The notes below the pieces were generated by a model, which did no database searches, was not told where the DNA came from, and saw nothing but the letters and a program-made list of their open reading frames with translations. From positions 1 to 37,418 of the forward strand of contig CAMUZU010000021.1 of NCBI GenBank assembly GCA_947165295.1: a stretch of 37,418 bases of DNA, given 5' to 3'. Made by a program: the position numbers and the translations under genes. Position 1 is the stretch's first letter. The number at the start of each line of letters is the position of its first letter. Below, in pieces: positions 1-37,418 of the stretch. Origin of the DNA: an uncultured Selenomonadales bacterium. Lineage in GTDB: Bacteria; Bacillota; Negativicutes; Selenomonadales; Selenomonadaceae.

Positions 1-1183
1 CGCCCGTCTTGCAACCCGTCGCCTGCTTGATTCGGTCAAAAGTTTCGTCGCTGTAAAATTTCTTGAACGGAGACTTGACGCCGTCGGCAGTGTATTGAAT
101 CCACGCAAGACCTTTCGCGCCGTAAATCTTGACGTATTCGACAAGCCCGTCGAGTTCGCGGCGGGGAATGTCGGCGTAATCGTCGACGCGAATAACTTTA
201 ACTTGCCCGCCGTTTTCAAGGACGCTGTTGAAAACTTTGAAGTCCGAGCCTTTGACGAATTCGGAGATGTCCTGCAGTTCCATGCCGAAGCGCATATCGG
301 GCTTGTCGGAGCCGAAACGCGTCATTGCCTCATCCCAACTCATGCGCAGGAACGGCGTTTCAACTTTCACGTCAAGCGTCGACTCGAAAATATTTTTGAT
401 AAGCCCTTCCATGAGCGTCAAAATTTGGTCTTGGTTGAGGAACGACGTTTCAATATCAAGTTGCGTGAATTCGGGCTGACGGTCGGCGCGTAAGTCTTCG
501 TCGCGGAAACAGCGCACGATCTGGAAATATTTTTCAAAGCCGCTGACCATCAACAGTTGCTTGAAAATCTGCGGAGACTGCGGCAGGGCGTAAAACTGTC
601 CCGGATTGACGCGGCTGGGAACCAAAAAGTCGCGGGCACCTTCGGGCGTCGAGCGGCACAACATCGGCGTTTCAATTTCCAAAAAGCCGTTGTCATCCAA
701 ATAATCGCGCATGATTTTTGTCACGCGGTGGCGCAACATCAAATTGCGTTGCATTTCGGGTCGGCGCAAGTCCAAATAACGATACCGCAGGCGAACCATT
801 TCGTCCGCGTCAACACCGTCTTGAATGTAAAACGGCGGAGTTTTCGCCTTGTTGAGAATGCGCAATTCCACGGCGAGCACTTCGACTTCGCCCGTCGCCA
901 TTTTCGGATTGATTGTATCTTCAGAGCGCGCACGAACTTTGCCGCGAACGCCGATAACAAATTCACTGCGCAACGTTTCGGCTTTGGCGAAGTCAAGCCC
1001 TTCAGTCGAGCCGTCGAAGACAACCTGCACAAGTCCGCTTCTGTCGCGCATGTCGACGAAAATCAAGCCGCCGTGGTCGCGTCGACGAGAGACCCAGCCG
1101 GCAAGTTGCACTTCAGTTCCGACGTCCGCAATGCGAAGTTCACCGCAGTTGCGCGTACGTTCCATGCCTGTCAATGTTTCCAA
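1..1183 (-). CDS. aspS: Aspartyl-tRNA synthetase (C-terminus beyond window)
   Basis: Class II aminoacyl-tRNA synthetase charging tRNA-Asp (or Asp/Asn if non-discriminating). About 394 residues are visible; the family is about 590, so the C-terminal third lies outside the window. The N-terminal OB-fold anticodon-binding domain contains GWVSRRRDHGGLIFVDMRD. It is followed by class II motif 1 (FLEIETPML) and the family blocks TPEGARDFLVPSR, FYALPQSPQIFKQLLM and RCFRDEDLRADRQPEFTQLD. The start is TTG at 1183, because GGGAGG sits 7 nt upstream; an in-frame ATG at 1165 lacks such a site. A -35/-10 pair lies just upstream. Confidence 0.97.
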   Translation of the reverse strand, partial: METLTGMERTRNCGELRIADVGTEVQLAGWVSRRRDHGGLIFVDMRDRSGLVQVVFDGSTEGLDFAKAETLRSEFVIGVRGKVRARSEDTINPKMATGEVEVLAVELRILNKAKTPPFYIQDGVDADEMVRLRYRYLDLRRPEMQRNLMLRHRVTKIMRDYLDDNGFLEIETPMLCRSTPEGARDFLVPSRVNPGQFYALPQSPQIFKQLLMVSGFEKYFQIVRCFRDEDLRADRQPEFTQLDIETSFLNQDQILTLMEGLIKNIFESTLDVKVETPFLRMSWDEAMTRFGSDKPDMRFGMELQDISEFVKGSDFKVFNSVLENGGQVKVIRVDDYADIPRRELDGLVEYVKIYGAKGLAWIQYTADGVKSPFKKFYSDETFDRIKQATGCKTG

Positions 1184-1208
1184 GTTAATTCCTCCCTTTG
1201 CGGCGTCA

Positions 1209-1237
1209 ATCATAATTAACGGCAGGCGTTCTGTCAA
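1209..1237 (-). promoter_or_regulatory. Promoter for aspS
   Basis: On the minus strand TTGACA (1232-1237) and TATGAT (1209-1214) are separated by exactly 17 bp. The predicted transcript starts about 20 nt before the TTG start codon of aspS. Confidence 0.75.
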
Positions 1238-1254
1238 CGTCGCGACAAAAATAC

Positions 1255-1454
1255 GGCCGTCACGAATGACGGCCGCGCACAAGCCGTGTCGACAGCGGCA
1301 ATGAACGTTCGGCAAGGAACACGCCAAACGCAGCGACAACACGGTCGCACAGGACGTGCGACCGCCCGGCGTACGACGCGTGATGCGTCGTCCGTCGGGT
1401 CAACGCCCTTTTCTTTTGGTTACTTTTCTTTTGGGCGAACAAAAGAAAAGTAAC
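1255..1454. repeat. Composite palindromic intergenic repeat, copy 1
   Basis: This fills the gap between potC and aspS. It contains a GGCCGTC...GACGGCC palindrome (1255-1274), a hairpin GGTCGCAC-aggac-GTGCGACC (about 1347-1367), a second hairpin around ACGACGC/GCGTCGT (about 1374-1392), and a perfect 15-bp inverted repeat GTTACTTTTCTTTTG / CAAAAGAAAAGTAAC (1419-1433, 1440-1454). Related blocks in the same order occur at 10525-10711 and 23402-23503. Read on the minus strand the first palindrome is followed by ATTTTT, so it may also terminate potABC transcripts before aspS. Confidence 0.8.
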
Positions 1455-1455
1455 G

Positions 1456-2238
1456 TTAGAACACATCTTCGGCATGTTTGAGCTTTCGGCGATTTATAGC
1501 GAAAAGCAACACGAAAATCAACACGAAAACGAATACCAGCGTCGAGAGCGCGTACATTTCGGGGTGAATGCCGATTTTCAATTCCGCGTAAATTGCCGTG
1601 GTCAACGTGTCGACGCCCGCGCCTTTCGTGAAGTGCGTGATTATGAAGTCGTCGGCGGACATGGTGAACGCCAACAAAAATCCCGCGAAGATGCTCGGTC
1701 GCAACTCCGGCAACACGACGCTCCAAAACGCTTTGAACGGCGACGCGCCCAAGTCCAAAGCCGCTTCGTAAAAACTTTTGTCCAGAGCCATCAACTGCGG
1801 CATGATACACAAAATCACATACGGCACGTTGAAGACAATGTGCGCCAAAAGTATCGACGCGTAACCCAAACGAAGTCCCAAGCCCATGAACAGCAACATC
1901 AGCGAAATTCCCGTGACAATGTCCGCGTTGAGTATCGGCACGTTCGTCACGCTCATGAAGGTCGCCCGCCACTTGCGCGAAAGTTCTTTCATTGCCACGC
2001 ACGTTATCAAGCCCAAAACCGTCGCGATTGCCGCCGAAGAAATTCCAATCGTCAACGTGTTTGAAAGCGCGTTCATGATTCGGTCGTCTTCAAAAAGTTT
2101 CGTGTACCAATCAAGCGTCACGCCCGTCCAGTGCCCGCGATATCGGCTTGCGTTGAAAGACTGCGCGATTAAAACTCCGATCGGCGCGTACAGGAACAGG
2201 AAAATCGTCGCGAGATAAACTTGCTTCAGATACTTCAC
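1456..2238 (-). CDS. potC: Spermidine/putrescine ABC transporter permease PotC
   Basis: Inner-membrane permease of a polyamine importer (binding-protein-dependent, PotC type), 260 aa, about six membrane segments. The EAA loop, where the ATPase docks, is visible around AALDLGASPFKAFWSVVLPELRPSI. The N-terminus (YLATIFLFLYAPIGVLIAQS) and the block FVFTMSADDF-like TMSADDFIITHF are typical of PotC. The start is GTG at 2238; it overlaps the TGA of potB by 4 nt (GTGA) with AAGGTGA upstream, so translation is probably coupled. It is the last gene of the potABC run. No potD (periplasmic binding protein) follows; a structured repeat lies downstream instead. Confidence 0.93.
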   Translation of the reverse strand: MKYLKQVYLATIFLFLYAPIGVLIAQSFNASRYRGHWTGVTLDWYTKLFEDDRIMNALSNTLTIGISSAAIATVLGLITCVAMKELSRKWRATFMSVTNVPILNADIVTGISLMLLFMGLGLRLGYASILLAHIVFNVPYVILCIMPQLMALDKSFYEAALDLGASPFKAFWSVVLPELRPSIFAGFLLAFTMSADDFIITHFTKGAGVDTLTTAIYAELKIGIHPEMYALSTLVFVFVLIFVLLFAINRRKLKHAEDVF

Positions 2239-3062
2239 GCGGCGTCACCTTCTTCCTTAATCGGGTCGAACGCCATTGTCAACAGCATGTTCAGCACGAT
2301 AAAAATCATCAGGATAACCGACAACGCACAACCGAGGTGCCAATCGTATTGGAACGTGAATTCCTGTTCGATTATGTTGCCGATTAACAGCAACTTTCCG
2401 CCGCCGAGCAATGCGCTGATTACAAACGTCGTCAACGCGGGAATGAAAACCATCGTGATTCCGCTCACCGCTCCGGGCAACGTCAACGGCAAAATCACGC
2501 GGAAGAATTTCTGCCACGCGTTTGCGCCCAAGTCCTGCGCGGCTTCCAAAATACTGCGGTCAATCTTCGACAGCGAGATAAACAGCGGCAAGACCATGTA
2601 CGGCAGGAAATTGTACACCATGCCCAGGACGATTGCGCCGGGCGTGTTAATCATCTGCAACGTCGGCAGGTTCACAAGCCGCAACAGCTGATTGATTATG
2701 CCGTTGCCTTCAAGAATCGTTTGCCAAGCCATCGTCGACAAAAGCGAATTCATCCACAGCGGCAAGATGAACAGCAGTGAAATTATCGTCGTGTTGTCGC
2801 GTTGACGTTCGGTCAAAATCAAACACAGCGGGTAAGCCAACAGCAAACATATCACCGTGCTGACCAACGCCAATTCAACCGACAGGACAAGCGCGTCCCA
2901 AAAGCCGCGTTGAAAAATCATTGCAAGGTTCGCCGTCGAAAAGTTTCCGTCGTTGTCGGTCACGCCGTACCAGACAATAAAAATCAGCGGGACGAAGATG
3001 AACAGTCCCGCCCAGATAAGAAACGGCGTCAACAACACGTTGCGCGAGAATTTGTTAAACAT
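2235..3062 (-). CDS. potB: Spermidine/putrescine ABC transporter permease PotB
   Basis: Second inner-membrane permease of the polyamine importer, 275 aa, with the hydrophobic N-terminus VLLTPFLIWAGLFIFVPL and the EAA loop AAQDLGANAWQKFFRVILP. It forms the translocation pore with PotC and is energised by PotA. The ATG at 3062 is chosen because GAGGAGG lies 9 nt upstream; a TTG three codons earlier would overlap that site. It overlaps the end of potA by 8 nt and the start of potC by 4 nt, a tight operon. Assignment rests on family signatures and gene order. Confidence 0.93.
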   Translation of the reverse strand: MFNKFSRNVLLTPFLIWAGLFIFVPLIFIVWYGVTDNDGNFSTANLAMIFQRGFWDALVLSVELALVSTVICLLLAYPLCLILTERQRDNTTIISLLFILPLWMNSLLSTMAWQTILEGNGIINQLLRLVNLPTLQMINTPGAIVLGMVYNFLPYMVLPLFISLSKIDRSILEAAQDLGANAWQKFFRVILPLTLPGAVSGITMVFIPALTTFVISALLGGGKLLLIGNIIEQEFTFQYDWHLGCALSVILMIFIVLNMLLTMAFDPIKEEGDAA

Positions 3063-4125
3063 CTTGAGCAACCTCCTCGTCTTCGGATTGCGGCTTGCTC
3101 ATGATTTGAATGTTTTCGGGAGCCACGCGCAGACTTACGCGTTCGCCGACAGTTCGCCCCGTCGTCGACTGAACGAGCCACTCGAAGCCGTCCGCCTCAA
3201 CGTTAATGTCGTAACTCATGCCCCAGAAGACCACGCGGGTCACCACGCCGTTAAAGCCGTCCTCCTGCGGCGGGGCAAGCTTAATGTCTTCGGGACGAAT
3301 CTGCACGTCGACGGGACAATCCGCGGGAAAACCTTCGTCGACGCACGGATATTCGCGGCCAAAAATCTTAACGACGCGGTCGCGAATCATTACGCCATCG
3401 ATTATGTTGCTGTCGCCGATAAAGTCCGCCACGAACGCATTTTCGGGTTCGTTGTAAACGTTTTCGGGCGTGCCGACTTGCTGAATGTAACCCTGATTCA
3501 TGACGACAACGCGGTCGCTCATCGACAAGGCCTCTTCCTGGTCGTGCGTGACGAAAATAAAAGTGATGCCCGTCTCCTTGTTGATTCGGACAAGTTCGCG
3601 GCGCATGGCACGGCGAAGTTTCAAGTCCAGCGCGCTCAACGGTTCGTCAAGCAAAAGAACTTTCGGTTCGTTGACGACGGCGCGGGCAATCGCAATTCGC
3701 TGCTGTTGACCGCCGCTTAACTTGGTAACGTCGTGCTTTTCGTAGCCGTCGAGGTTGACCAGTTTCAGCGCGTACTTGACTTTGTCGCGAATGTAATCGG
3801 CCGATTTGCCCGCGATTTTCGGCCCGAAGGAAATATTTTCTTCAACGTTCATGTGCGAAAAGAGAGAGTACTTTTGGAAAACCGTATTGACCGGTCGTCG
3901 ATTCGGCGGCAGGCGCGTGATGTCTTTGCCGTCGAAGAGGACGCGCCCCGTGTCGGGTTGTTCAAAGCCGCCGATAATCCGAAGCATCGTCGTTTTGCCG
4001 CAACCCGAAGGTCCCAACAGCGTGATGAATTCGCTTTCGTAAATCGTCAAGTCGATCTCGTCAAGCACGCGCAGACTTCCGAACGACTTTGCGACGTTTT
4101 CCAAATGTATCAGTTCCCGTTTCAT
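3055..4125 (-). CDS. potA: Spermidine/putrescine ABC transporter ATPase PotA
   Basis: ATP-binding subunit of the polyamine importer, 356 aa (E. coli PotA is 378). Walker A GPSGCGKT is at residues 38-45, the signature LSGGQQQR near 137, Walker B VLLLDEPLSALD near 158, and the H-loop is FVTHDQEEAL. The C-terminal part (VDVQIRPEDIKL ... VAPENIQIM) is the TOBE regulatory domain. The reading frame stays open about 90 codons further upstream, but the promoter at 4160-4188 and the family N-terminus (MKRELIHLENVAKSF) place the start at ATG 4125. The ribosome binding site is weak (AAAGG about 10 nt away). It is first in the operon with potB and potC. Confidence 0.95.
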   Translation of the reverse strand: MKRELIHLENVAKSFGSLRVLDEIDLTIYESEFITLLGPSGCGKTTMLRIIGGFEQPDTGRVLFDGKDITRLPPNRRPVNTVFQKYSLFSHMNVEENISFGPKIAGKSADYIRDKVKYALKLVNLDGYEKHDVTKLSGGQQQRIAIARAVVNEPKVLLLDEPLSALDLKLRRAMRRELVRINKETGITFIFVTHDQEEALSMSDRVVVMNQGYIQQVGTPENVYNEPENAFVADFIGDSNIIDGVMIRDRVVKIFGREYPCVDEGFPADCPVDVQIRPEDIKLAPPQEDGFNGVVTRVVFWGMSYDINVEADGFEWLVQSTTGRTVGERVSLRVAPENIQIMSKPQSEDEEVAQDV

Positions 4126-4159
4126 CTCCCAGCAACCTTTCACGAAAAAAATTTGCGAC

Positions 4160-4188
4160 ATTGTACTAAAAAAGTTCGCGTCAAGCAA
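4160..4188 (-). promoter_or_regulatory. Promoter for potABC
   Basis: Minus-strand TTGCTT (4183-4188) and TACAAT (4160-4165) with a 17-bp spacer. The transcript would begin near 4153, leaving a leader of about 28 nt before potA, which supports the ATG at 4125. Confidence 0.6.
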
Positions 4189-4252
4189 GTTGCGCGCCGT
4201 GTGAAATTCGGCAACAAAAAACGACGCGTTGAAGTTCGCGCCGTTGAAAGTT

Positions 4253-4441
4253 TTACTGCCGAGGTTCGCGGTTGACTTGGTTCGTCGAAGAATTTTTTTG
4301 AGCTTGCCGAACAAGTTCTTGAATTTGCTGCGGAATGTAAGGCTTGAAGTTGAACGGGGTCGCAATTCCAAAGCCGCCCGCGACGCGTTCAAGTTCGTCG
4401 TCCGTCAAAAGTTCCGCGTCGTCGAATTTTTTGTTCGCCAT
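4253..4441 (-). CDS. Double-glycine leader peptide, 62 aa
   Basis: Small peptide with a bacteriocin-type leader: ELLTDDELERVAGG at residues 10-23 matches the conserved L-(S/T)-D-x-E-L-x-x-V-x-G-G cleavage motif recognised by C39 peptidase transporters. The remaining 39 residues (FGIATPFNFKPY...) are rich in Pro, Gln and Asn and contain no Cys, so a lanthipeptide core is unlikely. GGGAGG lies 8 nt before the ATG. It follows the MFS gene by 21 nt and is probably the last gene of that operon. It could be a small bacteriocin or signalling peptide, or a secreted protein using this leader. No C39 transporter is in the window. Confidence 0.75.
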   Translation of the reverse strand: MANKKFDDAELLTDDELERVAGGFGIATPFNFKPYIPQQIQELVRQAQKNSSTNQVNREPRQ

Positions 4442-4462
4442 GATTGTCGCCTCCCGAAAAGT

Positions 4463-5638
4463 TTACGTCGAGCGCAAAAGTTTCACGTACAAGACGAGCG
4501 CGATTGACAATATCGCCGTCATGAAAAGCGCGACGCCCGTCCAGCCGAACGTTGACAGAAATGTTCCGCCCGCCGTGCCGACGACGCTTGCGCCGACGTA
4601 GTAAACCAGCATGTAGCCCGCCGACAGTCGCGCTTTGTCCGCCGTCGACAACTTGCCGACCCACGCCGCCGCCGTCGAATGTGCGCCGAAGAATCCGTAT
4701 GTCACGAAGCCGACGCCCAAAAGTTTTATCGCCAACGAAGCCGCACAAGTCAAGCCGACGCCCGCGAACATTACAAGGAGCGACACGAGCAAAATTTTCC
4801 CGTTGCCGACTTTGTCCGCAAGCCGACCCATGACCGCCGACGCGACAGTTCCCGCGACGAACAGGAAGTAAATCAGCCCGACCTGCGTTTGCGACAGTTC
4901 GTAAGGTTCGGCAAGCAGGACGTAGCTGATGAAATTGTACGTGCAGACGAACACGCCCATAATCGCCGCCGCCACACCGTAGACCGCAAGCAAGTTCTCG
5001 TTGCGGAAAAGTTTGACGAAGTCCGGGAGCGACGCGTTTGCTTGTTGACCGACAAGATGTTTCGGGCGCGGCAAGGTGAACACGAACGCCAAACCGATTA
5101 ACAGATACGTCACGCCCAAAATCGTCAACGCCGTCCGCCAGTCTAACACGTCCGTCAAAAAGCTCAGCGACATGCGCCCGACAAGTCCGCCGACCGCCGT
5201 GCCCGCGACGTAAATGCCCGTGACCGCGCCGATTATCTTCGCGTCGAATTCTTCGTTGATGTAAGCAAACGCCATTGACGGGAAGCCCGCAAGCCACATG
5301 CCCTGCACGAAACGCAATGCAAGAATCACGCCGAAATTGTCGCTGACGGCAATCAAAATCGCAATCACCGACGCCAAGATTAATGCAAACGTCATGACAG
5401 TTTTTCGCGGCAAAACTTTGGCGAACAGCGCGATTAAAATCATCGAACACGCCATGCCCGCCGTGCCGAACGAGACCGCCAAACTTGCCGACGCGGGCTC
5501 CACGCCGAAACTTTCCGTGAACACCGGGATTATCGGTTGCACGCAATATTCCGCGCCGAAGGTGACCAGTCCGCCCAAAAACAAAGCGACGTTCGCGGCG
5601 AAATATTTCTTCGAGCGGCGTGAAATTTTTTCCGTCAC
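4463..5638 (-). CDS. MFS transporter, YnfM-like
   Basis: Twelve-helix major facilitator, about 391 aa. Features include the family block GFFGAHSTAAAWVGKLS and a loop motif GRLADKVGNGKILLVS, which resembles MFS motif A; both are reminiscent of the YnfM/drug efflux branch. The likely start is GTG at 5638, one base after the TGA of the upstream condensation-domain gene (TGACGTG), implying coupled translation. A longer frame from ATG 5686 overlaps that gene and has no ribosome binding site. Substrate unknown; by position it may export the product of the neighbouring condensation-domain enzyme or the small peptide downstream (inference). Confidence 0.85.
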   Translation of the reverse strand: MTEKISRRSKKYFAANVALFLGGLVTFGAEYCVQPIIPVFTESFGVEPASASLAVSFGTAGMACSMILIALFAKVLPRKTVMTFALILASVIAILIAVSDNFGVILALRFVQGMWLAGFPSMAFAYINEEFDAKIIGAVTGIYVAGTAVGGLVGRMSLSFLTDVLDWRTALTILGVTYLLIGLAFVFTLPRPKHLVGQQANASLPDFVKLFRNENLLAVYGVAAAIMGVFVCTYNFISYVLLAEPYELSQTQVGLIYFLFVAGTVASAVMGRLADKVGNGKILLVSLLVMFAGVGLTCAASLAIKLLGVGFVTYGFFGAHSTAAAWVGKLSTADKARLSAGYMLVYYVGASVVGTAGGTFLSTFGWTGVALFMTAILSIALVLYVKLLRST

Positions 5639-5639
5639 G

Positions 5640-6899
5640 TCAAGCGAGAATCGCAGAAACGCGGGTGTCGACGTCGCGCATTGCAACCAAAATTTTGTTC
5701 ATGATCTTCGCGAAATTCTCAATCGACGCTTCGGAATAGCGGCTTGCGTCGTAATCGAGGAACACGTCATAAGTGCCGTCGTCCTGCGCTTCAACTTCAA
5801 CGTCAAGCGCGTTCTCCACGGCGGAAATTTCGTTCGGCGGCAGATAAATCGTCTCCATTGTCGTGTCGCAGAAAATCGGGTCGTTGTTTATTCCCTTCTG
5901 GAAAATGAAACTGACGCAGTCGTCTTCAAGCCCGTCGTTGTAAACCATGTCGAGGCCTTTGCGGTATTGAGTGCCCTGACGAATTTGCCCTTCGAGTTGA
6001 TTGAGGAAATCGCCGACGGTAATGTCTTCGCTGAAATTCCACGCGCACGGAAACTGTTCGAGCATCAAGCCCATCAAGCGGCGTTCGCGCATGTTCGTGC
6101 GGCCGTTGTGAATCCAGCTCATAATCGCTTCGTTCGAGCGGGTGATTTTCGCCAACGTCATCATCGTCGCGGCAAGGAAGAAAGTATTTTCACTGCGGCC
6201 GGTCGTGCGGAAGAATTCTTCGGTGAAGTTCTTGAACGTGTATTCGACGTTGCCCTGAGTCCACGCGGCGACACCTTCGACGTCAATGGGCGGCAGATGT
6301 TTGCTCTTGTCGAACGGAGCCAGCATCTTTCGCCAATAATCGTGCGCGTCGGCAAGGTCGGCAGGCGGAATGTGCGCCTCTTCGTCGACGTATTCGGCGT
6401 AACTGAGCACGGGACGATTGACCGTGCGGCCGCGATAAATCTTTTCGATTTCGCGCAGGCAAAGAATCGAACTCGCCACGCCGTCCATTATCGCATGATA
6501 AAAGTCGGCGTAAAAATATCTCGCGGTCGGCGTCTCGATAACGTACATGCGCCACAGCGGCTTGTTGATAATCCTGTACGGCTCGCGCAGTTTTTCCATG
6601 TGCGAATCAAAGTCCGCGTCGCTCATGCGAATGATTTTGACCGGCTCAATGTCGCCGTCGAAAATCTGACACAGGTCGCTTGTTTCAGGGTGAAAGACGA
6701 AGCGGCAACGGAAGATGTCGTGCGCGTTGAGAACCTCGTTGACCGCGTCGACGAAGCGTTGAAGGTCAATCTGCGTCGACAGTTTGAACAGGCCGCCGAT
6801 ATTCATCATCGTTGACTTTGCCTTGTTGAAGTGCGTGTCGACAAGCCAACGCTGAATCGGGCGCAGCGGGTAAAATTTCTTCGTGGTGAAGCCGTCCAT
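5640..6899 (-). CDS. Stand-alone NRPS-type condensation domain protein
   Basis: 419-aa protein resembling the condensation (C) superfamily. The N-terminus FYPLRPIQRWLVDTHF is the C1-type motif. The core active-site motif appears as YHAIMDG (residues 134-140): the catalytic second His (H135) and the DG are kept, while the first His of HHxxxDG is Tyr. A central YAEYVDEEAHIPPADLADAHDYWRK-like region and an acceptor-half block follow. No adenylation, carrier or thioesterase domain is attached or nearby, so it may act on freestanding carrier proteins, or as a CoA- or carrier-dependent acyltransferase. The ATG at 6899 is preceded by AAGGAGG at 8 nt; an upstream frame extension lies in duplicated DNA. 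Confidence 0.85.
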   Translation of the reverse strand: MDGFTTKKFYPLRPIQRWLVDTHFNKAKSTMMNIGGLFKLSTQIDLQRFVDAVNEVLNAHDIFRCRFVFHPETSDLCQIFDGDIEPVKIIRMSDADFDSHMEKLREPYRIINKPLWRMYVIETPTARYFYADFYHAIMDGVASSILCLREIEKIYRGRTVNRPVLSYAEYVDEEAHIPPADLADAHDYWRKMLAPFDKSKHLPPIDVEGVAAWTQGNVEYTFKNFTEEFFRTTGRSENTFFLAATMMTLAKITRSNEAIMSWIHNGRTNMRERRLMGLMLEQFPCAWNFSEDITVGDFLNQLEGQIRQGTQYRKGLDMVYNDGLEDDCVSFIFQKGINNDPIFCDTTMETIYLPPNEISAVENALDVEVEAQDDGTYDVFLDYDASRYSEASIENFAKIMNKILVAMRDVDTRVSAILA

Positions 6900-6914
6900 A
6901 AAAAATACCTCCTT

Positions 6915-7045
6915 AAACGACAACGACGAGTTTGTTTTCGTCGCCGTCAATCATGTACTTCTTTTCGCGCACGCTGTCAAAAATCTGTCGCAGGCGCGGG
7001 CTAATGTTTGCGTCGAGCGGGCTGAGTGCTTTGCCGTTGTCGCGG
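6915..7045. repeat. 131-bp duplicate of the MATE gene 3' end
   Basis: Positions 6915-7045 repeat 7058-7188 almost exactly. I count three mismatches, all within the first 20 nt. The second copy is the true 3' end of the transporter gene on the minus strand; this copy lies beyond its stop codon and ends at the AAGGAGG of the next gene. The copies are 12 bp apart, and the 143-bp offset is not a multiple of three, so the downstream copy is out of frame with the gene. Confidence 0.95.
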
Positions 7046-7055
7046 TGTGTCGCCG

Positions 7056-8726
7056 TCAAACGACAACAACGAACTTGTTTTCGTCGCCGTCAATCATGTA
7101 CTTCTTTTCGCGCACGCTGTCAAAAATCTGTCGCAGGCGCGGGCTAATGTTTGCGTCGAGCGGGCTGAGTGCTTTGCCGTTGTCGCGGAAAATTATCGTC
7201 ATCGAGTTTTCGGCCGGGATAATCGAAATCTCCAGCTGAAACGGTTTTTCGTTGCGGAAAGCGTACGCGTGAAACAGTTCCGAAATTAAAGCCGTCAAAA
7301 AGTTTTTGCGTCCGAGCGGGAAGTTCGTCCGCGAAAAATATTTTTCCAGTGACTTCGACAGCGCGCCGAAATTTTCTTTCGCGGCGGGTGTGTCGAAGCA
7401 GAACTGTTGAGCCAACTTCTGCGGGTCGATTAACAGCAAACCGAATTTGTTTCGCGTCAACAGCTTGTTCAAAAGCAACGCGACGACGAACGACAATCCG
7501 ACGCCCAACCACATTTGCCACTGACCGTACACGCCCGCGAACATGCCCGCGCTTGGCAAGACCAACAGCAACAGGAACTTCAACAGCGCGCCGAAGTTGA
7601 GCCGTTCAATGTAAATGTAATAGTTCGAGAACATCAGCACGACGCCCAAAAACACCGTGAACGGCAGGAAAATTCTTGCGGCAAGCACACAGTCCGCGTA
7701 AAGAACTTGTTCGCGGTTGACGCCGAACAGTCCCGGCAAAAACTCCGCGAATACGAAGCCGAACACGATTATCGCAAGCGTCACGGCGATTGTCGACGAA
7801 ATTCCAAGCCGCATTGTCTTCGCCACGGAATGAAGCGCGCCCTCCGCGTGATACTGACAGATCATCGGTTGCAGGCAATCGACAATGCCCGTGTAAATCG
7901 TAATCAGCAGCGTGACCAAATTGATTATGACCGTGACGACAATCAGGTTGTTTTCGCCGAAACGCCACAGCGTGAACTGCGCGAAAATCAGCGGCAACAG
8001 CGTCAAGCACAGCGTGTCCATCGAGTGATACCAGCTGTAGAAAATTCCTTGCGCGAATTCGCGGTTGTTCCAGTAGCGCACGAACTTGAGCTGACATTTC
8101 TTCGAGAACAGATACGGCACGTGCCACAGGAAGCTGACCAGGTTGCCGATTGTCGTCGCAATGCCGATACCGATAACGCCGAACTGTTGACCGAGCAAGA
8201 CGTCAAGCACAACGTTGACGACGAACATCGCCGCCGACGCTTTGACGCAAACATTTTCTTCGCCTTCGGCAATGTAAATCGTGTAGAAGTAAATGTTGAG
8301 CATCATTGGCAGCGACAGGAACATAAGCCCGTGATAGTAGTCGAGCGCGTAAGTCATAAGCTCCGGCGAAATTTTCCACACGGACAAAATCTGCTTGTCG
8401 AACGCGACGAACACAATCGTCAACAAGACGCCCAACGCAACCGCGCCAATCGTGCCCATGCCGAAAAGATCGTTCGCCTTGTCGCGGTCGTTGTGACCTT
8501 TGGCGTACGAAAACATCATCGCCAGCCCGTCGGCAACCATGTAACTCAAGAAAGACACGAGCGTCACAATCGGCGACACGAGCGTCATTGCCGCAACCGC
8601 GTCTTCGCCTATGAATTGTCCCGCGACAATGTTGTCCGTCAATATCAGGACGTAAGAAATTGACATTGACGCCAGCGACGCCACGAAGACCGACCGAAAG
8701 CGTTTGCCGATAACCGTTTGAGCCAC
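7056..8726 (-). CDS. MATE-family transporter with C-terminal ATPase-like domain
   Basis: 556 aa. Residues 1-430 form a twelve-helix MATE-type (multidrug/oligosaccharide/lipid flippase superfamily) membrane domain. Residues about 440-556 are soluble and resemble a histidine-kinase/anti-sigma type ATP-binding fold: LISELFHAYAFRN looks like the N-box helix (the E then A/N pattern), and FRDNGKALSP like the G1 box (DNG). This suggests gated transport or a regulatory kinase fused to a transporter; activity cannot be judged from sequence. The start is GTG at 8726 with GGAGG 8 nt upstream and an extended -10 promoter at 8761-8769. Its last 131 bp are duplicated downstream. Confidence 0.85.
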   Translation of the reverse strand: MAQTVIGKRFRSVFVASLASMSISYVLILTDNIVAGQFIGEDAVAAMTLVSPIVTLVSFLSYMVADGLAMMFSYAKGHNDRDKANDLFGMGTIGAVALGVLLTIVFVAFDKQILSVWKISPELMTYALDYYHGLMFLSLPMMLNIYFYTIYIAEGEENVCVKASAAMFVVNVVLDVLLGQQFGVIGIGIATTIGNLVSFLWHVPYLFSKKCQLKFVRYWNNREFAQGIFYSWYHSMDTLCLTLLPLIFAQFTLWRFGENNLIVVTVIINLVTLLITIYTGIVDCLQPMICQYHAEGALHSVAKTMRLGISSTIAVTLAIIVFGFVFAEFLPGLFGVNREQVLYADCVLAARIFLPFTVFLGVVLMFSNYYIYIERLNFGALLKFLLLLVLPSAGMFAGVYGQWQMWLGVGLSFVVALLLNKLLTRNKFGLLLIDPQKLAQQFCFDTPAAKENFGALSKSLEKYFSRTNFPLGRKNFLTALISELFHAYAFRNEKPFQLEISIIPAENSMTIIFRDNGKALSPLDANISPRLRQIFDSVREKKYMIDGDENKFVVVV

Positions 8727-8760
8727 GAGTGTTCCCTCCGCAAAATTTTATACGTGCGCG

Positions 8761-8769
8761 ATTATAACA
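8761..8769 (-). promoter_or_regulatory. Extended -10 promoter for the MATE gene
   Basis: The minus strand carries TGTTATAAT (8761-8769), an extended -10 element, about 35 bp before the GTG start. No good -35 element is seen at the usual distance. Confidence 0.55.
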
Positions 8770-8776
8770 TGTTACA

Positions 8777-8810
8777 CAAAAAAAATCCCGCCGAGTGCCC
8801 GACGGGGAAA
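8777..8810 (-). terminator. Rho-independent terminator downstream of pyk
   Basis: On the minus strand a stem of CCCCGTCGG / CGGCGGG type around a short GCACT loop is followed by ATTTTTTTT. It would end transcripts coming from pyk and the GLUG remnant, just before the MATE promoter. Confidence 0.8.
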
Positions 8811-8829
8811 AAATTTTTTCAGCACAGTT

Positions 8830-9030
8830 TCAGTCAACGCGTCCGTTGTTGATGCCGACGAAGCCGCCGCAGGTTTCGTTGCCGTTGACTGTGCCGTTCG
8901 CCGTACAGTTTTGAATCCAGCTACTTTTTTCCGACGAAGCCGAAAAGCCCGCGCAGTTGTTGCCCGCGTTGACGTAAGCCGCAAGTTTGCACAGGTCGCG
9001 AGCCGTCGCAATTCGCCTCATCTCTGACAA
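8830..9030 (-). pseudogene. GLUG-motif adhesin remnant, 66 aa
   Basis: The short frame begins with ATARDLCKLAAYVNAGNNCAGF, which resembles the segment introducing repeats in large surface proteins with GLUG motifs. It passes directly to one GLUG-like unit (NGNETCGGFVGINNGRVD) and stops. Normal proteins of this kind are hundreds to thousands of residues long, so most of the gene appears to be missing. There is no convincing ribosome binding site before the TTG/ATG candidates at 9030/9021. It lies 8 bp after pyk, ahead of the terminator. It could be a small expressed protein, but a decayed fragment is more likely. Confidence 0.5.
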
Positions 9031-9038
9031 CTGAAACC

Positions 9039-10451
9039 TTAAATCGTATGCAAGCGGATTGAACTGGTGCCGCCTTCGCCGTACTTCATGCCCGCAGTTA
9101 AAATGACGAGGTCGCCTTTTTGAACGTAACCGTGTTCAAGCGCGCTTGTCGACGAATACTCAATCATCTGCACGATGTCGAGCCACGGCGTGCCGGAAAT
9201 TGGGAAGACGCCCCAACGCAAGTTCAAATGCCGCGCCACTTGATCGGTCTGCGTGAAGGCGATAATCGGCGCTTTCGGGCGATACTTCGAGACGACACGC
9301 GTCGTGTAACCCGAACGAGTCGGTGTGATAATTGCCGCCGCGCTGAGTTCGTAGCCGAGCTGAACCGTCGCGTGCGCAATGGCGTCCGTGTGCGAATGTT
9401 TGTGCTCCATGCCCTTGCCGAGGAAAATCTCTTTGTATTCGAGCGACTCTTCGATACGCAGGGCGATTTGATTCATCATTGACGCCGCTTCGACGGGGTA
9501 CTTGCCGCCCGCAGTTTCGCCGCTGAGCATGATTGCATCCGCGCCGTCGAGAATCGCGTTGCCGACGTCCGAAACTTCCGCACGCGTGGGACGCGGATTG
9601 GTCGTCATTGATTCGAGCATTTGCGTCGCGACGACGACGGGCTTGCCGACGGCGTTACACTTCTTGATAATTTGCTTCTGGATAATCGGAACGTCTTCGG
9701 CGGGAATTTCGACGCCGAGGTCACCGCGGGCAACCATGATACCGTCGCTGGCTTCGATAATCGCGTCGATGTTCTTGACGCCTTCAAGGTTTTCGATTTT
9801 GGAAATAATTTCCATGTGGCCGCCGTTGTCGACGATAAGCTTGCGAATTTCTTCAACGTCCGAGGCGCGCTGAATGAAACTTGCCGCGACAAAGTCCATG
9901 TCGTTTTCAATGCCGAAGAGAATATCTTTGGCGTCCTGTTCGCTGACGGCGGGAAGTCCCAACGAAACTCCGGGCGCGGCGACGCGTTTGCGACTGCTCA
10001 TCTTGCCGCTGTTAAGAATCGTCGTGTGAATGTCCTTGCCGACAATCGCGTCAACTTTGAGTTCGACAAGCCCGTCGTTGAGCAAAAGTTTGTCGCCCGC
10101 TTTAACTTCGGTGTACAGCAATTTGTGATTGACGGTTGCTTGAGTTTCGTCGCCGAGAATGTCTTTATTGACGAGCGTGAACTTGTTGCCTTCGACGAGC
10201 TGAACCGCGCCGTCTTTGAATTCGCCGAGTCGCATTTCGGGGCCTTTGGTGTCGAGAATCAGCGCGATAATCTTGCCCGCCTTTTGAGCCGCAGCTTTGA
10301 CCGCGTCGATGCGTTTCTTGTGACCGGCGTGGTCGCCGTGCGAAAAGTTGAAACGAGCCGCGTTCATGCCGTGTTCAATCAGGCCGTCGAGGACGCCCGG
10401 CGCGTCGGTTGCGGGGCCTTGCGTGCAAATAATCTTGGTTTTCTTAAGCAT
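9039..10451 (-). CDS. pyk: Pyruvate kinase
   Basis: Glycolytic enzyme converting phosphoenolpyruvate and ADP to pyruvate and ATP; cytoplasmic, 470 aa. Visible signatures are KIICTQGPAT at the N-terminus, NAARFNFSHG, LDTKGPEMR, the active-site block (ISKIENLEGVKNID, IMVARGDLGVEIP) and the K/Mg site MLESMTTNPRPTRAEVSDV. The C-terminal domain is the normal allosteric domain; the extra PEP-utiliser domain found in many Bacillus-type enzymes is absent. ATG at 10451 has GGAGG 8 nt upstream. It has its own promoter at 10480-10508. Confidence 0.98.
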   Translation of the reverse strand: MLKKTKIICTQGPATDAPGVLDGLIEHGMNAARFNFSHGDHAGHKKRIDAVKAAAQKAGKIIALILDTKGPEMRLGEFKDGAVQLVEGNKFTLVNKDILGDETQATVNHKLLYTEVKAGDKLLLNDGLVELKVDAIVGKDIHTTILNSGKMSSRKRVAAPGVSLGLPAVSEQDAKDILFGIENDMDFVAASFIQRASDVEEIRKLIVDNGGHMEIISKIENLEGVKNIDAIIEASDGIMVARGDLGVEIPAEDVPIIQKQIIKKCNAVGKPVVVATQMLESMTTNPRPTRAEVSDVGNAILDGADAIMLSGETAGGKYPVEAASMMNQIALRIEESLEYKEIFLGKGMEHKHSHTDAIAHATVQLGYELSAAAIITPTRSGYTTRVVSKYRPKAPIIAFTQTDQVARHLNLRWGVFPISGTPWLDIVQMIEYSSTSALEHGYVQKGDLVILTAGMKYGEGGTSSIRLHTI

Positions 10452-10479
10452 GACATCAACCTCCGAAGAAATTTTTTTC

Positions 10480-10508
10480 AGTATACGTTACTTGCAATTG
10501 AAAGTAAA
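10480..10508 (-). promoter_or_regulatory. Promoter for pyk
   Basis: Minus-strand TTTACT (10503-10508), 17-bp spacer, TATACT (10480-10485), about 29 bp upstream of the pyk start codon. Confidence 0.6.
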
Positions 10509-10524
10509 GCCGCAACGGTAAACA

Positions 10525-10711
10525 GGCCGTCATGGATGACGGCCGCCGCCCGCAGTTGATACAGGATGTATCACCTGCGGGCTGTTTTCTTTTGGGTAAC
10601 GTGGACGTTGCATCCAATTTGATTTAACGTTGTTGCTCCGATTAGCGAATCGGTCAACCAAACTGTTCCCCCGCTTTTAAAGCGGGTCTTTTGCGCCAAA
10701 AGAAAAGTAAC
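10525..10711. repeat. Composite palindromic intergenic repeat, copy 2 (interrupted)
   Basis: Contains the palindrome GGCCGTCATGGATGACGGCC (10525-10544). Next is a long hairpin GCCCGCAG-t-TGATACA-gga-TGTATCA-c-CTGCGGGC (10548-10582), which is followed by TGTTTTCTTTT and so resembles a plus-strand terminator. A left arm TTTTCTTTTGGGTAAC (10585-10600) and a right arm CAAAAGAAAAGTAAC (10697-10711) are the two halves of the inverted repeat found intact at 1419-1454. Here they are separated by about 100 bp that includes another repeat (10652-10688). Confidence 0.8.
10652..10688 (-). repeat. Second intergenic repeat family, copy a
   Basis: Minus-strand unit of the form CCCGCTTTAAAAGCGGG followed by GGAACAGTTTGGTTGACC. 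Related copies are at 15514-15553 (minus), 18932-18990 (plus) and 23562-23620 (plus). Confidence 0.8.
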
Positions 10712-10733
10712 ACAGCACTCACGAATTACGCAT

Positions 10734-10764
10734 AAAAAAATCCCGTCAACCGAAGTCAACGGGA
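10734..10764 (-). terminator. Duplicated terminator hairpin
   Basis: Minus-strand CCCGTTGACTTCGGTTGACGGG followed by ATTTTTTT. It is nearly the same hairpin as the one at 10815-10845. The DNA between them also partly repeats: GTGACGTTGCATCCAATT here matches GTGGACGTTGCATCCAATT at about 10601. Confidence 0.75.
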
Positions 10765-10814
10765 GCAACGTGACGTTGCATCCAATTGGTGTAACCCGCG
10801 ACGTTTTCGTCAAC

Positions 10815-10845
10815 AAAAAATCCCGCCGACCGAAGTCAACGGGAA
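10815..10845 (-). terminator. Terminator of the 69-aa peptide gene
   Basis: Minus-strand CCCGTTGACTTCGGTCGGCGGG hairpin followed by ATTTTTTG, starting a few bases after the stop codon of the peptide gene at 10850. Confidence 0.85.
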
Positions 10846-10849
10846 TTTC

Positions 10850-11059
10850 TTACTGCTTGTCGTTGAAGCTTGTGGGACGCGGTCTTTTAAGTCCGCCCGC
10901 CGCCGCCACAAGGTCAAGCTCTTCAAGCGAAAGTTCTTCGTTGCGCTCTTCGAGGATTGCTTGCCGACGCAACTTCAGCTTGAGCAGGAGGCTGTCCTTT
11001 ACATTGCTGAACTGCGAAAAATCTACGTCCGCCAATCTTTCTTCTACCGTCTTTGTCAT
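10850..11059 (-). CDS. Leader-like small peptide, 69 aa (VAAAGG motif)
   Basis: Small protein with a charged helical N-terminus (MTKTVEERLADVDFSQF...), then ELSLEELDLVAAAGG at about residues 43-57, and a short basic tail of about 12 residues (LKRPRPTSFNDKQ). The L-S-x-E-E-L-x-x-V-A-A-A-G-G block is a variant of the double-glycine leader motif, so this may be a RiPP or exported-peptide precursor. The tail after GG is very short and lacks Cys, Ser/Thr clusters or aromatic repeats. ATG 11059 has AAAGGAGC upstream. It is monocistronic between its own -10 element (11090-11095) and terminator. No maturation enzyme is adjacent, so its function is unassigned. Confidence 0.7.
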   Translation of the reverse strand: MTKTVEERLADVDFSQFSNVKDSLLLKLKLRRQAILEERNEELSLEELDLVAAAGGLKRPRPTSFNDKQ

Positions 11060-11089
11060 TTTGAATCGCTCCTTTGTTGTCGTTTGCTC

Positions 11090-11095
11090 ATTATA
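11090..11095 (-). promoter_or_regulatory. -10 element for the 69-aa peptide gene
   Basis: Minus-strand TATAAT at 11090-11095, about 31 bp before the start codon. No clear -35 at 16-18 bp. It is divergent from the htpX promoter, whose -35 begins about 50 bp away. Confidence 0.5.
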
Positions 11096-11145
11096 CGCCG
11101 CACGAACGATTTTGTTACACATCCGACGAAAAATTTTTTGCGGGC

Positions 11146-11174
11146 TTGTCGAACGGGCGTAACGAATTTATAAT
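11146..11174 (+). promoter_or_regulatory. Promoter for htpX
   Basis: TTGTCG (11146-11151), 17-bp spacer, TATAAT (11169-11174); the start codon of htpX is 33 bp further on. Confidence 0.75.
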
Positions 11175-11207
11175 CCGTGCGTACAAGTTTTAAAAGGAGG
11201 AATTCGC

Positions 11208-12077
11208 ATGAACATTTTCAAGACGTTTGTGTTAATGGCAATGCTCACGGGCTTGATGGTCGCTATCGGCGGCATGATTGGCAATTCGACGGGCGCAATG
11301 ATTATGCTTGTAATTTCGTTGGGCATGAACTTTGCAACTTACTGGTTCAGCGATTCGATTGTGCTCAACAGTTACAACGCACGCGAAATTTCCCGCGAAG
11401 ACTCGCCGCAACTTTATGACATTGTCGAGAAACTCGCCGCCAACGCGAACTTGCCCATGCCGCGTGTTTACGTGATTGACAGTGCCGCGCCGAATGCTTT
11501 TGCGACGGGCAGAAACCCCGACAACGCCGCAGTCGCCGTGACGACGGGCTTAATGAAAGCTCTTGACTACAACGAAATTTCGGGCGTGTTGGGTCACGAA
11601 TTGGCGCACGTCAAACACCGCGACATTTTGATTGGGACGATTGCCGCGTCAATGGCGGGCGTCATTTCGTTGGTTGCCGACATTGTGCAATGGGGCGCAA
11701 TTTTCGGCACGCGTGACGACGACGAAGACAACGGCGGGATTGTCGGCTTCCTGTTGACGGTTATTGTCGCGCCGCTTGCCGCCATGTTGATTCAGCTTGC
11801 CGTGTCTCGTTCACGCGAATACGACGCGGACAAAACCGGCGGCGAAATTTGCGGCAACCCGCTGTATCTTGCCTCCGCGCTGGAAAAGATTGAGTATTAC
11901 GCCGCGAACTATGACCCGATGCCTCAGGCGGGAACTGCCACGGCGCACATGTTCATAATCAATCCGCTTGAGAACTCCAAGAAGGCGTTGAAGAATTTGT
12001 TTTCGACGCACCCCGACACCGACGACCGAATCGCTCACCTGCGCGAACAGGCACGCGACATGCGCTTGCCCGCGTGA
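11208..12077 (+). CDS. htpX: HtpX-type membrane zinc metalloprotease (M48)
   Basis: Membrane-bound protease of the M48 family that degrades misfolded membrane proteins. 289 aa, the usual length. There are two N-terminal membrane segments (about 5-25 and 28-48), the zinc site HELAH at residues 130-134 followed by VKHRD, further membrane segments (about 140-205), and the third-ligand region SRSREYDADKTGGEI. AAAAGGAGG lies 8 nt before the ATG. It is a single plus-strand gene with its own promoter and a terminator shared with the convergent glycosyltransferase. Confidence 0.95.
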   Translation: MNIFKTFVLMAMLTGLMVAIGGMIGNSTGAMIMLVISLGMNFATYWFSDSIVLNSYNAREISREDSPQLYDIVEKLAANANLPMPRVYVIDSAAPNAFATGRNPDNAAVAVTTGLMKALDYNEISGVLGHELAHVKHRDILIGTIAASMAGVISLVADIVQWGAIFGTRDDDEDNGGIVGFLLTVIVAPLAAMLIQLAVSRSREYDADKTGGEICGNPLYLASALEKIEYYAANYDPMPQAGTATAHMFIINPLENSKKALKNLFSTHPDTDDRIAHLREQARDMRLPA

Positions 12078-12082
12078 CGGTC

Positions 12083-12119
12083 AAAAAAAAGTCCCCGCCA
12101 ACTTCGACGGGGATTTTTT
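12083..12119. terminator. Bidirectional terminator between htpX and the GT2 gene
   Basis: AAAAAAAA-GTCCCCGCC-aacttc-GACGGGGAT-TTTTT: a stem with A and T tracts on either side, so it can serve both convergent genes. The 3' end of the glycosyltransferase gene overlaps its T tract. Confidence 0.85.
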
Positions 12120-13371
12120 AATACGTGCGTTTCTTGACAAAATCGTCGTAACTCATTGAACGCGTGTGTTTGGTGTGCGCCCACTCGTGTTCGTTGCGGT
12201 GAATGAACCCAATGAAGATTATCGGTATCCACGAATAAATAAACAGCGGATAAAACAGCAGGTACCACCACGACTTAAGCTTTGCGCGAACTTTCAGCAG
12301 GATAATCATCGGCAGGACGTATTGCGCAATCATGATCACGATTAAAATCTGCGACGGCATGACCGAATAAATGTTCGTGTACAGCGCGCCGACCGCCAGT
12401 TGAATGTAACTCATCAGGAAGAAAAACGACGACAGCATCAGGAAATGCGGTTGCAACAGATACAAACAGCCGTCGAACATGCGAATATCTTTTCGCCGCC
12501 AACCTTCGCGAAGCATCTTCGGGATAAATCTGTGCGCCACGTCGAATTGACCTTGCGCCCAACGTTTCCGCTGTGTCCACGACTGCGCGAACGTCAACGG
12601 CTTTTCGTCGTAAACAATCGCGTCGTGCGCCCACGTCGTCTTCATGCCTTCGGCAAGCGACTTCATTGTAAACTCCATATCTTCGGTTAAGCACGTCGCC
12701 CGCCAGCCGTGTTTCTTGAGCACGTCAAGGGTAATGCACATGCCCGTTCCGCCGAGGACAGCCGACAAGCCGATATTCGTTTTGGCGAGGTGTGACACGT
12801 AATCGATAACCCAAAAGGCAATTGCGAACGTGCCGCTGACCCACGTGTCGTAAGGATTTTTCGCGTCAAGGAAGCCTTGAATAATTTTGTCGCCCTTGCA
12901 CAGCCGATTGTTCATCTCGAACAGAAATTTCGGGTGAACCAGATTGTCCGCGTCGAAAATCGCAACGGCGTCATAAACTTGCCCGCGAGCCTCCATGTCG
13001 AAAAGTTTCTCGAACATCCACTCCAGCGCGAAGCCTTTGGACTTTTTGTTTTCGTCGACGCGGCGACAAACAATCGCTCCGGCACGTTCGGCAATTTCGG
13101 CGGTGTTGTCCGTGCAGTTGTCCGCGATAACGAAAATGTCGTACAGTTCGTCGGGATATTCCAGCGACTTCAGATTTTTAATCAGCGGCTCGATAACCGC
13201 GCTTTCGTTGTGCGCCGCGACAATCACGGCGAATTTTTTTTGCGGAGTTTGGATTTTGACTTCGCGCCGTCGCCACATGCCGAAAAAACCGATCAAGCAC
13301 AGGTAAAACGTAAACACGAACAGTACCACTTGCAGCGGCACCATGAGAACATCCAACGGGTAATTAAACAT
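12118..13371 (-). CDS. Family 2 glycosyltransferase, membrane-anchored
   Basis: 417-aa processive-type GT2 enzyme. One N-terminal membrane helix (about 10-30) is followed by a cytoplasmic GT-A domain. Within this are VAAHNES at 51-57, the nucleotide-sugar/metal site DAD (140-142), the acceptor/catalytic TED (229-231) and QRKRW (267-271). Four C-terminal membrane helices follow. The organisation is that of cellulose/hyaluronan/poly-GlcNAc synthase relatives. It probably makes or extends an envelope polysaccharide from a UDP-sugar, but the substrate cannot be read from the sequence. It is downstream of pssA with a 21-bp gap, in an envelope gene run. Confidence 0.88.
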   Translation of the reverse strand: MFNYPLDVLMVPLQVVLFVFTFYLCLIGFFGMWRRREVKIQTPQKKFAVIVAAHNESAVIEPLIKNLKSLEYPDELYDIFVIADNCTDNTAEIAERAGAIVCRRVDENKKSKGFALEWMFEKLFDMEARGQVYDAVAIFDADNLVHPKFLFEMNNRLCKGDKIIQGFLDAKNPYDTWVSGTFAIAFWVIDYVSHLAKTNIGLSAVLGGTGMCITLDVLKKHGWRATCLTEDMEFTMKSLAEGMKTTWAHDAIVYDEKPLTFAQSWTQRKRWAQGQFDVAHRFIPKMLREGWRRKDIRMFDGCLYLLQPHFLMLSSFFFLMSYIQLAVGALYTNIYSVMPSQILIVIMIAQYVLPMIILLKVRAKLKSWWYLLFYPLFIYSWIPIIFIGFIHRNEHEWAHTKHTRSMSYDDFVKKRTY

Positions 13372-13392
13372 TTGTTTTGCCTGCCTCGGTTG

Positions 13393-14097
13393 TCAAAGTT
13401 TGTCGCGTGTCATGAGCGTTATCAGCGAATTGACGATGCCGAAGACCGCGTAAGTTGCGAACACCGCCGTCAACACGCCTTGAACGGGAACTTCCCGCGC
13501 AATGTAAATTATGCCCGCGAACAGAGCCGCCGCGAAAATTTTTGCGACGAGGAAAAGTTTTTCGCCGCCGCCTTTGAAGTCGGGATAATGCACGTGGCTG
13601 ACCATCAAGTACGCGACGATTATCACGGTTATCGGGTAGACGAGCCCGAAGTTTTCGGGGCGAACGTCCAGCGCAAGGAACAACAGCGTCGTCGTCGCGA
13701 CAATGCAGCCGCCCGCAGGTATCGCCAAACCCATGAAGAAGCCGTGCACGACGCTTGTGTTGACGTTGAACCTTGCAAGCCGCCACATGCCGCACAGCGC
13801 GAAGATTATCGCCGCCGCCTTGCCGAGCAAACCGAAGTTGTGCATACAGAACGCGTACGCCAAAAACGCGGGTGCCACGCCGAACGAGCCGAGGTCGCAC
13901 AGCGAATCCATTTCCTTGCCAAGCTCCGACGTGGCGTTGAGTGCGCGGGCAACTCGACCGTCCATGCCGTCGGCAATCAAAGCGATCAATATGAATATCG
14001 ACGCGTTGAAGTAATCGCCTTCGTATGTCGCCAAAATCGAACACATGCCGAAAAATAAATTCGCCGCCGTGCAAGCGTTCGGCAAAATCCACTTCAT
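13393..14097 (-). CDS. pssA: CDP-diacylglycerol-serine O-phosphatidyltransferase
   Basis: Integral membrane enzyme joining CDP-diacylglycerol and L-serine to make phosphatidylserine. 234 aa, with the CDP-alcohol phosphatidyltransferase motif D-G-x2-A-R-x8-G-x3-D-x3-D seen at residues 46-68 (DGRVAR ... GKEMDSLCD). The chosen start is ATG 14097, preceded by GAGGTGA; the frame extends three codons upstream to a GTG. Its partner psd lies immediately upstream with a 10-bp gap, so the two genes together make phosphatidylethanolamine. Confidence 0.95.
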   Translation of the reverse strand: MKWILPNACTAANLFFGMCSILATYEGDYFNASIFILIALIADGMDGRVARALNATSELGKEMDSLCDLGSFGVAPAFLAYAFCMHNFGLLGKAAAIIFALCGMWRLARFNVNTSVVHGFFMGLAIPAGGCIVATTTLLFLALDVRPENFGLVYPITVIIVAYLMVSHVHYPDFKGGGEKLFLVAKIFAAALFAGIIYIAREVPVQGVLTAVFATYAVFGIVNSLITLMTRDKL

Positions 14098-14107
14098 AAC
14101 CGTCACC

Positions 14108-14743
14108 TCACCGAATCCGCCCGATAATCGATTCGCCGCCGCGGACTTTGTCGCCCTTTTTGACGAGAATCTCGACGTTGTCGGGAACGACCAGCTCCGT
14201 GCACGAGCCGAAACGAATCAAGCCGTAAAGTTCGCCTTTTTCAAGTTTGTCGTCAAGCGTGACCCAACTGACGATTCGCCGCGCCAAAATGCCCGCAACT
14301 TGCGTGACCGTCACGCGAAGCCTGTCGTTTTCGATGCCGATTAAATGTCGCTCATTCTCGAAGCCGACCGAATCTTTGTACGCGGGACGAAATCTGCCGC
14401 AGACGTACTTTTGAATTTTAATTTCGCCGGCAATGGGACTGCGGTTGACATGCACGTCGAACACCGACAGAAAAATTATCACCTTGCGACAATGCCCGTT
14501 GACAAAGTCGTCGTCGTCGACCTCCGTCACGTCTTGAACCGTTCCGTCGGCGGGCGACACGATTAAGTTTTCGTCGGCGGGAATTGTGCGCTTCGGGTTG
14601 CGGAAAAAATAAATGCAGTAACACGCGAGCACGGCGGGCACAATCGCGGCGTACGGGTGAATCAGCACGCCGAGAAAAATCGCCACGAGGAGCGCGACGC
14701 CCGCGAAGTAAAAGCCTTCCTTGATGATGCTCAAAATTATCAC
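14108..14743 (-). CDS. psd: Phosphatidylserine decarboxylase (short form)
   Basis: Converts phosphatidylserine to phosphatidylethanolamine. 211 aa, the short class; two hydrophobic stretches at the N-terminus (about 12-48) anchor it. The self-cleavage site is RFGSC (177-181): cleavage between Gly179 and Ser180 would generate the pyruvoyl group. The FDVHVNRSPIAG block carries the conserved His. The start is uncertain: GTG 14743 has GGAG only one base upstream, while TTG 14734 has it at about 10 nt. It lies between the TagA/WecG-type gene and pssA. Confidence 0.93.
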   Translation of the reverse strand: MIILSIIKEGFYFAGVALLVAIFLGVLIHPYAAIVPAVLACYCIYFFRNPKRTIPADENLIVSPADGTVQDVTEVDDDDFVNGHCRKVIIFLSVFDVHVNRSPIAGEIKIQKYVCGRFRPAYKDSVGFENERHLIGIENDRLRVTVTQVAGILARRIVSWVTLDDKLEKGELYGLIRFGSCTELVVPDNVEILVKKGDKVRGGESIIGRIR

Positions 14744-14755
14744 GCTCCAAAATTT

Positions 14756-15487
14756 TCAGCCGTTGACTTTCTGTTGATGAACTTTCAAAACGAATTTCGG
14801 CAAGGCGACCAAACGTCCTGCGCGGGACGGTTGCAACATTGCGCGGAAAAGCCATTCAAGTCGTGCACGTTGCATCCAAAGCGGTGCACGCTTGACGACA
14901 CCCGCCATTACGTCGAAGGTGCCGCCCACGCCGATTGACACGGGCACGTTGAGTTCGTCGCGGAATTTGGCAAGCCACTTCTCCTGCTTCGGGACGCCCA
15001 GAGCCGCAAGCAAGATGTCGGGGCGCGAAGATTTTATCCGCGAAATAATTTCCGGCTCGTCGCTTGAAGTGAAGTAACCGTTGCGCGTGCCGACGATTTT
15101 TATGCCGGGGTAAAGTTGTTCGGCTTTGGACTTTGCTTTGTCGGCGATTGTCGGCGCGGAACCGAACAGAAAAAATTTCCAACCTTTGACGGGCGCAACT
15201 TTCATAAGCTGTTGAACCAAATCGAAGCCCGCGACGCGTTCGGGCATGTGTTTGCCCAGGTGTCGTGCCGCCCAAACAGTTCCCGCGCCGTCGGGCACGA
15301 CCAAACTTGCCGCGTTCAAAATGTCTTTCAATTCGGCGTCGTGTGTGGCACGCAAAAGCATTTCGGCGTTGGCCGTCGCCACGATTGACGGCTTGCCCGC
15401 GTCGATTAAATTTGCCACGCGCTCGACGGCCTGCGACATTGTCACCGCGTCGACCTTAACGCCAAGGATATTTACACGTTCGTTCAT
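14756..15487 (-). CDS. WecG/TagA/CpsF-family glycosyltransferase
   Basis: 243-aa GT26 family enzyme. Diagnostic blocks are TANAEMLLRA (about 38-47), VPDGAGTVWAAR, FLFGSAP, ALGVPKQEKW, and GVGGTFDVMAG followed by KRAPLWMQRARLEWLFR. Members transfer ManNAc or related sugars from UDP to a lipid-linked acceptor in synthesis of teichoic-acid linkage units or enterobacterial-type surface glycans. Here it heads the run psd-pssA-GT2, which fits envelope assembly. ATG 15487 has GGAG at 8 nt. Donor and acceptor are not predictable. Confidence 0.93.
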   Translation of the reverse strand: MNERVNILGVKVDAVTMSQAVERVANLIDAGKPSIVATANAEMLLRATHDAELKDILNAASLVVPDGAGTVWAARHLGKHMPERVAGFDLVQQLMKVAPVKGWKFFLFGSAPTIADKAKSKAEQLYPGIKIVGTRNGYFTSSDEPEIISRIKSSRPDILLAALGVPKQEKWLAKFRDELNVPVSIGVGGTFDVMAGVVKRAPLWMQRARLEWLFRAMLQPSRAGRLVALPKFVLKVHQQKVNG

Positions 15488-15513
15488 GTGAAAAACTCCG
15501 AATAAATTTGTCG

Positions 15514-15553
15514 GCTTGCCAAATTGTTCCGCCGTTTTTAAAGCGGCCGTTCA
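15514..15553 (-). repeat. Second intergenic repeat family, copy b
   Basis: Minus-strand GGCCGCTTTAAAAACGGC followed by GGAACAATTTGGCAAGCC. It lies between the DpnII-like remnant and the TagA/WecG-type gene and slightly overlaps the remnant's stop codon. Confidence 0.75.
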
Positions 15554-15934
15554 GTCATTGAAAAGCTCCAAAAAAATTCCGTCCTCCAAATTGCGAATAT
15601 TGTACAGCGTCGGCAGGACAAGGAAAGTTTCCTTCAAGTTTCGCCGCGCAGAATGCCAGCCTTTGCCGTCGGTAACCCAAACGAATTCAAAGCCGGCAAT
15701 GTTCCGCGACTCAAGGGCAATCGTTTTGTAACTGCGCGCAGTCTCGTTGAGTTTTGAGCCGCCGCCCGTGTAAAAATTTGTCTCGATACCGAAAACTTTA
15801 TTCGCAGTCTTGACGACAAAATCAAAGCGTTTGCTCGAAGTTCTGTTCGCAGTAATTGCCGACAAGTCAAGCCCGACTTCGACGCCTGTCACGTAATCAT
15901 ACAAATTGCTGATGATGTGATTCGCGGTAAGATT
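15551..15934 (-). pseudogene. Remnant of a DpnII/MboI-type GATC endonuclease
   Basis: A C-terminal fragment that I recognise as DpnII-like. The conserved segments DYVTGVEVG, KRFDFVVK, IETNFY and GSKLNETARSYK are present, followed by FVWVTDGKGW and LPTLYNI. About 120-130 N-terminal residues expected of the roughly 288-aa enzyme are missing. Internally, GVEVGLD passes directly to LSAIT, where the full-length protein as I recall it has about 45-50 extra residues, so there is also an in-frame deletion. Recognisable sequence begins immediately after the TAA of dpnD, in the same frame (NLTANHIISNLYDY...). There is no ribosome binding site before the TTG at 15904. Almost certainly inactive. Confidence 0.85.
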
Positions 15935-16138
15935 TTAAAACTCGACCCACTCCGTCGAAAGCTCGCCGTCGTCGCCAATCACCGAAATTTGTCTGTGTTC
16001 GACATTGTCGGAATCAACGACGAAATTACCCGCGTTATACTCTTGAATCGCCGCAGAAATGGCATCTTCTTGCGACGCCGCTTCAATTTCAAACGTCTCC
16101 GAAACGGTTTCTTCGATAACGACACGATATTTACGCAT
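15935..16138 (-). CDS. dpnD: DpnD/PcfM-family protein
   Basis: 67-aa acidic protein. The N-terminus (MRKYRVVIEETVSETFEIEA) and the following ASQEDAISAA match the DpnD/PcfM small-protein family, which accompanies dpnC in the DpnI cassette of Streptococcus pneumoniae; its role there is unknown. The start codon lies 3 nt after dpnC, with AAGGTGG upstream, so the two genes are cotranscribed. Its stop codon directly abuts the DpnII-like remnant in the same frame. Identification is by recalled family pattern plus context. Confidence 0.85.
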   Translation of the reverse strand: MRKYRVVIEETVSETFEIEAASQEDAISAAIQEYNAGNFVVDSDNVEHRQISVIGDDGELSTEWVEF

Positions 16139-16141
16139 GGA

Positions 16142-16909
16142 TTAAACCACCTTTCGATAAACGCCGTGCCCGACAAACTCGATAAAGCCCCTGTCGCGCA
16201 GAAACTGAAGTTGCTGACGGATTTTCGCGTCGACGTTGCGATTTTGATTGTGCTTGGCTTTGAGTGCGTCTGCGAACTTGTAAACGTCCTGCAAAGTGAA
16301 AACTTCGGAGCCGATGTTATTTACGCAGTTCAAAACGTCCAAAATCCAGCCGCGCAGATTGTGATTGTCCGTCCGCAACGATTTTATCTTGTTGTAACTG
16401 CGCAGGACTTCGGCAACTTCAACTTCGTGTCCGTTGCGGATTATCGGCAACTTGCCTTGTGCGGGAATTTTTTCGTACAGGATATTGCATCCAATCCAAC
16501 CGGCTCGTCTTGCCGTCGGCGGCAGTGGTTTGCGCCGTTCGATTATGTCCGTTGTGAAGAAAAATTTCGGCACAAACGTCAAATTCGTCACGAACAGCGA
16601 CGGCGAATATTGCATAACGAAAAGTTGCGGATTGACGTTGCTCGTGATTCGTTCAATCATTGTGCGATACGCGCCGTCGGGAATTTTCGCGCCGATTCGA
16701 TTCTTTGTGCTTTTAAGCTCAAACGTTTCGCCGCAATTTGAACAATAAACGTCGGCAACGGGCGAATTGTTCTGTATCTTGTCGACATGTTCGTTGCCGC
16801 AACAGGGACAAAACAAATTTTTAGTCAACCAACTTTCGCTCATCACGCGAATTTTTTGCGACGCGCTTTTGTAATCGGCGGCAAGTGATTCGTCGAACTG
16901 CAAGTTCAT
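16142..16909 (-). CDS. dpnC: DpnI-type methyl-directed restriction endonuclease
   Basis: Cleaves GATC only when the adenine is methylated, so it needs no partner methylase and attacks incoming DNA from Dam-positive hosts. 255 aa (DpnI is 254). The N-terminal PD-(D/E)xK domain has D53, E64 and K66 in the same spacing as DpnI, interleaved with a zinc site (C34/C37 and C56/C59). The block PLPPTARRAGWIGCNI is highly characteristic. The C-terminal winged-helix methyl-adenine reader ends in IRQQLQFLRDRGFIEFVGHGVYRK. The ATG shares one base with the glmS stop (TAATG), so it depends on glmS transcription and coupled translation. All catalytic residues are present, so it is probably active. Confidence 0.95.
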   Translation of the reverse strand: MNLQFDESLAADYKSASQKIRVMSESWLTKNLFCPCCGNEHVDKIQNNSPVADVYCSNCGETFELKSTKNRIGAKIPDGAYRTMIERITSNVNPQLFVMQYSPSLFVTNLTFVPKFFFTTDIIERRKPLPPTARRAGWIGCNILYEKIPAQGKLPIIRNGHEVEVAEVLRSYNKIKSLRTDNHNLRGWILDVLNCVNNIGSEVFTLQDVYKFADALKAKHNQNRNVDAKIRQQLQFLRDRGFIEFVGHGVYRKVV

Positions 16910-18738
16910 TATTCCACGGTCACCGACTTTGCAAGGTTGCGCGGCTTGTCGACGTCACAACCGCGAGTTATCGCCGCGTAGTAAGCAAGCAACTGCAACG
17001 GCACGACGGTCAAAAGCGGAATTAACAGCTCGTCCGTTTCGGGCACGAAAATGACGTGATCGAGATATTTTTCAAGTTCCGTGTCACCTTGAGCCGCAAT
17101 GCCGATGACAATCGCGTCGCGGGCTTTGACTTCCTTGATATTCGACAAAGTTTTTTCGTAGACGCTCTTTTGAGTCGCCAGCGCAATGACGGGCACTCCT
17201 TCGACAATAAGCGCAAGTGTGCCGTGTTTGAGTTCGCCCGACGCGTAAGCTTCCGCGTGAATGTAAGAAATTTCCTTGAGCTTGAGCGCGCCTTCCAACG
17301 CGACGTCATAATCGAGACTGCGCCCGATATAAAACACGTCTTCGTTAAAGCCGTATTGCCGTGCGAAAGTTTTAATCGGCTCCACGTCCGACAGCGTTTC
17401 GGAAATCTGCGCGGGAATTTTTTTGAGCAGGTCAATCAAGCCGCGAATTTTTTCTGCGGATTGCGTGCCCAAAATTTGCGCCATGTACAAAGCAAGCATG
17501 AACATCAAAATCAACTGCGTCGTGTAAGCTTTGGTCGACGCGACGGCAATTTCCGGTCCCGCCCACGTGTGAATTACTTGGTGCGCTTCGCGGGCAATCG
17601 AAGAGCCGACGACGTTCGTTATCGCCAAAGTTTTCGCGCCGCGACGTTTCGATTCTTTCAGCGCGGCAAGTGTGTCCGACGTTTCGCCCGATTGACTGAC
17701 AACGACGACCAAAGTTTTTTCGTCGACAATCGGGTCACGGTAACGGTATTCGCTGGCAAGGTCAACTTCAACCAACTTGCGCGCAAGTTTCTCAATGTAA
17801 AATTTGCCGACAAGCCCGGCGTGATAAGCCGTGCCGCACGCGACGATATAAATTTTGTCGATGCCGTCGAGAAAATCTTTCGTCCAGTTCAGCTCGTCGA
17901 GGACGATTGAGCCGCCGTCTTTGGCAATGCGCTTGCTCATTGTGTCGCGCACGGCTTTGGGTTGCTCGTTAATCTCTTTGAGCATGAAGTGTTCGTAGCC
18001 GCCCTTTTCGGCAGCCTCGGCGTTCCAGGTGACGTGGAAAACTTTCTTGTCGACAACTTCGCCGCGACGATTGAAAATCTGCACGGAATCATTGCGGACA
18101 ATCGCAAGTTCGCCGTCGTTCAAGATGTAAACTTCGCGTGTGTGATTGATAATCGCGGGAATGTCCGACGCAATGAAGTTTTCACCGTTGCCCAAACCGA
18201 TGACAAGCGGATTGTCCTGCTTCGCGCAGATTAAAACGTCGGGATGATCTTTCGCCATGAACGCAATCGAATAAGAGCCTTCGATTTTGCCGAGGACTTC
18301 GCGAACCGCCGCGACGAAGTCACCGCGATAAGCTTCCTCCAACAAATGCGCGACGACTTCGGTGTCGGTTTCGGAGGTGAACTTGTGCCCGCGAGCGATT
18401 AAGTCTTCTTTAAGCGGCAGATAATTTTCGATGATGCCGTTGTGCACGACGACGAAGTTTCCGTGGCAATCGGTGTGCGGATGCGCGTTGCTGTCCGAAG
18501 GCCGACCGTGCGTCGCCCAACGCGTGTGACCGATACCGACCGTGCCGACGGGCAACGATGTCTTAAGTTTGTCTTTGAGCGCGTCGAGCCTGCCGACCGC
18601 CTTTTCAATAAAAACACTGTCGCCGCAGTCGACGGCAATGCCCGCCGAATCGTAACCGCGATATTCAAGTTTCGTCAAGCCGTCCAAAAGAATGGGCGCG
18701 GCTTTTTTTTCGCCGATGTATCCGACAATCCCGCACAT
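16909..18738 (-). CDS. glmS: Glutamine-fructose-6-phosphate aminotransferase
   Basis: Makes glucosamine-6-phosphate from fructose-6-phosphate and glutamine, the entry to peptidoglycan and lipopolysaccharide sugars. 609 aa, full length. Nucleophilic Cys2 is in MCGIVGYIG; the glutaminase domain continues with GHTRWATHG and VVHNGIIEN. Two SIS domains follow (SQSGETSDTLAALKESK; AYASGELKHGTLALI), and the C-terminus NLAKSVTVE is typical. ATG 18738 has GGAGG at 7 nt. There is no glmS ribozyme in the leader: the promoter lies only about 60 bp upstream. Its stop overlaps the dpnC start. Confidence 0.98.
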   Translation of the reverse strand: MCGIVGYIGEKKAAPILLDGLTKLEYRGYDSAGIAVDCGDSVFIEKAVGRLDALKDKLKTSLPVGTVGIGHTRWATHGRPSDSNAHPHTDCHGNFVVVHNGIIENYLPLKEDLIARGHKFTSETDTEVVAHLLEEAYRGDFVAAVREVLGKIEGSYSIAFMAKDHPDVLICAKQDNPLVIGLGNGENFIASDIPAIINHTREVYILNDGELAIVRNDSVQIFNRRGEVVDKKVFHVTWNAEAAEKGGYEHFMLKEINEQPKAVRDTMSKRIAKDGGSIVLDELNWTKDFLDGIDKIYIVACGTAYHAGLVGKFYIEKLARKLVEVDLASEYRYRDPIVDEKTLVVVVSQSGETSDTLAALKESKRRGAKTLAITNVVGSSIAREAHQVIHTWAGPEIAVASTKAYTTQLILMFMLALYMAQILGTQSAEKIRGLIDLLKKIPAQISETLSDVEPIKTFARQYGFNEDVFYIGRSLDYDVALEGALKLKEISYIHAEAYASGELKHGTLALIVEGVPVIALATQKSVYEKTLSNIKEVKARDAIVIGIAAQGDTELEKYLDHVIFVPETDELLIPLLTVVPLQLLAYYAAITRGCDVDKPRNLAKSVTVE

Positions 18739-18795
18739 AACAAAGCCTCCAAGAATTTATTTCGTCACTGAATTTTTCGTGAAGCAATCGCGGGG

Positions 18796-18824
18796 ATTAT
18801 ATCAAGTTCAAGTACAAGCTACAA
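18796..18824 (-). promoter_or_regulatory. Promoter for glmS-dpnCD
   Basis: Minus-strand TTGTAG (18819-18824), 17-bp spacer, TATAAT (18796-18801). Downstream genes dpnC and dpnD have no promoter of their own that I can see. Confidence 0.65.
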
Positions 18825-18850
18825 GCTTCGCCGAAAATTTTTCCGTGCGC

Positions 18851-18883
18851 AAACTAAAAGAGCCTGTCACGCGGACAAGCTCC
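18851..18883 (-). terminator. Terminator upstream of glmS
   Basis: Minus-strand hairpin GAGCTTGTC-cgcgt-GACAGGCTC followed by TTTTAGTTT, insulating glmS from transcription coming from the rpsT side. Confidence 0.65.
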
Positions 18884-18931
18884 GAAACTTTTCAAAAGTG
18901 GTTGACGACGTAGCGATAGATGTTCGACGCG

Positions 18932-18990
18932 ACGGCCGCTTTAAAAGCGGCGGAACAGTTAGTGTGACCCAAAGCCGTCCGACAACTCCG
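18932..18990 (+). repeat. Second intergenic repeat family, copy c
   Basis: Plus-strand GGCCGCTTTAAAAGCGGC followed by GGAACAGTTAGTGTGACCC, then CCGTCCGACAACTCCG, an extension shared with copy d. Apart from this, a terminator on each side and the glmS promoter, the 320-bp rpsT-glmS gap holds nothing I recognise. Confidence 0.8.
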
Positions 18991-19023
18991 TCGTTATCGT
19001 AGCACCGAATCAATTACGCATTG

Positions 19024-19050
19024 AAAAAAGCCCGCCTTAATGACGAGCCG
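19024..19050 (-). terminator. Terminator of rpsT
   Basis: Minus-strand hairpin GCTCGTC-attaa-GGCGGGC (with G-U pairs) followed by TTTTTTC, just after the rpsT stop codon. Confidence 0.75.
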
Positions 19051-19057
19051 AAATTTT

Positions 19058-19324
19058 TCAAGCTGAAGCCGCGTTGACTTTGAGCGCGAGTTTGGATTTT
19101 TTGCGTGCGGCAGCGTTCTTGTGAATGGTGTTGTTCGCCGCCGCCTGATCGATGGCTTTGTGAGCCGCGGGCAGAAGTTCCTGCGCTTTGGCAGCGTCGC
19201 CCGCCGCGATTGCCGCCAACACGAGCTTTTGAGCTTTCTTCATGCGCGTTTTTTCGGAAATGTTGCGCGCACGGCGTTTCGCGTCGATTTTCATGCTCTT
19301 GACGGAAGATTTGATGTTCGGCAA
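19058..19324 (-). CDS. rpsT: 30S ribosomal protein S20
   Basis: Small-subunit protein binding the 5' domain of 16S rRNA; 88 aa, all-helical and lysine/alanine rich. Family blocks are PNIKSSVKSMKIDAKRRARN, the A-x-K-A-Q-E-L middle, and IHKNAAARKKSKLA near the C-terminus. The start is TTG at 19324, because AAGGAGG lies 8 nt upstream and the protein then begins with the expected (M)PNIKS. Monocistronic, with its own promoter and terminator. Confidence 0.95.
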   Translation of the reverse strand: MPNIKSSVKSMKIDAKRRARNISEKTRMKKAQKLVLAAIAAGDAAKAQELLPAAHKAIDQAAANNTIHKNAAARKKSKLALKVNAASA

Positions 19325-19359
19325 GTTCGTCACCTCCTTGACATTTCTACAGCTACGGG

Positions 19360-19388
19360 AGTTTATCACAGCGCAATTCAAATTGCAA
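19360..19388 (-). promoter_or_regulatory. Promoter for rpsT
   Basis: Minus-strand TTGCAA (19383-19388), 17-bp spacer, TAAACT (19360-19365). The transcript would start about 30 bp before the TTG codon. Confidence 0.5.
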
Positions 19389-19395
19389 GCGAAAT

Positions 19396-20184
19396 TCACG
19401 GCGCGAACGTCACGGGCGTCAAAAGCATGTAAGCCGAAATTAAAGCCAACGCGACAGTCAATCCCGCCAAAACGTTGCGCTTGCTTGTCAAGTCGGACTT
19501 GAGGCTGTCGGATTCTTCGGCGCGTGCTTTGACGGTGAAAAATATCGTCGCGGCAAGAAGCAACAGTTCAACAAGTGCCGTCAAAAAAATTCTGTCGCGG
19601 TGCCACAACTTGAACTCAACGCGCATGTGTTTATCTTTGCCGCTCAAAAGCGACGGAGCCAAGTTCCACGTCAAAACTTTCTGCGACACGTCAACTTTGT
19701 CCGCGTTGTTGCTGTCGGCTTTGTACGGCAGTTCAATCGTCAAATCGAAGGTGACCTGCGACAGGACGCTTTGAACGGCGGCGGCTTGACTCGGCGAAAA
19801 ACTTTGTTCACCTGACGAAAGCAAGTCGAAGTTGTACGCGTCGAAGAACCAGCCCGTGCGTTGACGAATGCCCGCGCATTTGCCTTCGTGCGCCATGAAC
19901 AGCGGAATTTTTTCTGCCGCGAAACTTTTGACGTCGGGATACTGCACGCGAATTTCGTAGCCGGTCATGTTGTTTTCGGTCACGGGCGAAATGTCCGCGT
20001 TCGGATTGTGCGCGAAACTTTCTTTGAGCGACTCGATCTGCTCAGCCAAAAGCGGCACGCCGATAAATTTATTGCGCAGGAAAAATTTGCCGTCGTCGGT
20101 GACGACAAGCGTCGAATTGCCTTGGAAGCAACCCGCGCACGTCACGCACAGCAACATCGTCGCGGCGAGTAAAAATTTCTTCAT
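19396..20184 (-). CDS. Lipoprotein with two C-terminal membrane segments
   Basis: 262-aa predicted lipoprotein. The signal MKKFLLAATMLLCVTCAGC ends in a lipobox-like C-A-G-C, so Cys19 would be lipidated. The external domain (about 20-190) starts STLVVTDDGKFFLRNKF and has no catalytic motif I recognise; the layout (lipidated N-terminus, beta-rich domain, C-terminal membrane segments) recalls the LppM/DUF3153 group, a weak guess. Two hydrophobic segments lie near the C-terminus, about 211-228 and 245-260. ATG 20184 has GAGGAGG at 7 nt; the longer frame from 20271 would put the signal peptide internally. Function unknown. Confidence 0.8.
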   Translation of the reverse strand: MKKFLLAATMLLCVTCAGCFQGNSTLVVTDDGKFFLRNKFIGVPLLAEQIESLKESFAHNPNADISPVTENNMTGYEIRVQYPDVKSFAAEKIPLFMAHEGKCAGIRQRTGWFFDAYNFDLLSSGEQSFSPSQAAAVQSVLSQVTFDLTIELPYKADSNNADKVDVSQKVLTWNLAPSLLSGKDKHMRVEFKLWHRDRIFLTALVELLLLAATIFFTVKARAEESDSLKSDLTSKRNVLAGLTVALALISAYMLLTPVTFAP

Positions 20185-20309
20185 CGTGACACCTCCTCGA
20201 TTATATTTCGGCTGAAAAATTTTTTTGCTGAAGCGCACAACGAAATTTATCCGCCGTTGTACAATCGTCAACCGATAAATTTATCGACGAAATGTTCAGC
20301 GACGATGAA

Positions 20310-20350
20310 CAAAAATCCCCTGCGCGACGTGCACAGGGGAATTTTTTTTG
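20310..20350. terminator. Terminator downstream of putP (bidirectional form)
   Basis: AAAAATCCCCTGCGC-gacgt-GCACAGGGGAATTTTTTTT: a nine-pair stem with A/T tracts on both sides, placed immediately after the putP stop codon. Confidence 0.85.
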
Positions 20351-20352
20351 CG

Positions 20353-21831
20353 TCAAATTTTGCTTGTGCCGACTTTGTCGAACGTCTCCAAAATGTCGCG
20401 GTCGGGTTCCGAATCAAGTTTGCTGACGAGCCAAATTGCAATAAGCGCGAAGACGAAGCCGGGGACAATTTCGTACAGCCCGAAAAGTTCAAATTGTTTC
20501 CACGCAAGCACGGTCACGCCGCCGACGATTATGCCCGCGATAATTCCGTTGCGCGTTGTCCGCCGCCAAAACAAACTCATCAATATCGCCGGACCGAATG
20601 CCGCGCCGAAGCCCGCCCACGCGTAAGCAACCATGTCCAAGATAAAGCTGTCGGGATTGAAGCCGAGGAACACCGCGATTGACGCGATTATCAAAACCGA
20701 CGCCCGCGAAATCCAAACCAGTTCCGATTGATCGGCGTCCTTGCGAAGCAAAGTTTTGTAAAAGTCCTGCGCGAACGCCGAAGCCGCGACCAGCAGTTGT
20801 GATGAAGCCGTCGACATTATCGCCGCCAAAACCGCGCTCAACACCAGACCCGCGACTATCGGCGGGAACAGCTGATTCGTCATGAGCAGGAAGACCGTTT
20901 CGGCGTTGGTGCCTTCAAGCGTCGTTGACAAGTAAACCGTGCCGACCATGCCGACAGCGACTGCCGCCGCCAAGCTCAAGATGACCCACGTCATTGCAAT
21001 GTGCGTCGCCTGCGGAATTTCTTTCGTCGACTTGATTGCCATGAAGCGTACCAAAATGTGCGGTTGACCGAAGTAACCCAAGCCCCAAGCAAGCAACGAA
21101 ATTAACTCGATAACACCCATTGACGAGCCGTCGGGTTTGGTGAGCGGTTGGAACATTGATTCTTTGTACGCGGAAATTGCGCTGATTGTGTCGCCGAAGC
21201 CGCCCAAACTCATTGCCGCACATATCGGCACGAGCAGTATCGCGAAAAACATCATCACGCCTTGAATAAAGTCCGTGCGACTGACCGCGAGAAAGCCGCC
21301 AATCAGCGTGTAAAAGACGACCGAGCCTGCGCCGAGAAATATCGCGAATTGGAACGGCAGACCGAAGACCGTCTCGAACAGCTTGCCCGCCGCCACGAAG
21401 CCGCTTGACGTGTACAGAATGAAAAATATCAAGATGAACACGGCCGGCACGATTCGCAGCAAGTTGCTTGTGTCTTTGTAACGGTTCTGCAGGAATTCGG
21501 GAAGAGTCAACGCGTTGCCCGCAATTTCGGTGTATTGCCGAAGCCGCGCCGCAACGAATTGCCAGTTCGCCCACGTGCCGATTGCAATGCCGATCGCGAT
21601 CCAGCCCGCGTTCAAGCCCGCAAGGTACGCGAAGCCCGGCACGCCCATGAGCATCCAGCCGCTCATGTCCGACGCCTCCGCGGAAAGTGACGTGACCCAC
21701 GCGCCGAGTTTGCGGTTGCCCAAAAAATAATCGCTCATGTTCTGCGTGCGGCGGTAGTAGTAAACACCAATCGCCATCATCAGCCCGATGTAGAGCACGA
21801 ACGCATTGATAATTATGATGTCGTTAGTCAA
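20353..21831 (-). CDS. putP: Sodium/proline symporter
   Basis: Na+-coupled proline uptake carrier of the solute:sodium symporter family; 492 aa, about 13 membrane helices. The sequence is typical PutP: LSAEASDMSGWMLMGVPG (Na+ site region), FLAVSRTDFIQG, GLGYFGQPHILVRFMA and SAVLAAIMSTASSQLLVA. The start is TTG at 21831 with AAAGGAGG 11 nt upstream; no in-frame ATG is closer. Single gene with its own promoter (21863-21891) and terminator. Confidence 0.96.
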   Translation of the reverse strand: MTNDIIIINAFVLYIGLMMAIGVYYYRRTQNMSDYFLGNRKLGAWVTSLSAEASDMSGWMLMGVPGFAYLAGLNAGWIAIGIAIGTWANWQFVAARLRQYTEIAGNALTLPEFLQNRYKDTSNLLRIVPAVFILIFFILYTSSGFVAAGKLFETVFGLPFQFAIFLGAGSVVFYTLIGGFLAVSRTDFIQGVMMFFAILLVPICAAMSLGGFGDTISAISAYKESMFQPLTKPDGSSMGVIELISLLAWGLGYFGQPHILVRFMAIKSTKEIPQATHIAMTWVILSLAAAVAVGMVGTVYLSTTLEGTNAETVFLLMTNQLFPPIVAGLVLSAVLAAIMSTASSQLLVAASAFAQDFYKTLLRKDADQSELVWISRASVLIIASIAVFLGFNPDSFILDMVAYAWAGFGAAFGPAILMSLFWRRTTRNGIIAGIIVGGVTVLAWKQFELFGLYEIVPGFVFALIAIWLVSKLDSEPDRDILETFDKVGTSKI

Positions 21832-21862
21832 AACAAAATCTGCCTCCTTTCATAACCGCGAC

Positions 21863-21891
21863 ATTATAACCGCGAAAAACTTTTTGCGCAA
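21863..21891 (-). promoter_or_regulatory. Promoter for putP
   Basis: Minus-strand TTGCGC (21886-21891), 17-bp spacer, TATAAT (21863-21868). It is back to back with the plus-strand promoter at 21904-21932. Confidence 0.7.
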
Positions 21892-21903
21892 TGTCTGCGG
21901 CGT

Positions 21904-21932
21904 TTGACATTGGCAAGCGCGACGATTATAAT
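21904..21932 (+). promoter_or_regulatory. Perfect-consensus promoter for an antisense RNA
   Basis: TTGACA (21904-21909), exactly 17 bp, TATAAT (21927-21932): both hexamers and the spacing are the sigma-70/SigA consensus. No protein-coding frame follows on this strand for more than 300 bp, so it is expected to drive the RNA at 21939-22062. Confidence 0.85.
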
Positions 21933-21938
21933 CAACGC

Positions 21939-21966
21939 AAAAAAATCGTCCTGCATGAACAGGACG
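21939..21966 (-). terminator. Terminator of the small-peptide transcript
   Basis: Minus-strand CGTCCTG-ttcatg-CAGGACG followed by ATTTTTTT. On the minus strand it ends a transcript from about 22216; on the plus strand the same stem forms the 5' end of the antisense RNA. Confidence 0.75.
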
Positions 21967-22062
21967 GTGCTCATAAACGGTCTGCCCCCAAGATATATAA
22001 ATGTTGCGATTAGGAGTTTAGCCGCTGTCAGCCGTGCGATGGCTTAGGCGGCTGTTTTCGTT
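21939..22062 (+). ncRNA. Candidate antisense (antitoxin) RNA
   Basis: Predicted RNA of about 125 nt. It starts 6-8 nt after the perfect promoter. A 5' hairpin CGUCCUG/CAGGACG (21947-21966) comes first. It ends with a nested terminator-like stem (AGCCGC 22020-22025 with GCGGCU 22048-22053, inner AGCC/GGCU) followed by GUUUUCGUU. It is complementary to the 3' region of the minus-strand transcript encoding the 24-aa hydrophobic peptide, covering its stop codon and whole 3' untranslated region. It also carries GCCCCCA (21984-21990), which could pair with the GGGGG ribosome binding site of that transcript. The role is inferred from layout. Confidence 0.6.
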
Positions 22063-22118
22063 AATGCCCACAGAATTATCACCGTGAGAACAACGATACG
22101 AATGATAACTTTGACCAT
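22044..22118 (-). CDS. Hydrophobic 24-aa peptide, candidate type I toxin
   Basis: A short frame opening MVKVIIRIVVLTVIILW and ending ALTKTAA: one hydrophobic helix with Lys/Arg at the front and a small polar tail, the profile of membrane-acting type I toxins of the Ibs/Fst kind. The ribosome binding site AAAGGGGG is 8 nt from the ATG and is paired in a GGGGG/CCCCC hairpin. The transcript would run from an extended -10 promoter (22223-22231) to the terminator at 21939-21966, about 280 nt with a long structured leader. An antisense RNA from a consensus promoter overlaps its 3' half. I do not recognise the peptide family. Confidence 0.6.
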   Translation of the reverse strand: MVKVIIRIVVLTVIILWALTKTAA

Positions 22119-22126
22119 TCGCGGCA

Positions 22127-22142
22127 CCCCCTTTCCGGGGGC
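22127..22142 (-). promoter_or_regulatory. Hairpin sequestering the peptide's ribosome binding site
   Basis: In the minus-strand leader CCCCC (22141-22137) pairs with GGGGG (22131-22127) across a GGAAA loop; the GGGGG is the Shine-Dalgarno sequence of the 24-aa peptide. The GCCCCC strand could alternatively pair with GGGGGC in the 3' region of the same transcript (21989-21984), giving a possible fold-back switch. Confidence 0.6.
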
Positions 22143-22222
22143 TCCTGTTGATTAGACTGCCTGCCGTTTGGCAACGAGCAAAGTGTTACACAACTTCACA
22201 ACTGCAAAATTGCACGGCGTTA

Positions 22223-22231
22223 ATTATAGCA
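22223..22231 (-). promoter_or_regulatory. Extended -10 promoter for the 24-aa peptide
   Basis: Minus-strand TGCTATAAT (22223-22231). The -35 region is poor (TGGTAA at 16 bp). No clear plus-strand promoter for nagA is visible in the same stretch. Confidence 0.55.
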
Positions 22232-22279
22232 CGGCTTTGGGAAATTACCAGAGCTTTTTCTTTTATCGGAGGGATTCTC

Positions 22280-23416
22280 ATGACGACAATAATCAACGGG
22301 CGACTGATTCTGCCCGACGCAAGCGGCAACTTCAAAATCTGCGCGGGCAAGGCGTTGACCTTCGACGACAAAATAATTTCGATTGACGACGCGGCGGACG
22401 GCGAAGTTGTCAACGCGCAAAACTGTTTCGTCGCGCCGGGATTTATCAACGTGCACATTCACGGTTGCGCGGGCGGTGACACAATGGACGACGACGAAAA
22501 CGCCTTGCCGACAATGCGCGAATTCCTGCCGTCGTCGGGCGTGACAAGTTTCTTGCCCACGACAATGACCATGTCCCGCGAAAAAATTTCCGCCGCGCTT
22601 GAAAGGATTCGTCGACAGCAAAAAATTTCTCACGGCGCGAAAGTTATCGGCGCACACCTCGAAGGCCCTTTCATCAGCAAGAAGTTCAAAGGCGCGCAGG
22701 ACGCTCGACACGTCGTCGGAGCCGACTTCGCGCTCGTCGAAGAGTTTGCCGACGTGATTAAGATTATCACCGTTGCGCCCGAAGAAGTTCCGTTCGACTT
22801 CATTGATCGTTGCCGCGAAAAAAATATCGTCGTGTCAATCGGGCACAGCGCGGCGTCTTATGAAGTTGCTTCGGCGGCGATTGAACGCGGAGCCAAACAC
22901 GTCACGCATCTTTTCAACGCGCAAAGTCCGTTTCACCACAGAAAACCCGGTGTCGTCGGAGCGGCTCTCGATTCGGACGCGATTGTCGAAATCATTGCCG
23001 ACAATGTGCACGTTCACCCCGTCGCGCAACGTTTCGCAAAAAAAATCAAGCCGCGCAGTCAAATCGTCTTGATAACCGATTCGTTGCGGGCTTGCGGTTT
23101 GGGCGACGGCTTGAGCGAATTGGGCGGACAAACCGTTTACGTGCGCGGGAATTTGGCGACGCTTGCCGACGGGACGATTGTCGGGAGTATCGCCACGTTA
23201 AACACCGTGCTGAAAAATTTCTGCGCGAACACGAACACGGACGTTGCCGCAGGCGTCGAACTCGTCACAAAAAATCCCGCCGTCGAACTGAACATCTTTG
23301 ACCGCGTCGGCAGTCTCGAAGTCGGCAAGGCGGCGGACATTACGATTTTCGACGACGACTTCAACATTCGGCGGACGTTCATTGACGGCGCAGAAGTAAC
23401 CGGCCGTCATGGATGA
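22280..23416 (+). CDS. nagA: N-acetylglucosamine-6-phosphate deacetylase
   Basis: Hydrolyses GlcNAc-6-phosphate to glucosamine-6-phosphate and acetate; cytoplasmic amidohydrolase, 378 aa. Metal and catalytic residues are visible: HIH (59-61) in NVHIHGCAGGD, E127 in HLEGPF, H188 in GHSAAS, H209 in THLFNA, and the catalytic Asp266 in ITDS. ATG 22280 with CGGAGGG upstream is the start; the open frame extends 44 codons further upstream without support. The last residues (TGRHG) and the TGA stop are encoded by the palindromic repeat GGCCGTCATGGATGACGGCC, so the natural C-terminus has probably been replaced. Confidence 0.96.
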   Translation: MTTIINGRLILPDASGNFKICAGKALTFDDKIISIDDAADGEVVNAQNCFVAPGFINVHIHGCAGGDTMDDDENALPTMREFLPSSGVTSFLPTTMTMSREKISAALERIRRQQKISHGAKVIGAHLEGPFISKKFKGAQDARHVVGADFALVEEFADVIKIITVAPEEVPFDFIDRCREKNIVVSIGHSAASYEVASAAIERGAKHVTHLFNAQSPFHHRKPGVVGAALDSDAIVEIIADNVHVHPVAQRFAKKIKPRSQIVLITDSLRACGLGDGLSELGGQTVYVRGNLATLADGTIVGSIATLNTVLKNFCANTNTDVAAGVELVTKNPAVELNIFDRVGSLEVGKAADITIFDDDFNIRRTFIDGAEVTGRHG

Positions 23417-23503
23417 CGGCCTCACCGCTTGCGCGTGATACAGGATGTATCACAGCAAGCGCGGTTTTCTTTGCTACTTTCTTTTGCCGCCAAAAGAAAG
23501 TAG
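23402..23503. repeat. Composite palindromic intergenic repeat, copy 3
   Basis: GGCCGTCATGGATGACGGCC (23402-23421), identical to copy 2, includes the nagA stop codon. It is followed by a hairpin CGCTTGC-gcg-TGATACA-gga-TGTATCA-ca-GCAAGCG with TTTTCTTT after it, and a perfect 13-bp inverted repeat CTACTTTCTTTTG / CAAAAGAAAGTAG (23474-23486, 23491-23503). The order of parts is the same as in copies 1 and 2. Confidence 0.85.
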
Positions 23504-23509
23504 ATTTAT

Positions 23510-23561
23510 CGACGGACAAGCTTGCACGCAAAGAAGCCGTCGGTCTTCGTGACGTGCGGCA
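23510..23561. repeat. 52-bp duplicate of the rsmB 3' end
   Basis: Positions 23510-23561 are identical to 23644-23695, the last codons of rsmB on the minus strand. The copy lies beyond the rsmB stop and is separated from the original by repeat copy d. It encodes nothing by itself. Confidence 0.95.
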
Positions 23562-23620
23562 CCCGCTTTAGAAGCGGGGGAACAGTTGGTTCAACCCGCA
23601 ACCGCCCGACAACTCCGACA
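23562..23620 (+). repeat. Second intergenic repeat family, copy d
   Basis: Plus-strand CCCGCTTTAGAAGCGGG followed by GGAACAGTTGGTTCAACCC and then CCGCCCGACAACTCCG. It is sandwiched exactly between the two 52-bp copies of the rsmB 3' end (with 23 further bases). Confidence 0.85.
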
Positions 23621-23639
23621 TTGACACTGCGTCTAACTT

Positions 23640-24926
23640 TCACCGACGGACAAGCTTGCACGCAAAGAAGCCGTCGGTCTTCGTGACGTGCGGCAAAAAA
23701 ATTTTCGTCTCGACAAGATCGAAGTCCGTGTGCGTCGACAAAAACTTTTCGACGACCGATTGATTCTCACGGCGCAAAATCGTGCATGTTGAGTAAACCA
23801 AAGTTCCGCCGCGTTTCAAAGTTCGTGCGGCACTCGACAAAATTTCTTCCTGCAGGGCGGGCAATGCGTCAAGCTCTGCGGGATTTTTTTTCCAGCGCAT
23901 ATCCGCCTTTCGACGCAGGACACCGAGTCCCGAACAAGGCGCGTCAACCAAAACTTTGTCGGCGCGGGCGGGAAACTTGTCGCCGAGTTCGCGAGCATCA
24001 AGCAACGTCGGTTCGATAATCGTTATGCCGAGGCGGTCGGCGTTCTGCTTAACGTGCGCAAGCTTCGTGTCGTAAATGTCCGCCGCGACGATTCGCCCGC
24101 GATTTTGCATAAGTTCGGCAATGTGCGTCGTCTTGCCGCCGGGTGCCGCGCAACAGTCAATAACGAAATCGCCCGCCGTCGGGTTGAGCAGGTGCGCCGC
24201 AGTCATTGAGCTTTCGTCCTGAACTTGACAGAGCCCGTCGCGCAGCGGCTGAAATTTGTCAAGTGCGCCGTGTCCGCGACAGATGATGCCTTCGGGCGCA
24301 AACGTCGACGGCTGAGCTTGCACGTCAAACTTTTTCAGCGCGTCAAGGATTTCTTCACGCGTCGACTTGAGCCGATTCACTCGCAGGCAAAGCGGCGGTT
24401 CCGTGTTGTCGAAGGTCAAAAGTTCTTTCGTCGCGTCAAGTCCGAATTCGTCGGCGAACAACTTCACCAGCCACGCGGGATGAAACGTTCGCAACGCAAG
24501 CGATTCGATGTCGTCGCCCGTCGGGAAATTTGACTTCGACGGTTCACGCACACTTGAACGCAAAACTCCGTTGACGAACTTCGCCGCGCCGAGTCCGCAG
24601 AATTTTTTCGCAAGCTCCGTCGATTCGTTGACTGCCGCAGAATTCGGCACGCGGTCGAGGAAAAATATCTGATACATTGCCACGCGCAGGACGTTCAAAA
24701 CTTTTGCGTCAACTTTGGCAAGCGGACGTTTCAAGTACTTTGAAATTTTCCAATCGAGCGACGCGCCCGCTTTGACTGTGCCGTAAACCAGCTCCGTGCA
24801 AAACTTCCTGTCGATGTCGGTGAACTTTTCGCGCCGCAAAGTTTGAGCCAAAGCGACGTTCGCCCACGCGCCGTTTGCGGTGACTTCGTGAACGATTCGC
24901 GTCGCGGCAAGTCTGACTTTGTCCAC
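23640..24926 (-). CDS. rsmB: 16S rRNA m5C967 methyltransferase RsmB
   Basis: SAM-dependent RNA methyltransferase acting on cytosine 967 of 16S rRNA. 428 aa. The N-terminal NusB-like RNA-binding domain (about 1-140; CTELVYGTVKAGASLDWKIS) is followed by the catalytic domain with the SAM loop DCCAAPGGKTTHIAEL. The two conserved cysteines are in DAPCSGLGVLRRK (near 328) and YSTCTI (near 379). GTG 24926 is favoured over GTG 24935 because AGGTG sits six bases before it. It follows the NeuD-like gene directly. Its final 52 bp are duplicated downstream. Confidence 0.94.
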   Translation of the reverse strand: MDKVRLAATRIVHEVTANGAWANVALAQTLRREKFTDIDRKFCTELVYGTVKAGASLDWKISKYLKRPLAKVDAKVLNVLRVAMYQIFFLDRVPNSAAVNESTELAKKFCGLGAAKFVNGVLRSSVREPSKSNFPTGDDIESLALRTFHPAWLVKLFADEFGLDATKELLTFDNTEPPLCLRVNRLKSTREEILDALKKFDVQAQPSTFAPEGIICRGHGALDKFQPLRDGLCQVQDESSMTAAHLLNPTAGDFVIDCCAAPGGKTTHIAELMQNRGRIVAADIYDTKLAHVKQNADRLGITIIEPTLLDARELGDKFPARADKVLVDAPCSGLGVLRRKADMRWKKNPAELDALPALQEEILSSAARTLKRGGTLVYSTCTILRRENQSVVEKFLSTHTDFDLVETKIFLPHVTKTDGFFACKLVRR

Positions 24927-24935
24927 GGGCGTCAC

Positions 24936-25577
24936 CTAAATTTCAATCGCGGGGTTGCCGAAAACTTTCGTGCCGGCTTTGACGCGCTTCAAAACGACTG
25001 CACCCGCGCCGACCGTCGCTCCGTCGTCAACCTTCGCACGAGGAAGAATTATCGCGCCGCTGCCGATAAAAACTTCCGAGCCGATCTGCGACTTGCCGGC
25101 AATGTTGGCGTGCGGCATGACGCAAGTAAAATCGCCGACAGTCGCGTCGTGCCCGATAATCGTCATTGCGTTCGTCGCGACGAAGTTGCCGATAACCGCG
25201 CCGTCGCCAATGTCCGTGTGCGGGGAAATTATCACGCCGCGACCGAGCTTGACCGTCGGCATGACGTAAGCAAGTTCGCTGACAACGTTAATGAATTCGC
25301 CGCCGCGAGCCGAAATTTTTTCGCACAGCAAACGTCGAGCTTTGGGCGTGCCGACCGCGCAAGTAAACACGTCGTCGGCGCAAATTTCGTAATTGTTCAC
25401 GTCGCCGAGCACGGGAATATTTTCGGGCAAGCGTGCGTATTCTTCGTCCGCAAGTTTAATGTCGCCGTCGAGAAAACCTTTAATGCGCCAGTCAACGTCG
25501 TAGCCGATTGATTGTTGCGCGTGCCAAAAAACTTCGCGGGCAAAAGCACCCGTCCCGATGATGATTAAGTTCTTCAT
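24936..25577 (-). CDS. NeuD/PglD-family sugar O-acyltransferase
   Basis: 213 aa. The N-terminus (MKNLIIIGTGAFAREVFWHA) is the Rossmann-like PglD-type domain that binds the nucleotide-sugar substrate. From about residue 100 to the end there are hexapeptide repeats (left-handed beta helix: GRGVIISPHTDIGDGAVIGN, GSEVFIGSGAIIL), with His in GHDATVGDF as likely catalytic base. Members acetylate sialic acid, bacillosamine or similar sugars from acetyl-CoA. Its setting between rng and rsmB gives no substrate clue. ATG 25577 has GGAGG at 7 nt. Confidence 0.88.
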   Translation of the reverse strand: MKNLIIIGTGAFAREVFWHAQQSIGYDVDWRIKGFLDGDIKLADEEYARLPENIPVLGDVNNYEICADDVFTCAVGTPKARRLLCEKISARGGEFINVVSELAYVMPTVKLGRGVIISPHTDIGDGAVIGNFVATNAMTIIGHDATVGDFTCVMPHANIAGKSQIGSEVFIGSGAIILPRAKVDDGATVGAGAVVLKRVKAGTKVFGNPAIEI

Positions 25578-25601
25578 GTGTGAGCCTCCGATAAATTTTT
25601 G

Positions 25602-26696
25602 TCAGCGCGATGCACGGTGTCTGGTGATTTCGACAAGACCCAAAGGCGTCATGTCGACGACCGTCGTTTTGCTTCGGTCAAGCCGCGCCCGTTCGCGCAG
25701 AAAGTCCATCAAAGTTTTTTTGTGCGCGTCGCGAGCCATGTCGATAAAGTCGACGATTATAATGCCGCCCACGTCGCGCAGTTTCAGTTGCCGCAGGACG
25801 ACTTCCGCCGCCTCCATGTTCGTGCGCAAAATCGTTTCGTCGAAGTCCGCACGACCGACGAATTTGCCCGTGTTCACGTCGACGGCAGTCAACGCTTCGG
25901 TTTTGTCGAAGACGACCTGTCCGCCGCCCGGCAAAGTCAGTTCGCGTGCGTTGAGTTTGGAAATTTCGTCCGCAATGTTGAACGCGTCAAAAAGTTTCGC
26001 GTCGCCGTCGTGGAAGGAAATTTTTTCGGGCGCAACGAATTCGCCGAGCCGCCGCATGACGCGCAGATTGTCGACAACGAAATTTTCAACGTCGGGTTCG
26101 TCGCGCAGAATTTTTTCGAGTAAATCGTTGTCGCTGTAAAGTAACGCGGGCGGTTTGCGTTTGCCGTGACGTTCAAGAATTCGCGCCCAAAGTTTTTCGA
26201 GCGAGGCAAGTTCGTCGCGCAAAGTTTCTTCGTCGCAACCTTGAGCCGCCGTGCGAACGATTATGCCCGTGTCGTGCGGACGAATTTTTTTCGCCAGCGC
26301 GTGAAGGCGCGTTCGTTCGTCGCCGCGAATTTTTCCCGACACGCCGACATAACCGAACGTCGGCAGGAAAATCAAAAGCCGTCCCGCCAAACTGAAATTG
26401 AACGTCGCACGTGCGCCTTTGGTACCGACAGCGTCTTTTTCAATTTGAATCAGCACGCTTTGACCCGCGGACAACTTCTGCGGCGAATTGAACTGCAGGA
26501 AGGCATTTCTGTCGCGCCCGATGTCGACGAACGCCGCCTTCATGCCGGGCAGAAAATTTTGCACGCGCCCTTTGTAAATGTTGCCGACCAGTGACGGATT
26601 GTCGTCGCGGGCGGAGTAAATCGCTTCAAGTTCGCCGTCGACAAGCACGGCCGCCGTCGTTTCGCCTCCTCTGCAAGTGACGAGTATTTGTTTCAT
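25602..26696 (-). CDS. rng: Ribonuclease E/G family protein, short form
   Basis: Endoribonuclease of the RNase G type; 364 aa against about 490 in E. coli RNase G. The S1 domain (GNIYKGRVQNFLPGMKAAFVDIG) and the RNase H/DNase I-like catalytic core are intact, with the metal-binding aspartates in ALTAVDVNTGK (near 272) and VDFIDM (near 317). The protein ends at LVEITRHRASR, where relatives continue into the zinc-link (CPxC) and the C-terminal small domain. It therefore lacks the usual dimer/tetramer zinc interface. The next gene starts 24 bp later, so the missing part is not present in another frame. The ribosome binding site is weak. Confidence 0.9.
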   Translation of the reverse strand: MKQILVTCRGGETTAAVLVDGELEAIYSARDDNPSLVGNIYKGRVQNFLPGMKAAFVDIGRDRNAFLQFNSPQKLSAGQSVLIQIEKDAVGTKGARATFNFSLAGRLLIFLPTFGYVGVSGKIRGDERTRLHALAKKIRPHDTGIIVRTAAQGCDEETLRDELASLEKLWARILERHGKRKPPALLYSDNDLLEKILRDEPDVENFVVDNLRVMRRLGEFVAPEKISFHDGDAKLFDAFNIADEISKLNARELTLPGGGQVVFDKTEALTAVDVNTGKFVGRADFDETILRTNMEAAEVVLRQLKLRDVGGIIIVDFIDMARDAHKKTLMDFLRERARLDRSKTTVVDMTPLGLVEITRHRASR

Positions 26697-26804
26697 TTAA
26701 TCAGCTCTCTTTCCGGGGCGCATTGTACCACAGTCAAGGACAAATTTCGTACCAAGCCCGAAGAAATTTTTCGCGGCGCGTGTAACGAAATTTGACGCAT
26801 GCCG

Positions 26805-26810
26805 TATAAT
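26805..26810 (+). promoter_or_regulatory. Possible -10 element for the 110-aa leader protein
   Basis: TATAAT at 26805-26810, about 44 bp before the start codon. No good -35 at 16-18 bp (a TTGACG is only 7 bp away), so this is tentative. Confidence 0.4.
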
Positions 26811-26853
26811 GTGCAGAAACAACTTCACGACCAAACGAAAGGCGGTTATCACC

Positions 26854-27186
26854 ATGACAGACGAAATCTTCAAAGACGAACAACTTACCGACAGCGAACT
26901 TGACAACGTGGCGGGCGGCACTTACCAGCAATCTTACGACCAGATGATGTTTCTCAGTCAACAGATGGGCATCAACTTCTTCCCGAACGACCGCGACGCA
27001 AGTGTAAATAAACTCGGCGGGCTTTATCAACACGCGGGCATCAAGTTCGTGGCGCACAACAGCGACAAGAAGTCCAACGAATATTACAACGCGGTCACGG
27101 GTGAAAAGATTGAGGCGGGTCCGGCGTTTCAGCACCTGGTCAACACAATCAACACATTACGTGCACAAGGCGTCGTCATCAACTGA
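26854..27186 (+). CDS. Double-glycine leader protein, 110 aa
   Basis: Begins MTDEIFKDEQLTDSELDNVAGG (residues 1-22), a bacteriocin-type leader with the L-(S/T)-D-x-E-L-x-x-V-x-G-G motif. The 88-residue part after it (TYQQSYDQMMFLSQQ...) is hydrophilic, Cys-free and ends AQGVVIN; it contains an N-A-V-T-G-E-K-I-like turn (YYNAVTGEKIEAGP). I do not recognise a function. ATG 26854 has AAAGGCGG upstream; the frame extends 15 codons further without support. Monocistronic, with a strong terminator, directly upstream of the giant repeat protein. Possibly exported by a C39-peptidase transporter encoded elsewhere. Confidence 0.75.
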   Translation: MTDEIFKDEQLTDSELDNVAGGTYQQSYDQMMFLSQQMGINFFPNDRDASVNKLGGLYQHAGIKFVAHNSDKKSNEYYNAVTGEKIEAGPAFQHLVNTINTLRAQGVVIN

Positions 27187-27205
27187 AAAACATCAACGCA
27201 ACGCA

Positions 27206-27238
27206 AATCCTTCGAGTCACGCTCGGAGGATTTTTTTG
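27206..27238 (+). terminator. Terminator of the 110-aa leader protein gene
   Basis: ATCCTTCGAG-tcacg-CTCGGAGGAT followed by TTTTTTTG, 20 bp after the stop codon. Confidence 0.9.
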
Positions 27239-27261
27239 TTGCGAACAGTTGCCTGCGACCG

Positions 27262-27289
27262 TTTACAAACCGGTTTTATGTGTTATTGT
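27262..27289 (+). promoter_or_regulatory. Possible promoter for the giant repeat protein
   Basis: TTTACA (27262-27267), 16 bp, TATTGT (27284-27289). The spacer contains the perfect palindrome AAACCGGTTT (27267-27276), which could be a regulator site. Confidence 0.4.
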
Positions 27290-27335
27290 TAACTCAGTTG
27301 AAACAGTCGGCTTTCTGTCAAAGGAGATGATTTTC

Positions 27336-30300
27336 ATGGGAGTGATTAACAATTCCGCTTCCAACACGATTGTCACAGGGACGAGCGGCAACGACACGAT
27401 TTACAACAGCCCTTCGCAGGTCACAATCAACGCGGGCGCGGGCGACGACAGCATTTACAGTCGAAATTACGCATTCATGAACGGCGACGCGGGCAACGAC
27501 ACCATTACAGCCAATTACGGCGGCTCAATCAACGGCGGGGCGGGCAACGACTTGATAAACTTCAACGGTTATCGCGGGGCAGTCAACGGCGGCACGGGCA
27601 ACGACACCGTTATCAGCACGGCAACCAAAGGCGTTTTGTACCGGTACGCGTCGGGCGACGGCGACGATGTCATCTTCGGCTTCAATTCAAACGACACGTT
27701 GCAGATAACCGAAGGCACTTACCAAACGTTGATAAGCGGCGACGACTTCATTGTCAAGGTCGGCAACAGTTCAATCGTTCTGAAAGATGTTGCTGCCGAC
27801 GCGTGGGCAAAGGTTCGCATCGTAAGTTCGAGCGGCACGTTCGTTTGGAACGATTGGAGCGTCATGAACGGCACCGACGGCAACGACACGTTAAAAAACG
27901 TCCAACCCAACACGACGGTCAACGGCAACGCGGGCAACGACAGCATCACAAATTACGGCGACAGCGTCACGGTCAACGGTAACGCGGGCAACGACAGCAT
28001 CACAAATTACGGCGACAGCGTCACGGTTGACGGCGGCGCGGGCGACGACAAGATAACCCTGCGCGGCGGCGCGTTGAACAAAGTTTACGCGGGCGCGGGC
28101 AACGATTACATCTACGACAACTACAGCAACACGTTCAATTCAATCGACGGCGGCTCAGGCTCCGACACGATTGTTTCTTACACCGGCTCCGTCGACGGCG
28201 GCGCGGGCAGCGACTTGATCACAATCAGCGGCCCCGCAACGGCAAGAGGCGGCACGGGCAACGATACCATTTACGGCGTCGACAAAATCGGCATCTTCAG
28301 TGCCAACCAAAATAAACGCCTGTATCAGTATTATGCGGGCGACGGCAACGATATCATCTTCGGCTACAACGAAAACTCTTCGCTAAAGATTCGCGGCGAG
28401 GCTTACTCCACGCAACGGAGCGGCTCGGACGTCATCATTACCGTTGGCGACGGCTCAATCACTTTGGCGGGCGCGGCGACTTTATCTGACTTGCACATCT
28501 CCGGGTACAAAGTCGGCGACCCCGACAACCCGTGGCTCGTCACGCTCACCGAAGACGCCGACACTTATTCAAACACCGTCGAAGACGCGACCATTGCGGC
28601 TCTTGCGGGCAACGACAGAATTTCTAACACCGTCGACAACGTGTCAATCAACGCGGGCGCGGACAATGACACCGTCACAAACAGCGGCAAGAACGTCACA
28701 ATCACAACGGGCGCGGGCAACGACTCCGTTCGCAACTACAGTTCCGACAGCGCAAACATCTCGACGGGCGACGGCAACGACACGGTTTATAACGGAGCTT
28801 ACGGCGAGAGTGCCACAATCAACACCGGCAACGGCAACGATTTCGTTTACAACGGTCTTTACAGTTCCGCCTCGAAAATCAGTTTGGGCGCGGGCAACGA
28901 TACACTCGTCAGCGATTGGGGCGCACTGCTCACAATAAGCGGCGGCAAGGGCGACGATTCAATTAAACTCGACGTTCATTCGGACAGAGCGGTTATTGAA
29001 TACGCGTCGGGCGACGGCAACGACACAATCGACGGCTTCAACCCGACAGACACGCTCAGCTTGACGGGCGGCGCGATAACCGGCTCGGTCATTTCGGGCG
29101 ACGACCTCATCTTGAAAGTCGGCACGGGCTCAATCACTTTGCTCAACACCCGCACGGTCAACGTCGACGGCACGATTCTCAACCCGACGTCAAACGAAGG
29201 CACAAGCGCTCACGACTTCCTTACCAACTTCGACGACAACGCGACCATGAACGGTTACGGCGACTCGGACAAGCTTGGCAACACGGGCAACAACGTTTTA
29301 ATCAACACGGGCGAAGGCGACAACTCCGTCGGCAACTACGGCGACAGAGCGACAATCGTCACGGGCGACGGCAACAACACAATCTACAACGACGGCATGA
29401 GCTCGAAAATTGTCGCGGGCAGCGGCAACGACTCCATTCACAACGGCTGGACATCCGCCACGATTGACGCGGGCGACGGCGACGACACAATCATCAACAA
29501 CTACATCTCGTCACTGTCGGGCGGCGACGGCAACGACGTCATCATCGACGACTACGGACATTACGGCTCGACAATCAACGGCGGCAAGGGCGACGATACC
29601 ATTCACGCTTACTCGGACTGGGACGGCACGACGACTTTTGAATACAGCGACGGCGACGGCAACGACGTTATCTACAGCTTCGGCAAGACCGACACGCTCA
29701 TAATCGGCAACGGCACGACCGACACTTATTCGCGCACGACCGTCGGCAATGACATCATCGTCCAAGTCGGCGAAGGAAACATCACGCTCAAAGGCGCGGC
29801 ATACTTGCCGTCCGTCAATATCGCGGGCACGAAGAAAGCACCCGTCACGCCCGTCAACCCGAAACTCATTCGCCTCAGCGAACGCGCCGACACTTACGAA
29901 AACACGCTCGAAGGCGCGACGATTCAGGCACTTTCGGGCAACGACACAGTCATCAATTATGCCGCAAAAGTTTCAGTCGACGGCGGCGCGGGCGACGACG
30001 TAATCGGCAACGCAGGCAGCAACGTCACGCTCGGCGGCGGCGAAGGCAACGACTGGATTGAAAACTGGGACGGCAACAATGTCCTCATCGACGGCGGCAA
30101 CGGCAACGACCTGCTCTTGAACAATTACAACAGCGACAACGGCAAGAACCTCACAATCAACGGCGGGGCGGGCGACGACTCAATTCAAAACATGCACGAC
30201 AGCGTTACCGTCAACGCGGGCGACGACAACGACTTGATTGAAAACTACGCGGAGACATTTTCCGTCAACGGCGGCAAGGGCTCCGACACCGTTCGCAACT

Positions 30301-33300
30301 ACGGCGACAACACGACAATCACGGGCGGCGCGGACAACGATTTAATCAGCCTCCAATCGGCAAGCAAGAACAACCGAATTCAATACGCGTCAGGCGACGG
30401 CAACGACACAATCAGCGGCTTCAACGCGACGGACACGCTCATAATCGGCGGCGGCACGGGCACTTACTCAACGCAAGTCAGCGGCTCGGACATCATTGTC
30501 ACAGTCGGCGAAGGCTCAATCGTCCTCAAAGGCGCGGCAAGTCTCTCAAGCGTCAACATCTCCGGCAAGGAAAGCATCAAGCCGATTGACCCCGACGATC
30601 CGAAATTAATCACGCTCACCGAAGACGCCGACACTTACAGCAACACCGTCCAAGGCGCGACGATTCTTGCGCTCGGCGGCAACGACAGAGTCACCAACAA
30701 GGCGGCCGACGTTTCAATTTCGGGCGGCGACGGCGACGACAGAGTTACATTGTCCGGCACGGGAAGCACTGTCGACGCGGGCGACGACAACGACGCTGTT
30801 ATCAATTCGTCGGCAAGCGTTTCAATCGACGGCGGCAACGGTGACGACTCAATCGACAGCATGGGTTTGTACTCGACGCTTGTCGGCGGCGACGGCAACG
30901 ACTCAATCCGCAACAAGACGGGCAACGGCACAATCCTTGCGGGCGCGGGCAACGATTCGATTGTCGCAATGGGCACAAACTACATTGACGCGGGCGCGGA
31001 CGACGACGAAGTCACGGTCTTTGCGGGCGGCAGGAACAGCACGGTTCTCAGCGGAGCGGGCGACGACTCAATCAACAACATTGCCGACAACGTCACATTT
31101 ATTCACAAGGCGGGCGACGGCTCCGACACAATCAGCGGCTTCAGGGCGAACAGCACGCTTTTGACCGACGGCGAGGCTTCGTTCCAAACTGTCGGCAATG
31201 ACGTTGTTGTTTCAATCGGCGACGACTCAATCTTACTCAAAGGCGCGGCAAGTCTTTCAAGCGTCAACGTCGACAACGAAGGCAACGGCGACGCTTACCT
31301 CAGGCTCGACGGCACGCAGGCGATTTACGGCACGGGCGACGAAGTTATCTTCACGATTTACGGCATCGGCGCGGGCGCGAAGTTGTCGGACTTCGTCATA
31401 AGCGGCAAGACCGTCACAATCAGTAAAGGCGCGCTCGACAAAGGCGAACTCTTCCTCGACAGCGACGAGTACACGCTCAAGTTTGCAAGCGACGTTCCGA
31501 CTTCCGCGACGAAAGTCAACGCGTCGTGGAGTGCTTTGACGGACGGCAAGGCGACGTTCACCGCGGCGGCTCTGTCCGATTATTACACGCTCGAAGACAA
31601 CAGCGTCACGTACAACGAAGGCGAAGGCGGCGAAAGCTTCACGCTCACGGGCATTAAATCCATTGCCGCGACTGCCGTTGAAGTCGACGAAGACACAAAG
31701 ACCGTCACGGTGAACGCGGCGGCTCTCGGCAACGACAATGTCACCTTCGACAGCGAAGACTTCACGTTGACTTTGGGCGACGACGTTGCTCAAGACCCCG
31801 GCGACGGCGACGCGAAGTTTATTTCCTTCGACGCGGGCACGGCGGTTTACGAAGTTACAAGCGGCAACGCTTATTACACGCTCGACGGCAACGAAATTTC
31901 CTTCACCTCCGCGGGCTCCACGACGCAGTTCACAATCAGCGGGCTTGCGGATAACTTGATGCTTGTCAACGGCACTCTCGGCGGTGTTGAAGTCCTGCGC
32001 GACGGCGACGAAGTCAAGTTCATCCTGTCGACATACGCGCTGAAGAATTCCAACGTCACGGTGACGGGAACCGGCGCGACTCTCGAACTCGGCGACGACG
32101 TTTTGCAGTCCGCTGAAACGATTGACGGCGCGTGGAGCGAAGTCACGGGCGGCAAGGCAACTTACTCGACGAACGGCAAGACGAAGTATTACACGCTCAG
32201 CGGCAACCAAATCGTTTATCACGCGGCGGTTGACGGCGACATCGAAATTGAACTTGCGGGGCTTGCTTCAACCGTCACAAGCGAAGACGGCGCGATTGAC
32301 GAGCTCAGCGTCAACGAAAACGCTTTGACAGTTTCGGGCAACATCGTCGACGGGAACCTCGTCGTCGTGCGCAACGAAAAGAATTTGTCGATTGACATTG
32401 GCGGCGACGTGGAAAACATTTCCGTCACGGGCACGGACGACGCGGACAACTTCAACGTCGCGGGCAAAAACGTCACGGTCATTGGCTCGGACGGCGACGA
32501 CGTTGTCGACATGCAAGGCAGCGGCGTCATTCAATACGCGTCGGGCGACGGTAACGACACGCTCAACCACTCGGACGAATACACGATTAAAATCACAAGC
32601 GGCACGGTCGGCAAGGCGACTGTCGACGGCGACGACGTGATTATCCCCGTTGACAAAGGCTCGCTCACGATTAAGGACGGCAGAGCGCAACCGATTAATC
32701 TTGTCGACGCGAAAGGCAACGCGACGGTTTTGGTTGTCGACGATCCAATCGGACGCTTCTTGACGTACAACGACGACGAAACTGCAGTAACCGTTGAGGC
32801 GGGATTCAACGCGGGCACAATCGGCGCGGGCGATTACTCCTCGACGGTCAAGACGATTGTTTCTTCGGCGGTTGAAGAACCGATTGAACTTTTCGGCAAC
32901 GACAAGGCGAACTTGATTATCGCCAACGACAACGCAAACACAATCCACGGCGGCAAGGGTGCCGACACGATTCACGGCGGACAAATTCTTTCGGGCGACG
33001 CGGGCAACGATGTCTTCGTTTACTCTCAAGGCGACGTGACAATAACCGATTACTCGACGGGCGACAAAGTTTCTCTCGACGGCGCGCAGATTTCCGACGT
33101 TCACATAAGCGGCGACGACATTGTCTTGAGCTTCGGCGACGAAAATTCTTTGACGATTCAAGATGCCTCGACGAAGAAAATTACTTTCGTCAACGACAAG
33201 ACCGCGACGCAATATCTCTTCGCGGACGGAGCGATTTTCAACTCGGGCAAGACCACCGCGACGCTCACCGCTTCGGCAAGCAAATTCAACGCGGGCAGTT

Positions 33301-35030
33301 ACACTTCACTCGCGACGATTGACGGCTCGAACGTCGACGGGCAACTTCAAATCGTCGGCAACGCGAAGGCGAACAAAATCTTCGCGGGCAACGGCGGCTC
33401 CACGCTCAACGGCGGCAAGGGCAACGACACGCTCACGGGCGGCGACGGCGCGGACGTCTTCGTTTACGAAAACAAGTCGGGCAACGACGTTATCGCGAAC
33501 TTCGGCGCGGACGACAAAATTTCTCTCGGCGCGGGCGCAAGTATCTCAAGCTTCAAGTTCAACGCGAAAGGCGACGTCACGTTTAAAGTCGGCAGCAACA
33601 ACCTCACCGTCAAAGACGTCGAAGGTCAAACGCTTACTTTCGTCGACGCGGCGGGCAACGAAACTTCCGCGACGTATGACACAGACAAAGTCATTCAAGG
33701 CGACGGCACAACTTTGACTTCCGCGTTCAAAGAAAAGACGTTCACCGCACCGACGGGCACCAAGATTGTTGACGCTTCGGACGTGTCGAAAAGTTTCGCG
33801 CTCAACGGCAACGACTCCGACAACGTCTTAATCGGCGGCAACGGCGTGCAAACTCTGCGCGGCGGCGACGGCAACGACACCTTGACGGGCGGCAAAGGCA
33901 ACGACGTTTTCATCTACGAACGCGGCGACGACACAATCACCGATTACGCGACGGGCGACAAAATTTCGTTGACTTCAGCGGTCAACTCTTTCCGCACGGA
34001 CGGCGATGATGTTATAATTGACTTCGCCGAAGGTTCGCTGACGATTCAAGACGCGGCGGGCAAGAAAGTAACGCTCATTGAAAACGGCAAGTCCTCGGTC
34101 AACATCTTCGCGGCGGGCGGCATTTTGAACACTGCGGGCACGGCGATAACTCTTGCCGCGTCGACACAAACGTACACCGCCGACAGCAAGGTCACGACGA
34201 TTGACGGCTCGAACGTCAACGGGCAACTTCAAATCGTCGGCAACACGAAGGCGAACAAAATCTTCGCGGGCAACGGCGGCTCCACACTCAGCGGCGGCAA
34301 AGGCACCGACACGCTCACGGGCGGCAACGGCTCGGACGTCTTCGTCTACGAAAACAAGTCGGGCAACAAAGTTATCCAAAGCTTCGGCGCGGGCGACAAG
34401 ATTTCAATCAGCGGCGCGACGGTCACGGACATTTACACTTCGGGCGATAAAACGATTGTCAAAGTCGGCAGCAACTCGATCACCGTCAAAGGCGCGGCGG
34501 ACGTTTCACTCGTCGACGACGACGGCGAAAAGAATTTCCGCAACGGTTTGCTTTACGGCGCGAACGGCTCGGTCACGGTTCCCGCTTCGTTCAAACAGAA
34601 GACGACCACGCCGCTTGAACTGTCCGCTGCACTCGTCGACGCGTCGGCGGACAAATATCCGCTCAACATGAAATCGACTTCGACGACGGGCGCATCAATT
34701 CACGGCGGCACGAAGAACGACACGCTCACCGGATCGGCGAAGAACGACACGCTTTACGGCGGCAAAGGCACCGACAGCTTGTGGGGCGGCGGCGGCGCGG
34801 ACACCTTCGTTTACGAAAAAGGCGACGGCAAAGATTTCATCTTCGGCTTCGGCAACGACGACTTGCTCGAAATTGTCGGCATGGGTCAGAAAGTCACCGG
34901 CACCTTCAACAAGGCGGGCGACACCTTCACCGTCAAGGCGGGCGCAACGACCGTCGCCGTGCTCAAAGACTTCAGCGCGACGACTTTCAACGTCACCGCA
35001 GACGGCACAAGTCACCAATTCAAAAAGTGA
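27336..35030 (+). CDS. Giant RTX-like calcium-binding repeat protein
   Basis: 2564 aa, dominated by glycine/aspartate nonapeptide repeats of the GGxGxDxhx type (GNDTIYN, GAGDDSI, GGKGNDTLTGG) that fold as Ca2+-binding beta rolls. No Sec signal is present, so secretion is expected through a type I system, which is not in the window. Residues 1 to about 1310 form six modules of about 215-245 aa, each closed by a cap like YASGDGNDTI-(D/S)GFN-xTDTL. Residues about 1315-1700 are a different beta-rich region of repeated 90-aa units (YTLxxNxVxYN ... TLTLGDDV). Residues about 1720-2564 return to RTX blocks with FVYENKSGNDVI caps. The C-terminus is TADGTSHQFKK. ATG 27336 has AAGGAG at 9 nt. Likely a surface or adhesion protein (inference). 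Confidence 0.9.
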   Translation: MGVINNSASNTIVTGTSGNDTIYNSPSQVTINAGAGDDSIYSRNYAFMNGDAGNDTITANYGGSINGGAGNDLINFNGYRGAVNGGTGNDTVISTATKGVLYRYASGDGDDVIFGFNSNDTLQITEGTYQTLISGDDFIVKVGNSSIVLKDVAADAWAKVRIVSSSGTFVWNDWSVMNGTDGNDTLKNVQPNTTVNGNAGNDSITNYGDSVTVNGNAGNDSITNYGDSVTVDGGAGDDKITLRGGALNKVYAGAGNDYIYDNYSNTFNSIDGGSGSDTIVSYTGSVDGGAGSDLITISGPATARGGTGNDTIYGVDKIGIFSANQNKRLYQYYAGDGNDIIFGYNENSSLKIRGEAYSTQRSGSDVIITVGDGSITLAGAATLSDLHISGYKVGDPDNPWLVTLTEDADTYSNTVEDATIAALAGNDRISNTVDNVSINAGADNDTVTNSGKNVTITTGAGNDSVRNYSSDSANISTGDGNDTVYNGAYGESATINTGNGNDFVYNGLYSSASKISLGAGNDTLVSDWGALLTISGGKGDDSIKLDVHSDRAVIEYASGDGNDTIDGFNPTDTLSLTGGAITGSVISGDDLILKVGTGSITLLNTRTVNVDGTILNPTSNEGTSAHDFLTNFDDNATMNGYGDSDKLGNTGNNVLINTGEGDNSVGNYGDRATIVTGDGNNTIYNDGMSSKIVAGSGNDSIHNGWTSATIDAGDGDDTIINNYISSLSGGDGNDVIIDDYGHYGSTINGGKGDDTIHAYSDWDGTTTFEYSDGDGNDVIYSFGKTDTLIIGNGTTDTYSRTTVGNDIIVQVGEGNITLKGAAYLPSVNIAGTKKAPVTPVNPKLIRLSERADTYENTLEGATIQALSGNDTVINYAAKVSVDGGAGDDVIGNAGSNVTLGGGEGNDWIENWDGNNVLIDGGNGNDLLLNNYNSDNGKNLTINGGAGDDSIQNMHDSVTVNAGDDNDLIENYAETFSVNGGKGSDTVRNYGDNTTITGGADNDLISLQSASKNNRIQYASGDGNDTISGFNATDTLIIGGGTGTYSTQVSGSDIIVTVGEGSIVLKGAASLSSVNISGKESIKPIDPDDPKLITLTEDADTYSNTVQGATILALGGNDRVTNKAADVSISGGDGDDRVTLSGTGSTVDAGDDNDAVINSSASVSIDGGNGDDSIDSMGLYSTLVGGDGNDSIRNKTGNGTILAGAGNDSIVAMGTNYIDAGADDDEVTVFAGGRNSTVLSGAGDDSINNIADNVTFIHKAGDGSDTISGFRANSTLLTDGEASFQTVGNDVVVSIGDDSILLKGAASLSSVNVDNEGNGDAYLRLDGTQAIYGTGDEVIFTIYGIGAGAKLSDFVISGKTVTISKGALDKGELFLDSDEYTLKFASDVPTSATKVNASWSALTDGKATFTAAALSDYYTLEDNSVTYNEGEGGESFTLTGIKSIAATAVEVDEDTKTVTVNAAALGNDNVTFDSEDFTLTLGDDVAQDPGDGDAKFISFDAGTAVYEVTSGNAYYTLDGNEISFTSAGSTTQFTISGLADNLMLVNGTLGGVEVLRDGDEVKFILSTYALKNSNVTVTGTGATLELGDDVLQSAETIDGAWSEVTGGKATYSTNGKTKYYTLSGNQIVYHAAVDGDIEIELAGLASTVTSEDGAIDELSVNENALTVSGNIVDGNLVVVRNEKNLSIDIGGDVENISVTGTDDADNFNVAGKNVTVIGSDGDDVVDMQGSGVIQYASGDGNDTLNHSDEYTIKITSGTVGKATVDGDDVIIPVDKGSLTIKDGRAQPINLVDAKGNATVLVVDDPIGRFLTYNDDETAVTVEAGFNAGTIGAGDYSSTVKTIVSSAVEEPIELFGNDKANLIIANDNANTIHGGKGADTIHGGQILSGDAGNDVFVYSQGDVTITDYSTGDKVSLDGAQISDVHISGDDIVLSFGDENSLTIQDASTKKITFVNDKTATQYLFADGAIFNSGKTTATLTASASKFNAGSYTSLATIDGSNVDGQLQIVGNAKANKIFAGNGGSTLNGGKGNDTLTGGDGADVFVYENKSGNDVIANFGADDKISLGAGASISSFKFNAKGDVTFKVGSNNLTVKDVEGQTLTFVDAAGNETSATYDTDKVIQGDGTTLTSAFKEKTFTAPTGTKIVDASDVSKSFALNGNDSDNVLIGGNGVQTLRGGDGNDTLTGGKGNDVFIYERGDDTITDYATGDKISLTSAVNSFRTDGDDVIIDFAEGSLTIQDAAGKKVTLIENGKSSVNIFAAGGILNTAGTAITLAASTQTYTADSKVTTIDGSNVNGQLQIVGNTKANKIFAGNGGSTLSGGKGTDTLTGGNGSDVFVYENKSGNKVIQSFGAGDKISISGATVTDIYTSGDKTIVKVGSNSITVKGAADVSLVDDDGEKNFRNGLLYGANGSVTVPASFKQKTTTPLELSAALVDASADKYPLNMKSTSTTGASIHGGTKNDTLTGSAKNDTLYGGKGTDSLWGGGGADTFVYEKGDGKDFIFGFGNDDLLEIVGMGQKVTGTFNKAGDTFTVKAGATTVAVLKDFSATTFNVTADGTSHQFKK
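27917..28024 (+). repeat. 54-bp in-frame tandem duplication
   Basis: An 18-residue unit (NGNAGNDSITNYGDSVTV) is present twice in succession with almost identical DNA (one base difference seen, C/T), unlike the more diverged neighbouring repeats. It marks a recent repeat expansion. Confidence 0.85.
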
Positions 35031-35047
35031 TTCGCCATACACAACTG

Positions 35048-35137
35048 AATATCGGGGAGCTTGCAAACAGGCTGAGAGGAAGTTGTTCACTTCGACCCGC
35101 AAACCTGATTCGGATAATGCCGACGTAGGAAACATAA
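35048..35137 (+). promoter_or_regulatory. TPP riboswitch (THI element)
   Basis: Shows the conserved thiamine-pyrophosphate aptamer blocks in order: CGGGGAGC, then GGCTGAGAGG, then GACCCGC, then ACCTGATTCGGATAATGCCGACGTAGGAA (positions 35104-35132). These are the pyrimidine-sensing helix with CUGAGA and the diphosphate-binding helix. It is followed by a terminator and by thiT-thiC, so high TPP should stop transcription of thiamine uptake and pyrimidine-moiety synthesis. Confidence 0.96.
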
Positions 35138-35150
35138 CTTGACACGCATT

Positions 35151-35185
35151 GAAGGCTTCCGAATTCGGGAGTCTTCTTTTCTTTT
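35151..35185 (+). terminator. Riboswitch-controlled terminator
   Basis: GAAGGCTTCC-gaattc-GGGAGTCTTC followed by TTTTCTTTT, 14 bp after the aptamer. It is the expected expression platform of the TPP riboswitch. Confidence 0.85.
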
Positions 35186-35202
35186 GCACGGAGGTGATTT
35201 TT

Positions 35203-35289
35203 ATGCGTGACAATTCGACGCGGCGATTGAGCGGAACTGTCGTCAAGCACTTTGAAAAGTTTTTGATTGGAGGCGATAACGTTGCTTGA
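35203..35289 (+). CDS. Possible 28-aa leader ORF before thiT
   Basis: ATG with a very good site (GGAGGTGA, 6 nt) opens a 28-codon frame (MRDNSTRRLSG ... FLIGGDNVA). It ends inside the first codons of thiT, overlapping by 8 nt. The frame contains the ribosome binding site of thiT (GGAGG). It may only feed ribosomes to thiT by coupling. No family is recognised, and it could be fortuitous. Confidence 0.4.
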   Translation: MRDNSTRRLSGTVVKHFEKFLIGGDNVA

Positions 35290-35905
35290 TATTCTTCGCG
35301 AAAACGTTTTGACGCTGTTGCAAAACCCGACAAGTCTTCTTGCATTGTTGGGCGTGCTGATTTTGATTGCGGCGGCAATTCAAGCGCGGCACGTCAAACT
35401 GTCGACAAGAATTCTGGTGAACGTCTCGTTGATGCTTGCGTTGGCGACGGTGTTGCACTTCCTGCGGCTGTATCATTTCCCGCAGGGCGGCTCCGTCACG
35501 CTCGGCGCAATGATTCCGCTGCTTATGATTTCGTTTCGATACGGCGCGGGCGTCGGGACGTTGGCGGGCTTTGCGTTCGGGCTGATAACCATCTTGCAAG
35601 ACCCGTTTATCGTGCATCCTGTGCAAGTTTTGTTCGATTACCCGTTGCCGTACATGTCGGCGGGCTTGGCGGGACTTTTTCCGCAACGAAAATTTTTAGG
35701 AACGATTTTGGCATTCGCGGGACGGTTCGCGTGTCATTTCGTGTCGGGCGTGATATTTTTCGCGTCGTATGCGCCCGAAGGAACTTCGCCGATAATTTAT
35801 TCGCTGACGGCAAACGCAATGTTGCTCGTGCCCGAAGCGTTGATCTGCTGCGCGATTTTGAAGTTCTTGCCCGTCGAAAGAATTCTGCCCGCCATGAAAG
35901 ATTGA
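35282..35905 (+). CDS. thiT: Thiamine transporter ThiT (ECF S component)
   Basis: Membrane substrate-binding subunit for thiamine of an energy-coupling-factor transporter; 207 aa, six membrane helices. ThiT signatures: [35 protein letters not shown] and [13 protein letters not shown]. It works with the shared EcfA/A'/T module, which is not in the window. The start is TTG 35282, with GGAGG at 8 nt; an in-frame TTG 15 nt earlier overlaps that site. It lies under the TPP riboswitch, with thiC 14 bp downstream. Confidence 0.93.
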
Positions 35906-35919
35906 GGAGGTCAACTAAT

Positions 35920-37227
35920 ATGTCAACACAAATGCAACTTGCCCGCGAAGGCAAAATCACCGACGCAATGAAACTCGTTGCCGCGAACGAAAAAATTCCC
36001 GCCGAACAAATTCGGTCGGGCGTCGCTTGTGGTCGGATTGCCATTTGCGCCAACGTCAATCACGCGAACTTGAAACCGTGCGGTGTCGGCGAAGGTTTGC
36101 GCACGAAAGTCAACGCGAATATCGGCACGTCAAGCACGTTCCCCGACATTGAGCCCGAATTGTTGAAACTTGCCGAAGCCGTCAAATGCGGCGCGGATTC
36201 CGTCATGGACTTGAGCACGGGCAACAATATCGACACGTCGCGGCGGGAAATTATTTCGCACTCGCCCGTTATGGTCGGCACCGTTCCGATTTATCAAGCG
36301 GCGGTCGAGGCGATTAAAAGTCACGGCGCGATTGTCGCAATGACCGAAGACGATTTACTCCGCACGATTGAAACGCAGGCAAAAGACGGCGCGGACTTCA
36401 TGACGCTCCACTGCGGCGTTACTCGTTCGGCGATTGAAAAACTTCGCACGCAACGTCGCGAAATGGACATCGTCAGTCGCGGCGGAAGTTTTATCGCGGG
36501 CTGGATTCTTCACAACGAACGCGAAAATCCGCTGTACGAACGCTTCGACGACATTTTGGACATCTGCGCGAAATACGACGTGACTGTCAGCTTGGGCGAC
36601 GGAATGCGACCCGGTTGCCTTGCCGACGCGACCGACAGAGCGCAGTTGACGGAGCTGATAACTTTGGGCGATTTGGTTGACCGTGCTTGGCGTCGCGGCG
36701 TTCAAGTCATGGTTGAAGGCCCCGGTCATGTGCCTTACGACCAGATTGCCGCGAACATGCAACTGCAGAAACGTCTTTGCCGAAACGCGCCGTTTTACGT
36801 GCTGGGGCCTCTCGTGACGGACATTGCGCCCGGTTACGACCACATCACTGCGGCTATCGGCGGGACTTTGGCAGCGACAAGCGGCGCGGATTTTCTGTGC
36901 TACGTCACGCCCGCCGAACATCTTTGCCTGCCGACGATTGACGACGTGCACGACGGAGTTATCGTCAGCCGAATTGCCGCACATGCCGCCGACATTGTCA
37001 AAGGTGTCAAAGGTGCCCGCGATTGGGATTTACAGATGGCTCGCGCACGCAAAGTTCTTGATTGGGACGCGCAGATTAACTTGGCGATTGACCCAGAACT
37101 TGCCCGAAAGAAACGCGGCGCACGCAACAAAGTCGACGAAGATGCCTGCTCCATGTGCGGCGATTATTGCGCGGTGAAACTCGTCGGCAAGTACTTCGAC
37201 GCGCCCGACTGTCCGTGCAACGATTGA
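35920..37227 (+). CDS. thiC: Phosphomethylpyrimidine synthase ThiC
   Basis: Radical-SAM enzyme converting aminoimidazole ribotide to HMP phosphate, the pyrimidine half of thiamine. 435 aa, the short form lacking the N-terminal extension of enterobacterial ThiC. The [4Fe-4S] motif C-x2-C-x4-C is at the C-terminus ([11 protein letters not shown]). Other blocks are [46 protein letters not shown] and [19 protein letters not shown] 35920 has GAGGAGG at about 8 nt. Same operon and riboswitch as thiT. Confidence 0.98.
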
Positions 37228-37351
37228 AAGCGTACGAAAACTTTTCGGCAGTCAACAATTCGCCGAGCATGTCGTTGGCGGCGTCCTTGTGCGACGGGTC
37301 AAACTGCGCGAGCCGCTCAAGTTGAATCAACATTTGATAAACCTTCAACAT
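37076..37351 (-). CDS. Unidentified small gene overlapping the thiC 3' end
   Basis: Frame of 91 codons whose ATG overlaps the stop of the upstream frame (TGATG), with GGAG 10 nt before it. The first about 42 residues ([20 protein letters not shown]...[11 protein letters not shown]) look like a real protein, with the codon choice of this genome. From about 37227 on, the frame runs antisense to thiC and becomes Arg-rich and unnatural. The original 3' end may have been lost next to thiC. Function unknown. Confidence 0.45.
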
Positions 37352-37418
37352 CAAAAACAGTCTCCGCAAGAAAAGTCACGCGCCCGAATCAAAATGTTCA
37401 GATCGAAGCCGAAGTACT
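37351..37418 (-). CDS. C-terminal end of an unidentified protein
   Basis: The last 21 codons of a minus-strand frame entering from outside the window (YFGFDLNILIRARDFSCGDC, then F and stop). The TGA overlaps the next ATG, which is typical of operon partners. Too short to classify. Confidence 0.45.
   Translation of the reverse strand, partial: YFGFDLNILIRARDFSCGDCF

What the first reader, a model, noticed from the sequence alone, without database searches (positions are those of the whole stretch)
21904..22231. Candidate type I toxin-antitoxin locus between putP and nagA
A 24-codon strongly hydrophobic frame with a good but hairpin-locked ribosome binding site has its own extended -10 promoter and terminator. 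A perfect consensus promoter on the other strand drives an RNA of about 125 nt that is antisense to its 3' half and has its own terminator-like stem. Opposed transcripts of about 280 and 125 nt around one membrane peptide match type I toxin-antitoxin systems (Ibs/Sib, TxpA/RatA, Fst in general design). I do not recognise the peptide itself, so it could be a new family.
Basis: partly seen in the sequence, partly recalled or inferred. Interest (0 to 1): 0.8.

Follow-up and report, generated by a model that had tools for sequence, protein, structure and literature searches.

The report
Multi-copy candidate type I toxin-antitoxin family
A tiny membrane-peptide gene with its own opposing antisense RNA sits between two metabolic genes of an uncultured gut bacterium, and it turns out to be one copy of a repeated, conserved gene family that looks like a new set of bacterial self-toxin switches, not yet tested in the laboratory.

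Summary
Window 21904-22231 holds a 24-codon hydrophobic ORF (22118-22044, minus strand) with an extended -10 promoter, a Shine-Dalgarno (SD) hairpin and a terminator. A perfect TTGACA-17-TATAAT promoter on the plus strand drives a predicted ~125-nt RNA antisense to the mRNA's 3' half. It is one of three copies in this genome, and 46 of 66 held genomes of its genus (rumen/gut Selenomonadaceae MAGs) have the family, some in tandem. Among 380 genomes of the class, matches at E <= 1e-4 lie in 1 of 102 genera. The ORF is under coding selection (pN/pS 0.32 against 0.84 and 2.06 in the shifted frames). The opposing promoter scores at least 9 of 12 in 102 of 120 units. I also found that the mRNA leader pairs with its own 3'UTR; these helices covary and collapse when slid. 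The anti-SD keeps two exclusive partners, the SD and the 3'UTR, and the antisense RNA covers the 3' arm. Three relatives with the same putP-nagA order lack the unit there. No Pfam, NCBIfam, PADLOC or Rfam family fits. Best reading: a new type I toxin-antitoxin family with an AapA-like folded mRNA. Transcription, toxicity and antitoxin action are untested.

The parts
22223..22231 (-). toxin promoter, extended -10 (TGC-TATAAT); poor -35 (3 of 6)
21940..22216 (-). predicted toxin mRNA, about 277 nt
   Evidence: promoter and terminator positions, fold z -4.45
22154..22180 (-). 5' arm of the long-distance 5'-3' interaction (two blocks with a local hairpin between them)
   Evidence: fold of window mRNA; covariation in 104 units
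22137..22141 (-). anti-SD CCCCC
22127..22131 (-). Shine-Dalgarno GGGGG, 8 nt before the ATG, in a hairpin with the anti-SD
22044..22118 (-). 24-codon hydrophobic peptide ORF (stop included)
   Evidence: coding selection in the family
21967..21989 (-). 3' arm of the 5'-3' interaction, with GGGGG (21985-21989) that could also pair the anti-SD
21947..21966 (-). toxin mRNA terminator hairpin, followed by a T-run (21946-21940)
21904..21932 (+). antisense RNA promoter, perfect TTGACA-17-TATAAT
   Evidence: in the family 102 of 120 units at 9 or more of 12
21939..22062 (+). predicted antisense (antitoxin) RNA, about 125 nt, complementary to the last codons and the 3'UTR; 3' end approximate
22020..22058 (+). 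terminator-like stem of the antisense RNA (short T4 run); overlaps the KTAA-stop codons of the ORF
   Evidence: stem columns in the family; not listed by the scan

Best explanation
A type I toxin-antitoxin module, one copy of a family found so far in one genus. The minus strand makes an mRNA for a 24-residue membrane-spanning peptide. SHOWN from sequence: the ORF is under coding selection; the SD is complementary to an anti-SD just upstream; the leader is complementary, with covariation, to the 3'UTR; a conserved opposing promoter faces the 3' half. INFERRED: as it is made, the leader folds into the SD hairpin. Once complete, the mRNA closes on itself by 5'-3' pairing into a stable, untranslated form. 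The antisense RNA, taken to be short-lived, binds the 3' half, including the 3' arm of that pairing, and has the mRNA destroyed as a duplex and/or kept shut. If the antisense RNA runs out, 3' processing or a refolding in which the 3'UTR takes the anti-SD exposes the SD; the peptide is made, enters the inner membrane and slows or stops growth.
For: Copies: 3 in own genome; 46 of 66 same-genus genomes and 0 of 123 others of the order at E <= 0.01 (genus size); 44 of 380 class genomes at E <= 1e-4, in 1 of 102 genera. Coding: pN/pS 0.32 in codons before the predicted antisense overlap against 0.84 and 2.06 in the shifted frames, 118 distinct CDS. Start: ATG in 119 of 123. SD: five columns pair with the anti-SD in 84-104 of 101-104 rows, a sixth in 74 of 101. 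Toxin promoter: 9 or more of 12 in 118 of 122, shuffled 7.9%; terminator in 121 of 123, shuffled 14.8%. Opposing promoter: 9 or more of 12 in 102 of 120, shuffled about 6%, other strand of the same stretch 2 of 120. 5'-3' helices: standard pairs 0.953 and 0.924 in register against at most 0.542 and 0.511 when slid; column pair 67-319 is UA 76, CG 24, UG 4 of 104. Peptide GRAVY mean +1.74. [quoted passage not shown]
Against: No transcript, toxicity or antitoxin action is shown. The antisense terminator has only four Ts and was not found by the scan. 18 of 120 units lack a good opposing promoter by my scoring. 20 of 66 genomes of the genus show no match, though many are incomplete. The helices were first drawn from the same alignment on which they are counted. 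The tree test of covariation rests on few supported independent changes (67-319: 5 pairs, 4.7 concordant, 0 discordant, median p 0.0625; the other LDI pairs 2-3 pairs each, none significant). The count of 8 or more 5'-3' pairs in 118 of 119 units is not discriminating: shuffled 3'UTRs give it in 115 of 180. In the model the SD stays mostly paired in every state tried, so the opening step is unexplained.
Confidence: 0.8

Rival explanations
1. A small membrane protein with a non-toxic job (regulator of a transporter or a stress response), kept low by antisense RNA and mRNA folding.
For: Many small single-helix bacterial proteins are regulators (recalled). The sequence data show a conserved peptide and tight control but not toxicity.
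Against: 1-8 matches per genome at E <= 0.01, no match in 20 of 66 (partly incomplete) genomes, tandem arrays and absence at the same site in three relatives fit an expendable module better than a housekeeping regulator.
Confidence: 0.14
2. The RNA is the function: the plus-strand transcript is a trans-acting small RNA, and the ORF on the other strand is incidental.
For: Strong plus-strand promoter and a foldable RNA.
Against: Frame-specific coding selection outside the overlap, ATG in 119 of 123 and a conserved SD, conserved promoter and terminator for the ORF strand (118 of 122 and 121 of 123).
Confidence: 0.03
3. A leader or attenuator element for putP or nagA.
For: It lies in their shared intergenic region and the antisense promoter points at nagA; in three relatives a nagA promoter-like TATAAT lies near the same place.
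Against: Of 30 nagA loci examined (of 58 found), only the window's own has a family member within the fetched stretch. Three relatives keep putP-nagA without it.
Confidence: 0.03

Closest known systems
AapA/IsoA (Helicobacter pylori; Epsilonproteobacteria)
   Same: Several chromosomal copies, small toxic peptide, cis antisense RNA, 5'-3' long-distance interaction and SD-sequestering hairpins (PMC6733600, Introduction and Working model sections read).
   Different: In AapA3 three anti-SDs act in turn on one SD and the long-distance pairing itself traps the SD. Here one anti-SD has two partners (SD or 3'UTR), the best-supported long-distance arms pair the leader rather than the SD, and the antisense covers the 3' half. 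Peptide homology to AapA was not tested directly.
Hok/Sok
   Same: 5'-3' fold-back of an inert full-length mRNA (recalled).
   Different: Hok is about twice as long (recalled). PF01848 finds nothing in the own genome and rings in the E. coli control; the antisense position differs (recalled).
TxpA/RatA and BsrG/SR4 (Bacillus)
   Same: Antisense RNA convergent on the 3' end of the toxin mRNA (recalled).
   Different: Hol_Tox model PF16935 finds nothing in the own genome and rings in the Bacillus subtilis control.
Ibs/Sib (E. coli)
   Same: Very short hydrophobic peptide (IbsC 19 residues, PMC8309996 passage), antisense RNA; repeated copies (recalled).
   Different: Ibs_toxin PF13956 finds nothing in the own genome and rings in the E. 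coli control. E. coli genomes hold no similar DNA. In Sib the antisense covers the whole toxin gene (recalled).

Membership tests
Type I toxin-antitoxin system (as a kind) | small hydrophobic peptide gene under coding selection | tested here: met
Type I toxin-antitoxin system (as a kind) | antisense RNA gene overlapping the toxin mRNA with its own promoter | tested here: met
   sequence only; transcription not shown
Type I toxin-antitoxin system (as a kind) | non-translatable primary transcript (SD sequestered) | tested here: met
   predicted only:
Type I toxin-antitoxin system (as a kind) | peptide is toxic to its own cell | not testable with these tools
   needs expression
Type I toxin-antitoxin system (as a kind) | antisense RNA neutralises the toxin | not testable with these tools
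   needs co-expression
AapA/IsoA | 5'-3' long-distance interaction of the toxin mRNA | tested here: met
   covariation and slid controls; no probing
AapA/IsoA | homologous AapA peptide | not tested
   no AapA model was named; the general scans gave no convincing hit
TxpA/Hol_Tox (PF16935) | match to the family model | tested here: not met
   none in own genome at E <= 0.001; rings in 2 of 14 controls
Ibs (PF13956) | match to the family model | tested here: not met
   none in own genome at E <= 0.001; rings in E. coli; also no Pfam hit of that name among 24 members
Hok (PF01848) | match to the family model | tested here: not met
   none in own genome at E <= 0.001; rings in E. coli
Fst (PF13955) | match to the family model | tested here: not met
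   none in own genome at E <= 0.001; control rings in 1 of 14, below its cut-off
Rfam RNA families | match at gathering score | tested here: not met
   only TPP in the window; best over this locus RefB11, 16.9 bits against 54

The most novel reading that the evidence does not exclude
The 3'UTR is an on-switch: it takes the anti-SD away from the SD (anti-anti-SD), so that only a complete mRNA can open, and the antisense RNA works at a distance by occupying that 3'UTR and leaving the SD hairpin shut. One anti-SD evolving with two exclusive partners would be a different logic from AapA, where closing of the ends is the off-state. For it: the anti-SD tracks the 3'UTR at columns 90-316, 92-314, 93-313 and 94-312 (0-2 of 1000 shuffles reach the observed pairing), and the anti-SD-on-3'UTR state is at most 2 kcal/mol above the hairpin state in 57 of 119 units and below it in 29 of these. 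Against it: freed from the anti-SD, the SD gains little freedom in the model (median unpaired 0.30 against 0.17); on the tree the contrasts are few and one pair gives no support (90-316: 2.9 concordant, 0 discordant of 4; 94-312: 1.7 and 0.1 of 4; 93-313: 0.6 and 0.6 of 2).
Probability: 0.22. Interest if true: 0.78.

Novelty: new member of a known kind. Interest (0 to 1): 0.62.

Why it matters
If true, it is a type I toxin-antitoxin family in uncultured gut Selenomonadaceae, a lineage for which my searches of the held papers listed no such report. It occurs in up to 8 copies per genome (E <= 0.01) and no model of Pfam, NCBIfam, PADLOC or Rfam fits it. 104 non-redundant natural variants of one regulated mRNA let its folding logic be read by covariation and tested directly. 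The coding frame overlaps the terminator-like stem of its own antisense RNA, a clear case of double constraint.

Tried and rejected
E. coli genomes, phages and plasmids: no match. Viral contigs: 79 stretches matched a pattern, none confirmed. Weak hits outside the genus (E 0.02-0.9) are treated as noise; the better model gave none at its cut-offs. One search gave 28 own-genome matches. Besides the window itself, three belong to C14 (the paralogue and a remnant at C14:51353, L002, an antisense-terminator-like stretch without a toxin ORF). Of the rest I looked only at C11, C10 (two) and C44, plus C1; these lie in other genes and hold no unit. The C6 paralogue came, not.

One search is invalid (a constraint function misused) and was replaced. 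The measure '8 or more 5'-3' pairs' was dropped as evidence because shuffled 3'UTRs also reach it. Own against swapped 3'UTR duplex energy (-37.2 own, -33.6 swapped, -25.4 shuffled; own among the best 5% of swaps in only 20 of 122) is weak alone. The script stopped on an indexing error after printing its counts; the rest was redone. My first toxin-promoter rule always returned a best site and had no control; one search added a threshold and shuffles.

Rows dropped: of 139 hits at E <= 0.001 the 136 frames at E <= 1e-6 were taken; 11 were duplicates and 2 had no start codon by my rule (L089, L116), leaving 123. 120 had both promoter and terminator by the rule, 119 a scorable SD, 104 were non-redundant. 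I fetched most but not all of the matches listed.

Full report
WHAT IS THERE. The window is contig 21 of a 2.49-Mb, 110-contig genome, 80% complete. The unit sits between divergent putP (TIGR02121, 652 bits) and nagA (TIGR00221, 333 bits). On the minus strand an extended -10 (22231-22223) is followed by a leader, the SD hairpin GCCCCC-GGAAA-GGGGG (SD 22131-22127), a 24-codon ORF 22118-22044 and a terminator at 21966-21947. On the plus strand a perfect promoter (21904-21932) would start an RNA of about 125 nt. It begins in the complement of the mRNA terminator and ends at a stem that overlaps the ORF's KTAA-stop codons. That last stem has only four Ts and was not called by the scan.

IT IS A FAMILY. 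Two more copies with the same layout are in the same genome: C14:42817-42894, MRVIKIIIRVTLLTGAILLLLSKTAA, and C6:45605-45682, MRVIRIIIRVTLLTGAILLLLSKTAA. A profile of 24 peptides matched 46 of 66 same-genus genomes and 0 of 123 other genomes of the order at E <= 0.01 (genus size). There are 1-8 matches per matching genome; my hand sum of that column is 148. At E <= 1e-4, 44 of 380 genomes of the class match, in 1 of 102 genera. An earlier three-row profile also gave single hits at E 0.02-0.9 outside the genus, which I take as noise. A scan of named genomes confirmed 15 of 85 candidate stretches, all in Selenomonadaceae or Selenomonadales MAGs; those whose title names a source are from goat, sheep and roe deer gut. 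Tandem arrays occur, for example three units 352 and 353 bases apart.

THE PEPTIDE IS A GENE PRODUCT. Over 118 distinct coding sequences, pN/pS in codons -23 to -7 (before the predicted antisense overlap) is 0.32 (990 non-independent pairs), against 0.84 and 2.06 in the shifted frames. Differences between close pairs at codon positions 3, 1 and 2 number 1309, 505 and 276. In the last six codons the ratio is 0.63 because silent change is also held back (pS 0.27 against 0.46). ATG starts 119 of 123 members. Most conserved are R at -18 (115 of 118), I at -10 (114), L at -9 (111) and T-A-A at the end (107, 114, 105); mean GRAVY +1.74.

BOTH PROMOTERS ARE CONSERVED. The toxin promoter scores 9 or more of 12 in 118 of 122 members (7.9% of shuffled upstream regions) and a terminator is found in 121 of 123 (14.8% of shuffled). 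The window's own toxin promoter is of the extended -10 kind with a poor -35. Median mRNA is 255 nt in 120 units. The opposing promoter scores 9 or more in 102 of 120 units against about 6% of shuffled regions and 2 of 120 on the other strand of the same stretch; of the 102, -10 is TATAAT in 84 and the spacer 17 in 92. The start lies a median 114 nt after the stop codon, for an antisense of about 132 nt. 18 units fall short.

THE mRNA ENDS PAIR. In 104 non-redundant units the leader pairs with the 3'UTR in two blocks (columns 21-25/332-337 and 60-68/318-326). Standard pairs are 95% and 92% in register, and at most 54% and 51% when slid by 1-3 columns. Column pair 67-319 is UA 76, CG 24, UG 4 (104 of 104; Watson-Crick 100 against 64.8 shuffled, 0 of 1000). 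Pairs 22-336, 24-333, 25-332, 61-325 and 68-318 also exceed all shuffles, although 68-318 is a standard pair in only 80 of 103. Pairs 21-337, 23-335 and 63-323 say nothing either way, and 60-326 and 62-324 are unremarkable (96 and 79 of 1000). On a tree built without these columns, 67 and 319 change 9 and 12 times; five supported independent contrasts gave 4.7 concordant and none discordant (median p 0.0625). The other pairs have 2-3 contrasts each, with no discordance on average but little power. The structure was first drawn from the same alignment, which favours it somewhat.

TWO PARTNERS FOR ONE ANTI-SD. The anti-SD pairs the SD in most units and also tracks the 3'UTR (columns 90-316, 92-314, 93-313, 94-312; 0-2 of 1000 shuffles), though less tightly (standard pairs 0.705 in register, 0.651 one column off). 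Folding puts the anti-SD-on-3'UTR state a median 2.1 kcal/mol above the SD-hairpin state (at most 2 above in 57 of 119, below in 29 of these), and losing all 5'-3' pairing costs a median 9.3 kcal/mol. However, random 3'UTRs also form many pairs with the leader (median 10.9, 8 or more in 115 of 180; real units mean 17.8), so energy alone proves little; the covariation carries the claim.

PRESENCE AND ABSENCE. Of 30 nagA loci (30 of 58 hits were given as loci), the window and three others (L178, L179, L180) show putP within the fetched stretch. In those three the gap is 113, 195 and 111 bp with no unit; in the window it is 448 bp with the unit. The exact edges are unclear because the antisense promoter aligns with a TATAAT before nagA in the relatives. 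A remnant with only an antisense-terminator-like stretch lies at C14:51353. The unit has been gained or lost at this site; the direction is not settled, and incomplete genomes limit what the 20 of 66 non-matches mean.

HOW IT PROBABLY WORKS. See the best explanation. The shown steps are coding selection, paired promoters, SD hairpin and 5'-3' complementarity. Antisense action, 3' processing or refolding, and membrane damage are inferred from type I systems in general (PMC6733600, Introduction and Working model read; PMC8309996, passages read).

KNOWN OR NEW. Pfam, NCBIfam and PADLOC gave nothing for the window peptide or its two paralogues at E <= 10. Across 24 members there are only single-member weak hits (best NCBIfam E 0.018, best Pfam E 0.1). 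Three PHROGs of unknown function were at E 0.11-1.6 for the window peptide. The models of Hol_Tox, Ibs, Hok and Fst find nothing in the own genome. Rfam: none at this locus. Paper searches listed, by title and abstract, no report of a type I system in Selenomonadaceae or Negativicutes. They cover open-licence papers only, one search listed 8 of 13, and the T1TAdb paper was not held. PMC12390103 (passages seen) says type I systems were known from Proteobacteria, Firmicutes and Tenericutes and describes one in Cyanobacteria; Selenomonadaceae have been counted among Firmicutes (recalled), so the phylum is not new, the family appears to be.

VERDICT. [quoted passage not shown] I file it as a new member of that kind by design, with toxicity and neutralisation open.

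Noticed in passing
window 35043-35148 (+): TPP riboswitch aptamer, 67.4 bits against a gathering score of 54.3.
   Followed up: no
window 27249-35030 (+): 2593-aa open frame with RTX calcium-binding nonapeptide repeats (PF00353) and partial similarity, below the curated cut-offs, to repeat-bearing secreted proteins; probably a large secreted repeat protein, function not assigned.
   Followed up: partly
L002 1490-1520 (genome C14:51353): Stretch identical over 20 bases to the window's antisense terminator stem, without a toxin ORF beside it: looks like a decayed copy.
   Followed up: partly
upstream of some units, e.g. L033, L044, L122: An A-run and a CGCC-TTGAATT-GGCG inverted repeat sit over the toxin promoter's -35 (by eye). 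A run of seven A shortly before TTGAA is found upstream in 40 of 122 members and not in the window copy. It could be an operator or a stop for a longer antisense RNA.
   Followed up: partly
window 21904-21945 against L178, L179, L180: The antisense promoter lies where three relatives have a TATAAT before nagA, so in this genome the antisense promoter may also feed nagA.
   Followed up: no
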